A stretch of DNA of 64,000 nucleotides, taken from Novibacillus thermophilus. Lineage in GTDB: Bacteria; Bacillota; Bacilli; Thermoactinomycetales; Novibacillaceae. Both the position numbers and the translations under genes were made by a program. Where the stretch lies: the NCBI RefSeq assembly GCF_002005165.1, contig NZ_CP019699.1, forward strand, positions 1,426,001 to 1,490,000, in the 5' to 3' direction. The notes under the pieces are model-generated. The model ran no database searches and was not told the origin of the DNA. It saw only the letters and a program-made list of their open reading frames with translations. Shown here piece by piece: positions 1 to 64,000 of the stretch. Positions within the stretch are counted from its first letter, which is position 1; every line of letters begins with the position of its first letter.

Positions 1-239
1 AGCAAGCAGAGGAAAAACTTCAAAAAGAAGTGGCTGAACGCCAAAAAAAACGCGGTCAGTTGAAAGTTCAGTATGAACAAATCGAACAACTGCAGGAAGG
101 GAGCGAAATCGTACACAGCCACGTCGAAAGCGACGTGACGGTTGAGATCGGAGATCGGTGGGAAGACCTGATGAAAAAGCCAGAGATCGTTTTAAAGGAC
201 GGTGTGGTGTACGAAATTCGCGGAGGGAAAGGGACGTGA
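1..239 (+). CDS. ylqD: YlqD family protein, 3' part (5' end outside window)
   Basis: The reading frame is open from the first bases of the window and stops with TGA at 237-239, so the N-terminus is missing. What remains is about 78 residues: a charged, coiled-coil-like start followed by a small beta-rich tail (VTVEIGDRWED near the middle). YlqD is a Bacillales protein of unknown function that sits directly before rimM in the ffh-rpsP-ylqC-ylqD-rimM-trmD-rplS cluster, and that gene order is what identifies it here. An internal GTG at 30 is not needed as a start because the frame continues upstream. The stop overlaps the rimM GTG start (GTGA), which points to translational coupling. Confidence 0.75.
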   Translation, partial: QAEEKLQKEVAERQKKRGQLKVQYEQIEQLQEGSEIVHSHVESDVTVEIGDRWEDLMKKPEIVLKDGVVYEIRGGKGT

Positions 240-760
240 CAACACCGGAGTCGTTCGTCGTCGGCAATATCGTGAAACCGCAAGGGTTGCACGGAGAAGT
301 GCGGGTGAAAATCAGGACCGATTTTCCAGAAATGCGGTTCTCACCTGGCAGCTCGTTGACGCTTGTCCACTCCCGCGCGGAACTTCCATCCAGCGTAACC
401 GTTGCCCACAGTCGCCGGCACAGAGGAGTCTACATTGTAAAATTTCGCGAATTTGATTCTATTGATGAAGTGGAGAAACTGCGGGGAGCTGAGATCAGAA
501 TTCCTAAAGACGCTCTACACGAACTGGGAGAACATGAATACTATTTTCACGAGATTATTGGATGTGATGTGTTTACGACAGACGGAGCACACGTCGGGAC
601 GGTCAAAGAGATATTGCAACCTGGTGCCAACGACGTATGGGTCGTGAAGCGGCAGGGCAGTCAGAAAGATCTGTACCTCCCGTACATCGCCGATGTGGTC
701 AAACAAGTGTTTCCCGAACAGAAGCGCATCGTAATCGAGTGGATGGAAGGGTTGGAGTGA
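236..760 (+). CDS. rimM: Ribosome maturation factor RimM
   Basis: RimM binds ribosomal protein S19 and helps mature the head domain of the 30S subunit in the cytoplasm. The product is 174 aa, the usual length. The N-terminal barrel starts with VGNIVKPQGLHGEVRV, and the C-terminal PRC-barrel contains the YYFHEIIGCDV and DVWVVK stretches (about residues 100-140) typical of the family. I chose the GTG at 236 because it matches the family N-terminus and is preceded by a purine-rich site (GGAGGGAAAGG); longer frames from 158 add residues without similarity. It overlaps the ylqD stop and lies 6 bp before trmD, so the run is clearly one operon. Confidence 0.93.
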   Translation: MTTPESFVVGNIVKPQGLHGEVRVKIRTDFPEMRFSPGSSLTLVHSRAELPSSVTVAHSRRHRGVYIVKFREFDSIDEVEKLRGAEIRIPKDALHELGEHEYYFHEIIGCDVFTTDGAHVGTVKEILQPGANDVWVVKRQGSQKDLYLPYIADVVKQVFPEQKRIVIEWMEGLE

Positions 761-766
761 CGGCGC

Positions 767-1513
767 ATGCATATCGATATTTTGACACTCTTTCCTGAAA
801 TGTTTCATCACGTCCTCCGTACGAGCGTTCTCGGCAGAGCCATTGATCGAGGCCTGTTAAAGGTAAACACTGTCAATTTTCGCGACTTCAGTGAAGACAA
901 GCACCGGACCGTTGACGAACCTCCGTATGGCGGAGGTGGGGGAATGGTCATCAAGCCGGAACCTGTCTTCAACGCGGTGGAACACGTACTGGCGCTGAAG
1001 GAGAGGCCAGAATCCGAGACCCGCATCGTCCTCATGACGCCTCAAGGTGAGCTGTTCAATCAAGAGAAGGCGAAAGAACTGGCACAAGTCGATCATTTAA
1101 TCCTCATATGCGGGCATTACGAAGGATTTGATGAACGCATCCGGCAATACTTGGTGACGGACGAGCTTTCCATTGGGAATTACGTTCTAACGGGCGGGGA
1201 ACTTCCGGCAATGGTCGTCGTGGATGGCGTCGCCCGGTTACTGCCGGGTGTACTGGGAAACGAACAGTCAGCCCAGGACGATTCGTTTGCCGACGGTCTC
1301 TTGGAGTATCCCCAATATACGAGACCTGCAGAATTTCGAGGCTGGCGGGTACCGGACATCCTCCTCTCCGGCAATCACGCGGAGATCGAAAAATGGCGGA
1401 GGCTTGAGTCCATTAAGCGCACGTGGGAACGACGTCCGGAATTGCTGGACCAAGCGGACTTGAGCGAAGCAGAGATTCAGTTTTTGAGGCAACTTTCTCG
1501 CGGTGAGGGCTAA
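767..1513 (+). CDS. trmD: tRNA (guanine(37)-N1)-methyltransferase TrmD
   Basis: TrmD transfers a methyl group from S-adenosylmethionine to N1 of G37 in tRNAs that read CNN and some other codons, preventing +1 frameshifting. The 248-aa protein shows the SPOUT trefoil-knot signature: [10 protein letters not shown] (about 116-125), [15 protein letters not shown] (135-149) and a C-terminal helical domain. The glycine-rich [10 protein letters not shown] loop (52-61) is also typical. It starts at ATG 767, 6 bp after the rimM stop. The family's SIGDY is SIGNY here, a minor variation. Its place between rimM and rplS is universal in Firmicutes. Confidence 0.97.
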
Positions 1514-1520
1514 GTTTCGT

Positions 1521-1549
1521 TTGTCTTTCCAAAACCCGTGTGGTAGAAT
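1521..1549 (+). promoter_or_regulatory. Sigma-A-type promoter before rplS
   Basis: TTGTCT at 1521-1526 and TAGAAT at 1544-1549 are separated by 17 bp, close to the vegetative consensus. It lies just downstream of the trmD stop, so rplS can be transcribed independently of the upstream operon. Confidence 0.6.
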
Positions 1550-1554
1550 ATCTG

Positions 1555-1623
1555 TTGTTGAATACAGCGGTCCGCTGTCGGGAAGGAACCGGCAAGAACG
1601 CTCGTGTGGAAGGAGGAACACTG
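1555..1623 (+). promoter_or_regulatory. Possible ribosomal protein L19 leader
   Basis: About 70 nt of transcribed leader separate the promoter from rplS. It contains the inverted repeat ACAGCG/CGCTGT at 1563-1577 and ends in the GGAGGA ribosome binding site. Firmicutes rplS genes often carry an autoregulatory leader (Rfam L19_leader). I infer membership from position and the hairpin only; no covariance search was possible. Confidence 0.35.
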
Positions 1624-1971
1624 ATGAACGAGACGGTACGCCAAGTGGGTGAAAAGCAACTTCGCCAAGACATTCCGGACTTCCGCCCTGGGGACACCCT
1701 GAGAGTTCACGTGAAAGTCGTAGAAGGACAGCGTGAACGGATCCAGGTGTTCGAAGGCGTCGTCATCAAACGGCGGGGCGGAGGAATCAGTGAAACGTTC
1801 ACCGTCCGTAAAGTGTCTTACGGGGTCGGAGTCGAGCGAACATTTCCGCTTCATTCTCCGAAGATTGACAAGATCGAAGTAGTCCGTCGAGGCAAGGTGC
1901 GTCGGGCAAAGCTTTATTACTTGCGTAAACTGCGCGGTAAAGCGGCACGGATTAAAGAAGCGCGACGATGA
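1624..1971 (+). CDS. rplS: 50S ribosomal protein L19
   Basis: L19 lies at the 30S-50S interface of the ribosome. The 115-aa product shows the family pattern: [17 protein letters not shown] near residues 18-34, [20 protein letters not shown], then [15 protein letters not shown] and a basic C-terminus ([10 protein letters not shown]). The ATG at 1624 is preceded by GGAGGAACACTG; the open frame extends upstream to 1540 but those extra codons are leader sequence. The gene has its own promoter and leader (1521-1623) and is followed by a 73-bp gap before lepB. Confidence 0.97.
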
Positions 1972-2044
1972 GGACAGGAAGGGGGCTTGGCAACAAGTCC
2001 CTTTTGCATATTATCACATGTTAAATCGGAAGCGAGGAGAACTG

Positions 2045-2635
2045 ATGAGCGAAAGTGTCTCCCGTTCATCAAATCGTGTCAAATCGAGTTGGAAAGAATT
2101 TTGGGAATGGACGAAAGCCCTCTTAATCGCCATCGCACTGGCAGTGATCATTCGGACCTTCTTATTCGCGCCTTTTTTGGTGGACGGACAGTCCATGGTT
2201 CCCAACTTGGCGGACAACGAGCGCCTCATTGTCAATAAACTCATTTACTTTATAAGGGAACCCGAACGAGGAGAAATTCTCGTTTTCCACGCAACGGCTG
2301 AGAAAGATTACATAAAGCGGGTGATCGGTTTACCAGGTGAAACCGTCGAAATGGTAGATGACAAACTGTACATCAACGGTGAAGAACAGCACGAGTCGTA
2401 TTTGCAAGGGGTGAAAGAGGAATACCGCGAGAACGGTTTGAACTACACGGCCGATTTTGGACCGGTAAAGGTTCCAGAAGGACACGTGTTCGTCATGGGA
2501 GACAATCGGCCGAACAGCGAGGACAGCCGCGAAATAGGCCCTGTTCCATTTGAAGCGATTGTCGGTCGGGCAGAGCTCGTGTTTTGGCCGCTGTCGGAAG
2601 TGCACATGCTGCACTGGGGAGGGGAAGGTACGTGA
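2045..2635 (+). CDS. lepB: Signal peptidase I
   Basis: Type I signal peptidase removes signal peptides from exported proteins at the outer face of the membrane. The 196-aa product has one N-terminal membrane helix (about residues 22-42, ALLIAIALAVIIRTFLFAPF). The catalytic serine is in GQSMVP (Ser50), the catalytic lysine in YIKRVIGLPGE (Lys91), and box E GDNRPNSEDSRE lies near 155-166. This is the short Bacillus SipS/SipT form. The ATG at 2045 has a GCGAGGAG site; the frame is open from 2018 but without similarity. Its stop overlaps the ylqF GTG start. Confidence 0.95.
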   Translation: MSESVSRSSNRVKSSWKEFWEWTKALLIAIALAVIIRTFLFAPFLVDGQSMVPNLADNERLIVNKLIYFIREPERGEILVFHATAEKDYIKRVIGLPGETVEMVDDKLYINGEEQHESYLQGVKEEYRENGLNYTADFGPVKVPEGHVFVMGDNRPNSEDSREIGPVPFEAIVGRAELVFWPLSEVHMLHWGGEGT

Positions 2636-3498
2636 GCATCCAGTGGTTTCCCGGTCATATGGCCAAAGCGCGACGGCAGGTAGAAGAAAGGTTAAAACAA
2701 GTGGACGTGGTGATGGAACTTCTGGATGCGAGACTTCCCCTGTCCAGCCGCAATCCGATGATGCAAGAGATTCTGTCGGGGAAACCGCGTCTCGTCTTGT
2801 TGAATAAATATGACCTCGCTGATGCGAACGCCAACCGGTTGTGGCTGGAGTACTTTGAAACACGAGGGGTCCAGGCCGTCCTGATCGATGCCCGCACGGG
2901 GAAAGGCGTCCAGCAGCTTCCCCGCCTTGCGGCAGAGCTCATTGGCGACAGGCAAAAGCACTTGCAGAACAAGGGGATACAAAAAAAGACAGTGCGCTCG
3001 ATGGTGGTCGGCATCCCAAACGTCGGGAAATCTTCGTTGATTAACCGCTTGGCCGGCAGGAGCGCGGCGAAGACAGGAGACCGTCCAGGAGTGACAAAAG
3101 CACAGCAGTGGATTAAAGTCGGTCGAAAGATGCAGTTGTTGGATACGCCCGGCATTTTGTGGCCGAAGTTTGACGACCCTGTGATCGGACAGCGTCTAGC
3201 TGCAAGCGGTGCCATCAAGGCAGACATCTTTCCAGTGGAGGAAGTGGCGCTGTTCGCTGTGAGCTACTTGCGTGAGCGCTATCCTAATGAGCTAAAGGAG
3301 CGGTACCAACTGGATGTGCTTTCCGAAGACAGTGTGCATGTGCTCGAGGAGATTGGAAAAAGACGAGGCTGCGTCGCAAGTGGTGGTGTCGTCGATTGGG
3401 AAAGGGCGGCAGACGCCCTCTTGCGCGATTTACAGAGTGGCAAACTCGGCAGAGTTACGCTGGAATTTCCCGAAGATTGGACCGAAAGGGCTAAATGA
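2632..3498 (+). CDS. ylqF: Ribosome biogenesis GTPase RbgA (YlqF)
   Basis: RbgA is an essential GTPase in Bacillus that drives a late step of 50S subunit assembly. The 288-aa protein begins with the family signature WFPGHMAKARR. It shows the circularly permuted GTPase order: G4 NKYDLAD (about 61-67) precedes G1 GIPNVGKSSL (about 127-136), then a G2 region with DRPGVTK, and G3 DTPG. The C-terminal ANTAR-like helical region follows. I chose GTG 2632, which overlaps the lepB stop and is preceded by GGGGAGGGGAAGG; an upstream GTG-type extension to 2584 lies inside lepB. The stop overlaps the rnhB ATG (ATGA). Confidence 0.95.
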   Translation: MSIQWFPGHMAKARRQVEERLKQVDVVMELLDARLPLSSRNPMMQEILSGKPRLVLLNKYDLADANANRLWLEYFETRGVQAVLIDARTGKGVQQLPRLAAELIGDRQKHLQNKGIQKKTVRSMVVGIPNVGKSSLINRLAGRSAAKTGDRPGVTKAQQWIKVGRKMQLLDTPGILWPKFDDPVIGQRLAASGAIKADIFPVEEVALFAVSYLRERYPNELKERYQLDVLSEDSVHVLEEIGKRRGCVASGGVVDWERAADALLRDLQSGKLGRVTLEFPEDWTERAK

Positions 3499-4280
3499 AA
3501 CAGGCAAAGATGACGATTCAAGAAATAAAGCGCAAATTGGGAGAAGCTGACGTTTCAGAGGAGTGGGTGCTCCAATTGGAATCGGACGAGCGCAAGGGCG
3601 TTCAAAGACTGCTTGCCCGATGGAAGCGGCAGCGAGAGCGTGAACGTCTGTTGAGACAAAAGTGGCAGGAAATGTCGCGCTTTGAACGCTTTTACCGGGA
3701 GCAGGGACTTGAGCCGATTGCCGGTGTGGATGAGGTGGGAAGAGGCCCTCTCGCTGGCCCCGTCGTGGCAGCCGCCGTCATTTTGCCGCATGACTGTTAC
3801 ATACGCGGGTTGAACGATTCAAAGAAACTAAGTCCTCCTGAAAGAGAACGCTTATTTGCCGAGATTGACCGGATGGCGGTTGCATGGGCCACTTCTGCTG
3901 TGCCGGCACACCGTATCGACGAGATCAACATCTACCGTGCATCTCTGGAAGCGATGTCGCTGGCAGTCCGACAACTGACCCCTCAGCCGCACGTGTTGCT
4001 AAACGATGCCGTTGTGCTCCCTAACCTCGAAGTGGTGCAAGAGAAGATCGTTGACGGAGACGAAAAAAGTATCTCTGTCGCAGCGGCGTCGATTGTGGCG
4101 AAAGTAACGCGGGATCGGTTGATGAAAAGACTGGGGGAGCTGTATCCTCAGTACGGGTTTGAACGGAACATGGGGTACGCGACGGCAGAACATCTTGAAG
4201 CCCTCAAGCGCTACGGTCCGACAGCCGAACACCGCCGTTCGTTTGCGCCTGTGCGCGATTGTGTCGCAAGAGCGACATAG
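3495..4280 (+). CDS. rnhB: Ribonuclease HII
   Basis: RNase HII cuts the RNA strand of RNA-DNA hybrids, including single misincorporated ribonucleotides. The 261-aa protein has a roughly 70-residue N-terminal helical extension, as in Bacillus RnhB. The catalytic domain contains GVDEVGRGPLAGPV (acidic pair at about 79-80), LNDSKKLSPPER, the NDAVVLP stretch and SISVAAASIVAKVTRDR. The start overlaps the ylqF stop by 4 bp. It is followed closely by ylqG on the same strand. Confidence 0.95.
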   Translation: MKQAKMTIQEIKRKLGEADVSEEWVLQLESDERKGVQRLLARWKRQRERERLLRQKWQEMSRFERFYREQGLEPIAGVDEVGRGPLAGPVVAAAVILPHDCYIRGLNDSKKLSPPERERLFAEIDRMAVAWATSAVPAHRIDEINIYRASLEAMSLAVRQLTPQPHVLLNDAVVLPNLEVVQEKIVDGDEKSISVAAASIVAKVTRDRLMKRLGELYPQYGFERNMGYATAEHLEALKRYGPTAEHRRSFAPVRDCVARAT

Positions 4281-4310
4281 CGCGTACTGTCTGGGAGAGG
4301 GAGTGTAAAG

Positions 4311-5893
4311 GTGTTTGCACAACTGGTACAGGCTTTTTTACGTGTGGGCGAGGGGCGGTTTTCCGAACACCCCCTCACATACACCCCAGGGCAAATCGTG
4401 ATCGGGGAAGTTGTCAGGACGTTGAGCGACCGGGAAGTCGTCGTCAAGATACATAACCAGACGTTTCGCGCTGTGACGGAAGTTCCGCTCAAAGCGCAGA
4501 CACACCACTGGTTTCAAGTTCAGTCCGATCCTGACCACCTGGTCTTAAAAGTGGTGACGGACCGAAACACGGCGAAGCCAATCGTGCCGCCGACGGTTCC
4601 CGCGCTGTTAAAAAGCTGGGGGCTTACAGTCACCAGGCAACGCGTAGAAGCGGCCAATTTCCTTATCCGGCATGATCTCCCGCTCACGCGGCAATCCCTT
4701 GAGCAGCTGGCAACTGTTTGGCTGCGACTCGGACAGTCGGCGGAAACAGAGCGAGCCGTTTTGTTGTCCCTTGCCAAGCGGCTCCCGCTCAATGTGCCCA
4801 TCGTTTCAGCCATCCACCAGTTTACGTCAGGTCCGCCGTTGTCGTCCCAGCTATCCAAGTTGAAGCAACGGCTACAACAGTGGGTCGAGACGGGAAGTAC
4901 CCTTGAATCTAGTACGAAAGCCGAGGTCGCATCGGCTTTAAAACAGATAGAAGCGGTGATCAGATTCAACACACACCGTTCGGCGCAAGGGTCGGCCAAT
5001 TCGACAGCGACGGCTCTCCCTCAAGGTGGAACGCACAGCGTCGTGACAGCGCCTCACACCTACGCACCCGACGGGGAGACTGCCAAAACTACGTACGGGT
5101 TGAGACCCGGTCAAGCCTCTCCAGATGCGCTCCACGTCCCCCGTTCTGCGCCTTCTCATCCTACCGCACAAGGGCGCACCTCAACTGGTGGCATTCCGGA
5201 CTGGCCAAGCGAATCGGCTGCAGGGAGTCAAAGCGACCCCCTCGTGACCGTTCCATTCATACAAAAGTGGTTCAAAACGATCGGCGTGGACCGGGAGTGG
5301 AACGTCTTCCGCCTGATTCGCAGCGTGCCAGATCGACCATCGCACAGCGCACTGGCTGGAGAAACAAGCGTATCCAGTCTGAAAGAAAGTTTGATGCGTT
5401 TACTGCAACTTCCCATTCCCCCCACGCGCGGAAGGTGGCCGAAAACGCCGTCCAGTACATCACGGGGCAGCAACTGTTACTCAGCACGCCTCACGACGCA
5501 AACTGGCAGTACGTGCTCCTGCATCTTCCGCTTTATGCTGCCGAAGGTCGCGATGCTTCTGTTCACGTGTGGACTCGTCGCACGTCAAAGGGGAAATTGG
5601 ATCAAGATAACTGCCGGGTGATGTTGCAACTGGAGTTGGAGCGATTGGGTCCAAGCTGTTTGATTGTCCACATTGTCGACCGTGTCGTGCACGTCGAGTG
5701 GTATTCGGACGACATTCGTTTGGAGGAGCAGATGCGTCCCTTCGAGTCGGATCTGCGCGAACGACTGGCGGCGACCGGGTACCGGTTGTCCAATGTCACC
5801 GTTTATCCACTGTCTCAGCAGCGAGAAAAGGTGAACGCAGCGGTGCACCCCTTGACGCTAGCCGGAAAAAAAGGAGTCGACATTCGCATATGA
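4311..5893 (+). pseudogene. ylqG: YlqG-like protein, broken by one frameshift
   Basis: Two overlapping frames make one roughly 527-aa protein. The 5' frame (GTG 4311, GGGAGAGGG site) encodes an N-terminal domain (FAQLVQAFLRVGEGRFSEH), a helical middle and a low-complexity Ala/Thr/Pro/His linker (about 210-300). The 3' frame carries the C-terminal domain from HARKVAENAVQYITGQQLL to the stop at 5893. The frames join if one C is added to the six-C run at 5418-5423. YlqG sits between rnhB and ylqH in Bacillus; its C-terminal part resembles the hook-length-control FliK C-terminal domain, though its role is unknown. I infer a base missing from the sequence, because both parts look conserved and the stop overlaps the ylqH start. 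Confidence 0.75.
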
Positions 5894-6186
5894 ATCGGAA
5901 CCAACCGTCTTCTCTTCCGAAGGCCGTCGCTTTGCGTTATCTCCCCCATGAAGACAGGGCACCGCGAGTGACAGCAAAAGGATCGGGAAAAGTGGCCGAA
6001 GAAATCTTGGAATTGGCAAAGAAACACGGAATTCCCATCCAAAAGGACGCTACCCTCGTTTCGGTCCTGTCTCAACTGGAGTTGAATGAACACATACCGG
6101 AAGACCTGTACCAAGTGGTGGCGGAAATTCTCGCCTTCGTATACCGGATGGATCGCCAGGAGGGTTCAAAAGGTGGACACACGTAA
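5890..6186 (+). CDS. ylqH: YlqH, FlhB C-terminal-domain-like protein
   Basis: This 98-aa protein resembles only the cytoplasmic C-terminal domain of the flagellar/type III export switch protein FlhB. Matching stretches include AVALRYLPHEDRAPRVTAKGSG, then a helix ending KKHGIPIQKDATLVSVLSQLELNEHIPEDLYQVVAEILAFVYR. The NPTH autocleavage motif of real FlhB is absent, as in Bacillus YlqH. The function of these stand-alone domains is unknown. ATG 5890 overlaps the ylqG stop, and the neighbour with a FliK-like domain (ylqG) makes an interesting FliK/FlhB-like pair outside any flagellar operon. Confidence 0.85.
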   Translation: MNRNQPSSLPKAVALRYLPHEDRAPRVTAKGSGKVAEEILELAKKHGIPIQKDATLVSVLSQLELNEHIPEDLYQVVAEILAFVYRMDRQEGSKGGHT

Positions 6187-6532
6187 AATGACGGGGCAGC
6201 GAGGAGAGAAAATCGCGCAAGCGTTCCTTCGACAACAAGGATGGACAATCCTTGACGTGAACTGGCGATCACGTATCGGAGAGCTGGACATTGTGGCCAT
6301 CCCGCCGGACAAACCTTGTCTCGTCATTGTGGAAGTGCGTACAAAGCGAAGCCCCCGTTTCGGTACCGCTGCAGAGTCCGTCGACTACCGCAAACAGCAA
6401 AAAGTCCGGCGACTCGGCTTGCAGTACGCCCAGCGACATCGGCTGTTGGACATGCCGTTGCGGTTTGACGTCGTAACCGTTACCCTGTCTTCTGGCAAAC
6501 CGGATATTGTCCACATCCCCGGCGCTTTTTAA
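6173..6532 (+). CDS. UPF0102 (YraN) family putative endonuclease-like protein
   Basis: The 119-aa product belongs to the YraN/UPF0102 family, which has a restriction-endonuclease-like fold and an unproven function in DNA processing. Visible family features are GEKIAQAFLRQQGWTILDVNWR, the putative active-site GELDIVAI and FVEVRTKR-like VIVEVRTKRSPRFG, then a RFDVVTV strand. GTG 6173 has an AGGAGGG site and overlaps the ylqH end by 14 bp. In many Bacillales yifB/comM or sucCD follow; here the operon ends and comM lies 37 kb away. Confidence 0.88.
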   Translation: MDTRKMTGQRGEKIAQAFLRQQGWTILDVNWRSRIGELDIVAIPPDKPCLVIVEVRTKRSPRFGTAAESVDYRKQQKVRRLGLQYAQRHRLLDMPLRFDVVTVTLSSGKPDIVHIPGAF

Positions 6533-6547
6533 CGTGCACGCGCACTG

Positions 6548-7084
6548 TCAACGCTGTTCTCGAAACGCGTCGAGCAAATCGCTGTAAAGTTCGTCTCCCC
6601 CGACGTGAACGCGGAGCGTCACCGTTTTTTCGTCGCGGAGGTGAAGGTGGTACAACTGCTTGACGAGCAGTTGAAATACACGTTTGATGTCCTGTTTTAC
6701 AGGGCCCTTCACATCGACAAAAATACTGTACAGGTGGGATTGGTCGACTTTTTGGAAGGGGACCTCCATGGCGGCGAGAACGTCCTCCAGTCCTTTTAAG
6801 ATTGCGGACATCCAATGGGGAACTGGCTTGTCCTTCTCCATAAAGTGAACCGTCACACACATGATGGGCAGGCGGTCCAGCTCTCGTTCCGACAGCTGAA
6901 GATCCGTCGAAGGACGGGGGTGAAAGTAAAAAAACTCGATATGCATGCGGTGCCGTTCATCCGATTGTTCTCTGAAAGCGCGTCCCTCTGATGAGTCACC
7001 GTCACCCGGGTGAACCTTTTGCTCCGGGTCGTTCGGCAGTTCCTCGCGATGCGGCTCAATCAGTTGTTTGATTTTGGACAGCAA
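6548..7084 (-). CDS. Hypothetical protein
   Basis: I do not recognise this 178-aa protein. It is predicted soluble: a short N-terminal helix, a charged disordered segment (about 14-45, rich in E, D, P), then an alternating strand/helix domain with FFYFHPRPSTD, LDRLPIMCVTVHFMEKD, a helix ILKGLEDVLAAMEV and a strand LYSIFVDVKG. No signal peptide, membrane segment or cysteine motif is visible. The TTG at 7084 has a good GGAGGG site 6-7 bp upstream. It is convergent with the UPF0102 gene and 15 bp apart from it. It could be a host-specific regulator or stress protein; nothing supports a function. Confidence 0.6.
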   Translation of the reverse strand: MLSKIKQLIEPHREELPNDPEQKVHPGDGDSSEGRAFREQSDERHRMHIEFFYFHPRPSTDLQLSERELDRLPIMCVTVHFMEKDKPVPHWMSAILKGLEDVLAAMEVPFQKVDQSHLYSIFVDVKGPVKQDIKRVFQLLVKQLYHLHLRDEKTVTLRVHVGGDELYSDLLDAFREQR

Positions 7085-7454
7085 CCGTATCCCTCCAAAC
7101 GTGTAATACTAGCTCCATAAACCATAACGATTCTATCAAGGTTTTCGTTTTCTGTACAGACGTCCGTACCCGCGTTTGGACGTCAGCAAAGGGTGACAAC
7201 GATCCCTCGACATTCCTCTCCCGTGCGAACGAGACAGCAGGTGCTGATGTTGTAAACACGGTCGCACACGGTACGTTCCGCTAGATAGATCTCTATGCCG
7301 TCTATCCCACTGCAAAAGGAATAGACTCTTCCTGAAATGGCATAAAAATGTCACAAGGTGGTGCGGTTAAACCTTGCTTTTGTGCGAGCCTATTCATTAT
7401 CATTAAAGATGTTACCGTTGGAAAACTTCTCTGTCTTTTGCTTAAGGAGCGATT
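7085..7454. other. Divergent intergenic region, no gene seen
   Basis: About 370 bp between the divergently transcribed hypothetical gene and ytpB. It should hold the promoters of both. I see no convincing ORF, RNA gene or long repeat in it. The ytpB ribosome binding site AAGGAG lies at its right end. Confidence 0.4.
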
Positions 7455-8525
7455 ATGAGTGTGCGTCAGTTGAAACTGAGTCTTCCGTTTGCGTTGTTAT
7501 ATCAAACGTATCGCCATGTATTTCCCCTCGTGCACCAGGAGCTGAAGCACTGGCGCACCGAAGCGGAAAACATTCCGGACTCGGAATTGAGAAGACAAGC
7601 AATCGCCAGTATGACGACCAAACAATTTCACTGCGAAGGCGGCAGCATATATGCCGTCACTGGAACGAAGTACCGTCGACAACTAGTGAAGTTAATCGTC
7701 GCTTTTCAAACGATCAGCGACTATTTAGACAATTTGTGTGACCGCAGCACGTCTTTGGACCCACGAGACTTTCGCCAATTACATCAGTCGATGTTAGATG
7801 CGATCAATCCAGACGAATCCGTCAAAGATTACTATCAGTACCGGAAGGAAAAGGAGGATGGGGGATACTTAAGTCACCTGGTCCAAGCGTGTCAGGAGCA
7901 AATTCGTCAATTTCCCCACTACGACCTCGTATACCAAGAAATACGGCGATTCGTCTCCCTCTACTGCGATCTGCAGGTGTACAAACACGTCGACCCTCGG
8001 GAGCGAGAACTGCTGCTGAAACGATGGTGGCAGACGTACCGGCCAGACTACCCGGAACTTAGATGGTACGAGTTTTCCGCAGCCACAGGATCCACGCTTC
8101 TAGTGTTTATGTTGTTTAAAGTTGCATGCGAGACGGACCCGGACCGAGAGCGAGTGCAACAAATCGTTCAAGCTTATTTTCCCTGGGTGTGTGGACTACA
8201 TATACTGTTGGACTACTTGATCGACCAAGGCGAGGATGAGGTAGGAGGCGACCTGAACTTTTGTTCGTACTATAAAAGCACGTCCGACACGATTGCACGG
8301 CTGCAATACTTTCGCGAACAGGCGCGAAAGCACCTCCATTCTTTATCTGACCGTTCCTTTCACACCATGGTTGTAGAAGGCCTGTTAGGCCTGTACTTAT
8401 CAGATAAAAAGGTGCGCGAACAGCCCTTAGTATCGGCTGTGTCCCACGGAATCTTAAAGCGATCTCGCTGGTCGACTGTTTTGTTTTACCTTAACAGCCG
8501 GCTGTATCGTTTTGTCACAAACTAG
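7455..8525 (+). CDS. ytpB: Tetraprenyl-beta-curcumene synthase (YtpB, DUF2600)
   Basis: YtpB-type enzymes ionise and cyclise tetraprenyl diphosphate (C35) to tetraprenyl-beta-curcumene, the precursor of sesquarterpenes in Bacillus membranes and spores. The 356-aa length fits. An aspartate-rich metal-binding motif DYLDNLCD lies at about 89-96. A second acidic stretch LLDYLIDQGEDEVGGDLNF lies near 250, followed by the family C-terminus with GLLGLYLSDKKV. ATG 7455 is preceded by AAGGAG at a good distance. Unlike Bacillus subtilis, where ytpB is followed by ytpA (a phospholipase), it stands alone here. The large terpene synthase class lacks classic terpene-synthase motifs, so recognition rests on the whole-family pattern. 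Confidence 0.88.
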   Translation: MSVRQLKLSLPFALLYQTYRHVFPLVHQELKHWRTEAENIPDSELRRQAIASMTTKQFHCEGGSIYAVTGTKYRRQLVKLIVAFQTISDYLDNLCDRSTSLDPRDFRQLHQSMLDAINPDESVKDYYQYRKEKEDGGYLSHLVQACQEQIRQFPHYDLVYQEIRRFVSLYCDLQVYKHVDPRERELLLKRWWQTYRPDYPELRWYEFSAATGSTLLVFMLFKVACETDPDRERVQQIVQAYFPWVCGLHILLDYLIDQGEDEVGGDLNFCSYYKSTSDTIARLQYFREQARKHLHSLSDRSFHTMVVEGLLGLYLSDKKVREQPLVSAVSHGILKRSRWSTVLFYLNSRLYRFVTN

Positions 8526-8573
8526 TCCACATGATCAGTCACATAATTGCCTCGTATGAGAATATAAATAAAA

Positions 8574-8607
8574 AGAACCTAGAGAAGGTGGCGCTTCTCT
8601 AGGTTCT
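8574..8607 (-). terminator. Rho-independent terminator on the minus strand
   Basis: A perfect 14-bp stem (8574-8587 with 8594-8607) and a 6-nt loop. Read on the minus strand it is followed by a T-rich tract (TTTTTATTTAT). It ends the transcript of the 37-aa miniprotein gene at 8625-8738. Confidence 0.75.
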
Positions 8608-8610
8608 GTA

Positions 8611-8664
8611 GGGAAAAGCCTTCATCACTCGTCATGGCCAGGTGGGGGCTTTTTTCCCTTTTTT
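8611..8664 (+). terminator. Possible plus-strand terminator for ytpB
   Basis: GGGAAAAGCC at 8611-8620 pairs with GGCTTTTTTCCC at about 8648-8658 and is followed by more T residues. The loop is long (about 27 nt). It overlaps the 3' end of the minus-strand miniprotein gene, so transcripts from the two strands overlap tail to tail. Confidence 0.4.
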
Positions 8665-8738
8665 CGGCGCCCCATAAATTGGATGATGGAGTCTAGGAGG
8701 CGGATGACAGCGGCGAAGAGCAAGATCCAATCATCCAT
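8625..8738 (-). CDS. 37-aa membrane miniprotein, possible type I toxin
   Basis: This short gene has an excellent ribosome binding site (AAGGAGGTG at 8745-8753) six bases before the ATG and a strong terminator 18 bp after its stop. The product is 37 aa: an N-terminal hydrophobic helix (DDWILLFAAVIRLLDSIIQF) followed by a very basic, proline-rich tail (GRRKKGKKPPPGHDE). That layout is typical of small membrane-acting peptides such as type I toxins of Gram-positive bacteria, but I recognise no specific family. An overlapping plus-strand transcript could act as antisense RNA; this is inference. It could also be an ordinary small membrane protein. Confidence 0.6.
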   Translation of the reverse strand: MDDWILLFAAVIRLLDSIIQFMGRRKKGKKPPPGHDE

Positions 8739-9123
8739 ATGATTCACCTCCTTATTAATGGGCGAATCAGTACAGGGTTACTACATCTTTATGCTGTTTG
8801 TGTACACAATATGGCAATAGGACGAAAAAACGTTCGGTTTTTTTTTAACTCTTAAATAATTATTAGGGAACTGGTGGGATTGGAACGTGTGGATGGCGAC
8901 GTTGAGGCAGATTTAAGTAGATAGTTTAGAGAAGTTTAGAATGTGATGTGTATTTCTGCAACTACATTGTACCAATTGAAGGGTGTGTTCGTAAATACTT
9001 TATTCCAAAAATTTTTATTACATGATTAAAATTTAGATTTAACTTATCATTTTAACGGAGTGAATATCTTTTGCGGGAACGGATATGCTAAAAGGAGATT
9101 CTCAAAGAAGGAGGAGTCGTTGA
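8739..9123. other. Intergenic region upstream of miniprotein and DUF378 gene
   Basis: 385 bp, AT-rich, between two divergent small genes. On the minus strand TTGCCA followed about 18 bp later by CATAAA could be a promoter for the miniprotein. No further gene is supported. Confidence 0.35.
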
Positions 9124-9330
9124 TTGGATCGTTTGGCGTTAATTTTGCTCATTGTGGGCGCCCTCAACTGGGGGTTAGTCGGACTGTTTAAATTTGATCT
9201 GGTTGCGTCCCTGTTCGGCGGAGAATTTTCCGTTTTGAGCCGCATTGTGTATACAATCGTCGGCATCGCCGGGATATACGGGATTTCCCTTTTATTTCGT
9301 GACAGGGAAGCGGCTGGGGAATCAAGCTAA
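9124..9330 (+). CDS. DUF378 family small membrane protein
   Basis: This 68-aa protein has two membrane helices: LALILLIVGALNWGLVGLF (about 4-22) and IVYTIVGIAGIYGISLLF (about 41-58). The motif GALNWGLVG is the hallmark of DUF378 (Bacillus YuzA). The function is unknown. TTG 9124 is placed 7 bases after AAGGAGGAG; no better start exists. A stem-loop terminator follows directly, so it is a single-gene transcript. Confidence 0.88.
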   Translation: MDRLALILLIVGALNWGLVGLFKFDLVASLFGGEFSVLSRIVYTIVGIAGIYGISLLFRDREAAGESS

Positions 9331-9347
9331 CCTTAACATGTTCTAAG

Positions 9348-9373
9348 AAAAGCCGAGGGACCTCGGCTTTTTT
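9348..9373 (+). terminator. Rho-independent terminator after the DUF378 gene
   Basis: AAAGCCGAGG and CCTCGGCTTT form a stem of 8-10 bp, followed by a T run. Confidence 0.8.
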
Positions 9374-9510
9374 GTGTGTGCGAGTAGAATCCCTCGTGTA
9401 GGACCAATTGAAAATTCGGTGTGTGATCGTGAGTTTCACTGTTGACCGAAGGGGGATTTATGAGTTAGTCTAGAATTAAAGTAAATAGGTGTGGTGGTGA
9501 GACGGAGGAG

Positions 9511-10122
9511 ATGAACACTGAACCCCTTGAACCGGCTGGGGATTGGTGTGCATCTTTTTTTATTATGGAGATTCGTCAAAAGGTCATTCCTGCTATACGC
9601 CGCATGAAAGACTTTGAATATGCTCTGGAACTCCCGGTGGAGTACGTCGTGTTGCTGGACAGTTCACTCACAAATTTGCACAACATCGTGCATTACGTGC
9701 AACAGCAGGATAAAAAAATACTGGTTCACGCCGATTTAATTGAAGGGCTTAAAACAGACGAATACGCAATCGATTACCTCGCCCAGCACGTGAAACCGGA
9801 CGGTATTATATCGACGCGTCGCAACGTGATTTTGTCGGCAAAAAAATACGGCATCATCAGCATCTTACGTCTGTTTTTGATCGACAGTTTAGCCATGGAA
9901 TCCGGAGTTCAAAATGCTCGCAGTACCGAACCGAACTTTATCGAGGTACTGCCAGGCGTCGCTTTTTCAGCGATCCGTGAGGTGAATCGTTTAACTGGGA
10001 TTCCAATTATTACAGGGGGCCTGATCAAAAAAGAAGAAGACGTCGAAGCGGCGCTAGCGGCCGGAGCCGTGAGCGTGTCCACATCGAAAAAAGCGTTGTG
10101 GACTTTAAAGTTGAAACAGTGA
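9511..10122 (+). CDS. glpP: Glycerol-3-phosphate responsive antiterminator GlpP
   Basis: GlpP binds glycerol-3-phosphate and lets transcription run past terminators in front of glycerol genes. The product aligns with Bacillus GlpP from IPAIRRMKDFEYAL onward: VEYVVLLDSSLTNL, ILVHADLIEGLKTDEYAIDYL, PDGIISTRRNVI, LRLFLIDSLAMES, FIEVLPGVAFSAIREV and TGIPIITGGLI. It has a TIM-barrel-like fold. The start is uncertain: ATG 9511 has GGAGG only 2 bp away, while ATG 9565 matches the usual N-terminus but lacks a ribosome binding site. It lies 57 bp upstream of glpK and is probably cotranscribed with it. Confidence 0.9.
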   Translation: MNTEPLEPAGDWCASFFIMEIRQKVIPAIRRMKDFEYALELPVEYVVLLDSSLTNLHNIVHYVQQQDKKILVHADLIEGLKTDEYAIDYLAQHVKPDGIISTRRNVILSAKKYGIISILRLFLIDSLAMESGVQNARSTEPNFIEVLPGVAFSAIREVNRLTGIPIITGGLIKKEEDVEAALAAGAVSVSTSKKALWTLKLKQ

Positions 10123-10167
10123 TGAAAGGCGCCAGGCCGTTCATACAATTATCAACAAAACGCGTAA

Positions 10168-11675
<1,508 letters not shown>

Positions 11676-11693
11676 CGGATTGAGTCCGACGTG

Positions 11694-11721
11694 AAAGGGC
11701 CCTTTTGCGAGGGGCCTTTTT
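11694..11721 (+). terminator. Terminator after glpK
   Basis: AAAGGGCCC and GGGGCCTTTTT form a stem with one G-G mismatch and a T tail, between glpK and the convergent lipoprotein gene. Confidence 0.65.
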
Positions 11722-11754
11722 GCGTTTATCCCCTCATGTCGTCGTTCAGCTTTT

Positions 11755-12186
11755 TCAATCTTTTTTCAACGTCTCTCTTTTGGGGGGCGGGCTTTTTTTC
11801 AGTGAAGATTCCAGTTTCTTTAATTCGGCAAAGATTTTGCTGTCCGTCGTCACGTGGATCTCGTGTTTCGGATACGCGTTTCTCAGTTTTCCGTGGACGT
11901 CTTTGCGAATACTTTGCAGACGGAGGCGGTTGAAATTGCTTACGCGGACGGCTACCGAGAGGTCCTTGTCAGTGGCGACAGCTGCCGCTTCATCCACCCG
12001 ATTGTTTTGTAAGGCGATCTGTTTCGCCTCCTCAGACGTTTGAATATGTAAATTGGGCCGTTTTTGGGACAACTGCTCTACTTGCTGGGGAGATAACGGT
12101 TCTTGCGTCGTGGCGCCGCAACTTGCAAGGGCCAGTGTGAGGACGACACAACTGGCGATGGCGAATGTCTTCTTCATCTCATTCAT
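11755..12186 (-). CDS. YhcN/YlaJ-type sporulation lipoprotein
   Basis: The 143-aa product starts with a lipoprotein signal peptide (KKTFAIASCVVLTLALASC) whose lipobox LASC supplies the acylated cysteine. The mature part has a Pro/Gln-rich stretch (EPLSPQQVEQLSQ) and then the YhcN/YlaJ core: AVAVATDKDLSVAVRVSNFNR-like strand, LQSIRKDVHGKLRN helix and EIHVTTDSKIFAELKKLE. Proteins of this family are spore inner-membrane or coat-associated. I chose ATG 12186 (site AAAGGGG); ATG 12177 is also possible. It is divergent from spoVAC, and YhcN-type genes are often found next to spoVA clusters, which supports the call. Confidence 0.8.
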   Translation of the reverse strand: MNEMKKTFAIASCVVLTLALASCGATTQEPLSPQQVEQLSQKRPNLHIQTSEEAKQIALQNNRVDEAAAVATDKDLSVAVRVSNFNRLRLQSIRKDVHGKLRNAYPKHEIHVTTDSKIFAELKKLESSLKKSPPPKRETLKKD

Positions 12187-12200
12187 ACCCCTTTCCACTA

Positions 12201-12286
12201 ACATGTTTTGCATAAAAAAATGTTTTATAACATGTTTTGCATAAAAAAATGTTTTATAACATGTTTTGCATAAAAAAATGTTTTAT
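12201..12286. repeat. Three tandem copies of a 29-bp repeat
   Basis: The unit ACATGTTTTGCATAAAAAAA plus TGTTTTATA is repeated at 12201-12229, 12230-12258 and 12259-12286 (the last lacks one base). Copies are essentially identical. Each contains the palindrome AACATGTT across the junction. It sits in the divergent control region between the lipoprotein and spoVAC genes, so it may be a regulatory array or a recent duplication of promoter DNA. Confidence 0.9.
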
Positions 12287-12463
12287 GTATCACAATCAAA
12301 ATGTCAGACCATCAAACGGAGCAGCTTGACATGTTGGAGGACCTGGACGATTCCTCTTGACCCTCAAGAACCGTTGCGAACAGTTCGTGACGGACCGGAG
12401 GATATACGGGATGCCGTTGTCAAACGAACGAAAGCTTTTTTTGACGAAAACGAGGTGAATCAG

Positions 12464-12946
12464 ATGTCCGACCAAAAGAAAAAAAAGTTGAAGGAAGTCC
12501 AAGAAGACTATCAGGCATTTGCTAAAGACCGCGAAATTAAGCGACCTGTCGCGAAAAATTGTCTGATGGCCTTTCTCTTCGGAGGAACAGTCTGCCTCAT
12601 CGGGCAATGCATTCAGACGTTTTATATGCGGTTTTTTGAGTTTACGGAGAAAACGGCCAGTGACCCGACAGTCGCGACCCTTATTTTCATTTCGGCATTG
12701 TTGACAGGTTTGGGCGTCTACGACCATATCGGGCAAGTGGCTGGGGCCGGAACTGCTGTCCCCGTTACTGGTTTCGCCAATTCCATCACTTCTGCAGCGA
12801 TCGAACACCGGACAGAGGGGTATGTACTCGGCGTGGGCGGCAACATGTTCAAGTTAGCCGGATCGGTGATCGTGTTTGGTGTTGTCGCGGCTTTCGTTAT
12901 CGCCATTGTGAAGACGATCGTTCAAGGATTAGGGGGATTGTCGTGA
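12464..12946 (+). CDS. spoVAC: Stage V sporulation protein AC
   Basis: SpoVAC is a mechanosensitive membrane subunit of the channel that moves dipicolinic acid into the forespore and releases it in germination. The 160-aa product has a charged N-terminus and membrane segments at about 35-60 (CLMAFLFGGTVCLIGQCIQTF), 75-95 (TVATLIFISALLTGLGVYD) and 135-158. The conserved AGAGTAVPVTGFANSITSAAIEHR loop lies between. I chose ATG 12464 (GAGGTG site); the frame is open back to 12266 but the upstream codons lack family similarity. Its stop overlaps the spoVAD start. Confidence 0.93.
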   Translation: MSDQKKKKLKEVQEDYQAFAKDREIKRPVAKNCLMAFLFGGTVCLIGQCIQTFYMRFFEFTEKTASDPTVATLIFISALLTGLGVYDHIGQVAGAGTAVPVTGFANSITSAAIEHRTEGYVLGVGGNMFKLAGSVIVFGVVAAFVIAIVKTIVQGLGGLS

Positions 12947-13944
12947 TCCAGGGGAGAACGTGGGTTTTCCAAAATCGTCCCGTCATTACGGCTGCTGCCG
13001 CGATCGGAGGTCCCTTTGAAGCGAAAGGGCCGCTTGCGGAAGACTTCGACGTGTTGCACGAGGATCTGTGGCTCGGCGAGGACAGTTTTGAAAAAGCGGA
13101 GAAAAAACTTCTGGAACAAGCGTGCGAGCGTGCCGTCGACAAAGCTGGCATGCAAAAGGAAGATATCCAGTTCGTCATGTCGGGAGATTTAATGAACCAA
13201 ATTATCTCCAGCAGTTTTGCGGCGCGCACGATGGCAGTGCCTTACATCGGCCTTTTTGGCGCATGTTCGACGTCGATGGAAGGATTAGCTTTGGCTGCGC
13301 TGCTCGTAGACAGTGGCAACGCAGAACGTACGATGGCGGCGACAGCGAGCCACAATGCCACGGCGGAGAAGCAGTACCGCTATCCGACGGAGTACGGCGG
13401 TCAGAAACCCCCGACAGCACAATGGACGGTGACGGGAGCAGCGGCGGCAGTCGTCACATCAGAGGGGGCGGGACCCCGTGTGACGGCGGCGACCATTGGC
13501 CGCATCGTGGATATGGGGCTGAAAGACCCTTTCAACATGGGAGGGGCGATGGCGCCCGCCGCCACGGATACTCTTGAAGCCCATTTCCGCGATTTGGGGC
13601 TTTCAGAAACGGAATACGACCTCATTTTAACAGGGGATTTGGGAAAAATTGGTTTCAGGACGATGGTGGACCTTTTAGATGAACACGGCTTACAGTTGCC
13701 GCAAGACCGTTTGAACGACTGCGGGCTGATGATTTACAGCGAGGAACAGCCGGTTCAGGCGGGCGCCAGCGGCGCCGCGTGCTCGGCTTGCGTCACGTAC
13801 GGTCACGTTTTAAACCGCATGCGGTCAGGTGAACTGAACAAAGTGCTCATTGTGGCGACCGGGGCTCTCCATTCGCCCATCAGTTATCAGCAGAAGGAGA
13901 GCATTCCTTGTATCGCACACGCCGTCGCCATCGAAGCGGGGTAG
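12943..13944 (+). CDS. spoVAD: Stage V sporulation protein AD
   Basis: SpoVAD binds dipicolinic acid and has a thiolase/ketoacyl-synthase fold. The 333-aa product contains the family stretches GRTWVFQNRPVITAAAAI at the start, FVMSGDLMNQIISSSFAAR, GLFGACSTSMEGLALAA, PTAQWTVTGAAAAVV and the C-terminal ATGALHSPISYQQKESIPCIAHAVAIE. GTG 12943 overlaps the spoVAC stop (GTGA). The gene is intact. spoVAE follows 83 bp later. Confidence 0.94.
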   Translation: MIQGRTWVFQNRPVITAAAAIGGPFEAKGPLAEDFDVLHEDLWLGEDSFEKAEKKLLEQACERAVDKAGMQKEDIQFVMSGDLMNQIISSSFAARTMAVPYIGLFGACSTSMEGLALAALLVDSGNAERTMAATASHNATAEKQYRYPTEYGGQKPPTAQWTVTGAAAAVVTSEGAGPRVTAATIGRIVDMGLKDPFNMGGAMAPAATDTLEAHFRDLGLSETEYDLILTGDLGKIGFRTMVDLLDEHGLQLPQDRLNDCGLMIYSEEQPVQAGASGAACSACVTYGHVLNRMRSGELNKVLIVATGALHSPISYQQKESIPCIAHAVAIEAG

Positions 13945-14027
13945 TCCATCATGCGGAAGGTGCGGTGCCATCACGTCACGGGTAAGGTCTCTGTCGAGGA
14001 TAACGCTACAAGGAGGATGAACGAAGG

Positions 14028-14377
14028 ATGATCTTTTTCTGGGCCTTTGTCGTCGGGGATTGATTTGTGTCGTGGGTCAACTCATGCTCGACGTGCTGAA
14101 GCTCACACCTGCTCACATGACAAGTATTCTCGTGGTCATCGGGGCACTTTTGGACGGTTTTGGTCTGTACGAACCGCTCATTGACTTCGCTGGCGCCGGC
14201 GCGACCGTGCCGATCACGAGCTTTGGCAATTCCCTCGTGCACGGAGCGATGGCTGAAGCGGAACAGCACGGATTAATCGGGGTCATAACCGGAATTTTTG
14301 AAGTGACGAGCGCCGGTATTTCGGCGGCGATTATTTTCGGTTTTCTAGCTGCTTTGCTGTTTAAACCGAAGGGATAG
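14028..14377 (+). pseudogene. spoVAE: Stage V sporulation protein AE (AEb type), one frameshift
   Basis: SpoVAEb is a small membrane subunit of the SpoVA dipicolinate channel. The gene starts at ATG 14028 after AGGAGGATG...GAAGG and encodes IFFWAFVVG, then hits TGA. In the next frame the protein continues without loss ([70 protein letters not shown]). One extra G in the four-G run at 14055-14058 restores about 116 aa, the normal length. The internal ATG at 14060 would drop half of the first membrane helix. I regard this as a sequencing artefact. A terminator follows. Confidence 0.88.
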
Positions 14378-14410
14378 AAAAGCCGGAGTCGTCATTTTTC
14401 TCCGGCTTTT
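14378..14410 (+). terminator. Bidirectional terminator between spoVAE and trhO
   Basis: AAAAGCCGGAG and CTCCGGCTTTT form an 11-bp stem with an 11-nt T-rich loop. It has A and T flanks on both sides and overlaps the last bases of the convergent trhO gene. Confidence 0.8.
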
Positions 14411-15329
14411 ACGCGTGGATCGTCTCTTTTTCTAATTTGTACCGGTTTAACGGGTGGTTGCGGCATTTTTCAGAACAGGAGCGTTTGTACTTCTCCTCGC
14501 ACTCGTGGCAGCAGATGTGGTGGAAATGGCACTCCGGGTTGGCACAGTTGACGTAGCGCTCTTCCGGCTTGCCACAGTAATAGCACTGACCGACCACCTT
14601 GTGCTCCACCTGGTTGATCGGCACGGAAATTCTTTCGTCAAACACGTAGCACTTGCCGTCAAACAACCGGCCTTTCACTTCCGGATCTTTACCGTACGTC
14701 ACAATCCCCCCGTCTAGTTGGGAGACGTCTTTGAACCCTTCTCTTAAGAAAAATCCCGATAGCTTCTCACAACGGATACCGCCCGTACAGTACATGATCA
14801 CTTTTTTGTCTTTGTACTGGCTTAAGTTTTTGCGCGCCCATTCCGGGTATTCCCTGAACGTCCTCACTTCCGGCTTGATGGCTCCCCGGAAATGGCCGAT
14901 ATCGTACTCGTAGTCGTTGCGAGCGTCGATGACGACGACATCGTCGCGCTGCAAGTGCTCGTAAAATTCCTTTGGAGAGAGCCGTTTACCGCTCAGTTTG
15001 TTTGGGTCCACGTCCTCTTCCAAGCGCAACGTGACCAGTTCCCTTTTTGGTTTGACAGAGAGCCGTTTAAAGGCGTGTCCGTCTGCTTCATCCACTTTAA
15101 ATACCATATCTTGAAACCGCGGGTCCCCGTGCATCGCCCTCATGTAGATGTCGGTCTGTTCAGTCGTGCCTGAAACGGTTCCGTTGATCCCTTCTTCTGC
15201 GATTAAAATGCGCCCTCTCAATCCGAGCTCTTTACAAAATCGCAAATGGTCTTCAGCGTACTGACGGGGATCTTCAATGTGCACGTATTTGTAATACAGC
15301 AAAATTCTGTACGGTTTACTGTTTGGCAT
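14409..15329 (-). CDS. trhO: tRNA uridine(34) hydroxylase TrhO (rhodanese-like)
   Basis: TrhO uses oxygen to hydroxylate U34 in tRNA anticodons, the first step toward methoxyuridine. The 306-aa product has the N-terminal acylphosphatase-like domain ([34 protein letters not shown]) and a central rhodanese domain ([18 protein letters not shown]) with catalytic cysteine in [12 protein letters not shown]-terminal cysteine-rich zinc region follows ([26 protein letters not shown]). All catalytic residues are present. The start is ATG 15329. It is convergent with spoVAE and divergent from ytxJ. Confidence 0.93.
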
Positions 15330-15547
15330 GTCGCTTCACCCTATCCACATGTGGAGTAAATGGACTGACGCCATATATATTAGCATATCCACTTGGCGTG
15401 TGCCACGGCTTGAGACACAGTTGTCACCGGGGGCGGGATCAGAGTTTGCCGCGATGCGGACGGAGAGTGATGTCATCCAAAGGGGTGAACTTCAATGAAG
15501 ACGGAGGCAAGATGTGTTAACATGATGGAAAAGACAAAACGAGGTGA

Positions 15548-15895
15548 ATGCCGTTGGCAGAGTGGAAAGAAATGAAAACGTTAGCGGATTGGGAAGACGT
15601 GCTGTCCCAATCAGAATCTCAGCCTGTATTCGTGTTTAAACACAGTACGACGTGTCCGATCAGCGCGAACGCGTGGAAGGAGTTTACGGCGTACTTGGAA
15701 AGTGAACCGCGGGAAGATGTCTCTTATGTGATGGTGAAGGTCATAGAGTCCCGTGATGTCTCGAACAAAATTGCGAACGACCTCGGCGTGAAACACGAGT
15801 CGCCGCAAGCCATCGTGGTGAAAGATCGGAAAGAAACGTGGAATCGCTCCCACTGGGACATTACGCAACAAAGCATTCGGGAGGCTCTCAGTTAA
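15548..15895 (+). CDS. ytxJ: Monothiol bacilliredoxin YtxJ (BrxC family)
   Basis: YtxJ-type proteins have a thioredoxin fold and act as monothiol bacilliredoxins that remove bacillithiol from modified proteins. The 115-aa product has the single active cysteine in HSTTCPISANAW (about 33-44), the cis-proline region HESPQAIVVKD and the C-terminal HWDITQQSIREAL. ATG 15548 lies behind GAGGTGA. It is a single gene between trhO and a regulator on the opposite strand. Confidence 0.88.
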   Translation: MPLAEWKEMKTLADWEDVLSQSESQPVFVFKHSTTCPISANAWKEFTAYLESEPREDVSYVMVKVIESRDVSNKIANDLGVKHESPQAIVVKDRKETWNRSHWDITQQSIREALS

Positions 15896-15977
15896 CACGC
15901 TTAAAAAATGACACTCCTTATTCTCGAAAAAGTGATGACCGAGGCGAACATAAAGAGACGACCTGAAGGAGAAGGGG

Positions 15978-17176
15978 TTACGAATCGGCTGGAGGGCGAT
16001 CGTATTCGTAGGCTGCGATTGCAAACTCGATGGCGAGGCGTTTCTCGGGGAGCATGAAATCAGATCCGAGCATCTCTTCCAGCTTTTCCAAGCGGTTGTA
16101 CAACGTTTGACGGACGATGTACAGCTTCGCGGCTGTCTCCTGTTTCGACCCGTTACAGGCGAGGAACACTTTAAGTGTTTTCATCATCTCGCCGCCATGT
16201 TTTTGGTCGTATTCAATGACAGGTCGCAAATAGTCCATCATAAATTCGTAAAGTCTGTCCGTATCTTGAAAACCGGAGATGATGCGGAGAATGTGTAGAT
16301 CGTCATAAAAGACGTCTTCCCCCTCACCTGTTTTTTGTTGAATGTTTAACGCTTCCTGAGCGGTCTGGAAGCTTTTGTGCAAACGGCTCAGTTGTGCCAC
16401 GCGCTTGCCAATGCCAAATTGCACAGAAGGAGCGGGGAGTCGGAGAGACTGTTTGACAGATTGAATCCCCTTTTGGATACGCTGTTTCCAGTTTTCTTCT
16501 AACCCGTGGTCGATGAGAATGTACACGATGCGTTTATCGTCGCCGATTGGGAACAGCGAAAAACGCTGTCCGGAAAATGCCGTGCGAGAGACGATGCTCA
16601 ACCGCGCAAAAGTCGAATCGCGCAAAGGTTCATGACCGAACGCCAGGATACACGCGACGACGCCATTCGCCTTTTCTGATGCATGATGTGTGAGAAGATG
16701 GCGGCGTACGTCTTCTTCTCCGAACTTTCCCTCTAGCCAGTCGCGGATCCAACGCTCCTCTTGGAGGTGTTGTTGCTTCGCCTCATGTATGACGGTATGC
16801 AAATCTTGTGTGATGTCGATAAAGCGGACCTCGTTCGGGAATACGATGAGGGGAAGTCGTGTTCGTCTGCCAGCTTGCGCATATCGTCTGGAATATCTTT
16901 GAAAACGAGTCCGAGTTCGACACACAGACCGGCACAATCCCGCTCGATGAGCTGCTTGAGAAAAGAAAGGCGGCTCGCTTTCGTTTTTCCCCACCCGACC
17001 CCAGTGGTGAGAATGAGCTCATTCCCGTTGAGCAAGTGGCGGATTTCCTTCACTTCTACGATGTGAACCCAGTTCACGACTCGGTAAACGCCCTTTTGGC
17101 CTGATATGAGCGTCGCGCTTTTAAAGTGCGGGCGTTGCAGTACGTCGCGAACCGTCAGTTTAAAGGAATAGGCCAT
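15978..17176 (-). pseudogene. PucR-type transcriptional regulator, one frameshift
   Basis: Two minus-strand frames form one protein of about 399 aa. The first (start 17176) encodes the N-terminal PucR domain (KLTVRDVLQRPHFKSATLI, NWVHIVEVKEIRHLLNGNEL, LTTGVGWG) to KLADEHDFP. The second resumes with LIVFPNEVRFIDITQDLH and ends with the PucR C-terminal helix-turn-helix (LKVFLACNGSKQETAAKLYI, VRQTLYNRLEKLEEML). One more base in the four-G run (plus strand) at 16850-16853 restores it. PucR-family proteins control purine, GABA or polyamine catabolism; being divergent from mmsA, it probably controls the catabolic cluster to its right. The break is probably a sequence error. Confidence 0.85.
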
Positions 17177-17299
17177 GTCATTCCTCCCTTTCTGTCATGT
17201 GAAAGTAAACCGGGTGGCGAAGGTTTTGTGCGAAGATAGGGACTGTTTACACAATGTCAAATCGTGCAGTGAAAACGATTAACACATTGCATAATGATA

Positions 17300-17315
17300 T
17301 TGGTAGCGCTGTCAT
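17300..17315 (+). promoter_or_regulatory. cre-like CcpA site before mmsA
   Basis: TTGGTAGCGCTGTCAT matches the catabolite-responsive element consensus WTGNNARCGNWWWCAW with one mismatch. It lies 78 bp upstream of the mmsA start, in the pucR-mmsA divergent region. Confidence 0.45.
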
Positions 17316-17392
17316 TTATATTGTATGTGTAAGCTTATTCTATCACAGCTTTCATCACTTGCGAATTAATCGCCTGTTAAGGAAGGGATAAG

Positions 17393-18856
17393 ATGAATAC
17401 TGCGACTAAAAGCGTTTCACTGCTTAAAAATTACATCGGCGGAAAATGGGTGACGGCCGAGACAGACCGGGAAGAAGTCGTCCCCAATCCGGCTACAGGT
17501 GAACCGCTGGCACGGGTGCCGATCTCGCGTAACGCCGATGTGGAGAAGGCTGTACAGGCTGCACGGGAGGCGTTCGACACGTGGAGACGCACACCGATTC
17601 CGAAACGAGCCAGAATGATGTTCCGCTATCACCAGCTATTGACAGAGCACCATGACGAACTGGCCAAAATGGTTACGCTAGAAAACGGTAAGAGCTACAA
17701 AGAAGCGTACGGCGAGGTGCTGCGGGGAATCGAGTGCGTCGAGTTTGCGGCGGGCGTTCCCACGCACATGATGGGAGAAACGTTATCGACCATCGCGGGC
17801 GACATCGATTCAGAAATGTTTCGCTACCCACTCGGCGTCGTTGGCGGCATCACGCCGTTTAACTTTCCGATGATGGTACCGTGCTGGATGTTTCCGCTGG
17901 CCATCGCCTGTGGCAACACGTTTGTTCTGAAGCCGTCGGAGCGGACCCCGATGTTGGCAAACAAACTAGCTGAATTGCTGACACAAGCAGGGTTGCCTGA
18001 CGGGGTGTTGAACGTCGTGCACGGGGCCCATGACGTAGTGAATGGCTTGCTGGAACACCCAGACGTTAAAGCCATTTCGTTTGTCGGATCGCAGCCGGTG
18101 GCGAAATACGTCTACGAAACGGCAGCCGCCAACGGCAAACGCGTGCAAGCCCTGGCCGGAGCTAAGAACCACCATATCGTCATGCCCGACGCCAATATCG
18201 AAAAAACGGTTGAAAGCATTGTCAACTCTGCCTTCGGCAGTGCCGGTGAACGGTGCATGGCGTGCAGCGCCGTCGTCGTCGTCGGAGACAATGACGCATT
18301 TGTTCAGGCGTTAAAGGACAAAGCGGATGGAATCACAATGGGCGACGGGATGGAAGATGGGGTATTGTTAGGCCCCCTCATTCGTGAATCCCACAGGAAG
18401 AAAGTGCTCGACTACATTGAAAAAGGAATTGAAGAAGGGGCGGTGCTCATTCGCGACGGGCGTCAGGACATGCACGCGTTTAAACAGGGATATTTCCTGG
18501 GGGCGACGATATTCGACCGTGTCAAGCCGGAGATGACTATTGCGCGGGAAGAAATTTTTGCCCCGGTCTTAAGCTTACTGCGGGCGAACGACCTCGATGA
18601 AGCAATGCAAACTGTAAACCGCTCCAGGTATGGCAATGCCGCCGTCATTTACACTGACAGCGGAAAAGCAGTGCGCAAATTCAGAGAAGAAGTAGAGGCT
18701 GGAATGCTCGGAGTGAACGTTGGAGTGCCGGCTCCGATGGCGTTTTACCCGTTTTCTGGATGGAAAGATTCGTTTTACGGCGATCTCCACGCGAACGGTA
18801 AAGACGGGATCGAATTTTACACTCGCAAAAAAATGATTACGTCGCGTTACGTTTAG
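17393..18856 (+). CDS. mmsA: CoA-acylating (methyl)malonate-semialdehyde dehydrogenase
   Basis: MmsA/IolA oxidises malonate or methylmalonate semialdehyde to acetyl- or propionyl-CoA with NAD, CoA and loss of CO2. The 487-aa product has the ALDH glutamate region [14 protein letters not shown], the NAD-binding [22 protein letters not shown] and KPSERTP, and the MmsA-specific catalytic cysteine motif [10 protein letters not shown] (about 280-289). Near its end are [17 protein letters not shown] and ARKK-type [19 protein letters not shown] 17393 follows AAGGAAGG. It is first in a run with ald and a class III aminotransferase, a set that fits beta-alanine or taurine-type degradation. Confidence 0.92.
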
Positions 18857-18879
18857 TTTCTGAAGGAGGGGGTCACGTG

Positions 18880-19983
18880 ATGATTGTCGGTGTGCCGAAA
18901 GAAATCAAAAATAACGAAAACCGTGTGGCGATTACCCCTGCCGGCGTTACCGAATTTGTAAAGGCCGGACACGGTGTCGTCGTAGAAAAAGGGGCAGGCG
19001 AAGGCAGCGGTTTTTCAGATGCAGCGTACCGTGAAGCTGGGGCGAGCATCGCCTCGGTGCAAGAAGTTTGGAATCAAGCTGACATGATTCTGAAAGTGAA
19101 GGAACCGCTGGAGTCTGAGTACGCTTATTTCAGGGAAGAACTGATCATCTTTGCGTACTTACACCTTGCGGCTGCTGGAAATCTCGCGTACGAGCTGATG
19201 AAGCACAACGTGCATGCCATCGCCTACGAGACGATTCAGCTCCCCGACGGTTCTCTTCCTTTACTCCAGCCGATGAGTGAAGTGGCCGGGCGTCTGTCGG
19301 TCCAGATCGGCGCTCACTATTTAGAGAAACACAACGGCGGACGCGGGGTTTTACTGGGAGGTGTCCCCGGTGTTGCACAAGGAAACGTCGTCATCGTCGG
19401 CGGCGGGGTCGTGGGGACGAACGCGGCCAAAATGGCGTTAGGTCTCAGGGCGAATGTGACCGTTTTGGAAAACAATCCGAAGCGACTGCGCCAGTTGGAT
19501 GACCTGTTCGCAGGTCAAGTGCATGTTCTCATGTCGAACGCGTACAACATCGCCGCCGCTGTCAAAGAAGCGGACTTGCTGATCGGAGCGGTCTTGTTGC
19601 CTGGGGCCAAAGCGCCGCAACTCGTTACGGAAGAGATGGTCAGACAAATGAAAAGAGGATCTGTCATCGTGGACGTCGCGGTGGACCAGGGGGGATGCAT
19701 TGCCACCGTTGACCGGGTGACGACACACGACGCCCCTGTTTACGAAAAGTTCGGGGTACTGCATTACGCTGTGGCGAACATACCAGGAGCTGTCCCGTAC
19801 ACGTCCACATTGGCGTTGACGAATGCTACTGTGCCTTATGCGCTGCAAATAGCCAATAAAGGTTTAAAGCGGGCGATGGAAGAAAACGAGCCACTGCAAA
19901 AAGGACTGAATGTCAGCAGAGGGCGTGTGACCAACCAAACAGTGGCGAAATCGTTAGGCCTCGACCCGCATACGATGAACTGA
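18880..19983 (+). CDS. ald: Alanine dehydrogenase
   Basis: Ald interconverts L-alanine and pyruvate plus ammonia with NAD. The product (367 aa from ATG 18880; GTG 18877 is just in frame) shows [20 protein letters not shown] at the start, the catalytic lysine in LKVKEP, a histidine in YLHLAA, the nucleotide-binding [19 protein letters not shown] (about 170-188) and the C-terminal [19 protein letters not shown]. The length is normal. It is placed between mmsA and an aminotransferase that probably uses pyruvate as amino acceptor, so it would regenerate pyruvate from the alanine formed. The ribosome site is GAAGGAGGGGG. Confidence 0.95.
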
Positions 19984-20030
19984 ACCAGACGATTGCGTTT
20001 GAAAACAGTAAAAGGAGAGGGGAAAAGTTG

Positions 20031-21380
20031 ATGAGTGTGGACACACAGTCGTGGGTGGAAAAAGACAAGAAGTACATTTGGCACGCGATGTCCCGTTACG
20101 ACCCAAAAGCGTCACCACTGGTGGTGACGGAGGCAGAAGGAGCGTGGATTACTGACATCGACGGTAATCAGTATTTAGATGGCATGTCGGGGTTGTGGTG
20201 CGTCAACGTCGGTTACGGTCGGAAGGAGCTGGCACAGGCTGCTTACGAGCAGTTGAACGCGATGCCGTACTACCCGCTCACCCAAAGTCACGTGCCGGCC
20301 ATCCAACTGGGGGAGAAATTGAATGAGTGGCTCGGCGGCGAATACATCGTCTTTTTTTCCAACAGCGGCTCCGAAGCGAACGAAACGGCATTCAAAATTG
20401 CTCGCCAATACCATCAGCAGAGAGGAGAGGGATCGCGTTACAAATTTATCTCCCGCTACCGGGCGTACCACGGCAATTCCATGGGGGCCCTTTCGGCGAC
20501 AGGCCAGGCTGAGCGCAAGTACCGCTACGAGCCCCTCACGCCGGGATTCATCCACGTTCCACCTCCTGACACGTACCGTCGTCCCCAGGGGATGGATATG
20601 GAGGCGTACGGGAGAGAAAGTGCTCGGGCTGTCGACCAAACGATCATGTGGGAAATGCGTGAAACCGTCGCCGGAGTCATCATGGAGCCGGTCATTACGG
20701 GAGGCGGTGTCATCGTCCCGCCCGACAACTATTTGCGAGAAGTGCAGGACATCTGCAATAAACACGGTGCTCTTTTCATCATCGACGAAGTCATATGCGG
20801 CTTCGGGCGGACAGGAAAACCGTTCGGCTTTATGAACTACGGCGTTCAACCAGACATCGTCACGATGGCGAAAGGGATTACGAGTGCTTACCTGCCCCTG
20901 TCCGCTACCGCTGTCAGAAGAGACTTGTACGAAGCGGCGTTTGCGGGGACAGACGAGTACAACCGTTTTCGCCACGTGAACACGTTCGGCGGCAATCCAG
21001 CCGCTTGTGCGTTGGCCGTTAAAAACTTGGAGATTATGCAGAACGAAAAACTGGTTGACCGTTCAAGGGATTTGGGAGACAAACTGCGGGAAGAATGGAC
21101 GGAACTGGAAGCTCACCCCCGCGTCGGGGACATTCGGCACAAAGGGCTGCTCTTCGGCATTGAGCTGGTGGAGGACAAGGAAACGAAAGCACCCGCTAAG
21201 TCGGACAAAGTGAACAAAGTGATTGACGCATGCAAAAAGCGAGGCCTCATCGTAGGAAAGAACGCTGACACGGTCGCCGGGTTCAACAACGTCGTCACCT
21301 TGGCGCCTCCCCTTTGTCTGACCGATGAAGACGTTACGTTTATAGCCGACACTGTCAAAGAAGCTGTAAACGCCATTTAA
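20031..21380 (+). CDS. Class III aminotransferase (beta-alanine/taurine:pyruvate type)
   Basis: A PLP-dependent omega-amino acid aminotransferase. The 449-aa product has GLWCVNVGYGRKELAQAA near residue 55, the FFSNSGSEANETAFKIAR cofactor loop and RAYHGNSMGALSATGQ. The IIDEVICGFGRTGKPFG aspartate motif and the PLP lysine in TMAKGITSAYLPL (about 280-290) follow. Together with MmsA and Ald the likely reaction is beta-alanine plus pyruvate to malonate semialdehyde plus alanine; taurine:pyruvate transaminase is a close alternative in the same subfamily. ATG 20031 has AAAGGAGAGGGG eight bases before. Confidence 0.88.
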   Translation: MSVDTQSWVEKDKKYIWHAMSRYDPKASPLVVTEAEGAWITDIDGNQYLDGMSGLWCVNVGYGRKELAQAAYEQLNAMPYYPLTQSHVPAIQLGEKLNEWLGGEYIVFFSNSGSEANETAFKIARQYHQQRGEGSRYKFISRYRAYHGNSMGALSATGQAERKYRYEPLTPGFIHVPPPDTYRRPQGMDMEAYGRESARAVDQTIMWEMRETVAGVIMEPVITGGGVIVPPDNYLREVQDICNKHGALFIIDEVICGFGRTGKPFGFMNYGVQPDIVTMAKGITSAYLPLSATAVRRDLYEAAFAGTDEYNRFRHVNTFGGNPAACALAVKNLEIMQNEKLVDRSRDLGDKLREEWTELEAHPRVGDIRHKGLLFGIELVEDKETKAPAKSDKVNKVIDACKKRGLIVGKNADTVAGFNNVVTLAPPLCLTDEDVTFIADTVKEAVNAI

Positions 21381-21412
21381 AAAATAAAAATGAGGAACTT
21401 GGAGGGCTTTAC

Positions 21413-22498
21413 ATGAATGGGGATCAAAAGTTCAGTTTGTTCGCCGCTTTCGTGCTGACGCTGTCGGTCGTGCTGACGGCTTGTGGGGGAGGTGACGGTT
21501 CGGGTGAAGGAGAAGGAAATGGGGAAAGTGGTGGAGCATCTGGGGAAAAAGTCGTCAACATCTTAAACTGGTCAGAGTACATCCCGGACGATGTCATTAA
21601 ACAGTTCGAAGAGGAGACCGGGATCAAAGTGAACTACAGTACGGTGTCCTCCAATGAGGAAATGGTGGCTAAATTGAATGTCAGCGGTTCCGGTTTTGAC
21701 CTTGCCGTCCCGTCGACATATTTTGTGGAAGCGTTGATCAATGAAGGTCGGCTGGAAAAAATAAACAAAGACAACATTCCGAATCTAAAAAATATCGGCG
21801 AGGAATTTCTCGGATGGGAGTTCGACCCGAATGACGAGTACTCTTTGCCGTTCATGTGGGGAAGCGAAATTATCGCCTACAACGAAGATTTAGTCGACAT
21901 TGAGATCAAATCGTACAGAGACTTGTTTGACCCTTCCCTGGAAAACAGCTTGGTCGTTCTCGATGATCCCCGCACTATGCTAGGTGCGATGCTGGACATG
22001 TTAGGCTACTCTCCGAACAGTACAAACGAAGCTGAAATTATGGAAGCGGGCGAAGAACTGCAAAAACTGCTGCCGAACATCAAAGCTTTTAACAGTGACG
22101 ACGCCAAGAGTCTGCTTACGAGTAACGAGGTAAAAGCTGGAGTTGTCTATGCGGCGGAAGCTCTGTTGGCCCAGCAAGAAAACCCGAAAATCAAAATGGT
22201 CATCCCTGAAGACCACTTGAGCTTGTGGCAGGACAACTTCGTCATACCGAAAGGGGCGCCCCACAAAGAAAACGCAGAGAAATTCATTAACTTTATATAC
22301 GAGCCGGAAGTGAGCAAAGAGATCACGATGGATTACCCGTACAACAATCCAAACGTCGAAGCACTGAAACTGTTGCCTGACGATATAAGGGAAGCGCTGG
22401 AAATCTCGCCAGAAGATTTAGAGAGGGGCTCCCATGCCACCGATGTCGGAGAAGCGCTCCAGTACTACGACAGGGCGTGGTCCATGGTTAAAAACTAG
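21413..22498 (+). CDS. potD: Spermidine/putrescine ABC transporter substrate-binding lipoprotein (PotD-type, first copy)
   Basis: This extracellular binding protein captures polyamines for the PotABC importer. The 361-aa precursor has a signal peptide with lipobox LTACGGG (about 21-27), then a flexible Gly/Ser/Glu linker. The PotD/SBP_bac_8 core follows: VVNILNWSEYIPDDVIKQFEEETGIKVNYSTVSSNEEM, MWGSEIIAYNEDLVD, LLTSNEVKAGVVYAAEALLAQ, LWQDNFVIPKGAPHKENAEKFINFI. ATG 21413 follows TTGGAGGG. The first copy lies inside the catabolic operon; a second copy with the permease operon is at 29496-30602. Confidence 0.92.
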   Translation: MNGDQKFSLFAAFVLTLSVVLTACGGGDGSGEGEGNGESGGASGEKVVNILNWSEYIPDDVIKQFEEETGIKVNYSTVSSNEEMVAKLNVSGSGFDLAVPSTYFVEALINEGRLEKINKDNIPNLKNIGEEFLGWEFDPNDEYSLPFMWGSEIIAYNEDLVDIEIKSYRDLFDPSLENSLVVLDDPRTMLGAMLDMLGYSPNSTNEAEIMEAGEELQKLLPNIKAFNSDDAKSLLTSNEVKAGVVYAAEALLAQQENPKIKMVIPEDHLSLWQDNFVIPKGAPHKENAEKFINFIYEPEVSKEITMDYPYNNPNVEALKLLPDDIREALEISPEDLERGSHATDVGEALQYYDRAWSMVKN

Positions 22499-22511
22499 AA
22501 GGAGTGACAGC

Positions 22512-23789
22512 ATGAACAGCATGTCTGTATGGGAAGCGACCGCGAACGAACGCCCGAAACGGCCGGTACTACAAGGAGAAAAGACGTGTGATGTCGTCAT
22601 CGTGGGCGGCGGTTTTACCGGCCTTTCCGTCGCGTACCACTTGCAACAGCGCAATGTTGAAACTGTCGTTCTCGAAAAAGGCGTCGTCGGCGGAGGAGCC
22701 AGTGGCCGGAACGGCGGCGAAGTGTTGATCGGATACGTTGAATCGATGCGCTCCCTGGCCAAAAAGTACGGCCGCGCTGCGGCAAGGCAAATGTTTCAAA
22801 TGTCCCTCGATTCCATTGACTTAATCGAGCGCATTATACAGGAAGAGGACATCGCGTGTGACTTTCAGCGGAACGGAAATCTGTTGGCAGCGTACAAACC
22901 GTCCCATTTGGACGATTTAAAGCGGGAACAACAGTTTTTGTACGAGGCGTATCAATTTGAATCAAAAATCGTGGAAAAGGAAGACCTGCACACAGAACTG
23001 GATTCTTCTTTTTACCACGGAGCGTTCGTTGATGAAAGGAGTGCCATTTTTCACCCGTTAAATTATTGCCTCGGTCTAGCGAAGGCGGTCGAAAGACGTG
23101 GAGGGACCATTTACGAACATTCCCAAGCGACTAAAATTGAGCGCGTCACACCTGATAAAGTCATCGTTGAGACACATAACGGACGCATCGTGGCACAACA
23201 GGTTGGTCTCTTTGTCAATGCCTACACGACTGGACTGCACGACGTCATCGATCGGGCTATCGTCCCCGTCGAAAGTATCGTCCTCGCGACGGAGCCGCTT
23301 CCCCCTGCGTTGTGTCAACAGCTGATCAAGCACAATCGGGCTGCATCGGATACGAAACGCCTGCTCTACTACTTCCGCCGTACGGCAGACAACCGGATGG
23401 TGTTCGGCGGTTCCGGCAGGACAGCGAGCAAGCGGGATGCACGAACCCTTTTCGACAAGCTCCGCGAGGGGATGGTGACCGTCTTTCCGACGTTAAAAGA
23501 CGCCAAAGTCGAATACAAGTGGAGCGGCAAAGTCGGTTTTACGTTCGAAAGGATACCGTATATCGGCCAACTGGAAGATGGCACCCACTTCGCCTTCGGG
23601 TATGCAGGACACGGTGCGGCGATGTCGACGTTGCTCGGAAAACTGGTCGCCTTGAACATGCTAAACGAAGGCGATCGGCACAACCCTTTAGACCGGTCCC
23701 GCTTGAAGCCGATCCCCTTTCACAGCCAACATGCGAGAGCCGTCGGCATCATGAAATACTACTTTAAGTTTTTGGATTACATTTCTTAG
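22512..23789 (+). CDS. FAD-dependent amine oxidoreductase (PuuB-like, DAO family)
   Basis: The 425-aa product starts with a Rossmann FAD-binding motif VVIVGGGFTGLSVAYHL (about 34-50) and continues with VGGGASGRNGGEVLIGY, the flavin-contacting region of the DadA/SoxB/PuuB-type DAO family. The C-terminus has YKWSGKVGFTFERIPYIGQL and FAFGYAGHGAAMSTLLGK. Close relatives oxidise gamma-glutamylputrescine or other secondary amines and release an aminoaldehyde and hydrogen peroxide. With polyamine transporters on both sides, a polyamine or acyl-polyamine substrate is likely. No gamma-glutamylputrescine synthetase (puuA) is visible, so the exact substrate is open. ATG 22512 has AAGGAGTGAC. Confidence 0.85.
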   Translation: MNSMSVWEATANERPKRPVLQGEKTCDVVIVGGGFTGLSVAYHLQQRNVETVVLEKGVVGGGASGRNGGEVLIGYVESMRSLAKKYGRAAARQMFQMSLDSIDLIERIIQEEDIACDFQRNGNLLAAYKPSHLDDLKREQQFLYEAYQFESKIVEKEDLHTELDSSFYHGAFVDERSAIFHPLNYCLGLAKAVERRGGTIYEHSQATKIERVTPDKVIVETHNGRIVAQQVGLFVNAYTTGLHDVIDRAIVPVESIVLATEPLPPALCQQLIKHNRAASDTKRLLYYFRRTADNRMVFGGSGRTASKRDARTLFDKLREGMVTVFPTLKDAKVEYKWSGKVGFTFERIPYIGQLEDGTHFAFGYAGHGAAMSTLLGKLVALNMLNEGDRHNPLDRSRLKPIPFHSQHARAVGIMKYYFKFLDYIS

Positions 23790-23811
23790 CCGCAGAAAGG
23801 ATATCGTTTTC

Positions 23812-24912
23812 ATGATCAAGCGATTGGAATTGAAAGGAACCCCGCGGGAAATCGGGGAGGAACACGGGCGCGCAGGGGTAAAAGAAATTCAAAACAGTTT
23901 GGAAACGTACGAAAAGCTGTTTTTCGGCTATCACAGAATCAGCTGGAAAGAAGCCCGTGAACGGGCCCTCGTTCATCTGAAAGCTATAGAAGCGTACGAC
24001 TCCGATTTAATAGAGGAAATGGAGGGCGTCGCAGTCGGTGCCGGCGTCGACTTTGAGGATATTTTAACGTTAAACGCCCGCAGTGAGATCGCCCTGACCG
24101 GGCGGAAAGACATCGCGTTTGCGGACGGTTGTACGGCCATCGCCGTCACGCCTCCGGCCTCTAAGGATACGATCATCGGGCAAAATTGGGACTGGAAGGG
24201 CAGCCAGATCGACAGTTTACTGCTGCTGAACATCGAGCAATCCGACAAACCGAATATCACCATGGTGACAGAAGGGGGCATTATCGGGAAAGTCGGGTTC
24301 AATTCAGCAGGGGTGGCTGTCTGTCTGAACGCGTTAATTACGGACAAAAAGTCCGAGGAAGTCCCGATTCACCTCGGTCTGCGGGCCGTGCTCAACGCTT
24401 TCTCTTTTCACGAAGCGATTGCGAAAGTGAAAGACGGCCAAATGGCTTCGACAGCCAACTTCCTAATGGCCAGTGATGAAGGTGACAACCGAACGATGGC
24501 CGCTAACGTAGAGGTGTCTCCTTTCGGAATCGACCTTTTACCCAACCCGGAAGGGACACACGTTCACACGAACCACATTTGTTCACGGTCTTTGATGAAA
24601 AAAATCACCGACTTAAACGAATTTAAATATGAAGACTCGATGGTGCGCAAACAGCGGGCCGAGCAATTAATTTACTCGGCACTCAAAATGAGGCCGGCCA
24701 TTAATGAAGATTGCTTTAAAGAGTGGTTTTCCGACCAGTTTAATTATCCGAACTCGATCAATCATTTTCCGAATGAAAAAGCGCCAGAGCACCGGCGCTC
24801 GGAGACCGTGTTTTCGATCATCATGAACTTGACCCGGAAACGAATGTTTCTGTGCGTGGGTAAACCGTCGAGCCATCAGTACGTGGAGGTATCATCGCAT
24901 GCTTTACATTAA
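23812..24912 (+). CDS. C45 family autoproteolytic acyltransferase/hydrolase
   Basis: The 366-aa product belongs to the acyl-CoA:6-aminopenicillanate acyltransferase-like (C45, Ntn-hydrolase) family. It has the N-terminal GTPREIGEEHGRAG motif and the nucleophile cysteine in FADGCTAIAV (about 103-112), which becomes N-terminal on self-cleavage. GQNWDWK, TEGGIIGKVGFNSAGVAVCLNALI and the conserved HTNH (THVHTNHICSRSL) follow. Such enzymes hydrolyse or transfer acyl groups on amines. Between a PuuB-like oxidase and an aldehyde dehydrogenase it may remove or transfer an acyl group on a polyamine-derived product; this is inference. The end overlaps the next gene by 14 bp. Confidence 0.82.
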   Translation: MIKRLELKGTPREIGEEHGRAGVKEIQNSLETYEKLFFGYHRISWKEARERALVHLKAIEAYDSDLIEEMEGVAVGAGVDFEDILTLNARSEIALTGRKDIAFADGCTAIAVTPPASKDTIIGQNWDWKGSQIDSLLLLNIEQSDKPNITMVTEGGIIGKVGFNSAGVAVCLNALITDKKSEEVPIHLGLRAVLNAFSFHEAIAKVKDGQMASTANFLMASDEGDNRTMAANVEVSPFGIDLLPNPEGTHVHTNHICSRSLMKKITDLNEFKYEDSMVRKQRAEQLIYSALKMRPAINEDCFKEWFSDQFNYPNSINHFPNEKAPEHRRSETVFSIIMNLTRKRMFLCVGKPSSHQYVEVSSHALH

Positions 24913-26325
24913 CGGAGAATGGAAACAGGCCCAATCTGGAAAGACGGTGCCGGTCAAAAATCCGGCGACAGGAGAAGTGATTCAACACGTTGCTTACGGC
25001 GGTGAACTGGAGACGAGACAGGCCATCGCTAGCGCGAAGGAAGCTTTTGATGGGTGGAAAGGAAAAACCGGGAAAGAGCGGGGAGCTTTTTTGGAACGGA
25101 TCGCTGAAAACATGAGGCGGGAACGAGACAATATCGCAGAGGCCGTTACTCGGGAGATGGGAAAACCCCTTGCCGAAGCCACAGGGGAAGTGCAGCTTGC
25201 CATCGAGTACGTCGAATGGTATGCCGAAGAAGCGAAGCGTGTATACGGCGACGTCATTCCCGCTTCCCATGAAAATAAACGTTTGATGGTCTTTCGGGAA
25301 CCGGTCGGAGTCGTAGCTGCGATCACCCCGTGGAACTTCCCCGTGGCGATGATTACGCGCAAGCTCGCCCCGGCCCTTGCGGCAGGGTGTTCGTTCGTGT
25401 TGAAACCGGCATTGGAGACACCAGTGTCCGCGGTTAAAGTCATCGAATGCTTTCACGAGGCGGGGTTGCCTCGGGGGTAGCAAACCTCGTGATCGGGCCG
25501 GCGCAAGAGATCGGAGCCGAGTTGACGCGAAATCCTGACGTGCGCAAAATTACCTTTACCGGTTCAACGGAAGTGGGGAAAAAACTGATTCGCCAGTCGG
25601 CCGACACGGTGAAAAAAGTGTCGATGGAACTGGGGGGACACGCGCCGTTCATCGTCTTTGCCGACGCTGATCTGGACGAAGCCGTCGAAGGCGTGATGCA
25701 GACGAAATTTCGAAACTGCGGACAGACGTGTATCAGCACGAACCGCATTTACGTCGAAGACAGCGTAGCAGATGACTTTGGAGAAAAATTGGCCCGGCGG
25801 GTCGCCTCGTTGACCATCGGCGACGGGATGCAAGAGGGAACGGATGTGGGCCCGCTCATCAACCAATCGGCTGTAGAAAAAGTGCAAGACCACATTGAGG
25901 ACGCCATTCAGAAAAAAGGGAAAATATTGTGCGGCGGCAGACCGACGACGGTAGAAGGGCTGTCCGGGCACTTCTTTGAACCGACGGTGATTCACAACGC
26001 TTCGGACGAGATGAAGATTGCCCGGGAAGAGACGTTCGGGCCGGTTGCGCCGATCTTCACCTTTCACGGGATAGACGATCTGGCAAAAAAGGTGAACCAT
26101 CCGGAATACGGACTGGCCGCCTATTTTTACACGAAGAATGTGGATCGGGCGTTTCAAACAGTGTCCAAACTGGAATACGGGATTATCGGGGTGAATGACC
26201 CCCGTCCGGTTGTCGTCCAGGCGCCGTTTGGCGGTGTGAAAGAGAGCGGTATCGGCAGGGAAGGCGGAACTTCTGGCATCCTCGAATTTTTGGAAGAGAA
26301 GTTTGTATCTTTCCGAATGACGTAA
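24899..26325 (+). pseudogene. Aldehyde dehydrogenase (succinate-semialdehyde/aminobutyraldehyde type), one frameshift
   Basis: The first frame (ATG 24899) covers NPATGEVIQHVAYGG, the ALDH fold and TPWNFPVAMITRKLAPALAAG to HEAGLPRG, then stops. The second frame continues GVANLVIGPAQEIGAELT, FTGSTEVGKKLIRQ, the glutamate motif SMELGGHAPFIVF, the catalytic cysteine in FRNCGQTCISTNRIYV and APFGGVKESGIGREGG. One G added to the five-G run at 25473-25477 gives a normal enzyme of about 475 aa. It most resembles GabD-type succinate-semialdehyde dehydrogenases and would convert the semialdehyde or aminobutyraldehyde made by the cluster's transaminases. The motifs are intact, so the break is probably a sequence error. 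Confidence 0.85.
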
Positions 26326-26367
26326 TCCACGTTAAAGAGTCATCTCGTGAAGGGAGTGCAGACGGAG

Positions 26368-27924
26368 ATGTCAAAAGTGGAGGTAGCGAAGTTCGAGAAG
26401 AAAATCACCGTCCGTCAGATGCGAAAAGAAGACATAGACGAAATTGTCGAATTAGCCAATCTCAGCTTCGGCATTCCGGGGGTCGCGTTTGAACGGGAGC
26501 ATTATGAAAGCCACATCCGCATCTTTCCCGAAGGGCAGTTTTGTGTCGAATACGACGGCAAGATTGTCGGCTCCTGTTCCAGTCTCATCGTCAATTTTGA
26601 CGAGTACGGGGAAGAGCACACGTTTGATGAAATATGCGGGAACGGATACATTGAGAACCACAATCCGAACGGGGAAAATTTGTACGGGATTGACGTTGTC
26701 GTCCACCCCGATTACCAAGGACTAAAAATTGGGCGCAGGCTGTATGAAGCCCGTCGAAAGCTGTGTCGGCAATTAAATCTAAAAAGTATTTTGTTCGGCG
26801 GGCGCATGCCCAATTACCACAAGTACGCCGATAAACTGACGCCACAGGAGTACGTGGAACAAGTGTTGAAACGTAACATATACGATCCGGTGATCACGTT
26901 CCAGACGATGAACGGTTTTGTCGTGCGCGGCATTTTGCCCAACTACTTGCCCCACGACAAAGAGTCGTTAAAGTACGCGACGTTGATGGAATGGCGCAAC
27001 GAGGAGTACCGCCCCGATTTGAGTCTCGACTACCGCCGTTCGTTGCCAGTTCGCATTGCGTCCGTTCAGTTCCGTTTAAAACAGATCACATCTTTTGACG
27101 ACTTTGCGGCCCAGTGTGAATACTTCGTCCGCTCCGCTTCAAACGTCCGCGCAGATTTCATCGTGTTTCCTGAGGCGATGACCTTGCAGCTCTTGTCACT
27201 CGAAAACGAAAAGGTTCCGAGCAGACAAGTGCGGAAGCTTACCCGGTATACCGAAAACTACGTGCAACTGTTCTCTGAGATGGCTGTCAAGTACGATATC
27301 AACATTGTGGGCGGAACGCACTTCGTCGAGGAAAACGGCTCCCTCTACAATGTGGCGTTTCTTTTCCAGCGCGACGGGACGATAGACAAGCAGTACAAAC
27401 TCCACATTCCGTGGAATGAGCGGAAGTGGTGGGGCGTTCAACCGGGGGACGGCCTTCGCGTGTTCGAGACAGATTGCGGCAAAGTTGCCATCCTCATCGG
27501 TTACGACATCCAATTCCCGGAACTTGGCCGCATGGCCGCAGAACAGGGGGCCAACATTCTGTTTACGCCGTTTTCGGCTGAGGACGAACAAGGTTACATG
27601 CGGGTGCGCTACTGTGCCCTAGCACGGTCCGTGGAGAACGAACTGTTTACCGTCGTGGCCGGAACCGTCGGTCATTTGTCTCATGTGCCGCAGACGCCCA
27701 CACAATTCGGACTGTCGGCTGTATTCTCACCGTGCGATTACGCGTTTGCCGGTAACGGAGTGATAGCAGAAGGACAGCCGAACAGTGAAGCGATGGTCGT
27801 CGGAGACATCGATTTGGAACGGTTGTGCCGCAATCGTGAAACAGGTTCCGTCACCCCGCTCAAAGACCGCCGGCCACACATCTACCGCTTGGATGAAACG
27901 GAAAAAAGTGGAGTAGTTCAGTAG
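26368..27924 (+). CDS. GNAT acetyltransferase fused to carbon-nitrogen hydrolase (YhcX-like)
   Basis: The 518-aa product joins two enzymes. Residues about 10-200 form a GNAT domain (ITVRQMRKEDIDEIVELANLS, YGIDVVVHPDYQGLKIGRRLYEARRKLC with the acetyl-CoA loop). Residues about 225-500 form a nitrilase-superfamily domain with Glu in FIVFPEAMT, Lys in DKQYKLHIPWNE and a catalytic-nucleophile region where the usual cysteine motif reads VAILIGYDIQFPE. The nucleophile position therefore appears to be Tyr/Asp rather than Cys, which may make this domain a poor or altered hydrolase. Bacillus YhcX has the same architecture. ATG 26368 is preferred; GTG 26347 is also in frame. Confidence 0.85.
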   Translation: MSKVEVAKFEKKITVRQMRKEDIDEIVELANLSFGIPGVAFEREHYESHIRIFPEGQFCVEYDGKIVGSCSSLIVNFDEYGEEHTFDEICGNGYIENHNPNGENLYGIDVVVHPDYQGLKIGRRLYEARRKLCRQLNLKSILFGGRMPNYHKYADKLTPQEYVEQVLKRNIYDPVITFQTMNGFVVRGILPNYLPHDKESLKYATLMEWRNEEYRPDLSLDYRRSLPVRIASVQFRLKQITSFDDFAAQCEYFVRSASNVRADFIVFPEAMTLQLLSLENEKVPSRQVRKLTRYTENYVQLFSEMAVKYDINIVGGTHFVEENGSLYNVAFLFQRDGTIDKQYKLHIPWNERKWWGVQPGDGLRVFETDCGKVAILIGYDIQFPELGRMAAEQGANILFTPFSAEDEQGYMRVRYCALARSVENELFTVVAGTVGHLSHVPQTPTQFGLSAVFSPCDYAFAGNGVIAEGQPNSEAMVVGDIDLERLCRNRETGSVTPLKDRRPHIYRLDETEKSGVVQ

Positions 27925-28060
27925 ATTGGGTGTACCTAGGGACACCCTTCTCCACAACGGGTGACATGTTGATGCTGACGTTAGCAGGTGTCCCGCAACT
28001 TGCGGCCACGGTCTGTCACTGGAAGAGAAACAGCGTATAAAGTGTGAGGAGGTTTTGTAC

Positions 28061-29434
28061 ATGGCAGAGCGATTGGCACAAACGACAGTTGAACAGTTGG
28101 CGGAATGGGACAAACAGTACTTTCTCCATCCGACGACCTCTCCTAAGGCTCACGTCGAACAAGGACCAAAACTGATCTTTTCCGATGGAGACGGCATTTA
28201 TGTCAACGACGTCAACGGAAACGAGTACATTGACGGCATTTCTATGCTTTGGAACGTCAACTTGGGCCACGGTCAGCAGGAACTGGCGGAAGCGGCAAAA
28301 GAACAGATGGCGAAACTGGCATTCAGCTCGTCGTTCGTCAGTTACTCTAACGAACCGGCTATTCGCCTCGCGGAAAAACTGGCTTCCCTCGCACCTGGGG
28401 ATTTGAATGCGGTCTTTTACACGTCAGGCGGTTCGGAGTCGAATGACACCGCGTTTAAACTCGCCCGCTTTTACTGGCGGATGAAGGGAAAGCCGGAAAA
28501 AACGAAAATTATTGCCTTAGAGCGCAGCTATCACGGCGTGACAATTGCCGCGCAAACGGCAACGAACGTTCCGGCATTCCATCAGTTTTCGGGCTCGAAA
28601 ATTCCGGGCATCTTTCACGCAAGACCCCATCGCGTCGACTGTGAGAGGGGGGAGGCGCACGAACACGGTTGCGGGTGTATCCGAGATCTTATCGAAAGAG
28701 AAGGGGCTGACACGATTGCCGCTGTCATTTTAGAACCGGTGCAGGGCTCGGGGGGTGTCTACATCCCGCCGGACGGTTACTTAGAAGCCGTACGACAATT
28801 GTGCGACGAGCACAACATCTTGATGATCGCCGATGAAGTCATTTGCGGCTTCGGTCGTACCGGAAAGATGTTCGGAGTCGAAAACTGGGGCGTCGTCCCT
28901 GACTTGATGACGATTGCCAAAGGAATTACGAGCGGATACGCCCAATTAGGGGGAGTGCTCATCCGGCAACACATCCGGGATGCACTCGTCCAGTACGAAG
29001 ATGTGCTCGCCCACGGATTCACATACAGCGGGCACCCAACGGCTTGTGCCGTCGGCTTGAAGAACATCGAAATCCTCGAGCGGGACAACCTCATCGACCA
29101 TGTGCGAAAGATGGAGCAAGAGCTGAAAAAAGGCTTTCGCTATTTGGAAGATCGACACAGCATCGTGACGAAGACACGGGCGATTGGGCTATTAGCCGGC
29201 TTTGAACTGTACGCAGACCGTGACAGCGAGACGCCGTTTGACCCATCGGTTAAAGCGGGGCTTACCTTCGTGGAAGAATGTTTTAAACGCAAATTAATCC
29301 TAAGGGCGCTTCGCGCCAACGAAGGGTACAACATTATTGCCGTCTCACCGCCTTTGACTATCAGCGAGGAAGAAATGGAAGAGATGATCCACATTATGGA
29401 CGATGCGCTTCAAGCCTTCAAAAAGAATTTGTAA
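28061..29434 (+). CDS. Class III aminotransferase (putrescine/GABA-type)
   Basis: The 457-aa PLP enzyme has SMLWNVNLGHGQQELAEAA, FYTSGGSESNDTAFKLARFYW, ALERSYHGVTIAAQTAT, MIADEVICGFGRTGKMFGVENW and the PLP lysine in TIAKGITSGYAQLGG. It differs clearly from the other aminotransferase in this cluster and is closest to putrescine- or omega-amino-acid:pyruvate transaminases. It carries an extra His/Cys-rich insert (RVDCERGEAHEHGCGC, about 195-210) seen in some Bacillales members. ATG 28061 has AGGAGGT eight bases before. It is the last gene before a terminator. Confidence 0.87.
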   Translation: MAERLAQTTVEQLAEWDKQYFLHPTTSPKAHVEQGPKLIFSDGDGIYVNDVNGNEYIDGISMLWNVNLGHGQQELAEAAKEQMAKLAFSSSFVSYSNEPAIRLAEKLASLAPGDLNAVFYTSGGSESNDTAFKLARFYWRMKGKPEKTKIIALERSYHGVTIAAQTATNVPAFHQFSGSKIPGIFHARPHRVDCERGEAHEHGCGCIRDLIEREGADTIAAVILEPVQGSGGVYIPPDGYLEAVRQLCDEHNILMIADEVICGFGRTGKMFGVENWGVVPDLMTIAKGITSGYAQLGGVLIRQHIRDALVQYEDVLAHGFTYSGHPTACAVGLKNIEILERDNLIDHVRKMEQELKKGFRYLEDRHSIVTKTRAIGLLAGFELYADRDSETPFDPSVKAGLTFVEECFKRKLILRALRANEGYNIIAVSPPLTISEEEMEEMIHIMDDALQAFKKNL

Positions 29435-29443
29435 GTGTTCCTT

Positions 29444-29473
29444 AAGGGTCGGCTCTTTTCCGACCCTTTTTTA
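29444..29473 (+). terminator. Terminator between aminotransferase and potD2
   Basis: AAGGGTCGG and CCGACCCTT form a 9-bp stem followed by six T residues. Confidence 0.85.
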
Positions 29474-29495
29474 GTGAGGAATATTCGTCCGCTCC

Positions 29496-30602
29496 TTAGT
29501 GCTGCTTAATTTCTGACCATACGCGGTCGTACTCCAAAATGGCGTCTCCGATGTCAGTAAAGTACTCGCTCTTCTCAATAAACTCTGGCGGAGAGTAGAC
29601 AGCGGGGTCGTTTAAAATTTCTTCGTCAATCAGTTCGTGGGCGGCTTTGTTCGGGTTGGCGTAAGGGAAGTCTTTTGATATTTCCGCACTGATCTCTGGC
29701 CTTAAAATAAAGTCGATAAACGCTTCAGCTGCCTGTTTGTTCGGCGCACCGACAGGGATGACAAAGTTGTCCATCCATATGTTCGTGCCTTCTTCCGGCA
29801 GTACGGCTTCAATCGCCGGGTTTTCCCGTTTGGCGAGGTGCGCTTCAGCCCCCCAGACGATGCCGGCTGTCGCTTCCCCGTTGATGAGCATCGTCTTTGG
29901 ACTGTCGCTGTCGTACGCTTTAATGTTGGGCAGTAAGTCCAACAAAATGTCTTTCGATTTCTCGATCACGGCAGGATCAGTCGCGTTCATCGATTCTCCT
30001 TGCAGTTTGTTCGCAATGCCGATTAAGACCCTTTGGTCGTCCAGGACGACGAGGGAGCGTTCAAAATCCGGGTCCCACAAATCTTCGTAGCTATTCACAT
30101 CCTGGTTCACGGCGTCTTTATTGACGGCGATCACGACATTCCCCCACATGTACGGCACGGAATGTTCGTTGCCTGGGTCGAAGGACTGATCCAAAAACTG
30201 CTCGTCAATGTTTTTCAGATTCGCGATGTTGTCCTTGTCAATCGGTTCAAGCAAATCTTGTTTGAGCATAATTTCCACCATGTAGTCACTGGCGACGGAC
30301 AAATCGTAACCGGCTGCACCGCCGCTAATTTTGGCCAACATTTCCTCGTTGGATGAGTACGTGTTGTAGTTGACCCTGATCCCGTACTCTTCTTCAAACT
30401 TTTTAATGACACTGTCCGGCATGTACTCTGACCAAATGAACAAGTTGAGTTCGCCGGAAAGCTGTTCGTCTTGACTGCCCTCTGATGTGCTGCTGTCACC
30501 CGACGTGTCGCTGCTACTGCACCCAGAGATGAATGCGCTTACGGATATAACTAAAACTAAGAGAAGAAAGGACAGTTTCTTTGCGTTTGTTTGCATAATC
30601 AC
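29496..30602 (-). CDS. potD: Spermidine/putrescine-binding lipoprotein (PotD-type, second copy)
   Basis: The 368-aa precursor has a signal peptide with lipobox FISGCSSS and a Ser/Asp/Glu-rich linker. The PotD core follows: LNLFIWSEYMPDSVIKKFEEEYGIRVNYNTYSSNEEML, YMWGNVVIAVNKDAV, MLINGEATAGIVWGAEAHLAK, IWMDNFVIPVGAPNKQAAEAFIDFI. The GTG at 30602 is 6 bases after GGGAGG; ATG 30596 is the alternative. It is the last gene of the potA-potB-potC-speB-potD unit transcribed to the left. It is similar to, but clearly diverged from, the copy at 21413. Confidence 0.92.
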   Translation of the reverse strand: MIMQTNAKKLSFLLLVLVISVSAFISGCSSSDTSGDSSTSEGSQDEQLSGELNLFIWSEYMPDSVIKKFEEEYGIRVNYNTYSSNEEMLAKISGGAAGYDLSVASDYMVEIMLKQDLLEPIDKDNIANLKNIDEQFLDQSFDPGNEHSVPYMWGNVVIAVNKDAVNQDVNSYEDLWDPDFERSLVVLDDQRVLIGIANKLQGESMNATDPAVIEKSKDILLDLLPNIKAYDSDSPKTMLINGEATAGIVWGAEAHLAKRENPAIEAVLPEEGTNIWMDNFVIPVGAPNKQAAEAFIDFILRPEISAEISKDFPYANPNKAAHELIDEEILNDPAVYSPPEFIEKSEYFTDIGDAILEYDRVWSEIKQH

Positions 30603-30644
30603 TCGAAACCTCCCTTTGAAATCTACAATGCGTTAACATGTCGC

Positions 30645-31514
30645 CTAAAACCAGTAACTGAGGATCGCTTCCCGAACGAGTTTTGCGGCTGTCATATCTG
30701 TAATACCGCTATGGTCGAGATGGGGCGACACTTCGACGAGATCCATGCCGACGACATTTAATTCCTTCAAGAGGTGGATCGCTTCAAAGGCTTCAGCGGA
30801 AGAGATGCCGCCCGGTTCCGGCGTCCCTGTTCCGGGGCAGTAGGCCGGATCGATGCAGTCGATGTCAAAGGTGACGTAAACCGGTCGGTTTTGCAGGTGC
30901 TTGATGTCGTCTTTAAGTGGAGACAGAACGGTGTAGCGACGCATGTGCGACATGGCGTCGGCGTAGCGGAACTCGTGCTGTTCTCCGGAGCGGATGCCGT
31001 AGTGGTAAACTTTCCCCTTCCCTAACAGCTCAATCACCCGGCGGATGACCGTGGCGTGGGACCGCTTTTCCCCGAAGAACGAATCCCGCAAATCCGTGTG
31101 GGCGTCAAAGTGCAACACGACGAGATCAGGGTAATGTTCGGCCACTGCTTGAATGCACGGCAGTGAGATAAGGTGTTCACCGCCGAGAACGAACGGGACC
31201 TTCTTGTCTTGAACCACCTCCTTGACGCCTTTATAGATGATGTTCAAACTTTCATCGACATTGCCGAAAGGAAGGACGAGATCACCTTTGTCGTAGACCG
31301 GTACATTTGATAAGTGTCGGTCGACGTAAGGGCTGTATTCTTCTAAACCGTAAGACGCATGGCGTATCCCCTGGGGACCGAAACGCGTCCCGGTTTTAAA
31401 ACTGACCGAGTAGTCCATCGGTGCGCCGACAATGACCACTTTTGCTTGGTCGTAATCCGATTGCGTGTAGTTGAAAACACCTGTTGACTGCCATTTGCGG
31501 TTGAGTTCTGTCAA
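30645..31514 (-). CDS. speB: Agmatinase
   Basis: Agmatinase hydrolyses agmatine to putrescine and urea with a binuclear manganese centre. The 289-aa product has VLGGEHLISLP, the metal ligands in LHFDAHTDLRD (about 116-126) and the second ligand set in VTFDIDCIDPAYCPGTGTPEPGG (about 208-230). The C-terminus has DLVEVSPHLDHSGITDMTAAKL. All metal-binding residues are present. It sits in the middle of the polyamine importer operon, so imported agmatine could be turned into putrescine. Confidence 0.94.
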   Translation of the reverse strand: MTELNRKWQSTGVFNYTQSDYDQAKVVIVGAPMDYSVSFKTGTRFGPQGIRHASYGLEEYSPYVDRHLSNVPVYDKGDLVLPFGNVDESLNIIYKGVKEVVQDKKVPFVLGGEHLISLPCIQAVAEHYPDLVVLHFDAHTDLRDSFFGEKRSHATVIRRVIELLGKGKVYHYGIRSGEQHEFRYADAMSHMRRYTVLSPLKDDIKHLQNRPVYVTFDIDCIDPAYCPGTGTPEPGGISSAEAFEAIHLLKELNVVGMDLVEVSPHLDHSGITDMTAAKLVREAILSYWF

Positions 31515-31526
31515 TGTCGATACCTC

Positions 31527-32315
31527 CTAAGATACATTTTCTTTTTTCATGCGGATGCGTTCAGCAATAATGACAATGGTGAGCGTCACGATTAACATGA
31601 TCGTCGAAAGGGCGTTAATTTCAGGCGTTACTCCGAACTTCACCATCGAGAAAATTTTTAACGGCAACGTCGTACTGCTCGGTCCGGCAACGAAGAAACT
31701 GATGATGACGTCGTCAATGGAAAGGGTAAAGGCGAGCAGAGCTCCGGCGACAATGCCAGGCGCGATAATCGGGAGGGTTACTCTTACAAACGTCTGCCAC
31801 TCATTGGCGCCGAGATCCATGGCCGCCTCTTCTATCGACCGGTCAAACCCTTCTAACCGGGCACGGACGACGACGACGACAAAGGGAACGCTGAACGTAA
31901 TGTGGGCGATGACTAATGTTGTGATCCCCAGCGGTATTTCGACAGTCGCAAAAAAAGCTAACAAAGAAATGCCCATCACGATTTCCGGGATCACGATCGG
32001 CAAGTAGAGCATGCCGTCTAAAGCTGTTTTTCCTCGAAAGTGGTAGCGGTACATCCCGACGGCTGCTAATGTCCCGATCATGGTCGATGCGATTGTCGAA
32101 ATGAACGCCACTGTCAGACTGACTTTTGTGGCATCGAGAACGTCGGTGTTTTGCAGCAGCGCCCCGTACCAGTCAAATGTGAACCCTGTCCAGACAGCAT
32201 TTAAGCGCGACTGGTTGAACGAAAAGGCGATGAGGATGACGATCGGGATATACAAAAACGCGTAAATGAACCCGGCGTACAGGATGGATGGCCAACGGTT
32301 CAGTCGGCGTTTCAT
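31527..32315 (-). CDS. potC: Polyamine ABC transporter permease PotC
   Basis: A 262-aa inner-membrane permease with six predicted helices. The BPD_transp_1 EAA loop reads EEAAMDLGANEWQTFVRVTLPIIAPGIVAG (about 168-197). The start IYAFLYIPIVILIAFSFNQSRLNAVWTGFT is typical of PotC. I chose the ATG at 32315, which overlaps the potB stop by one base and has GGAGGTG upstream; the longer frame is not supported. Confidence 0.93.
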   Translation of the reverse strand: MKRRLNRWPSILYAGFIYAFLYIPIVILIAFSFNQSRLNAVWTGFTFDWYGALLQNTDVLDATKVSLTVAFISTIASTMIGTLAAVGMYRYHFRGKTALDGMLYLPIVIPEIVMGISLLAFFATVEIPLGITTLVIAHITFSVPFVVVVVRARLEGFDRSIEEAAMDLGANEWQTFVRVTLPIIAPGIVAGALLAFTLSIDDVIISFFVAGPSSTTLPLKIFSMVKFGVTPEINALSTIMLIVTLTIVIIAERIRMKKENVS

Positions 32316-33226
32316 TACAGCACCTCCATTCCTTTCTTGTCCCCGCCAGAACGCAAGTAAATGAGAACAAATATTAGCGTGAGGATCATCAATATGACGG
32401 AAGCGGCTGAACCAAAGGGCCAATCCCTCGCCGTTAGAAATTGGTTCCTGATTAAGTTTCCAATGAGCATGGTCTTCGATCCTCCCATTAAGTCAGGGAT
32501 AAAAAACAGACCTAATGTCGGGATGAAGACGAGAAGGCATCCGGCGACGACGCCTGGCATCGTGAGCGGCAGGGTCACTTTCGCAAACGTTTGCCAAGGT
32601 TTGGCGCCTAAATCGCTGGCCGCTTCTAGCAGATTCTGGTCTAGTTTCTCGATAGATGCGTACAGCGGTAAAACCATGAACGGAAAGAGGGTGTACGCCA
32701 GCCCGACCATAACTGCCCCAGTGTTGTACAGCATCTCAAACGGTTCAGAAATGACGCCGAGCTGTAAAAGGACGGTGTTGATGACGCCTTCTGTCCTCAA
32801 CAGCACAATCCACGCATACGTTCGGATCAAAGAGTTGGTCCAGAACGGAACGACGATGAGCATGAGCAGGATGTTGCGGTATTTCCGCGGAGCCCTTGCG
32901 ACGATGTAGGCGAACGGGTAGCCAAATACGAGGCAGATGACAGTCGTCAAGGCAGCAATCAAAATCGACTCCCACAAAATGTTTAAATAGAGGGGGTCAA
33001 AAAAGCGAACGTAATTTTCAAGAGTAAAAGAGTACTCAACGCCACCGTAGAGGCCTCGCACAGCAAAACTCATCATGAAAATGAAAATTAAAGGAAAGAC
33101 GAAAAATAAGATCATCCAGAAGGTGACAGGAGATATCGTCCAGCTCAGTCCGATTAAATTTCTGAAGCGTTGTGAATGAAGTCGTTTCGAAACGGCTGTT
33201 TGACTGAGGTTTGATTTGCTGCTCAT
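32315..33226 (-). CDS. potB: Polyamine ABC transporter permease PotB
   Basis: A 303-aa permease partner of PotC. It has a cytoplasmic N-terminus, six membrane segments beginning ISPVTFWMILFFVFPLIFIFMMSF and the EAA loop LLEAASDLGAKPWQTFAKVTLPLTMPGVVAG. The conserved YAWIVLL and FIPDLMGG regions are present. Its start overlaps the potA stop by 4 bp (ATGA), so potA, potB and potC are translationally coupled. Confidence 0.93.
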   Translation of the reverse strand: MSSKSNLSQTAVSKRLHSQRFRNLIGLSWTISPVTFWMILFFVFPLIFIFMMSFAVRGLYGGVEYSFTLENYVRFFDPLYLNILWESILIAALTTVICLVFGYPFAYIVARAPRKYRNILLMLIVVPFWTNSLIRTYAWIVLLRTEGVINTVLLQLGVISEPFEMLYNTGAVMVGLAYTLFPFMVLPLYASIEKLDQNLLEAASDLGAKPWQTFAKVTLPLTMPGVVAGCLLVFIPTLGLFFIPDLMGGSKTMLIGNLIRNQFLTARDWPFGSAASVILMILTLIFVLIYLRSGGDKKGMEVL

Positions 33227-34296
33227 GATTTGACCACCACAGCTTTTTTCGGCTCCCAGCTGACGAAAACGTCGCTGTTTGGCTGGTAGACGTGTTTCTC
33301 GTCAGGGACTGAACTGACCGTGATGTGTTGCTGCCACGGCAGTGAAACCGTCGTTTTGATCACGGACCCGACGTATATGTGTTCCACAACTTTTCCGGGG
33401 ATCTTGATCGCCTGCTCGGACACGTCGTCTACAATTTTCAGTTGTTCTGGCCGAATGGCAACAGTCGCTGACCCGTTCATTTTCAACAGTTCTGACTGTG
33501 GAACGGGGATTTTATGACCAGAAAGTTCTATATAGGCGTAACCGTTCTCAAAACCGACGACTGTTCCTTCGAAAATGTTGGTCTCCCCGATAAAATCTGC
33601 GACGAAGCGAGAAGCGGGCCGCTCGTAAATTTCATCGGGCGTTCCGACTTGTTCAATCACCCCGTGATTCATCACCGCGATTCGGTCAGACATGGTCAGG
33701 GCCTCTTCCTGATCATGAGTGACGTAAACAAACGTAATCCCCAGTTTTTGCTGCAGATGTTTTAATTCAACTTGCATTTGTTTCCGCAGCTTAAGGTCGA
33801 GGGCGCCGAGGGGCTCGTCCAACAGCAGGACTTTCGGACTGTTGACAATCGCTCTGGCAATGGCGACGCGTTGTTTTTGGCCGCCGCTTAACTGGTCCGG
33901 CTTGCGGGTTGAGAAATCTTCCAACTGGACGAGTTTTAGCGCTTCACTTACACGGGGTTCAATTTCGCTTTTCTTCAATTTTTTCATTTTCAAACCGAAC
34001 GCGACGTTTTCGTAGACGCTCATGTGGGGGAAGAGGGCATAACTTTGAAAGACAGTGTTGACGTCCCGCTTGTGGGGCGGGATTCCGTGTACGACTTGGC
34101 CGTCTATCGAAATCTCGCCTTCAGTCGGCTGTTCGAAGCCGGCAATCATGCGCAATGTGGTCGTTTTCCCGCATCCAGAGGGACCGAGGAGCGTGAGGAA
34201 CTCCCCTTTGTTAATGTGCATGGTGACGTTGTTCACGACGACGTTGTCAGAAAAACTTTTGACCACGTTGTGTAACTGGACCATGTGTTGCTTCAA
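33223..34296 (-). CDS. potA: Polyamine ABC transporter ATP-binding protein PotA
   Basis: The ATPase energises the PotBC importer at the inner face of the membrane. The product (about 357 aa) has Walker A LLGPSGCGKTTTLRMIAG, Q-loop FQSYALFPHMSVYENVAFGL, signature LSGGQKQRVAIARAIV, Walker B VLLLDEPLGALDLKLR and H-loop VTHDQEEALTMSD. A C-terminal TOBE domain follows (from about 285). The start is uncertain: TTG 34296 has GGTGGAG at good spacing, ATG 34284 does not. Upstream codons to 34461 lack similarity. It heads the leftward potABC-speB-potD operon. Confidence 0.93.
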   Translation of the reverse strand: MKQHMVQLHNVVKSFSDNVVVNNVTMHINKGEFLTLLGPSGCGKTTTLRMIAGFEQPTEGEISIDGQVVHGIPPHKRDVNTVFQSYALFPHMSVYENVAFGLKMKKLKKSEIEPRVSEALKLVQLEDFSTRKPDQLSGGQKQRVAIARAIVNSPKVLLLDEPLGALDLKLRKQMQVELKHLQQKLGITFVYVTHDQEEALTMSDRIAVMNHGVIEQVGTPDEIYERPASRFVADFIGETNIFEGTVVGFENGYAYIELSGHKIPVPQSELLKMNGSATVAIRPEQLKIVDDVSEQAIKIPGKVVEHIYVGSVIKTTVSLPWQQHITVSSVPDEKHVYQPNSDVFVSWEPKKAVVVKS

Positions 34297-34400
34297 ACAT
34301 CTCCACCCCTTTTTGTCTTTCGGAGTCCAAACGAGACAGCCGCAAGTTTTTGGTTGTGAACTGGAGGAGGGAAAGGCGCATTTTCGTATCATTAATGTAA

Positions 34401-34416
34401 ATGATAGCGCTAACAA
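34401..34416 (+). promoter_or_regulatory. cre site between potA and amidohydrolase
   Basis: ATGATAGCGCTAACAA matches the CcpA catabolite-responsive consensus WTGNNARCGNWWWCAW at every position. It lies in the 207-bp divergent control region and could repress either or both operons when preferred sugars are present. Confidence 0.6.
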
Positions 34417-34503
34417 TTGCACTAGCCAAATTGTTAAAAATCGTTGTACAATAATAGACATACTGTAAACATACGTATACAGTCGAGAGAGGTGATCGAT
34501 GTC

Positions 34504-36119
34504 TTGTATGCCGACAAAGCGTTTTTAGGCGGGCAGGTCATCACAGTAGACCGCGAGCATCGCATTCAAGAAGCCGTGGCGACGAAAGGGAACCGCATTT
34601 TGGCTGTTGGGAGCAACGAGGACATCAAGCCGCTGATCGGCAAGGATACGACGGTGATCGAGTTGGGAGGCAATAGCGTCTTGCCAGGTTTTGTCGATTC
34701 TCACCTGCACATGACGATGTACGGTACGAATCAACTTGGCATAAGTTGTAAAGCGCCCCACATCCAGTCGATTGAAGATATTCTGGACGCATTGCGCCAA
34801 AAGGCTCGCGAGACACCTAAAGGCCAATGGGTGAGGGCGTGGGGTTTTAACGAATTAAGGATAAAAGAAAAGCGGTATCCGACAAGGAAAGAGTTGGATG
34901 AAGTTTCCCAGGAACACCCGATAATCGTCATCCGGACGTGCGCCCACATCTCCATCGTGAACAGTTTGGCACTAAAACTGGCCGGCATCGATGAGCATAC
35001 CCCTGATCCGGAGGGCGGAAAGATCGGCCGCGATGAGAACGGAGTGCCGAACGGGGTGATGATCGAAGCGGCCCATATGCACATGTTTGAAACGGCGAAG
35101 TTCAGTGACGACGAGATGCGGAAGGCGTTGACTTTGGCATCAGAGGACTTTGTGCGGGCCGGGATTACGAGTGTTCACGACGCGGGAGGGTATGGGCCCG
35201 ACAATTTGAGAGTGATGCATCAAGCCGTTCAGTCTGGAGATGTGAAGGTCAGGATTTACGCCATGGTGTGCGCTTTGAACAACTCCGAAGAATTTGTGGA
35301 CAAAATGATCCAATCCGGCGTGACGACGGGTCTCGGGACGAAAGGTTTAAAATCGGGCCGGCAAAAGTCTTTACAGACGGGAGCAGCACCGGCCCAACAG
35401 CGGCGACGCGGCAACCGTACACGAACAACCCAGAAGATTGCGGAGTGCTGTATTACAGCCAGGAGAGATTGAACGCCGTGCTTGGCCGCGCCCATGAAAA
35501 AGGATTTCAAATTACAGCCCACGCACAAGGGGACCGCGCCATTGAAATGGTGTTGAACTGCATTGAAACGGCTCTAGCCAAACATCCACGCCGCAATCAC
35601 CGTCACCGGATTGAACATGCAGGCATAACGATGCCGGACTTGTTGGCCAGAATGAAGGGCCTCGGTGTCGTCCCGATCCCGAATCCCGCCTTTTGCTACG
35701 AATTCGGCGACAGCTACCTGGAATACTACGGTGACCGCGTTCAGCACATGTATCCAGTCCGAGACTTTGTAGATAACGGGATGATGGTGGCCGGTGCTTC
35801 TGACAGCCCAGTTACACATTGCGACCCACTGCTCGGCATTCACGCTGCGGTGAATAGAAAAAGCGAGTCTGGAAAAGAGATCGGGGCCAATCAGCGCATC
35901 AGCGTGTTAGAAGCGATCAGGCTGTATACGTGGAACGGTGCGTACGCCAGCTTTGAGGAGAAGATCAAAGGCAGCATCGAAACTGGAAAACTGGCAGACC
36001 TCGTCGTGCTCAATGAACCGATATTGAATGTGTCGACTGAGCGCATTAAAGATTTGCAGGTGACGATGACGCTCATAGACGGAAAAGTTGTGTATAGCGG
36101 GGATGAACCGTTATTTTGA
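34504..36119 (+). pseudogene. Amidohydrolase (YtcJ-like, Amidohydro_3), one frameshift
   Basis: Two frames make one protein of about 538 aa. The first carries ADKAFLGGQVITVDREHRIQ, the metal motif VLPGFVDSHLHMTMYGTNQLG, WVRAWGFNE and GITSVHDAGGYG up to VTTGLG. The second continues DERFKIGPAKVFTDGSSTGPTAATRQPY, FQITAHAQGDRAIEMVL, HRHRIEHAGI and MMVAGASDSPVTHCDPL, to LADLVVLNEPILNVS. One G added to the three-G run at 35335-35337 joins them. YtcJ-type enzymes are zinc-dependent amidohydrolases of mostly unknown substrate. TTG 34504 fits the GAGAGAGGTG site; GTG 34492 is an alternative. All metal ligands are present, so sequence error is likely. Confidence 0.82.
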
Positions 36120-36172
36120 AATTGCAGAATAGGCGATATGTTGTGTAAAATGGTGAAATGGAGGTGAATGCC

Positions 36173-36385
36173 ATGAAGCGGCACACGTTTGACAAAGTGT
36201 ATTTTACTGTCACGATCGCACTGTTTTTAACTGTCTTGTTTCCGGTGTTTCAACTGGGCAATAAAGCGTTTCCGATTGTGTTTGGATTGCCCTTCAGTTT
36301 TTTTTGGGTGGTGATGTGGGCTGTCGTTACGTTTACCGCCGTCTTAATCTTGTATGTCCTGGATCCAGATAAAAGGGGGGAATAG
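36173..36385 (+). CDS. DUF3311 family small membrane protein (YhjC-like)
   Basis: A 70-aa protein with two membrane helices (VTIALFLTVLFPVFQLG and SFFWVVMWAVVTFTAVLILYVLD). The family accompanies sodium:solute symporters as a probable small subunit (Bacillus YhjC with YhjB). ATG 36173 has GGAGGTGA. The gene lies 4 bp before the symporter start, consistent with that pairing. Confidence 0.88.
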   Translation: MKRHTFDKVYFTVTIALFLTVLFPVFQLGNKAFPIVFGLPFSFFWVVMWAVVTFTAVLILYVLDPDKRGE

Positions 36386-36389
36386 AAGC

Positions 36390-37868
36390 GTGCAAGACTG
36401 GCAAATTGCTTTAGTGTTAATGGTCGCTTATTTGGTCATTGCTCTTTTAATCGGAATACTGGCCGGCAAGGGAAAGGGGCACGTGACACTGGATGAGTTC
36501 ACAGTGGGCGGAAGAAACCTCGGCCTCTTGGTCACCTGGTTTCTCATGGGGGGTGCCATATTCAGCGCCTTTGCGTTTTTAGGGGCACCGGGGTGGGCTT
36601 ATTCCCGCGGTGCACCTGCTTTGTATGTGTTGGCTTATACGGCATTTGCCATTTTGCCGTGGTATGTCGTTGGCCCGAAAATTGGCCGCATCGGGCGCAG
36701 GCGCGAATTGTACTCTCTCGTCGGATTTTTACAGGGTCGTTACCCGATGAAAACACTCGCCGTGTTAGTCGGACTGATTGTGTTTTTTGCTTCCATACAG
36801 TATCTGGCCACGCAGATGAAAGGGATGGCCATCATCTTCAATATCATGACGGAAGGGCGCGTCCCCTTTTGGTTAGGGGCGTTACTGGCCTACGCCATTG
36901 TCGTCATTTACGTGGCGACGGGAGGATTGAGAGCGGCGGCGTGGTCAGACGTGTTTCAAGGGTTGCTCATGATCGTCATATCGTGGACGGTCGGGTTTGC
37001 CGTCGTCATTCAACTTTACGGAAGTACGACAGAAATGTTCACTCGCATTGCCCAGACCAACCCCGGGTTTTTGGAAATCGGGACAGAAGGTTCGACGATG
37101 TCCCCCATGGCCTACACTACCCTTATTCTGGTTTCTGCCATTGGCTTTCTCATGTGGCCGCACCTGTTTTCCAGGTCTTATTCTTCCAATGCGTTGACTG
37201 TAAAACGGACGGTGATCGCGTATCCTGTGTTTGCCCTGTTTGTCGTCCCCTTGTTGTTAGTAGGATTTGCCGGAGTTGGATTAGTGGAGCAAGGGCAACT
37301 GGGCGAACCGGATCAAATTCTTCCCTATTTAATTACGACCGTTTTACAAATCCCTGGCTGGTTGTACGGACTCGTCGGAGCAGCCGCCCTGGCAGCAGCC
37401 ATGTCCAGTGCCGACGTCATTACCCACAGTGCCTCCCTCGAATTTACGGACGGTGTAATCAAAAATTTGTGGACGAACTTATCGGATAAAACGGTACTTC
37501 TCGTGATACGTACCGCCGTTGTCGTCATCGGTGCTCTGGCTTACCTCGTAGCCGTGTTCGGCGGCCAAGGGTTGATTGCCCTTTTGGCAGGAGCATACGG
37601 CTCGATTGTCCAGTTTGCCCCGGGAGTCTACAGTGCGATGTACTGGAAGCGGGGAACGCCGGCAGGGGTCGTCGCAGGATTGGCTGCGGGGTTTGCCGTC
37701 AATTTTTACTACCAAATTGTAAACCCCGTCACACCGCTGGACATTCACGCCGGGATACTGGGACTCGCGGTCAACGTTCTCGTCTTCGTTGTCGTGAGTT
37801 ATGTGACGAAGCCGCAATCTGAAGATATCGTCAAAGACTATGTGGAAACGAACGGAACAGCCAGTTGA
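36390..37868 (+). CDS. Sodium:solute symporter (SSS family, YhjB-like)
   Basis: A 492-aa transporter with about 13 membrane segments. Visible SSS features are FTVGGRNLGLLVTWFLMGGAIFSAFAFLGAPGWAY near 30-70, the YVATGGLRAAAWSDVFQGLLM signature near 175-195 and the AAALAAAMSSADVITHSASLEF region that carries sodium-binding residues. GTG 36390 has AAAAGGGGGG eight bases before; the frame runs back into the DUF3311 gene. The substrate is unknown. The location after an amidohydrolase suggests uptake of the amidohydrolase substrate or a related carboxylate. Confidence 0.9.
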   Translation: MQDWQIALVLMVAYLVIALLIGILAGKGKGHVTLDEFTVGGRNLGLLVTWFLMGGAIFSAFAFLGAPGWAYSRGAPALYVLAYTAFAILPWYVVGPKIGRIGRRRELYSLVGFLQGRYPMKTLAVLVGLIVFFASIQYLATQMKGMAIIFNIMTEGRVPFWLGALLAYAIVVIYVATGGLRAAAWSDVFQGLLMIVISWTVGFAVVIQLYGSTTEMFTRIAQTNPGFLEIGTEGSTMSPMAYTTLILVSAIGFLMWPHLFSRSYSSNALTVKRTVIAYPVFALFVVPLLLVGFAGVGLVEQGQLGEPDQILPYLITTVLQIPGWLYGLVGAAALAAAMSSADVITHSASLEFTDGVIKNLWTNLSDKTVLLVIRTAVVVIGALAYLVAVFGGQGLIALLAGAYGSIVQFAPGVYSAMYWKRGTPAGVVAGLAAGFAVNFYYQIVNPVTPLDIHAGILGLAVNVLVFVVVSYVTKPQSEDIVKDYVETNGTAS

Positions 37869-38091
37869 CGGCCATGGGGGGAAAGCCGTGTAAAACACCT
37901 ATTCGTTTGTAAGCTCTGGATTTTCGTTGGCCAATCACCGCTTTTGTGCTGTCGGTTACGTGCTTAACGAGTAAGTCCGGGTCGAAGATGTGTTTGACGT
38001 GGGCGGCCAGAGCTTTCAAGTACTGGTGTAAAAAGGCGTCCGTATCCATGGGCAGCAGTGTGCCGTCTAAATCAAACAGAATCGCTTTCAT
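37866..38091 (-). pseudogene. Decayed HAD-family hydrolase fragment
   Basis: The start is intact (KAILFDLDGTLLPMDTDAF, with the DxDGT nucleophile motif) and continues to VTDSTKAVIG. The coding sense then moves to another frame (ANENPELTNE), meets an in-frame TAG and continues briefly as VFYTAF before all similarity ends at the 3' end of the symporter gene. Full HAD enzymes of this kind have well over 200 residues, so roughly two thirds of the gene is gone. Unlike the other broken genes in the window, this has a frameshift, a nonsense codon and a deletion, so it is a true pseudogene. Confidence 0.75.
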
Positions 38092-38207
38092 CCCCGTTCT
38101 CCCTTTCCTGTGAGATAAAGTTTTCGACACGTTCAGCGTACCAATGCCAGCCCGCGATGTCGATGGAAGGGACAACCGGTGACATGATAGAAAGGAACGG
38201 GCACCGT

Positions 38208-38981
38208 CTACTCCGTTTCCGGGGCGTTAGACGCTATGATGTTGATGGCCTGATGCATGGCGGTTTTGGACGTGTCTTCCGTGATGAAGCCGACGTCAAC
38301 CATCCGCGACAAAACGAGGTTGCGGCGATGGAGCGCTTGTTCCAAATTTTTAAGGGGAGAATAGTGTTCAGGCGCTTTGGGCAGAGCGGCAAGGAGGGCC
38401 GCTTCGCTTAAAGTGACCGTTTCTTTTTCTGAATGGTCGGCGCGCACAGTTTTTCCGAAGTAAAAGTTTGCCGCCGCTTCAATGCCGTACTTCCCGTGGC
38501 CGAAATAAATGTGGTTCAGGTACAGCCCCAATAGTTGATCCTTTGAGAGATGCCGTTCCAAGCGGACGGCAATGATCATTTCTTTTATTTTGCGACTCAG
38601 TTCTTTCTCGTGTGTCAAAAACAGATTGCGCGAGAGCTGCATTGTAATCGTGCTGCCGCCCTGAGCTTTGCTCCCTTCTAGCCCGTTCACCCACAGCGCC
38701 CGTACAAGACCGATCCAATCGATACCGCCGTGCTGTTTAAACCTGTGGTCTTCTATGGCGAGAAAACCTTCCCACACGTATTCAGGCATTTCATCGGTCC
38801 GAACGTAGCTCGAGTTCTGTGATAGAGCCATTTGTTGAAGGTGATCGAGTTGTGCTTCGCTCACGAGGTAATGACCGCTCGCCAAAATACCGACCCAGCC
38901 GCCCAATGACAGTAAGGTTACGAGCGCTGCGGACAGTATCAGCCGTTTTAACCTTGATCTCTTCTGTTTCCTTTTAGCCAT
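38208..38981 (-). CDS. Monofunctional biosynthetic peptidoglycan transglycosylase (GT51)
   Basis: The enzyme polymerises lipid II into glycan strands at the outer face of the membrane. The 257-aa protein has a basic N-terminus, one membrane anchor (LILSAALVTLLSLGGWVGIL, about 14-33) and a GT51 domain. Motif 1 is EGFLAIEDHRFKQHGGID with the catalytic glutamate; GGSTITMQLSRNLFLTHEKELSRKIKEM is motif 2; the RLERHLSKDQLLGLYLNHIYFGHGKYGIEAAANFYFGK region follows. There is no transpeptidase domain. The ATG is at 38981. It is a single gene. Confidence 0.92.
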   Translation of the reverse strand: MAKRKQKRSRLKRLILSAALVTLLSLGGWVGILASGHYLVSEAQLDHLQQMALSQNSSYVRTDEMPEYVWEGFLAIEDHRFKQHGGIDWIGLVRALWVNGLEGSKAQGGSTITMQLSRNLFLTHEKELSRKIKEMIIAVRLERHLSKDQLLGLYLNHIYFGHGKYGIEAAANFYFGKTVRADHSEKETVTLSEAALLAALPKAPEHYSPLKNLEQALHRRNLVLSRMVDVGFITEDTSKTAMHQAINIIASNAPETE

Positions 38982-39338
38982 GTGGGATGTTCCCTTCTCG
39001 AATCTGATAACAGTATTGTAATTGTAAAGGATTAATGGAAACTTGCCTCCATCTTAAAAATTCCTTAATTTTCAAAGTTACACCTCGCGAGCCTGCACGT
39101 GACGGTCGTTTTTTGTGGTTGTATGCTTCGTCACCTCCGATTTTTGAGCAGGTTGGCGAACAGCTTTGCCCAAGGGATCGAGAAGCTGTTTTCTGCACGG
39201 ACTGGCTCTTCAACGACGGTGCATTGGGTGTATCGTAGGCCCGAGAGAGAAGGGGGATGGGGTGCAGGAAACGTTCGGGATGAAAGTATCGTGAACCGTC
39301 TGTGCGATTGCGTCGTGGTGTTTATGGGCGACATATTT
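38982..39338. other. Intergenic region, no supported gene
   Basis: 357 bp between mtgA-like and the small hypothetical gene. Several weak open frames exist on both strands, one with a GGAGGTGA site at about 39135-39142 on the minus strand leading only to an 18-codon frame. I see no RNA gene or repeat. Confidence 0.35.
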
Positions 39339-39566
39339 TTAAACGACGGCGTCGTCGGCCGGTTGAATCCGATCGATTTGGTGAATGTCGATGGACAGAA
39401 CCTCTTTTCGATCGACATCGTACAAGAGCAACGTTTTCAAGTGTGAATCGTATTTCAACATCCGAACACTTAACGACTGTTTTCCCTTTTTCCTCAAGAG
39501 AATTTCAACGTGAAGAAGTTTTTGTTCGTTAATCCAGTTTTGAAACAGTAATAATTGCTCATCCAT
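39339..39566 (-). CDS. Small hypothetical protein
   Basis: A 75-aa soluble protein (from ATG 39566; ATG 39590 would add 8 residues). It looks like a small beta-barrel: a helix LLLFQNWINEQKLLHVEILL, then strands SLSVRMLKYD, KTLLLYDVDRKEVLSIDIHQIDRIQP. That pattern recalls Sm/Hfq-like or YolD-like folds, but I recognise no family with confidence. A GGAAGGAAG site lies upstream of ATG 39566 at a long distance. It stands alone on the minus strand. Confidence 0.5.
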   Translation of the reverse strand: MDEQLLLFQNWINEQKLLHVEILLRKKGKQSLSVRMLKYDSHLKTLLLYDVDRKEVLSIDIHQIDRIQPADDAVV

Positions 39567-39590
39567 GGCAGTAAAACTTCCTTCCTTCAT

Positions 39591-39965
39591 AGGACTACAA
39601 TCTCATAGTTGAGTCTTATATCCTATATAGCGAACCTTTTCCGTGAGATTCAAGTCCCGTTTTGAAGGGAATGTGAACGTTACGTGAACAAATCAAGACA
39701 AATGTACGAGAACGTTCAGAACGAATCCCATCGACCCGATAATTATTACTGTAAAGGTGTGAAAAGCTCGGTGGGGGATTCAGGATGAAACTTTAGAAAA
39801 CCTGATTGAAGGAGGGGACTGTCTTGTTCTCGCCACCGCGATGTCGGTCATCCTAAAAAGACGCGACCAAAGGAAGAAGGTAAGAGACCGTACAAAACGA
39901 ACGGATACAGTGATCCGTATGGCTGACAAAAAGTCACAATACGATTACATGAGGAGAAGATTGCG
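39591..39965. other. Region upstream of the DoxX gene
   Basis: 375 bp. It contains a good AAGGAGGGG site at 39809-39817 that is not followed by a long ORF. A short frame from CTG 39818 to the stop at 39923 would encode a Lys/Pro-rich 35-residue peptide ending KTNGYSDPYG. This may be a small gene or a remnant; support is weak. Confidence 0.3.
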
Positions 39966-40505
39966 GTGAAGAAAGCAAAAGAAATTGTTGTCCCTGAAAA
40001 CCCTGTGTCATGGTATTTGTTTTCCAGTACGCGGTCGGCTTGGCTATGGCTGATCATTCGGTTGTATGTCGGTTATGCATGGTTAACGGCCGGATGGAAG
40101 AAGGTAACAGCCGACGAGTGGACAGGGGAACAGGCAGGTGCCGCCGTGCAAGGCTTTGTGCAAGGAGCACTGGAAAAAGAAGACGTATCCTCCTGGTATG
40201 CAGCCTTTTTGGAAAACGTCGTGTTGTCCAGTCCTAAAGTATTTTCATTTATGGTGGCTTACGGGGAGTTGTTCGTCGGTTTAGGGCTCATTCTCGGTTT
40301 GTTCACGGGAATAGCGGCATTTTTCGGAGGTTTCATGAATGTCAGCTTTTTGTTTGCCGGGACGCTGAGCACCAACCCCCTTTTGTTTGTGTTAGCGACG
40401 TGGTTGGTGCTCGCCTGGAAAGTGGCCGGATTTTACGGCCTAGATCGCTGGGCGCTTCCGTTGTTGGGAACACCGTGGCAAAAGAACGGCGTCCATTTCC
40501 GCTGA
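39966..40505 (+). CDS. DoxX family membrane protein
   Basis: The 179-aa protein has four predicted membrane helices and the DoxX pattern: LWLIIRLYVGYAWLTAGWKKV near 28-48, a long loop with WYAAFLENVVLSSPKVFSFMVAYGELFVGLGLILGL, and FFGGFMNVSFLFAGTLSTNP. The DoxX/MauD-like family is linked to thiosulfate or quinone redox chemistry and membrane stress, without a settled function. The GTG at 39966 is preceded by GAGGAGAAG. Confidence 0.85.
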   Translation: MKKAKEIVVPENPVSWYLFSSTRSAWLWLIIRLYVGYAWLTAGWKKVTADEWTGEQAGAAVQGFVQGALEKEDVSSWYAAFLENVVLSSPKVFSFMVAYGELFVGLGLILGLFTGIAAFFGGFMNVSFLFAGTLSTNPLLFVLATWLVLAWKVAGFYGLDRWALPLLGTPWQKNGVHFR

Positions 40506-40610
40506 CACGGTATCTTCAGGTATAAGCTGGGGAGGGCCGCCGCCAAAGAAACTGAAATGAGCGATGGTTTCTGTAATATACGATACCGTCAAAGTCGGGC
40601 ATCCAATGAG

Positions 40611-42704
40611 CTATTCCTCCCTTTTCTGCAATGCCGCTTTTAGAGCCTCGCCCAGGTTTGTTTTTAGCGACTCGTGCCCGGAGTATTTTTTCAACAGCTG
40701 GCGCTCTTCGCGTTTTGACACGTTTCCGGTTGAACGGTCCTTTTTTTCCACGAGGTTGCACGAACGGCATTGAAAGTACGGCCCGGCTTTTCCCTGGTGT
40801 ATTTCCATCCGTTTACGGCACTGGGGACAGCGGCGGTTGGACAGAACCGGGTCCTTTCTGCGACGGTAAGTGCACCGGCGGTTGGAGCAGACGAGCATGG
40901 TGCCGTTTTTTCTTTTGACTTCTTTTAGTTTTGCCTCACATTCCGGACATTTGCTGCCGGTCAAGTTGTAGGCGCGATACGTTTGGTCGCTCGTTTTGAT
41001 TTCGTTCACAAGTGTGTAGGTCTGACGACGAATGTTGGCAAGAAATGTTTTGGCATTTCCTTTGCCCCGGGCTATGGCCTCCAGCTCCCGTTCCCAACGC
41101 GATGTCAATTCAGGAGATCTCAATTCTTCGCTTACCAGGTTGATCAGCTGTTTTCCCTTTGGTGTCGGGCGGAAACGGCCGTTATGGCGGGTGACCACTT
41201 CAGTTTCCAGCAAACGCTCTATTATGTCGGCTCGTGTGGCGGGAGTGCCGAGGCCATGTTTTTCCATGCGTGCGAGTAAGTCTGCTTCATTCAAGCGAGC
41301 CGGCGGTTCCGTGTATCCTTTTTCCATCACGATGTCTTTTGGAACGACCGTTTGGCCTTCTTTTAAAGGAAGGGGTTCACTCTGATTTGCGGCAGCGCGC
41401 TCCTGTCGCATGACGACAGTAAACCCTCGTTCCACCTCTCGTGTTTCATGGGTCACGAACGTTTCCCCCGCAATGTCAATCACTGCCGTGATGACGCTAT
41501 AACGGTGTGGCGGGTGAAATAGCGCAAGAAAGCGGCGGACAATCATGTCGTACACTTTGCGTTCGTCGGCGGACAGGTCGCTTAAGACCAAAGGCTCATC
41601 CGTCGGAATAATGGCGTGGTGATCGGTTACTTTGTGATCGTTGAATACGCGTTTTGCCAATAGAGGGGCGTTTCGGCCGAGGAGAAGTTTCACTTCGTCC
41701 CGGTATCCGTCCGACAGAGCTTTCAGTCTTTTGGGCATGGTGGTTTCCATGTCTTTCGTCAAGTAACGGGAATCGGTTCGTGGGTAAGTGATGAGTTTGT
41801 GATACTCGTAAAGCTGCTGTAAAATGTTTAACGTTTTCTTCGCAGAAAAACCGTACCGCCTGTTGGCGTCGCGCTGCAGCTCGGTTAAGTCGTACGGCAG
41901 TGGCTGCGGCTCGCGTTTGGTTTTCTGTTTGACAGAGCGGACGACGCCTTTTTCTCCCTTCAATGTTGAGGACAGCTGCTCAGCCCGTTCGAGGTCAAAC
42001 AGTCGTTTGTCCCCGTTTTGTTCCCATTGGGCAGAAAAGCTGCCGAAATGTGCCGTCAATGTGCGGAATTCCTTCGGGACGAACGTCTCGATTTCGTGTT
42101 CCCGTTCGAGGATGATGTTTAGCGTGGGAGTTTGTACTCTTCCGGCCGAAAGAGGGTCGTCGTATTTCGTTGTCAGCGCCCGTGTCACATTGAGGCCGAT
42201 GAGCCAGTCCGCTTCTGCGCGGCAGACAGCGGATGCGTACAGCGCATCGTATGCGTGCGCCGGTTTTAACTGTTTAAACCCCTCGCGAATGGCGCGGTCC
42301 GTTTGAGATGAAATCCACAGCCGCTTCACTGGCTTTCTCCAGTGTATTTTTTTGATAATCCAGCGGGCGACGAGTTCGCCTTCCCTGCCCGCGTCTGTTG
42401 CGATCACGAGTTCTTTGATGTCTTTCCGTTTGGTCAACTTCTGGATCGCTTTGAACTGCGCGCTCGTTTTGCGAATCACTTTCAGTTCCATTTGTTCCGG
42501 AATGATGGGCAAGTCTTCCATACGCCACGTTTCATACCGCTTGTCGTAGTCTTCCGGCATTTTCAGTTCAACGAGATGTCCAAGGGCCCATGTGACGATG
42601 TAACGGGAGCCTTCTATGTAAGTTTTATGCTGTTGACGGCAGCCGAGTACACGGGCCAGGTCTCGTCCGACACTCGGCTTTTCCGCTAATACGAGCGTTT
42701 TCAT
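40611..42704 (-). CDS. topB: DNA topoisomerase III
   Basis: A type IA topoisomerase that relaxes and decatenates DNA. The 697-aa protein has the N-terminal Toprim domain (KTLVLAEKPSVGRDLARVLGC, then VIATDAGREGELVARWII with the acidic triad). The catalytic tyrosine lies in LYEYHKLITYPRTDSRYL (about 320). The C-terminus carries two Cys4 zinc modules, CPECEAKL...CSNRRC and CPQCRKRM...CRSC. The ATG at 42704 has GGAAGGAG and matches the family start; the frame runs 55 codons further upstream without similarity. Confidence 0.95.
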   Translation of the reverse strand: MKTLVLAEKPSVGRDLARVLGCRQQHKTYIEGSRYIVTWALGHLVELKMPEDYDKRYETWRMEDLPIIPEQMELKVIRKTSAQFKAIQKLTKRKDIKELVIATDAGREGELVARWIIKKIHWRKPVKRLWISSQTDRAIREGFKQLKPAHAYDALYASAVCRAEADWLIGLNVTRALTTKYDDPLSAGRVQTPTLNIILEREHEIETFVPKEFRTLTAHFGSFSAQWEQNGDKRLFDLERAEQLSSTLKGEKGVVRSVKQKTKREPQPLPYDLTELQRDANRRYGFSAKKTLNILQQLYEYHKLITYPRTDSRYLTKDMETTMPKRLKALSDGYRDEVKLLLGRNAPLLAKRVFNDHKVTDHHAIIPTDEPLVLSDLSADERKVYDMIVRRFLALFHPPHRYSVITAVIDIAGETFVTHETREVERGFTVVMRQERAAANQSEPLPLKEGQTVVPKDIVMEKGYTEPPARLNEADLLARMEKHGLGTPATRADIIERLLETEVVTRHNGRFRPTPKGKQLINLVSEELRSPELTSRWERELEAIARGKGNAKTFLANIRRQTYTLVNEIKTSDQTYRAYNLTGSKCPECEAKLKEVKRKNGTMLVCSNRRCTYRRRKDPVLSNRRCPQCRKRMEIHQGKAGPYFQCRSCNLVEKKDRSTGNVSKREERQLLKKYSGHESLKTNLGEALKAALQKREE

Positions 42705-42881
42705 GCAAGAACTCCTTCCAAAGGCGTCTCCTTCGACGATATAACGGTTGACACCCCGTTTATTGTACCGCGAGGCTGAGTGTCGTGCAACGGGGTACAG
42801 CGTTTGAAAACTGGCGTACGTTTGGATGTTGAAAGAATAGTATAATGAATTTAAGCATTGTATGTACACGGGGGGATATGG

Positions 42882-43364
42882 GTGAGTGTCTATCAGTTTT
42901 CAGCTAAGACGATCGACGGCCAAGAGATGTCGCTGGCCGAGTTTAAAGGTCGGGTGCTCCTTATTGTCAATACGGCGAGCAAATGCGGGTTTACCCCGCA
43001 GTACAAAGAGCTGCAGGAGTTGTACGAAAAGTACCGGGACGAAGGTTTTACTGTCCTCGGTTTTCCATGCAATCAGTTTATGAATCAAGAACCCGGCAGT
43101 CACGACGAAATACGATCGTTTTGCCAGTCTCAGTACGGCGTCAGCTTTCCCATGTTTCAAAAGGTGGAAGTAAACGGTAAACAGAGACACCCGCTGTTCC
43201 GATACTTAACAAAACAGAGTAAAGGATTGTGGGGCGGGGCGATTAAATGGAATTTTACGAAATTTTTGGTCGACGCGACAGGTCACGTGTACAAACGGTA
43301 CGCCCCGATCGTGAAGCCGTTGGACATCGAAAAAGACATTCGTGCGCTGTTAGCCAAAACATAG
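42882..43364 (+). CDS. Glutathione peroxidase family protein (BsaA-like)
   Basis: A 160-aa thioredoxin-fold peroxidase. It has the catalytic cysteine in NTASKCGFTPQYKELQELY (about 30-48), FPCNQFMNQEPG with the catalytic Gln region, and the WNFTKFLVD tryptophan motif. In Bacillales these enzymes act as thioredoxin-dependent peroxidases rather than using glutathione. GTG 42882 follows GGGGGGAT; ATG 42858 is in frame but lacks similarity. Confidence 0.92.
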   Translation: MSVYQFSAKTIDGQEMSLAEFKGRVLLIVNTASKCGFTPQYKELQELYEKYRDEGFTVLGFPCNQFMNQEPGSHDEIRSFCQSQYGVSFPMFQKVEVNGKQRHPLFRYLTKQSKGLWGGAIKWNFTKFLVDATGHVYKRYAPIVKPLDIEKDIRALLAKT

Positions 43365-43436
43365 TGTACGCATTTTTGAACGGCGGGAAATTCCTAAGTG
43401 AAGTTGGTAGAGATAGCTTGAAAGGGGTCATCAGTT

Positions 43437-44534
43437 TTGTACGCCAAACTGTACAGTGCGACGGTATCCGGCATTGACGGCCATATCGTCGAAGTGGAAG
43501 TGGACATATCAAACGGCTTGCCGCAATTTGATATCGTCGGACTACCCGATTCAGCTGTAAGAGAATCGCGGGACCGGGTGCGGGCGGCGATTAAAAACAG
43601 CGGACACTCTTTTCCCATGCAACGGATCACGACCAATCTGGCACCAGCCGACATGAAGAAAGAAGGCTCCCGTTTTGACTTGGCCATCTCCCTCGGCATA
43701 CTGCTGGCCAGCGGCCAGCTTCAAGCGGAACCGTTACAGCACACGTTGCTGCTGGGCGAACTGTCCCTTGAAGGCGTCCTGCGCCCGTTAAACGGCGTGT
43801 TGCCCATGGTCATGGAGGCCAAAGCCCGTGGCTTTACCTCTGTCGTGCTTCCAGCCTCCAATGCGGAGGAAGCGGCGTTAGTCGACGGCCTCGACGTCTT
43901 ACCTGTTGAAACGTTACAGCAAGCAGTCGCCTTTTTGCAGGGAGAGACACATCTCGAGCCATATGTTCGAACTCCGGTCGATCACGATGACCGACGTGTG
44001 TCGGAAGACTTTTCCGACGTGCGCGGGCAACATCACGTCAAACGGGCGTTGGAAGTGGCGGCGGCTGGCATGCACAACATTTTGCTCATCGGCCCTCCCG
44101 GTTCGGGGAAAACGATGCTGGCGAGGCGCATTCCATCTATATTACCAAATCTATCTGCAAAAGAAGCATTAGAAGTGACGAAGATCTACAGTACCGCCGG
44201 GCTTTTGACCGAACGGGGCAAACTGGTGTCGTCACGTCCCTTTCGGGCACCCCACCACACCATTTCCGCGGCTGGGCTCATCGGTGGCGGCACGATTCCG
44301 AAACCGGGTGAAGTGAGTTTAGCCCATCACGGGGTCCTTTTTTTGGACGAAATGCCGGAGTTCTCCAAAAACGCGTTGGAAGTGTTGCGCCAACCGCTTG
44401 AGGACCGGGAAGTGACCCTCAGCCGGGCTAGAGCTCAGTTCACGTTCCCCAGCGCTTTCATGCTCGTCGGGTCGCTCAATCCGTGTCCGTGTAGTTCTGA
44501 CCTATGGAAAATACATAGTTTATCTGGATATTAG
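43437..44534 (+). pseudogene. comM: ComM/YifB Mg-chelatase-like AAA ATPase, 5' part, split by integrative element
   Basis: ComM is a hexameric helicase that supports branch migration in natural transformation. TTG 43437 starts [20 protein letters not shown]. The N-terminal ChlI-like domain fills about residues 1-170. The AAA core has Walker [35 protein letters not shown] and Walker [11 protein letters not shown]. Family-like sequence ends abruptly after GSLNPCPC at about 44492; the next 14 codons are foreign and end at 44534. About 150 C-terminal residues are missing. The break coincides with the recombinase gene on the other strand, so the gene was cut by site-specific integration; the 3' part should lie beyond the window. 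Confidence 0.92.
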
Positions 44535-46089
44535 CTTTATCGCGTTTTTTACCAGGTGTTTTAATTGTATGAACAACAATATCACTGACTAGCGAATGAA
44601 TGATTTCCCTTTTCTCCCTATAAGACAAATCCTTATTAATTTTTTTTCTTAACTCTTGTAGTACTTTTTCAGCAGAAGACAATCGGTTTTTTACATCTTG
44701 GTTTTGCTTATTTTCTGCTTGCCATCGATGTAATTTTTCTAATAATTCTTGTTTTTCATCGTTAATCTTTTTTAATTGAAACTCAACATCTTCTGGAGTA
44801 ATTAACTTTTTTCTAAACAAATCGAGAATGCTTTGTTTTTCATTTTCCTTTGCTTCGATTGTATTTTTTAGAATTCCAATCTCCAAATCTGCATTTTTGT
44901 TAGTTGAGTTTTCTTTCTCAATATTCAATTCTCGCACAATCTCTTGTATTACCGACTTTGGTTTATCCATAAACTTAACAATATCTTGCCAAACTAATTC
45001 TTCAAGCCAAACTTTAGGTACGTTTTTACTTCTACATTTATCATAGACTGAACTTTCACCTACTTTTCCTGAACATACAAAATAATACTTAGGAGGTTTT
45101 TCTTTTCCTCCGTTGTAATATAAGGCATAATACTTTCTCCCGCACATTCCACACTTTATAAGTCCACGTAAAAGATTTTTTTCGTCTCTACTTTCATAAG
45201 AAGACAGGTTGTGATTTTTGATTGTATTTACAGCTTTTTCCCATAATTCGGGTGAGACAATTGCGGGAACTTGCCTTTCTATAATTTCTCTGTTTTTGTT
45301 CGATCTCTTGCCATAATAATGCATGCCTTTGTATGTTGTGTTATAAATAATGGATCTTACTCTGGATGATCTCCAATATCCTGACGTTTTTACCTTCCTC
45401 TTTCCTCTTTTTACTTTCCTGTTATCTTTAATATAAGACGTAGGGACCGCCATAGAATTGAGCAACTTGGCAACCTCCCTGGCTGAATGTCCCTTTTCTC
45501 CGATCAAATGATACATCATATATACGATGTCTGCCTCGGATTTTTCTAGTTTTGGAAGTGGAGTTTTATTTATCTGCAGATAACCTTCTTCATCAACGTA
45601 ATAACCATATGGAACAATACCGCCTAGCCATTTTCCTTTGCGGGCAGCTCTGTTTGCTCCGTGCCACATGCGTTCAATAATGGTTTCACGTTCGAGATCA
45701 GCAACCGCCGCAAGCATAGTGACAAGAAATCGTCCGGAGGGACTTCCAGAATCAAAATCTTCAGTCATTGATTTTACTTTAATACCGTGTTGATCCAGTT
45801 CATGTATGGCATTTAATATGACTCTTGCTGATCGGCCTAGGCGGTCTAGTTTGTAGACCAATATTACGTCGGCATGAATCTTTTGATTTTTTATGTCACT
45901 TAAAAGTTCGGCTCCACCGTTACGATCTCCAAGCTCAAGTGTCCCGCTAATCCCATCGTCTTGATAGATTTTAACCAAGTTCATTTGATGTAGTTCAGAA
46001 TACTTTTTTCCAAATTCAAGTTGCCCTTCGATCGTTCCTCTTTCTGACTGATCATCCGTTGATACCCTGGCGTACAAAATTACGTTCAT
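44476..46089 (-). CDS. Large serine recombinase (integrase)
   Basis: Large serine integrases cut and rejoin DNA at short att sites. The 537-aa product has the resolvase catalytic domain with nucleophile serine in [18 protein letters not shown] (Ser10), [16 protein letters not shown] and [21 protein letters not shown]. The recombinase domain with [19 protein letters not shown] follows, then a zinc ribbon [13 protein letters not shown]...C and a coiled coil (about 395-480). The ATG at 46089 has GAGGTGG at eight bases. The last codons and the TGA stop lie in comM-derived DNA, so its C-terminus changes on excision. The gene is more AT-rich than the chromosome. Confidence 0.95.
44481..44496. other. 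Left attachment junction in comM
   Basis: comM coding similarity stops within CCGTGTCCGTGT at 44481-44492. The element begins here. The crossover core must lie in or close to this stretch; the duplicate copy should occur at the right end of the element, outside the window. The exact core cannot be set from one end. Confidence 0.6.
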
Positions 46090-46226
46090 ACTATGTTCCA
46101 CCTCGCTTGGACATGGACAATTCTTCTTCCATGCCGATCATTCGAATAATTAGACGTTTTGATGTCACTCAAACTAATACCTTTCGCTTCAGACCTTTGT
46201 TTTATAGCACGAAGGTTATTTTCCAA
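46086..46226 (-). CDS. 46-aa miniprotein coupled to the recombinase
   Basis: A short frame from TTG 46226 whose stop overlaps the recombinase ATG (ATGA). The product is basic and helical at the start (NNLRAIKQRSEAKGISLSDI) and ends [15 protein letters not shown]. There is no clear ribosome binding site at the TTG, so translation may depend on the upstream miniprotein. Because it is coupled to the integrase it could be an excision or directionality partner, but I recognise no family. Confidence 0.45.
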   Translation of the reverse strand: MENNLRAIKQRSEAKGISLSDIKTSNYSNDRHGRRIVHVQARWNIV

Positions 46227-46231
46227 ATTGA

Positions 46232-46387
46232 TTAGGCCGTTCGGGGTGTATTAGTTGCTCGGACATTAAAAACGGAGATGCCTATTTTTTCTTCAAACCC
46301 ATCAAGGGGCTTGTCATGGCCATAGTCACATTTTTTTAAATATACGATATACCATAACGGACATAATTTGCATTCAACATAAATCAT
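46232..46387 (-). CDS. 51-aa miniprotein with CxxC motif
   Basis: An ATG-started frame of 51 aa lying between the ImmA-type gene and the integrase. It begins IYVECKLCPLWYIVYLKKCDYGHD: two CxxC-spaced cysteines, another cysteine and a histidine could bind zinc. The C-terminal half is a strand-like GISVFNVRATNTPRTA. The 3-cysteine/histidine cluster and the close packing with neighbours argue for a real gene. The function is unknown. Confidence 0.5.
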   Translation of the reverse strand: MIYVECKLCPLWYIVYLKKCDYGHDKPLDGFEEKIGISVFNVRATNTPRTA

Positions 46388-46412
46388 AGTAATCAACGGG
46401 TTGCATATACAA

Positions 46413-47003
46413 TCACGACCTGACGCCAGTCTGCCGATATAGTTTGTCTAATGCTCTTTGTGTCTCCTTTGACCGTCTCCTTGGTTGAGAAATAGGAGTG
46501 GTAGTCGTATTACGAAGATACAAGGCTGAATATATTCTTTGCTTGATTTGTTGCCATCTTTTTTTGGCAAGTTGGTGAGTAACTATGAAGGTATCGGATA
46601 GTTGCTCTATAATCAGTCTGTCTTCACTGGGGAAATTCAGTTTCTTAATCATATAAAAAGGTATTGCGGCATATAACTGAAAAATTTTCGCTTGGTTTTC
46701 CTGATAGTTCCGAAAATCAGAACACATGTTAAGTTGATTTCCCACATGTAAAATTGGATGGGCGAGTTCGTGAAAGAATATTTCCCTCATTTCTGGGAGA
46801 GACTTCGTAGAATCAAGAAATATAACAGACATTCGATTATCCCAGATAGCGCGTTCAGGAGTACTAGAAATGTAGACAATTTGTATGTTAAATACATTAG
46901 ATAAATATTCAATACTTAGTTCGGACGGATTTATAATGCCTTTTGAACTAAAAAGACGTTCAATCTTTTCCTCAAATGGCGTTTTGTAGTACATTTGTAT
47001 CAC
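46413..47003 (-). CDS. ImmA/IrrE family metallopeptidase
   Basis: A 196-aa protein with the zinc peptidase motif FFHELAHPILHVGN (HExxH at about 77-81) and a downstream helical domain. ImmA-type peptidases cut the immunity repressor of ICEs and phages and so trigger excision after DNA damage. The GTG at 47003 has GGAGGG seven bases before. The neighbour 120 bp upstream is an XRE repressor, the expected substrate, so these two probably form the induction switch of the element. Confidence 0.88.
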   Translation of the reverse strand: MIQMYYKTPFEEKIERLFSSKGIINPSELSIEYLSNVFNIQIVYISSTPERAIWDNRMSVIFLDSTKSLPEMREIFFHELAHPILHVGNQLNMCSDFRNYQENQAKIFQLYAAIPFYMIKKLNFPSEDRLIIEQLSDTFIVTHQLAKKRWQQIKQRIYSALYLRNTTTTPISQPRRRSKETQRALDKLYRQTGVRS

Positions 47004-47122
47004 TATATATCCCTCCCATAGTAAAAAAATAATAGAACATTTGTTCTATACATTTTACCAAAAAAAACCTATGTGAAAAGACCATAGGCTTATTTTTTTA
47101 CAGGGAGGTTGAGACGTGCTAT

Positions 47123-47467
47123 TTATTTTTCTTTTTTCTGTTCCTTTTTCAGCTTTCTAAAAATCTCCAATTGCATATCCAAATAATTTTTTTCTTCTTC
47201 TGTCAATCCATCAAGGTTATAAAAGGCAGTGTTAATTTCCGATTCCTGCTGGGAAGTTGTGACGGGGTCATTAGTTCGGCCTAAGAGCCAGTCAGAGGAT
47301 ACGTTAAATATATCAGCAAAAAGTTTTAATTCATGATCTTCAACAGGTCTTTTACCTGATTCTATTCGTGAAATCACGCTATTATTTATTCCGGTTTTTT
47401 CTGCTAGGTATAGTTGAGACCATCCTTTTTTTTGTCTTAGAAGTTTTATTTTTGATCCAACACTCAA
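47123..47467 (-). CDS. XRE-family repressor (CI-like)
   Basis: A 114-aa regulator with an N-terminal helix-turn-helix (KIKLLRQKKGWSQLYLAEKTGINNSVISRIESGKR, about 6-40) and a charged, lysine-rich tail that could dimerise or be the ImmA cleavage region. The start is TTG 47467 with a weak site. It is divergent from another small XRE gene, with three operator-like palindromes between. It probably represses the plus-strand genes of the element. Confidence 0.85.
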   Translation of the reverse strand: MSVGSKIKLLRQKKGWSQLYLAEKTGINNSVISRIESGKRPVEDHELKLFADIFNVSSDWLLGRTNDPVTTSQQESEINTAFYNLDGLTEEEKNYLDMQLEIFRKLKKEQKKEK

Positions 47468-47545
47468 CTAGTATCACCAACTTTCTAAAACAACAAATAT
47501 CAACATTAATCAGCTTATCATTTTTCTGTTTTGGAAAAAACTATT

Positions 47546-47627
47546 TTTGCTATTTTAACAAATAACACTTGACTTTGCTATTTAGGCAAAGTAATATGTT
47601 TATAAAGGATTTGCTAAATTAGCAAAT
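47546..47627. promoter_or_regulatory. Three operators and a promoter in the CI/Cro-like switch
   Basis: Three 18-bp related sites occur: 47546-47563 (TTTGCTATTTTAACAAAT), 47574-47591 (TTTGCTATTTAGGCAAAG) and 47610-47627 (TTTGCTAAATTAGCAAAT, an essentially perfect palindrome). A promoter with TTGACT at 47569-47574 and TAATAT at 47592-47597 (17 bp apart) reads to the right. The middle operator lies between its -35 and -10 boxes and the third touches the next gene's ribosome binding site. Confidence 0.8.
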
Positions 47628-47647
47628 AGGAGGGATAAATAGTCTTA

Positions 47648-47842
47648 ATGATTAACCTAGTTTTTGTAAAAAACAAACGCCAAAAATTAGGTATTACCTT
47701 GCAAGAAATGGCTTTTGAACTCGGCTTTAAGAACGCATCAACCTACAGGAAATATGAGAACGGAGATTATTCATTCAAAGCAAATCATTTACCTATCCTA
47801 GCAAAGAAGCTAAATTGTCAAATCAACGACTTTTTTAAATGA
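47648..47842 (+). CDS. Small XRE-family HTH protein (Cro-like)
   Basis: A 64-aa protein that is little more than a helix-turn-helix: KNKRQKLGITLQEMAFELGFKNASTYRKYENGDY, then LPILAKKLNCQINDFF. It is divergent from the CI-like repressor and driven by the promoter at 47569-47597. By position it resembles phage Cro. AGGAGGG lies 12 bp upstream of the ATG, a little far. Confidence 0.8.
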   Translation: MINLVFVKNKRQKLGITLQEMAFELGFKNASTYRKYENGDYSFKANHLPILAKKLNCQINDFFK

Positions 47843-47995
47843 TAACTTTGCTTAAATGACAAAAACAAGGTGTAATTTAATGATCAGTTATATTCTAACC
47901 AATCATTCAGAAATCATACACCAAAGGGATAAATGTTACAAAAATTAATTAATCTCAACTTTATCAGATTAGAAAGAAAGGAGAAATAGTTGTAA

Positions 47996-48139
47996 GTGAC
48001 AAGAAAGCAGTATAAGGCATCTAAAGGAATCACAGTTACAAGGACTTATACCCCAGACAAAGAGGCAATGAAAAGGGTAATCATGATTATTCTTCGTTCT
48101 AGCCCAAAACAAATAAATAGCGAAGCATCGGACAGTTAA
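47996..48139 (+). CDS. 47-aa small protein
   Basis: A short frame from GTG 47996 to TAA 48137-48139, downstream of AAGGAG (12 bp). It starts TRKQYKASKGITVTRTYTPD and has a helix KEAMKRVIMIILRSS. Similar short proteins with a YxPDxxxM...L pattern occur beside recombinases on Gram-positive elements, but I cannot name a family with certainty. It is the second gene after the Cro-like regulator. Confidence 0.5.
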   Translation: MTRKQYKASKGITVTRTYTPDKEAMKRVIMIILRSSPKQINSEASDS

Positions 48140-48295
48140 CATCAAAACAGGTGCAATCTGTCGGGTGTAACCTTCTAAAAAGAGCAGAGTGAAAGTGATC
48201 CAAGGGCCATATTGGGGAATACACTTAAATACCGTGCGCCTGAACAGCAGGACACGCTAAGACGGTTAAAGTTCCTTACGTAAATTGATGTATTC

Positions 48296-48314
48296 GGGAG
48301 AGGAGAAACATGAA
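48296..48314 (+). promoter_or_regulatory. Orphaned ribosome binding site and start codon left of the IS
   Basis: GGGAGAGGAGAAAC is followed by ATGAA at 48310-48314, which is the left copy of the target duplication. Before insertion this was the translation start of the gene now beginning at 50239. Confidence 0.75.
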
Positions 48315-48406
48315 CCCGAGTTCGACAGTTGCTAGGTAAACGAATGCCCCTCAAAGCTTTGTGTATCAAGGTTTTGAGGGGTAAAAAGGGCATAATTATT
48401 GTGTTA

Positions 48407-50095
48407 CTAGCTTTTCGGTTTGATTTCTAAAATTTCAGGAGGCAGATTCACGCCTACTTTATTGAAAATCTCTTTCTGTTTGGCGGTTGGTGTCGTCGTA
48501 CGATATAGATCTCCATCCTTCGTGGTGAAATGACCCACTTGAAGCCTTTGGACCTCACGACGCACGGAATCCCAACTCGAGCCGGTTTCATTTTCAATCA
48601 ACCTGACAAGCAAAAGTGCCAGCCAATTAATGATGATATGAGCTCGAATTCGTCTCTCTAGCCGATGGTACATCGGCCGTATGTTTAATGTGGACTTTAA
48701 CGTTCGAAAAGCGCTTTCGACTTGAAGTAACTGCTTATACCCTAACGCAATATCCTCAAGGGATAACGTATCGTCTGATGTCCGGATTAAGTATTTGCCA
48801 TCGTATTTCTCTTCATCCCGTATGGCTTGCTTATTCAGTTTCAAGGTACCATCTTTCAATTGGCGGATATATTTCCCGTACACTTTATGCACCCGTAAAG
48901 CACATGCCCGTTTGTGGTGGGCTTCATTCGGTAATTGTTTCAAATTTTCAAGCTGCTCCTCAACGGCACAGATGATTTCCTTTCTTTGACGGCGGTCACG
49001 TTCGGCTTCTTCCGGATTATAGGCGATCACATAGCGTTTTCTGGCTTCGCCATCTCCAACAATCGATTCTTTTACTAAGAGGTTTTCACGAATGGCATGG
49101 AACCGTCCACGTTTATTAAGTGCAGCTTCCACATCCTTTTTGCCTGCCCGCATCCGTTCGCCAATAATATAATGTCCGGCACCACGTTGTAGGATGCGTA
49201 GATTTTCTTCGGAGGAAAAACCACGATCCATCACATGGATTATGCGCCCAAGGCGCCAACCCATCAAATCTTTCTTCACTTCCTCAATCACATTCATATC
49301 CATCGTGTTTCCTGGCCAAGACCACACTTTAATGGGAATGCCTTCACGTGTAACCGCTAGTCCAATCACCGTTTGTACGAGGTCCGGACGTTTATCTTTC
49401 GAGTATCCTTGAAGCCGAAAATCGTCATCTTCCGGGGTTTCGTTGGGAGCGACTTCAAAGTAACTGGATGTCGTATCGAAATAGAGAAGATCAACTTCCA
49501 GATTGAACAGGTTGGAAACATTGTCAAATACACGATCTTCCAACAAGCTTTGGGCATCCAATAACTCGTCCATGGCACGGTAAAGCTGATGGCAATGAAC
49601 ACTTGGAAGCCCAGGGAGATAGACATCTTCGGATATCCATTCTTCCATTCCTAATTTACTGGAAGGGGCAAGCGCACGGTTTGCGACCATTGCAAAAATG
49701 GCACGTTCTAAATTGATTTCGTGCTTGCGCTCTTTAAAAATCTCTTCGAGAATCGTATCCATCCCTAATTTTTTCCAAAGTTGATCAAATAGCCAAATGC
49801 CACCCAGTTGCTTGACAGACCGGAATAAAAATTCAGCTGTATCTCTAATTTTTTGTTTCGACTTCAGTGCCTCTTCGGGTGAGAGGAATCTATTGATACT
49901 TTGGGCCAGTCGTTCGAGTACGTCCATATCGAGATCATCTTCACGACCGAATGAATAGATCACCTTCGCTTTCGCATATTTGGCCTTCGGATCCCACACG
50001 TTATGAGCGAGCTGAATGTACGAAACTCTTGATCCATCTTTGTTTTTGCGAGTCACCCTTCTAATATACATGCCTATATTATAATTCATAAACAT
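48407..50095 (-). CDS. IS1634 family transposase
   Basis: The 562-aa DDE transposase has the N-terminal YIRRVTRKNKDGSRVSYIQL, the first aspartate in LLYFDTTSSYFE (about 208-219), the second in HVMDRGFSSEENLRIL (about 290-305) and the glutamate in LLQVESAFRTLKSTLNIRPMYHR (about 472-494). The YREK-like IS4 signature is replaced by the IS1634 form. Length and motifs suggest it is active. An ATG further in (at 50089) is also possible. Confidence 0.93.
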   Translation of the reverse strand: MFMNYNIGMYIRRVTRKNKDGSRVSYIQLAHNVWDPKAKYAKAKVIYSFGREDDLDMDVLERLAQSINRFLSPEEALKSKQKIRDTAEFLFRSVKQLGGIWLFDQLWKKLGMDTILEEIFKERKHEINLERAIFAMVANRALAPSSKLGMEEWISEDVYLPGLPSVHCHQLYRAMDELLDAQSLLEDRVFDNVSNLFNLEVDLLYFDTTSSYFEVAPNETPEDDDFRLQGYSKDKRPDLVQTVIGLAVTREGIPIKVWSWPGNTMDMNVIEEVKKDLMGWRLGRIIHVMDRGFSSEENLRILQRGAGHYIIGERMRAGKKDVEAALNKRGRFHAIRENLLVKESIVGDGEARKRYVIAYNPEEAERDRRQRKEIICAVEEQLENLKQLPNEAHHKRACALRVHKVYGKYIRQLKDGTLKLNKQAIRDEEKYDGKYLIRTSDDTLSLEDIALGYKQLLQVESAFRTLKSTLNIRPMYHRLERRIRAHIIINWLALLLVRLIENETGSSWDSVRREVQRLQVGHFTTKDGDLYRTTTPTAKQKEIFNKVGVNLPPEILEIKPKS

Positions 50096-50173
50096 TATAA
50101 TGTAAACACAAATTTTATTAAACGTGTGCCTATGTAAAATTCAAAAAATTTTAAGCACAAATCCACGAAAAGA

Positions 50174-50202
50174 TTGATATCATAGGAAATACATTTTATT
50201 AA
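50174..50202 (+). promoter_or_regulatory. Outward promoter in the right end of the IS
   Basis: TTGATA at 50174-50179 and TATTAA at 50197-50202, 17 bp apart, read out of the IS into the gene at 50239. The match is good but untested. Confidence 0.45.
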
Positions 50203-50238
50203 AAAGTGAATTTGTGCCTATTTACTGTCGAACTCGGG

Positions 50239-50682
50239 ATGAACAATTTTCTCATATTGAAAAAATCCTATCCAACGAGCGTTAGAACATTGGAATCATG
50301 TTTCCGAACAGATGAAGATGATGAATACTCGCGTAAACAAGGAACGGATTACGGCAATGAAAGATACAGAGTGAGAAGTTATTTACAAAACGAAAGGATA
50401 AAAAAACAACTGGATATGGAACGTGTCAAGTTTGCTTATCTTTCGGCACGCAAGCAACTGGGAGTCCCGGTTATGGCAAAGCCGGGGACGAAAGCGTTCA
50501 GAGAGTACCTTTTGCATAAAGAAATTATATCGTCTTGCAAAAGTAACATTGCCTATGCTTTGGGACACATCAATTCGCATGTCCGTTATGGAAAAGGAGG
50601 GAATCACCGTGTTTTATCTGGCCGTGCAGGTTCTGACGAAAAAGGAATCCAGGATAGCGTGCATGATCGAAAAGGAAGGTGA
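50239..50682 (+). CDS. Hypothetical element protein with IS inserted at its start codon
   Basis: A 147-aa, basic, mainly helical protein with no family I recognise (YSRKQGTDYGNERYRVRSYL, KFAYLSARKQLGVPVMAKPG, FREYLLHKEIISSCKSNIAYALGHIN). The IS at 48315-50238 landed exactly at the initiation codon. The target duplication ATGAA regenerates the ATG, so the whole coding frame survives, but the original ribosome site and promoter are 1.9 kb away. The last 25 codons overlap the NusG-like gene, so the true end of function may be earlier. Confidence 0.55.
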   Translation: MNNFLILKKSYPTSVRTLESCFRTDEDDEYSRKQGTDYGNERYRVRSYLQNERIKKQLDMERVKFAYLSARKQLGVPVMAKPGTKAFREYLLHKEIISSCKSNIAYALGHINSHVRYGKGGNHRVLSGRAGSDEKGIQDSVHDRKGR

Positions 50683-51238
50683 ACGTCACGGTGTCAAATT
50701 GGACGTTTTCGTACCGGGAAAAGATGTCAGCAAGTATGACGAGAAAAAAGTGGATGGTATACATGTTGCAGAGATTCCTGGTTATGTCTTTGTTGGTTTT
50801 GAGTGCTGGGAAGACCGGCTGTACCGTATAATCAAAGACACTTATGGGGTTATACGCGTATTGATGGGGCAATTAATCCCGCACCATGTATGGCGAAAAG
50901 GGGACAAAAGACCCAAATATACATATTATGGCACCGGCATCATGTCTAAAGACAAACTGGTTCCCTGGATGTCCCGTTCAGAAGATGAGGTGGCAGTGGA
51001 AATTACTGAGGATAAAGAGGAACTGGCAGAAAGGCTGAAGCATCAAATCGCTAAATGCAGAGAATTTGTTGAGCAAAAGAGGACAAGAACAAAACGGTGG
51101 TTAGCCGTGTCGGTCCATTTGGTCAAAGATCTTTTCGATAACGCGACCCTTGAATTTTTGATGAACGAAAGGGGGACAGGTTTCAGAAGGATTTGGAACA
51201 GATTATCCATGTACTTAAATGAGAAAATGGTCTGTTGA
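50609..51238 (+). CDS. NusG/LoaP-like antitermination factor
   Basis: The 209-aa protein begins like a NusG N-terminal domain: FYLAVQVLTKKESRIACMIEK, then a long insert and EIPGYVFVGFECWEDRLYRIIKDTYGVIRVLMG, the typical NGN beta-alpha-beta pattern. The C-terminal part is charged and lacks an obvious KOW motif, but specialised NusG paralogs (LoaP, RfaH) vary there. GTG 50609 has AAAGGAGGG seven bases before. Such paralogs let polymerase read long operons, which fits the long rightward operon following it (helicase, replication genes, pilus). Confidence 0.65.
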   Translation: MFYLAVQVLTKKESRIACMIEKEGERHGVKLDVFVPGKDVSKYDEKKVDGIHVAEIPGYVFVGFECWEDRLYRIIKDTYGVIRVLMGQLIPHHVWRKGDKRPKYTYYGTGIMSKDKLVPWMSRSEDEVAVEITEDKEELAERLKHQIAKCREFVEQKRTRTKRWLAVSVHLVKDLFDNATLEFLMNERGTGFRRIWNRLSMYLNEKMVC

Positions 51239-51448
51239 GTAGGTTAAAGTATTGGCCGTATTTGGACCTGTCAGTTGTGAGACGGATTTCATTGCGAGGG
51301 TTGCGTTAAAGCAGGCGGATAATTGTGACGGTGTGGTAAACAAAACTGAATCGATTACTGCTACTGCCTGAATCTGTTCCGGATTGTGGGATAGCGAAGC
51401 TATGCTCAATTTATAACCATTATTTTCCAACAGAAGGAGGTGACTTTT

Positions 51449-53662
51449 GTGTCAAAGTGTTTACAGGGCGAACTTGGCCGTATTATCTACCGCAACGATG
51501 ATTTTCTCATTGCGCTCCTAATAACCGATGATGGCCAACATATCGTAAAGGGATCAGTACTTGGCGTAGAAAAGGGCGAAAAAATCATGGTACATGGCGA
51601 ATGGTCGGTACATCCAAGGTATGGTCGACAGTTTGAAATAGAGCGGTGGGAGCGTCCCCTTCCAGCCACAAAAGAACAGGCGATTGCCTTCCTCTCAAGC
51701 GGATTGATTAAAGGTTGCGGCCCTAAACGGGCCAAAGTGATCGTTAACCATTTGGGAGCGTCTGCTGTTGAAGTGATGATGGAACAGGGTGAATCCGCCA
51801 TCCGGCACATCAAGGGCATAGGGGAAAAGAATGCCCGTACCATTATTAAAAGCGTAAAATCCAATTTTGAAGTACAGAAAATCATTGGTAAACTCAGCCA
51901 GTACGGAATCAGCACAAACATGGCTATGAAAATTTACAAAGAGTTTGGTTCAAACACCGTCAGTGTGGTCAAGGAAAACCCGTACCTGCTTACAAAGCTG
52001 GACTTGGTTGGTTTTCTGAAGGCAGATGAGATCGCAAGAAAAGTGGGCGTATCTCCCTTATCCGGCTATCGGGTAGAGGCGTGTGCCGACTATGTGCTGA
52101 AAGAGAAATGTTTGTCACTGGGACATTGTTATCTGCCGGAAAACGAACTGATAGAACAGACACTTAAAGTTTTAAACCATAACCAGTCGGAAAACGAGCA
52201 AGTCACATGGGAGGATGTGAGTCGATCCATTTACCAGTTGGAACTCAAAGGGCGGTTGATCTTTGAGGAAGGTTCTGTTTATCCCAAGTACTTACACACA
52301 TATGAGACACTCACGGCCTGCAAACTGTCAAAACTGACAGATTGCCGGGATGGGGACGGAGCGATGCCTGAACAACTGGACGCATGGATCAAGGATTATC
52401 AACGCAGAAACGGCATTGTTCTGGCGGAACGGCAACGGGACGCCATTCGACGGTTATTGGCGTACAATGTCCTTATCCTGACAGGCGGACCTGGTACTGG
52501 GAAGACAACAGTCACGAAGGCCTTGATCGACATTTATCGACAAAAGAACAGGGATGCTTATATTGGCTTATGTGCCCCAACGGGAAGGGCAGCACGGAGA
52601 CTGGCTGAAATTACAGAAATGGGGGCATCCACCATCCATTCCATGATCGGTTTCCGGCAAGGGGAGGAACTCGAATACGACCGGCACAATCCGTTACCCT
52701 ATGACTTCATCATCGTGGATGAAGTGTCCATGATGGACATTCAGTTGGCCCATTTTCTTTTGGACGCTGTTAAACCGGGAACCAAAGTCCTGTTTGTGGG
52801 AGACGTGGATCAGTTGCCATCTGTCAATCCGGGTAATTTCCTGAAAGATATGATTGAAGCCGGTATACCAACGGTCAGGCTCACGGAAATCTTCCGGCAG
52901 GCACAGGAGAGTCAGATAGTCGTCAATGCCCACCGGGTCAATCAGGGTCTTCCTGTTGTCATCGACGAGGCGAAAAAGGATTTTTACTTTATCCACCAGG
53001 AAAAGCCGGAATATATCGCTCAATTGATCAAAAAAAGCGTTCTCCGTTTCGTGCAGTTAGGTTACCGTATTGAGGACATTCTCGTTTTAAGCCCCATGAA
53101 AAAAGGGGTGATCGGGACAAAAGAATTGAACCGCATTTTGCAGGAGGCCGTCAATCCCGCCCATCCTTCCAAAGACGAATGGAAAGTGGGAAAGACCATT
53201 TTCCGTCAGGGAGACAAGGTGATCCACACCAAAAACAACCGGAAGAAGGGCCTGAATAACGGTGAGATGGGCGTTGTGAAACGTGTAGGTGTTTATTATG
53301 ACGAGGACGGACAAGCCCATGAAGCATTGTATTGCACTTTTATGGGGCAGGAAGTGTTCTACCTCAAAGATGAATTGAAGGAACTACAATTGGCCTATTG
53401 TATCACTATTCACAAGTCTCAAGGTGGTCAGGCCCCTATCGTAATCATGCCGGTTTCCACAAGCCACTACATTATGCTGGCAAGAAATTTGATCTATACA
53501 GGCATGACAAGGGCTGAACAGAAAGTGGTCATGATTGGGACCAAAAAGGCCCTTAATATAGCCATTCGTAACAACAAGATCGCCGAACGGAACACTAAAC
53601 TAACAGAACGGTTGATCAATGGATTGGCAGAGGTTGTGCCTGAAAAAGAGGTGGTTCCATGA
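51449..53662 (+). CDS. RecD2-like ATP-dependent DNA helicase
   Basis: A 737-aa superfamily 1B helicase. The N-terminal part has helix-hairpin-helix repeats (LSSGLIKGCGPKRAKVIVNHLG and IRHIKGIGEKNARTIIK) as in RecD2. Helicase motif I is LILTGGPGTGKTTVTKALID (about 345-365), motif II FIIVDEVSMMD, motif III FVGDVDQLPSVNPGNFL and motif VI near LIYTGMTRAEQKVVMIG. GTG 51449 follows AAGGAGGTGA. On a mobile element it probably supports replication or recombination of the element. Its stop overlaps the next start (ATGA). Confidence 0.88.
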   Translation: MSKCLQGELGRIIYRNDDFLIALLITDDGQHIVKGSVLGVEKGEKIMVHGEWSVHPRYGRQFEIERWERPLPATKEQAIAFLSSGLIKGCGPKRAKVIVNHLGASAVEVMMEQGESAIRHIKGIGEKNARTIIKSVKSNFEVQKIIGKLSQYGISTNMAMKIYKEFGSNTVSVVKENPYLLTKLDLVGFLKADEIARKVGVSPLSGYRVEACADYVLKEKCLSLGHCYLPENELIEQTLKVLNHNQSENEQVTWEDVSRSIYQLELKGRLIFEEGSVYPKYLHTYETLTACKLSKLTDCRDGDGAMPEQLDAWIKDYQRRNGIVLAERQRDAIRRLLAYNVLILTGGPGTGKTTVTKALIDIYRQKNRDAYIGLCAPTGRAARRLAEITEMGASTIHSMIGFRQGEELEYDRHNPLPYDFIIVDEVSMMDIQLAHFLLDAVKPGTKVLFVGDVDQLPSVNPGNFLKDMIEAGIPTVRLTEIFRQAQESQIVVNAHRVNQGLPVVIDEAKKDFYFIHQEKPEYIAQLIKKSVLRFVQLGYRIEDILVLSPMKKGVIGTKELNRILQEAVNPAHPSKDEWKVGKTIFRQGDKVIHTKNNRKKGLNNGEMGVVKRVGVYYDEDGQAHEALYCTFMGQEVFYLKDELKELQLAYCITIHKSQGGQAPIVIMPVSTSHYIMLARNLIYTGMTRAEQKVVMIGTKKALNIAIRNNKIAERNTKLTERLINGLAEVVPEKEVVP

Positions 53663-54501
53663 GTGTTGTGCACGACATCCGGCAGGAATCCGGCGGGTTT
53701 TGCGAATACATTGATCCGGACACGGGCCTTCGTTGCAATCAGCCGGCCCCCGGTGAACCACACCACATTCGCACCAGAGGGGCTGGCGGTAAGGATGTTC
53801 GGGAGAATCTGATTCACCTGTGTGGGGTTCACCATGCACAGATACACGGCGGAAACATTGACCGCCACCATCTTATTGTGGCGGTGGCTCGGAGGGAAAA
53901 CAAGACCGTTGATGAGATGTACGACACGCTGAAACTGATACAACCGGAAAATATCCGGCCTATTAACGAACCGGCCAGCGATCCTTCTCTGGAAGAATTG
54001 CTGACTGCTTACGTTCAAGTGGAGGAAAGCGAGCAGGAGGCCCGTTGGATCAAGGGCCAACTGTTGGATGAAATGTTCAAACGGGGAGTCAAACAGACGT
54101 GGCTCTCGTCCCAATTGGGGATCAGCCCGGCGCAGATCAGGGAACTGGTCAAGGTGTACAGGGCTTTTCCTAAGCCGGAGATGAGGATACCGTCCCTAAG
54201 CTGGTATCATCATCGGGTGGCCGCCAATTCGCCCGATCCTTCAAAATACATTCAGAAAGCCAATGACGAGGGGCTTTCGACAAGAGAACTGAGGAAAAAG
54301 ATATTGGAAGACGAAGGCAAGGGACGTATTGTCCGAACCGAAACGGAACAGCAGTTAGAGCATGCCAAACGAATCTATCAGCAGGTGGAAGAAATCATCC
54401 GAATAGGCGGGGAGCCTGCCGACTGGCTTAAAGGTCAGATGGCGGCTCTTTTTGATTGGCCAAAGGAGGTGCAACATGACGACATCGCAACGTACAGCTA
54501 A
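53659..54501 (+). CDS. HNH-type domain fused to ParB-like HTH protein
   Basis: The 280-aa protein has an N-terminal HNH-nuclease-like zinc domain (GFCEYIDPDTGLRCNQPAPGEPHHI, LIHLCGVHHAQIH). The middle and C-terminus have a ParB/KorB-type helix-turn-helix (KQTWLSSQLGISPAQIRELVKVYRAF, about 150-175) and further helices. Such a fusion is unusual: the HNH part could be catalytic or only DNA-binding. It is coupled to the RecD2-like gene before it. I infer a role in DNA handling of the element; a phage-type HNH endonuclease is the alternative. Confidence 0.65.
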   Translation: MSVVHDIRQESGGFCEYIDPDTGLRCNQPAPGEPHHIRTRGAGGKDVRENLIHLCGVHHAQIHGGNIDRHHLIVAVARRENKTVDEMYDTLKLIQPENIRPINEPASDPSLEELLTAYVQVEESEQEARWIKGQLLDEMFKRGVKQTWLSSQLGISPAQIRELVKVYRAFPKPEMRIPSLSWYHHRVAANSPDPSKYIQKANDEGLSTRELRKKILEDEGKGRIVRTETEQQLEHAKRIYQQVEEIIRIGGEPADWLKGQMAALFDWPKEVQHDDIATYS

Positions 54502-54625
54502 CAGATGTTTTTTGTATTTCAGGTTTGGCAAAGGAGAAAGGGGTTGCCACAACTGCCTGTGGGTTCGATCCTGCAAGAAGCACGGATGCCACATTCTGCC
54601 CAAAAAAAGAGGTGAAGTGCCGTGA
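54476..54625 (+). CDS. 49-aa cysteine-rich zinc-finger-like protein
   Basis: A short frame with an excellent AAAGGAGGTG site at 54462-54471. The product has CHNCLWVRSCKKHGCH (about 27-42), a compact Cys/His cluster able to bind zinc, in a basic protein. The stop TGA overlaps the GTG start of the next gene, so the three genes are translationally coupled. The function is unknown. Confidence 0.65.
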   Translation: MTTSQRTANRCFLYFRFGKGERGCHNCLWVRSCKKHGCHILPKKRGEVP

Positions 54626-55278
54626 AAGAGGCATGGGATCAAGCTGAACGTAACGCAAGGGAAAGAGACTTATTGAACAGTCATATTAACCTTGATGTTG
54701 TCAATCAAGAAGAGCAGAAGGCGAATGAGAAAGGGTTTGTGATAGTCAAAAAGAAGGAAACAAACAGTGCCGGGTTTGTGCAGACGCTGAAAGGCAACAT
54801 CCGGGTTTTAATCGAGAAGGATTACCTGTCATTTAACGAGCTTGGCTTTTTGATTGGGATGACCGATCTGTACGAGATGCATTCAAACGCCATCGTACAC
54901 CCGGAAACCAAACGGTTTATGTCCGTGAGTGAGATCGCAGAGTGCTTGAACTGTACAAGAGAACATGTAAGCAAGATAATTAACAAACTCATAGAGAAGG
55001 GGATCGTCTATGAGTTTGCCAATACTGATGAGATACGAGAATTCGGGCGTCCAGTAACCGAACGTCCTCTTTTTGTTAATCCGGAGATCGTGTTTTGCGG
55101 AGAGCGAAACAGAATCAACCCCACGTTGGCCCGACTCGCTATGCGGTATGACAAGCTGGAAAAGAAAGGGGTGTTACTGGAATGGAAAGTGTGGCTCCAT
55201 AGTGGAAAGGAGTACGGGAAGCTCGTCAAGCGCAAAACATTCCTGAAATATAAGAAAGAGCAAAAATCGAAAAAATAA
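54622..55278 (+). CDS. Winged-helix DNA-binding protein, possible replication initiator or regulator
   Basis: A 218-aa basic protein. A winged helix is clear at about 100-130 (MSVSEIAECLNCTREHVSKIINKLIEKGIV). Before it lies a segment with FLIGMTDLYEMHSNAIVHPETK, and the C-terminus is very lysine-rich. This layout recalls RepA-like initiators and MarR/replication-type regulators on elements. Two 20-bp palindromes lie just downstream (55345-55386) and are candidate binding sites. GTG 54622 overlaps the preceding stop. Confidence 0.6.
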   Translation: MKEAWDQAERNARERDLLNSHINLDVVNQEEQKANEKGFVIVKKKETNSAGFVQTLKGNIRVLIEKDYLSFNELGFLIGMTDLYEMHSNAIVHPETKRFMSVSEIAECLNCTREHVSKIINKLIEKGIVYEFANTDEIREFGRPVTERPLFVNPEIVFCGERNRINPTLARLAMRYDKLEKKGVLLEWKVWLHSGKEYGKLVKRKTFLKYKKEQKSKK

Positions 55279-55344
55279 CCCTATAAATCGACATGTATAA
55301 TTTGAGGAAACCCTTGCCGTACAAGGGATTGGAGTAAAAAAGAA

Positions 55345-55386
55345 GTGTGAATTATCGTTCACACATGTGTGAACAATCGTTCACAC
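55345..55386. repeat. Two 20-bp palindromes 22 bp apart
   Basis: GTGTGAATTATCGTTCACAC (55345-55364) and GTGTGAACAATCGTTCACAC (55367-55386) are near-identical inverted-repeat sites sharing the arms GTGTGAA/TTCACAC. A 22-bp register is two helical turns. They look like iterons or operators for a dimeric protein. Confidence 0.85.
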
Positions 55387-55689
55387 CTCATATTGGCCAA
55401 AAACCTTGTCAAATCAATGTTTATGACGTTTTGGCTGGTCGCCCCTATTCTCACTCTCTAAGTATACAATCGACTTCCGGAAAATGGGAAATACGATCAA
55501 AGGCGTGTTTTTTTGATGGCAACCATCCCGTGGCTCCATGTCCACGTACAAAGGTTTCGCTATACCGTGGCGTATCCGGTGGGAAACAAAGACGCGTAAA
55601 CGGCCTGAATGGCAAGGAAATGGTAAAAAGCCTGATACCTCACACCACTTCTTTTGCAGGTGCTTCTGTTGCGAAAAAAATATTCTTTC

Positions 55690-55855
55690 AAAGGGCTGGT
55701 GAGGGAACGGGAAAAGTGGCCTGTCCAGCCCAAAAAGACTGGAACCTGGTAGGGGACATTTGGGGCTGGAGACAGATGTTTCCGATGGGTGAGTCTGTTT
55801 CAGTCTTCGCCTTCCAGCCCCTCAGAGCTTCTGTTGGCTAAACGATTCCAGTTAG
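55690..55855 (+). ncRNA. Structured non-coding stretch, possible RNA element
   Basis: The 600-bp gap 55279-55880 has no convincing gene. Its right part folds well: GGGCTGG 55693-55699 with CCAGCCC 55725-55731; GGGGCTGGA 55762-55770 with TCCAGCCCC 55813-55821; and an outer stem ACTGGAA 55738-55744 with TTCCAGT 55846-55852. It ends just before the next gene's ribosome site. It could be a leader RNA or antitermination element, or DNA-level structure such as an origin. Confidence 0.4.
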
Positions 55856-55880
55856 GCATACCACGAAAAGGAGGGGAAAT

Positions 55881-56276
55881 TTGGGTACCAACTTTCTTTC
55901 CAAAGACCATGCGGTTCACTTTGGCCAATTGCGTTCCATGTTGCCTGAACGGTACAGAAACAACAAAGAGCATTTGTCACTCGTCTACCTCATCAGCGGA
56001 AATGAAGAACTGAGACAGAAAGCATTCCCGTACTACAAGCCGGACAAGGGGGTGTTTGAATTTACGGAGATGTTTGCCGAGCAGGATTTTTCAAGTGGTA
56101 TGCGTATACTGGCAAAGCTGGCAGTGGTTTTGTACAACCGGGGGATGGAAGTGACGGTCAATGAATTGTTCAAACTGGATGTTCATAATCTGGAATTGGC
56201 TTTGGAAGCGATCCGGTTCAGATTAACGACACACGAAAGGGGGTGTTCAGTTGGGCATTCTGAAACAGTTGAATGA
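55881..56276 (+). CDS. DUF6075-like protein
   Basis: A 131-aa soluble protein. The pattern FLSKDHAVHFGQLRSMLPERYRNNKEHLSLVYLISGNEELRQKAFPYY followed by DFSSGMRILAKLAVVLYNRG resembles DUF6075 proteins found on Firmicutes phages and conjugative elements; the function is unknown. TTG 55881 has AAAGGAGGGG. It overlaps the next gene by 26 bp. Confidence 0.7.
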   Translation: MGTNFLSKDHAVHFGQLRSMLPERYRNNKEHLSLVYLISGNEELRQKAFPYYKPDKGVFEFTEMFAEQDFSSGMRILAKLAVVLYNRGMEVTVNELFKLDVHNLELALEAIRFRLTTHERGCSVGHSETVE

Positions 56277-56637
56277 CCAGTTTCAAGCGTTGGAAGTCAT
56301 GCGGAAACAGTTTGACGAATCGGTATGGATGGTTCAGTTCTGGCATATCTACAACGCCAAAGGTGGTCCTGAACATTTTTTCAGGTTCGCCCATTTAGAG
56401 AAACGTGTCTGCATTTTGGTTGACGTAAAAGCGTGTGATGTATCCAAACTGGATGTATACCAACTCATAGCTTTAGCAGAACACATCCGGATGCTGGCAG
56501 AAACGAGCAGAGTCGTTTTTCCGTACGAAGAGATGACGGACGAACGTTTTGCGTCATGTTTGGCTGACAAAACATCATTGCCCGGTTTTGCCGCATGTTG
56601 TCTTTCATCCAGGGAGATACAGGACATTGTGGCTTAA
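56251..56637 (+). CDS. Hypothetical element protein
   Basis: A 128-aa protein with helices at the start (ILKQLNDQFQALEVMRKQFDES), a strand-rich middle (RVCILVDVKACDVSKLDVYQL) and a helix IALAEHIRMLAETSRVVFPYEEM. I recognise no family. TTG 56251 lies inside the end of the DUF6075-like gene, behind GAAAGGGGGTG, which supports the start. It is followed by RusA after 17 bp. Confidence 0.6.
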   Translation: MGILKQLNDQFQALEVMRKQFDESVWMVQFWHIYNAKGGPEHFFRFAHLEKRVCILVDVKACDVSKLDVYQLIALAEHIRMLAETSRVVFPYEEMTDERFASCLADKTSLPGFAACCLSSREIQDIVA

Positions 56638-56654
56638 GGAGGGAGGTAGAAACA

Positions 56655-57035
56655 ATCAAGATTATTGTGAGCGGACGTCCCGTTCCCAAGAGCCGGCCAA
56701 GGTTGGGGATGAGAGGACGAGCGGCTTTTGTGTACACCCCGGAGAAGACAAAAGCATACCAGCAGTTGGTGGGATGGGAGGCAAGGAAGGTCTGTAAACA
56801 GCCGTTAACAGGTCCGGTGGAAGTTTCCATGAAATTGTTTTCCCGAAGCCGATTTGATCTGGACAATGTGGCCAAGAGCATTTTGGACGGCATGTGCGGC
56901 ATCTGTTATGTGGATGACGTGCAAGTAGAAGTATTGCATGTGACGAAGCAGGCGGTGAAAAACAAGAGAGAAGAACGGGCGGAGATAGAGGTGCGCCCGC
57001 TGGAAAAAACGGTCATTCCATCACAAAGTCAATGA
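56655..57035 (+). CDS. RusA-family Holliday junction resolvase, apparent ATC start
   Basis: RusA dimers cut Holliday junctions. The product has the family start (K)IIVSGRPVPKSRPRLGMRG and the catalytic acidic motif SRFDLDNVAKSILDGMCGICYVDD (about 70-92). No ATG, GTG or TTG occurs where the family start belongs. ATC at 56655 sits 8 bases after AAGGAGGGAGG and would give a perfect family N-terminus; GTG 56667 would drop the first strand. I infer an ATC start. The gene ends convergent with a minus-strand gene overlapping by 23 bp. Confidence 0.8.
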   Translation: MKIIVSGRPVPKSRPRLGMRGRAAFVYTPEKTKAYQQLVGWEARKVCKQPLTGPVEVSMKLFSRSRFDLDNVAKSILDGMCGICYVDDVQVEVLHVTKQAVKNKREERAEIEVRPLEKTVIPSQSQ

Positions 57036-57537
57036 AATCTTCAGCATGGATGGTATTGCAGTTTTGGCTCAGGATTCTGAAAGACCAGTTTTTGAAGTCG
57101 AAATGCTTGAGACCCGTCCCAAAAGCGGGATAATGTTCTACCCCGATGTCCAGAAACCATTCAAACAAGTCATGTGTTGCCGTTTCCGGAAGGGTCCACT
57201 CGGATGTGTGCAACTCAAGCGGGATCGTGATGCTGTTATTCTGGCTTTCAAAGTTGATGGCAGCGTCTTTGGAGTAAATGTTGAACGGACCGTACATCAG
57301 CTTTTGAACCATTTCAGTAAAACAGAGGTCAGGGAGGCACTTGCTAGTGCATGTAGGACAGGCTATTCCTTCATCAAGCCGTTTAATTTCACTTTCAAAC
57401 AGAAGTATGGAAGGAGAATGATCTGCTGTTCGTTTTTGCAAACAGCGGGTACACGTCAAGACCAAACAGGATTGACGATAAGTGGGTGGGCTGTCTTTTA
57501 CGATATTGTTTGCCATCAGTGTGTTAAAGTCTTTCAT
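57013..57537 (-). CDS. Hypothetical protein with two CxxC pairs
   Basis: A 174-aa protein on the opposite strand to its neighbours. It has CTRCLQKR (about 29-36) and CPTCTSKC (about 60-67), which may bind zinc as a ribbon. The C-terminal half (HDLFEWFLDIGVEHYPAFG, DFKNWSFRILSQNC) looks globular. The ATG at 57537 has GAGGTGAT at good spacing. The opposite strand also has an open frame (57046-57576) but that lacks a start signal. Possibly a regulator or accessory protein. Confidence 0.55.
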   Translation of the reverse strand: MKDFNTLMANNIVKDSPPTYRQSCLVLTCTRCLQKRTADHSPSILLFESEIKRLDEGIACPTCTSKCLPDLCFTEMVQKLMYGPFNIYSKDAAINFESQNNSITIPLELHTSEWTLPETATHDLFEWFLDIGVEHYPAFGTGLKHFDFKNWSFRILSQNCNTIHAEDFIDFVME

Positions 57538-57638
57538 TCTATCACCTCATTGCCCGTTTGGAAAAATTGTACATGAGCAAAAGAAATGTCTCAACCTGGG
57601 AGGTCAGAAAGAAGGTGAACGAAAGGAAGTGATTAACC

Positions 57639-57848
57639 ATCACAAAAACGGAACAGGTTTCTTTTTACAACATACCGTTTAAGGCTGATAAAAGTTTTTT
57701 ACAAGCCTGGTATATTGTGCATAAAGTGTTACCTAGTTGTATGGAATGTGGTAATTCAATTGCATTAGGAGAAGAGGTGATGTGGAAAGTTGAAAACAGA
57801 AAAAGGCCAAGGAACAAAAGATTTGTTTGCTACCGCTGTTTTGAGTAA
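57639..57848 (+). CDS. Small zinc-ribbon protein, start uncertain
   Basis: The frame ends with PSCMECGNSIALGEEVMWK...RFVCYRCFE, two CxxC pairs 25 residues apart, a clear zinc ribbon. The only normal start in frame is GTG 57717 (43 aa), which has no ribosome site. The open frame begins upstream after a TGA, and ATC 57639 would follow AAAGGAAGTGAT and give 69 aa (TKTEQVSFYNIPFKADKSFL). It could be a regulator for the pilus genes or a general element protein. Confidence 0.5.
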   Translation: MTKTEQVSFYNIPFKADKSFLQAWYIVHKVLPSCMECGNSIALGEEVMWKVENRKRPRNKRFVCYRCFE

Positions 57849-57929
57849 AAGACGGATAAGGCCGGCTTTGGTGGCGGCTTATCCCATATTTTGTTATTAA
57901 TAGAAGAGTATTGGAGTGAAATATCTGGC

Positions 57930-58397
57930 ATGAAAGCATCTACACACTTTTTAGGAGGGGTAGTGGTAGGCTACACCGTCTACCCTTCCATCACTGGTGC
58001 TGTGATAGGAGGTGTAGCGGGTCTCCTGCCGGATATTGACGATAATCGCAGCTTTGCGGGCAGGGTATTTTTCTTTATATCATGGCCATTGCGGCATATC
58101 GTAGGGCATCGCACTCTTTTTCACTCATGGATACCGGTTTTGTTACTGACCATTTGTGCCCTTATATGGGAAGGTGGGGTCACATTAGCCATTTTAACAG
58201 GATTCTCTTCACATATTTTGCTCGACATGTTCGTCGGAAGAGTACAATTTTTCTTTCCTTACGAATTAAAAATCGGTGTAAAAATGCCGTATGCCCTCTA
58301 TGTTGTGGTTGATTTAATCACACGGATTGGATTAGCGGCCGTAGCTTTGGTTTTTGTATGGAACACGTATCTTTCAGAATGGTTTTCTTGGATATGA
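57930..58397 (+). CDS. YdjM-like membrane-bound metal-dependent hydrolase
   Basis: A 155-aa membrane protein of the YdjM/DUF457 family: ASTHFLGGVVVGYTVYPSI, GGVAGLLPDIDDNRSF (metal-binding Asp), IVGHRTLFHSW (His) and SSHILLDMFVGRVQFFFPYELK. Four helices are predicted. Enzyme activity is unproven. ATG 57930 follows TTGGAGTG at a longish distance. It is the gene just before the pilus locus and is oriented with it. Confidence 0.8.
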   Translation: MKASTHFLGGVVVGYTVYPSITGAVIGGVAGLLPDIDDNRSFAGRVFFFISWPLRHIVGHRTLFHSWIPVLLLTICALIWEGGVTLAILTGFSSHILLDMFVGRVQFFFPYELKIGVKMPYALYVVVDLITRIGLAAVALVFVWNTYLSEWFSWI

Positions 58398-58422
58398 AAA
58401 ATTTTTAAAGGAGGACTTACTT

Positions 58423-58998
58423 GTGGGGAAAACTGTGAAAATCGTTTTATCATTCCTGATGGCCGTGGTCGTAGCAGGAGGATACGCCTATTATGTTCAG
58501 GCTTCTCAAGAGAGCGATGTGCGAATCGTCGTTGCCGCGAAAGATATATCAGCTGGGGAAACGATAGAAGACCACCACCTCAATCAAGTGGCTGTTATGG
58601 GGGAGGCAGTTCAAGCACTTGATCCTGCTGAATTATTAGGGAAATCAGCAAAAAAGGATATTAAAGCAGGGGAGTTTATAATACCAGAGTTAGTCACTGA
58701 AATAACCGATGAAAACACAAGGCTTTACACAGTCGATGCTACATACACAACGGCTAATGGTCCTGTAATTGAACCGGGAATGAATGTTGAAGTGTGGGTT
58801 CAGGCAACAGAGGAGAGACCGGCTGCTCTCGTAACAGAATCCACAGTCTATTCAATCATCGGGAAGGAAGAACCGATTGAATTGGGATCGGATGTAGGGG
58901 TGACCTTACAGGTTCACCAAAAAGAGATAGAGGCACTGGAAACAGCGCGAGCACAAGCTCCGCTTTTTTTAGTAGTGAAAGGTGAGGATGTCCATTGA
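58423..58998 (+). CDS. CpaB/RcpC-like pilus assembly protein (SAF domain)
   Basis: The 191-aa protein has one N-terminal membrane helix (VKIVLSFLMAVVVAGGYAYYV), then an SAF domain (VRIVVAAKDISAGETIEDHHLNQVAV, KDIKAGEFIIPELVTEI). A beta-rich domain follows, where CpaB/RcpC proteins interact with the Tad secretin in Gram-negatives. Without an outer membrane it may act at the membrane-wall interface. GTG 58423 has AAAGGAGG eight bases before. It overlaps the TadA start. Confidence 0.8.
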   Translation: MGKTVKIVLSFLMAVVVAGGYAYYVQASQESDVRIVVAAKDISAGETIEDHHLNQVAVMGEAVQALDPAELLGKSAKKDIKAGEFIIPELVTEITDENTRLYTVDATYTTANGPVIEPGMNVEVWVQATEERPAALVTESTVYSIIGKEEPIELGSDVGVTLQVHQKEIEALETARAQAPLFLVVKGEDVH

Positions 58999-60230
58999 TG
59001 GAAGGCGTTTCTCAACTTGCTGAACGTGTCAAAGAACGGATCATTCAAAACACGGACAATAATGATTTGTTTCGTTTAGCTCGTGCAGGGGATAAAAAAG
59101 CCGTCGCCGAGACCAAGACATTAGTGCGTGAGCAATTGTACGACATGCGGATTAATGCAACGAATGACTTGATACAGGATATTTTTAATGTCATTTGGGG
59201 GTTAGGACAGATTCAACACCTGTATGACGATCCGGAAGTCAACGAAATATGGGTCAACGGTGCAGGAGAAAATGTATGGGTTGAAAGGGAAGGGCGACGG
59301 GTAAAAGCACATGGCGTCATGTTCCAACATGACGATGAAGTTATGGAAATACAGGCAAGGCTATTGTCGAACGAGAACAAAGAAATTAACCGTTCCACCC
59401 CGGTAGTAGAAGCCAAGATGGCAGATGGATCACGCATTACCCTGACGCGCCCGGATGAAACACCACATCCCACCATTACTATTCGCAAACACCGGATAAA
59501 AGGATTGACGACGGAAAAATTATTGTATTATGGCACGTTGAACCAAGAAGTGGTAGATCTCCTTGCGCAACTGGTGAGAGGACGGGCGAATATTCTTCTC
59601 ATCGGGCCAACGTCATCAGGAAAAACGAGTTTATTGCGTTGGTTGACCCAATTTATTGACCCTAATTTACGCATTGGGGTATTGGAAAGTACCTATGAAT
59701 TAGCGTTAGATCAATATTTAAAAGGGAGGAACATCATTACGTTTGAAGAACAAAAACACCTTGACAGGACGTTACTCAACCAATTTCATACCATGTTGCG
59801 CCTGTCGCCGGATATTGTCATTTTAGGGGAAGCACGGGGAGCAGAGGCCGATCAATTAGTTAAAACATTCCGCCGCGGACATCCAGGTTCGATGGGGACA
59901 ATCCATTCTAATTCACCGGAAGCGTCCATACAGGATCTGGTAGACATGATTATGGAAGACGGTCGCAGCTGGGATTCCAGCCACTTGTATCTTCGTGTTG
60001 CGCGATCCGTCGATGTGGTCATACAGCTTCATGTGGAACCGGGAACAGGAATTCGCAGGGTATGGCGCATAACCGAAGTCCATTGCACGGAGACGGACAA
60101 CAACGTGCAGTTTCGTGATTTGTGCCGGTTTACGGGTGACACATGGGAAATGCCAAACGCGATATCTGATCTACTGCAGGCTAAACTCAACCTGTTTGAT
60201 CCGCCCGAGGACACTTTTAAGTTAGCTTAA
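58998..60230 (+). CDS. tadA: TadA/CpaF-type pilus ATPase
   Basis: The 410-aa cytoplasmic ATPase powers Tad/Flp pilus assembly. It has an N-terminal helical domain, DPEVNEIWVNGAGENVWVE, then the type II/IV secretion core. Walker A is LLIGPTSSGKTSLLRW (about 200-215), the Asp box is near RIGVLESTYELAL, Walker B is PDIVILGEARGAEAD and the His box MGTIHSNSPEASI. ATG 58998 overlaps the cpaB stop; TTG 58995 is also in frame. TadB and TadC follow. Confidence 0.92.
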   Translation: MEGVSQLAERVKERIIQNTDNNDLFRLARAGDKKAVAETKTLVREQLYDMRINATNDLIQDIFNVIWGLGQIQHLYDDPEVNEIWVNGAGENVWVEREGRRVKAHGVMFQHDDEVMEIQARLLSNENKEINRSTPVVEAKMADGSRITLTRPDETPHPTITIRKHRIKGLTTEKLLYYGTLNQEVVDLLAQLVRGRANILLIGPTSSGKTSLLRWLTQFIDPNLRIGVLESTYELALDQYLKGRNIITFEEQKHLDRTLLNQFHTMLRLSPDIVILGEARGAEADQLVKTFRRGHPGSMGTIHSNSPEASIQDLVDMIMEDGRSWDSSHLYLRVARSVDVVIQLHVEPGTGIRRVWRITEVHCTETDNNVQFRDLCRFTGDTWEMPNAISDLLQAKLNLFDPPEDTFKLA

Positions 60231-60251
60231 GGCAAGGGAAGGAGGAGTAGA

Positions 60252-61109
60252 GTGTTTTTATTGAATGTTGCTGTTCCAGTCCTGCTTTTTGTTTTGATTT
60301 TCTCAGTATCCTATATGTTCATGAACAGGAATAGAATGCACGAACCAAAGCAACATGTAAAAAAAGCACCGAAATGGTTTCGGCCGATTGCTCAATTATC
60401 GGACGCCGCAGGCCTCTCTATAACTGCAGACAGATGGCTCTTTTATACCGCTATTGGCGTGGTGGCCGGCGCAATCGGTGGATATGGATTAAAGAATGTC
60501 TTTGTCGGTATGTTGCTGTGTATTCTGTTTGGGTATCTTCCAACTTTCTTTATCGCTTACAAAGCCACACGTTACCGTATGAATATGATGGATAGTTTAT
60601 CGTCAGGCATTGAAGTGTTTAGTGCCGAATATGTGGCGGTAAAAAATCTGGCCAGGAGTTTTGATCATGCGTCAAAACAACTGCCGGAACCGATCAAATC
60701 GGAGTTTGCGCGAATCGCAAGAGAGATGTATACGGGGTATCGGGTGCATGAAGTACTGGAAGGGTTTAGGCGACGTGTAAATAACCGGTGGGCAAGACAG
60801 TTTGTGAATCTTTTGTTACTCAGGGAAGAACGGGGAGCAGACATCGAGGATGGTCTGTTTAATTTAGTGAAACAGATGAAAACGAGCCAAATTGAAACAC
60901 AGCGGGAAAAAGCGGAGATGGCGCAAACGCGCATGATTCATTTGATCCTCATGATATCGGCGATGGGGCTGTTTCTTTACAATCTGCCAGGGAATTATGG
61001 GTTTGTTACCACTGAACCGCTGGGACGCAGTATCGTGACGGTTGTAGCCGTTCTTCTCTTGGTGAGTTTAGCGATCTTTATTATGTTGGATAGAAAAGAG
61101 GTGGAATGA
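60252..61109 (+). CDS. tadB: TadB-type inner membrane platform protein
   Basis: A 285-aa membrane protein with a type II secretion F domain. Segments lie near residues 5-20, 75-110 and, C-terminally, ILMISAMGLFLYNL plus VTVVAVLLLVSLAIFIML. Between them is the cytoplasmic GSP-F-like helix bundle (FARIAREMYTGYRVHEVLEGFRRRVNNRWARQFVNLLLL, EDGLFNLVKQM). GTG 60252 has GGAAGGAGGAG. Its stop overlaps tadC (ATGA). Confidence 0.88.
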   Translation: MFLLNVAVPVLLFVLIFSVSYMFMNRNRMHEPKQHVKKAPKWFRPIAQLSDAAGLSITADRWLFYTAIGVVAGAIGGYGLKNVFVGMLLCILFGYLPTFFIAYKATRYRMNMMDSLSSGIEVFSAEYVAVKNLARSFDHASKQLPEPIKSEFARIAREMYTGYRVHEVLEGFRRRVNNRWARQFVNLLLLREERGADIEDGLFNLVKQMKTSQIETQREKAEMAQTRMIHLILMISAMGLFLYNLPGNYGFVTTEPLGRSIVTVVAVLLLVSLAIFIMLDRKEVE

Positions 61110-61897
61110 ACGTGCTGACAGCAGCAGTTTCCTTAGGGGTTGGAGCCTGTTTTGGGTATGGTGTTTATCAATTGCTAACCGGGTTCAAGAACAAAATCGA
61201 GACAACCCCTATTAAATCTGATCCTAAACTTGAAAAGGCTCTTGCAAAGTTAGAGTTGCCTTTTACCGTGACTCCCAAATCGGTTGTGATCGTGGAAAAG
61301 TGCCTGTTTTATACAGGAATATTACTTGGGTTATATTTCTTTCTTACGGGGGAGTGGATGACCGGCTACTTAATATTTGCCGCATTTTTCTTTTCTGCGA
61401 CCTTTTTAAAGCGGATTTTGATTCATCTATCCAAAAAGGAAGAAGAAAAACTTGCCTTTGAATTGCCAATCTTTTTAGATGCCTTTATTAGTCTTGTGAA
61501 ATCAGGCAGTACTATGGAACAAGCGTTGAGGGATTCCATCCATGTATCTCAACCGATTTATAGGCAAATGAAACCTGTTTTGGACGCATGGCACAACCCA
61601 AAAGGTCCCATTGAAGCTATCATAAGGCTGGAAAAAAGCGATGTGATTCAGTTGCAATTACTATCTGGTTTGCTCGTTCAGCTGGCACAAGGAAGTGAAC
61701 ATGCCATTGTGATGTTAGAAAACTACAAAGAACAGGTGTCTCAGACCAATCACTATAAGCGGATACAAAACGCTACTAAAAAGCCTGTTTACCACACGTT
61801 GTTACTCATGGTACCGTTCAGCGCGGCCGTAATCTCGTGGTTTTATCCCCTTATTGTTCAGGCATTAAGCATGTTTGATGGGTTTACGATAGGTTAA
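61106..61897 (+). CDS. tadC: TadC-type inner membrane platform protein
   Basis: A 263-aa partner of TadB with an F-domain: LAFELPIFLDAFISLVKSGSTMEQALRDSIHVSQ, then a helix bundle ending HAIVMLENYKEQVSQTNHYKR and a C-terminal helix LLLMVPFSAAVISWFYPLIVQAL. Two membrane segments lie in the N-terminal third. Translation is coupled to tadB. A terminator follows the gene. Confidence 0.86.
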   Translation: MNVLTAAVSLGVGACFGYGVYQLLTGFKNKIETTPIKSDPKLEKALAKLELPFTVTPKSVVIVEKCLFYTGILLGLYFFLTGEWMTGYLIFAAFFFSATFLKRILIHLSKKEEEKLAFELPIFLDAFISLVKSGSTMEQALRDSIHVSQPIYRQMKPVLDAWHNPKGPIEAIIRLEKSDVIQLQLLSGLLVQLAQGSEHAIVMLENYKEQVSQTNHYKRIQNATKKPVYHTLLLMVPFSAAVISWFYPLIVQALSMFDGFTIG

Positions 61898-61915
61898 TCT
61901 AAATTAAACACATCC

Positions 61916-61950
61916 AAAGGAAACGTTATTGATCAACGTTTCCTTTTTTT
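61916..61950 (+). terminator. Terminator between tadC and the pilin genes
   Basis: AAAGGAAACGTT and AACGTTTCCTTT form a 12-bp stem with a short loop and a run of T. Pilin genes downstream therefore need either read-through by the element's NusG-like factor or their own promoter. Confidence 0.85.
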
Positions 61951-62016
61951 ATGCCTATAAGTGAAAGGTGGTGGTGAAGATTTAAGAAGAGAGATTAAAG
62001 AGAATGGAGGGATTGC

Positions 62017-62205
62017 ATGAGGCGGAAGCTCCAACGTTGTTGGAAGGATCACGAGGGGGTGAGCACACTCGAATTTTTGATTGGATCAGCAGCTGTGGCC
62101 GCGATTGCCATTGCCGCTTTTGTATTTGCGATTCAACCAGTTGTCAAAGAACAAAAGGAACTGGCGCCGGATCAGTATGAAACAGACTGGTATCAACCAA
62201 ATTAA
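62017..62205 (+). CDS. Flp-type pilin (first copy)
   Basis: A 62-aa prepilin. The cationic leader (RRKLQRCWKDHEGVSTLE) ends at a class III signal, where cleavage by the prepilin peptidase would expose STLEFLIGSAAVAAIAIAAF with the glutamate at position 5-like spacing. The hydrophobic helix is about 22 residues and a short acidic tail follows. ATG 62017 has ATGGAGGGATT. Flp pilins are tiny proteins like this and form the Tad fibre. Confidence 0.8.
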   Translation: MRRKLQRCWKDHEGVSTLEFLIGSAAVAAIAIAAFVFAIQPVVKEQKELAPDQYETDWYQPN

Positions 62206-62228
62206 ACGATCTAGGAGGAATGATTTGT

Positions 62229-62420
62229 ATGGTAAGAAGCATTCAACAGTTCTGGAAAGATGAAAGTGGATTAAGCACGCTGGAGTACATTGTGGGCGCA
62301 GGTGTTATGGTGTTATTAGCCCTCTTCGTATTTACCGGAGTATTTAAACCTGAGATTGAAGGGACAGCGGATAAAGTTGGACAAGCGATAGAAGAAGCGG
62401 GTACAGAGGCAACAAGATAA
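62229..62420 (+). CDS. Flp-type pilin (second copy)
   Basis: A 63-aa prepilin similar to the gene 24 bp upstream: leader VRSIQQFWKDESGLSTLE, then YIVGAGVMVLLALFVFTGVF and a charged tail (EGTADKVGQAIEEAG). STLE occurs at the same place in both. ATG 62229 has AGGAGG ten bases before; ATG 62220 is too close to that site. Two slightly different pilins may form major and minor subunits. Confidence 0.8.
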   Translation: MVRSIQQFWKDESGLSTLEYIVGAGVMVLLALFVFTGVFKPEIEGTADKVGQAIEEAGTEATR

Positions 62421-62497
62421 AAAAACGCCTCCCATGCCCATCACAGGGGGATTTTCCTCCCTTCGACTTTTTTTTATAGCCGGAAGGGGGAGAAGTT

Positions 62498-62923
62498 ATT
62501 AAACGATGCATTATAGATGAACGCGGAATGTCAACTGTAGAGTTTATGGTTGGTGCTTTAGTCATGACATTTGTCATGTTCTTTCCAATAGCGGTGTTGG
62601 TTGAATTCCAATCCATTAACACCTTGCAGCAACAACTCGACCGTGCACTTGAAATGGCGGCGGTTGAAGGAGGGGTAACGACCGCAATAGAAAATACAAT
62701 CAAAAGCGACTTAGAACGACAGGGAATACAAAATGCCAGTTTCACATCAGATACAACCAGAGGTCGGGTAGAAAAAGGAAGTGTCATCGAAGTAGGGATT
62801 ACAGCTCCTCGCCCAGGAAAAAATTTATATGGTGCCATTATGGGATTAATCGGAGGTGATAACCTTGACAACGATTATCTCTATCTTAAAGGCACCATTA
62901 TCTCGGAATATATTCCGCAATGA
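62498..62923 (+). CDS. TadE-like pseudopilin, apparent ATT start
   Basis: A 141-aa protein whose prepilin-like helix is MSTVEFMVGALVMTFVMFFPIAVLVEF, followed by a helical/beta domain (LDRALEMAAVEGGVTTAIENTIKSDL). The only standard start is ATG 62528, but that removes the cationic leader (KRCIIDERG) needed for prepilin processing. ATT 62498 lies 5 bases after AAGGGGGAG and supplies that leader. I infer the ATT start. TadE-type proteins are minor pilins. The end overlaps the next gene by 59 bp. Confidence 0.75.
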   Translation: MKRCIIDERGMSTVEFMVGALVMTFVMFFPIAVLVEFQSINTLQQQLDRALEMAAVEGGVTTAIENTIKSDLERQGIQNASFTSDTTRGRVEKGSVIEVGITAPRPGKNLYGAIMGLIGGDNLDNDYLYLKGTIISEYIPQ

Positions 62924-63374
62924 GCAAGGGATGGCCACGATTCAATACATGTTTGTGATCGTGACCATCACCCTTTTTATGTTTTTTGTTGTGACACAAG
63001 CGGTTAACATAACCGCTCAACACCAACTAAAAAGTGCCGTCAATCGGGCCGTTAAAGCCGCAGCTCATGCGTATTCAGATGATGTTTTAGCACTTGAAGG
63101 CAATGTAGACTTTGATGAGGCGGAGGCGAGGCAAAAGTTTGATCAGTACCTTGAAGACAATATAAGAGGAATAGACATGTGGGATGTGGAGACGTTTCAA
63201 GTCGTAGAAGGAGGAACATTCCCGAGAAGTGTTTCCGATGGGAGATTAACCCATATGTTTGAAAATCCGGGGATTTGGGCGGTTGTAAAGGCTGACATCC
63301 CCAAATTCGGCGGCGGGATGACTACCCTTTATACATCGGCAATAGCTGAGGTGGCGGTCACGGTTGATGATTGA
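62865..63374 (+). CDS. TadE/TadF-like pseudopilin
   Basis: A 169-aa minor pilin-like protein. A cationic leader (LSRNIFRNEQGMATIQ) precedes a hydrophobic helix YMFVIVTITLFMFFVVTQAV; the rest is an alpha/beta domain (VNRAVKAAAHAYSDDVLALEG, DEAEARQKFDQYL). TTG 62865 follows GGAGGTGATA; GTG 62856 is within that site. It overlaps both neighbours, consistent with a tightly coupled operon. Confidence 0.75.
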   Translation: MTTIISILKAPLSRNIFRNEQGMATIQYMFVIVTITLFMFFVVTQAVNITAQHQLKSAVNRAVKAAAHAYSDDVLALEGNVDFDEAEARQKFDQYLEDNIRGIDMWDVETFQVVEGGTFPRSVSDGRLTHMFENPGIWAVVKADIPKFGGGMTTLYTSAIAEVAVTVDD

Positions 63375-63876
63375 ACCTTTGCTTTTGTTACTGTTGGGCT
63401 TTGCCGTCGCCTACACGTCTTATACTGATTTTAAGTATTTCAAAATCTATAACAAGGTGCTCCTATTCATTTTGGGACTAGCTATAATGTTGCACGTATT
63501 GCAAGGGACATGGCGAGCGTCCATTGAAACGCTGGCCGTTAGTTTTACGATCTTTTTCGTTATTTACCTGATTAAAATGACGAGTGCGGGAGACGTGAAG
63601 CTGTTTGCCGTTTTGGGTAGCATTACAGCAGACATTCGTATGATGGGGCTCGCTTTTATCCTTTACATGACAGGGCATCTTTTGATCGGGATTGTTCATT
63701 TAGTTAAACAAGCCGATTATAAGCCGGGGCAAATTTTGACTTTGTTAATACAAGACGTAAGGGGGTTTGTCAGCAAAACAGGATCTGGTATCCAACCTGT
63801 CCGCTTTCCTGCGGCTTTTTTAATTGGTATGAGTGTAATCGTCGCTGGTGTAGTGCAAAAGTTTTTTATGGTGTAG
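63367..63876 (+). CDS. Prepilin peptidase (A24 family, TadV/CpaA-like)
   Basis: The 169-aa aspartic membrane protease cleaves the leaders of the pilins above. It has about five helices, the first aspartate in YTSYTDFKYFKIYN (about 18-31) and the second in SAGDVKLFAVLG (about 76-87), the A24 GxGD-like motif read here as SAGD. ATG 63367 is just after TTG 63364. It lacks a methylase domain, as is usual for TadV. Confidence 0.87.
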   Translation: MIEPLLLLLLGFAVAYTSYTDFKYFKIYNKVLLFILGLAIMLHVLQGTWRASIETLAVSFTIFFVIYLIKMTSAGDVKLFAVLGSITADIRMMGLAFILYMTGHLLIGIVHLVKQADYKPGQILTLLIQDVRGFVSKTGSGIQPVRFPAAFLIGMSVIVAGVVQKFFMV

Positions 63877-63891
63877 GGGGAGGTTTTCTTA

Positions 63892-64000
63892 TTGTTTAAA
63901 GGAAAAAGGGGATTAATAGTTATCGTCACTCTCGTCCTCTTTACCTCTATAATGTTCCCTCATGAAGGTGTACAGGCAGCTGACGGAAATTGGCGGCGTA
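63892..64000 (+). CDS. Start of an exported protein, cut by window end
   Basis: The frame from TTG 63892, nine bases after GGGGGAGG, encodes a signal peptide: basic FKGKRG, hydrophobic LIVIVTLVLFTSIMF, and a likely AxA-type cleavage near VQAADG. The gene runs off the window. Placed after the prepilin peptidase, it may be an extracellular pilus or adhesion component. Confidence 0.6.
   Translation, partial: MFKGKRGLIVIVTLVLFTSIMFPHEGVQAADGNWRR

Follow-up and report, generated by a model that had tools for sequence, protein, structure and literature searches.

The integrase gene and the interrupted comM gene

The window, that is, the whole stretch of 64,000 nt analysed here (C1:1426001-1490000), belongs to the genome of Novibacillus thermophilus, which consists of a single contig of 3.63 Mb. 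It carries a gene for a large serine integrase (int), the 3' end of which lies within an interrupted comM gene (Table 1). Resolvase, Recombinase and Zn-ribbon domains (PF00239, PF07508 and PF13408, respectively, each above cut-off) were detected in the integrase, and it matched the phrog_95 integrase with an E value of 2.9e-104. On the plus strand, comM was read as ...SLNPCPC, with the codons CTC AAT CCG TGT CCG TGT at 44475-44492, and the comM homology ended thereafter. The 3' part of comM was located at G000:C1:3196754-3197041(-). The two halves of comM, and hence attL and attR, are 1.73 Mb apart and inverted relative to each other, so that the chromosome was rearranged after integration. 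For this reason the window copy of the prophage could not simply excise, and an integrase acting on the distant and inverted attL and attR would be expected to produce an inversion rather than an excision.

The ImmA-like and ImmR-like genes upstream of int (46413-47467) are presumably arranged as in ICEBs1-type immunity modules. The insertion sequence farther upstream (window 48300-50200) has 100% identical copies at C1:1086410 and, inverted, at C1:3590012. A single inversion between the IS copies at 1474300 and 3590012 (100% identical, inverted) was considered as the cause of the split comM and was rejected, because the distances did not fit.

Table 1. Features of the integrase region, with positions numbered within the window
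Feature	Position	Strand	Remark
comM 5' part (Mg-chelatase-like ATPase)	43437..44485	+	Broken at the first Cys codon of NPCPCG
Large serine integrase, prophage form, 541 aa	44476..46101	-	GTG at 46101 is the first start codon of the ORF; true start uncertain
TGA stop of the integrase, within host comM DNA	44476..44478	-
Putative crossover dinucleotide, TG (+) / CA (integrase strand)	44484..44485		Based on junctions of relatives
Core common to attL and attR, exact match, TGTCCGTG	44484..44491		attR copy at L005:1946-1953
Phage-derived attP arm within the integrase coding region	44486..44513		Palindromic partner at attR
IrrE/ImmA-type M78 peptidase gene	46413..47003	-	Upstream of int
HTH_3 repressor-like gene, ImmR-like position	47123..47467	-	Upstream of int; putative role
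DDE transposase of insertion sequence	48407..50095	-	~2.3 kb beyond the integrase gene start

Reading frame across the reconstructed attP site

The preliminary description of this DNA had stated that the stop codon of the integrase is supplied by the target gene, and the TGA (44478-44476, minus strand) that ends the C-terminus ...QNYTDTD* does sit in the interrupted comM. The same description had assigned all of NYTDTD together with the stop to the complement of comM; this held for the final T (partly), the D and the stop, but NYTD is encoded by the phage, since the crossover is placed at 44484-44485 and phage DNA extends from about 44486. Across the NYTD codons, attP resembles attB. When the host flanks were joined at the core, the uninterrupted comM site was restored, and when the phage sides were joined, CCATAGGACTGGCTTACACGCTTGTCCGTGTAGTTCTGACCTATGG was obtained within attP, an imperfect palindrome, with 20/28 positions palindromic in the window attP.

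Through the reconstructed attP, the integrase frame remained open and ...NYTDTD* was replaced by ...NYTDKRVSQ..., with a total length of 695 aa. The proposal that the frame would run into different DNA on circularisation, with a changed C-terminus, was thus borne out by the assembly of attR and attP and the translation of the recombinase as a 695-aa fusion; the frame gained an in-frame tail, and attP with the same terminal codons and stop was not found. The tail (~155 aa) is an otherwise orphan ORF with two XRE-type HTH domains (HTH_3 twice in the window and L044 tails) and is present once in the whole genome, at C1:3197206-3197673. The next long ORF past the tail encodes a transposase, presumably of IS256 type. 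As judged from these sequences, integration changes the encoded integrase.

The fusion was also found in unsplit form. In Paenibacillus phage Paisley it is one annotated gene, PAISLEY_44 ('serine recombinase', 695 aa), which is 41% identical to the window fusion in an alignment of 695 columns that includes 22 gapped ones. Unsplit fusions of 704-713 aa were found in the virus contigs L044-L048, and comM was not found in the records of L045-L048, though such records may be fragmentary. The attP reconstructed from Desulfotomaculum copahuensis (L109) and the virus contig L047 were 94.0% identical over 1200 nt with no gaps. The prophage fragments L042 and L043 follow the Paisley sequence without a mismatch for 1984 nt, as far as the crossover; in L042, the match extends for 3 nt further and is followed by divergence, and its last 61 nt, CPCGYLSAEHETQGCTCTPL, are comM-like by eye, a stretch too short for comM searches. 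Because of the identity to Paisley, the host of L042 and L043 is taken to be P. larvae. Given the rearranged genome, with attL and attR far apart and inverted, the window fusion could be an artefact of joining unrelated DNA. This is extremely unlikely, as both comM halves carry the same core, the attP arms are palindromic, and the same fusion occurs in the relatives described below, in Paisley and in the unsplit virus contigs.

Conservation of the frame at the comM junctions of relatives

Relatives were collected from the same order and class, from 61 viral-contig loci and from 80 genome loci. The window integrase as the lone query found no relative in the viral contigs, but an alignment query did find relatives there. 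Within the locus, comM was found downstream of int in 63/122 classified loci, of which the 45 classed as 'other' comprise many whose sequence stops shortly after int; L152-L182 are outside this classification. In 40 genomes, a search was made for the second comM half and its junction was fetched, which yielded 34 pairs from 33 genomes, the window included, and the addition of Acetoanaerobium noterae brought the set to 35 pairs from 34 genomes. Eight of the 40 were left unpaired. G069, G032 and L122 had the same match places, and L112 had those of G007; the other half was ambiguous or absent in L128, comM was intact in L119 and L124, and L131 was ambiguous. Many pairs join different contigs, and the pairing assumes one comM per genome; L141 entered the count twice, as one integrase with two far sides, only one of which can be its partner, and G128 (L148) and G075 (L012) have more than one comM piece each. 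Of 23 records of viruses and phages searched for comM, 6 matched, and no pair was made from these. The hosts in the integrase tree are mostly Bacillota. One genome, that of Lucifera butyrica (L241 and L242), has two comM 3' junctions with different tails as well as a third comM 3' fragment, possibly from two related prophages at one site.

The comparison with comM integrases of other strains, which the preliminary description had put forward, extended the result beyond the window: the tail was present at the far comM junction in 31/35 pairs and was in frame in 31/31, the tail-bearing pairs sharing ancestry and so not being independent events. The tail model was built partly from tails that it then found, the reading frames having been established earlier. 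The 31 tails comprise 24 full-length ones placed by script, five placed by hand, a short one in L012 with the second HTH only, and that of Acetoanaerobium. The distance from the crossover to the tail stop is 445-502 nt in the full-length tails (n=29) among the first 34 pairs, which means that the linker varies in length while the frame is retained. L136 has another codon phase at the crossover and still keeps the frame, and in L104 the integrase is frameshifted further upstream in int.

The first automatic core finder gave no core in 12/34 pairs and placed L107, L137 and L140 differently from the later rule. Crossovers were finally placed by a rule anchored on the comM codons, and by hand from the printed sequence for L016, L107, L108 and L115, which the rule could not place, and for the frameshifted L104. 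Only TG/CA stays common where the comM codons of relatives differ from the attP arm (e.g. L011, by eye). The putative crossover dinucleotide TG/CA fits the junctions, but it was assumed by the script for every pair. Among the 34 pairs, 25 insertions have orientation A (L011-type) and nine have orientation B (L012-type), and the match of the dinucleotide with the orientation carries no evidential weight, as it is built into the rule, which presupposes CA or TG by orientation. Between L012-type and L011-type loci, the central dinucleotide, as assumed by the method, is reversed between near-symmetric arms. The attP sites were quasi-palindromic, with a mean of 16.1/28 symmetric positions (n=33 attP) versus 7.3 (sd 2.3) after shuffling. 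The integrase stop lies beyond the crossover, in host DNA, in 31/33 integrated cases including the window, which is more than chance. Past the crossover, the stop follows at a median of 19 nt with int facing the 5' part of comM (24 cases) and of 91 nt with int facing the 3' part (nine cases).

In the deposited Acetoanaerobium phage record (L040/L250, PP197248.1), ~0.5 kb of comM is present beside int at 15622-16110, without the tail, and the host chromosome carries the tail, in frame, at the junction on the other side. Wrongly set record boundaries or a capture of host DNA by the phage may account for this. The tail-less label of L040 in the integrase tree came from the deposited record and is wrong, as the host chromosome has the tail.

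The tail was absent in 4/35 pairs (L017, L121, L148 and L129), in which the reconstructed attP frame ends either 11-12 nt ahead of the crossover or 82-88 nt past it; these tail-less rows are scattered across the integrase tree. A related clade with Acidobacteriota members (L084, L085, L130, L134 and L146; support 100/99) carries the fusion as an uncut ORF. L138 is also listed among the related uncut integrase-HTH fusions. In L084:2917-6788, the fusion is followed by a 428-aa ORF and, at a distance of ~1.65 kb, by a comM fragment that ends at the usual insertion point, NPCPC; the tail can thus apparently stay on the enzyme in what looks like an integrated element, with attL outside the gene. 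The genome comM is in two pieces in L134 and L146, an intact comM is present in L130, and a scan of viral contigs with the L084 fusion gave three loci. The existence of the uncut clade, L084 included, indicates that such integrases do not need the split to exist, and together with the four pairs without a tail it weakens a general need for a switch.

Properties and possible roles of the tail

The structure of the L044 fusion was predicted by AlphaFold2 with a mean pLDDT of 77.9 and a pTM of 0.34. The pLDDT fell below 50 at residues 127-134, 291-298 and 525-556, with the crossover at residue 528 and the HTH helices from residue 559. For the tail alone, predicted from six sequences, the mean pLDDT was 80.3. 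The predicted fold of the tail resembles Cro/CI-type repressors and controllers, those listed being Stl, DdrO, C proteins and P22 c2; no Foldseek match of the tail reached an E value of 0.001 or better, the best among the matches listed being 2.2e-3, and no known directionality factor or RDF was among the listed matches. By the Nei-Gojobori method, dN/dS was 0.00-0.24 for the tail and 0.07-0.38 for the adjoining 150 integrase codons (8/10 chosen pairs computable), the lowest tail values resting on very few changes (dS 0.009 and 0.055). On these ratios, the tail is judged to be under purifying selection.

No start codon with a good ribosome-binding site was found at a conserved place in the stranded tail. 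Independent translation of the tail in the prophage, with a start codon of its own, was therefore rejected as a candidate, although starts in the upstream comM antisense are possible. The tail was also considered as an ssrA-like degradation tag, and this was rejected because the 30 listed tail C-termini do not resemble ssrA tags.

The phage gene is very probably an integrase-tail fusion that is cut by its own integration; the split, the frame, the conservation of the frame and the unsplit phage form are read directly from the sequences. In this reading, it consists of an intact large serine integrase followed by a flexible linker and a pair of XRE-type HTH domains; attP sits in the linker, where recombination with comM cuts the gene. 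The prophage integrase would keep the standard domains and gain 2 to about 93 host-encoded residues, mostly with a host stop, and the tail would be stranded at the other prophage end without a conserved start codon. Free and integrated DNA would then encode two integrase isoforms, selected by the rearrangement itself. If both isoforms are actually produced and the tail works in recombination in the free phage only, as we infer, its most likely function would be to aid or gate the attP x attB reaction, and the tail-less enzyme of the prophage would be suited to RDF-dependent excision and not to re-integration. An accessory DNA-binding role of this kind, in the free phage only, is put forward tentatively. 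The whole explanation, comprising the split gene, the two isoforms and the accessory role of the tail, is reasonably probable and is the best one that we can offer.

Alternatively, the placement may be neutral: the tail would be an ordinary extra domain, attP would have fallen by chance in a tolerant linker, and both isoforms would work alike. The truncated form does retain the standard domains of large serine recombinases, four of the 35 pairs lack the tail, and in the ORFs observed from the related clade it is uncut, all of which suits this reading. It is nevertheless rather unlikely in view of the purifying selection on the tail and of a frame kept in all 31 tails despite the variable linker, among integrases that span about 39% to 73% identity to that of Paisley (best segment).

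The tail might instead be a transcription regulator, made in the free phage from the promoter that serves int and the genes upstream of it, and disconnected by integration. The XRE/Cro-CI type domains, the repressors and controllers among the nearest listed PDB folds (best E 2.2e-3), the ImmA- and ImmR-like genes that precede int on its strand and the stranded tail without a conserved start and ribosome-binding site are consistent with such a regulator. The uncut fusion of the related clade, with attL outside the gene in L084, argues against it, and its chance of being right appears low. Since the related clade retains the tail fused to the enzyme, the accessory DNA-binding role is favoured.

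Directionality control through a C-terminal switch, as suggested in the preliminary description, is conjectural. Integration might act as an isoform switch, in which the phage form carries out or licenses attP x attB and the tail-less form cannot do so and is used for RDF-dependent excision; this version is doubtful. In its strong form, the suggestion would make the tail itself the directionality factor that sets integration versus excision. Engineered integrase-RDF fusions do change direction (PMC5737554), but they favour attL x attR and reduce attP x attB, and here it is the free phage, whose task is to integrate, that has the fused form; as the listed matches of the tail also include no RDF, the strong form is improbable. 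The engineered serine integrase-RDF fusions are like the present one in that a C-terminal fusion can alter direction (PMC5737554), but they are artificial, their partner is an RDF and not an XRE domain, and they are uncut by integration. The phrog_95 integrases and large serine recombinases share the domain order and sequence; in comparison, the fusion adds a tail of two HTH domains in the free form and has attP inside the gene. The two isoforms may provide a ready comparison for how serine integrases choose direction, and, if the switch is true, directionality would be partly written into the DNA rearrangement. Integrases of this comM-inserting family that are annotated from prophages would have a host-derived end and lack ~155 residues of the phage gene.

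According to the passages concerned, serine recombinase targets are enriched in competence genes (PMC10083194), and further cases of the integration-dependent repressor systems discussed below are given in PMC9934374 and PMC6109161. The P. larvae phage integrases are described in PMC6070908 and PMC11860570, the passages of which on these integrases make no mention of attP inside the integrase gene. Among the matches listed from the open-licence literature, as represented by abstracts and passages, none described a serine integrase gene from bacteria that is split by the attP it contains. Mycobacteriophage BPs and its relatives likewise have attP in a coding gene, with C-termini that differ between virus and prophage (PMC4557955), but there the repressor gene is cut, and it loses a piece with an ssrA-like degradation tag. 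Here the cut gene is the integrase gene, the lost piece consists of two DNA-binding domains, and the HTH repressor-like gene (47123-47467) is separate, so that attP is not in a repressor gene. The archaeal suicidal (SSV-type) tyrosine integrases have the recombination site in their own gene, which is split on integration, and self-disrupting recombinases are given as exclusively archaeal in the relevant part of a review (PMC8371274). A self-splitting integrase gene, said there to be confined to archaea, recurs here in bacterial serine-integrase elements (31/35 pairs). The two fragments of the SSV-type tyrosine recombinase are described as inactive (same part of PMC8371274), whereas the bacterial serine integrase in the window, going by its sequence, loses only an added C-terminal tail and keeps its standard domains. 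The lost part is no more than a regulatory-looking tail, so the enzyme may remain active; if integration does act as an isoform switch, the system would be a bacterial serine-recombinase counterpart of the archaeal self-splitting integrases, without the suicide.
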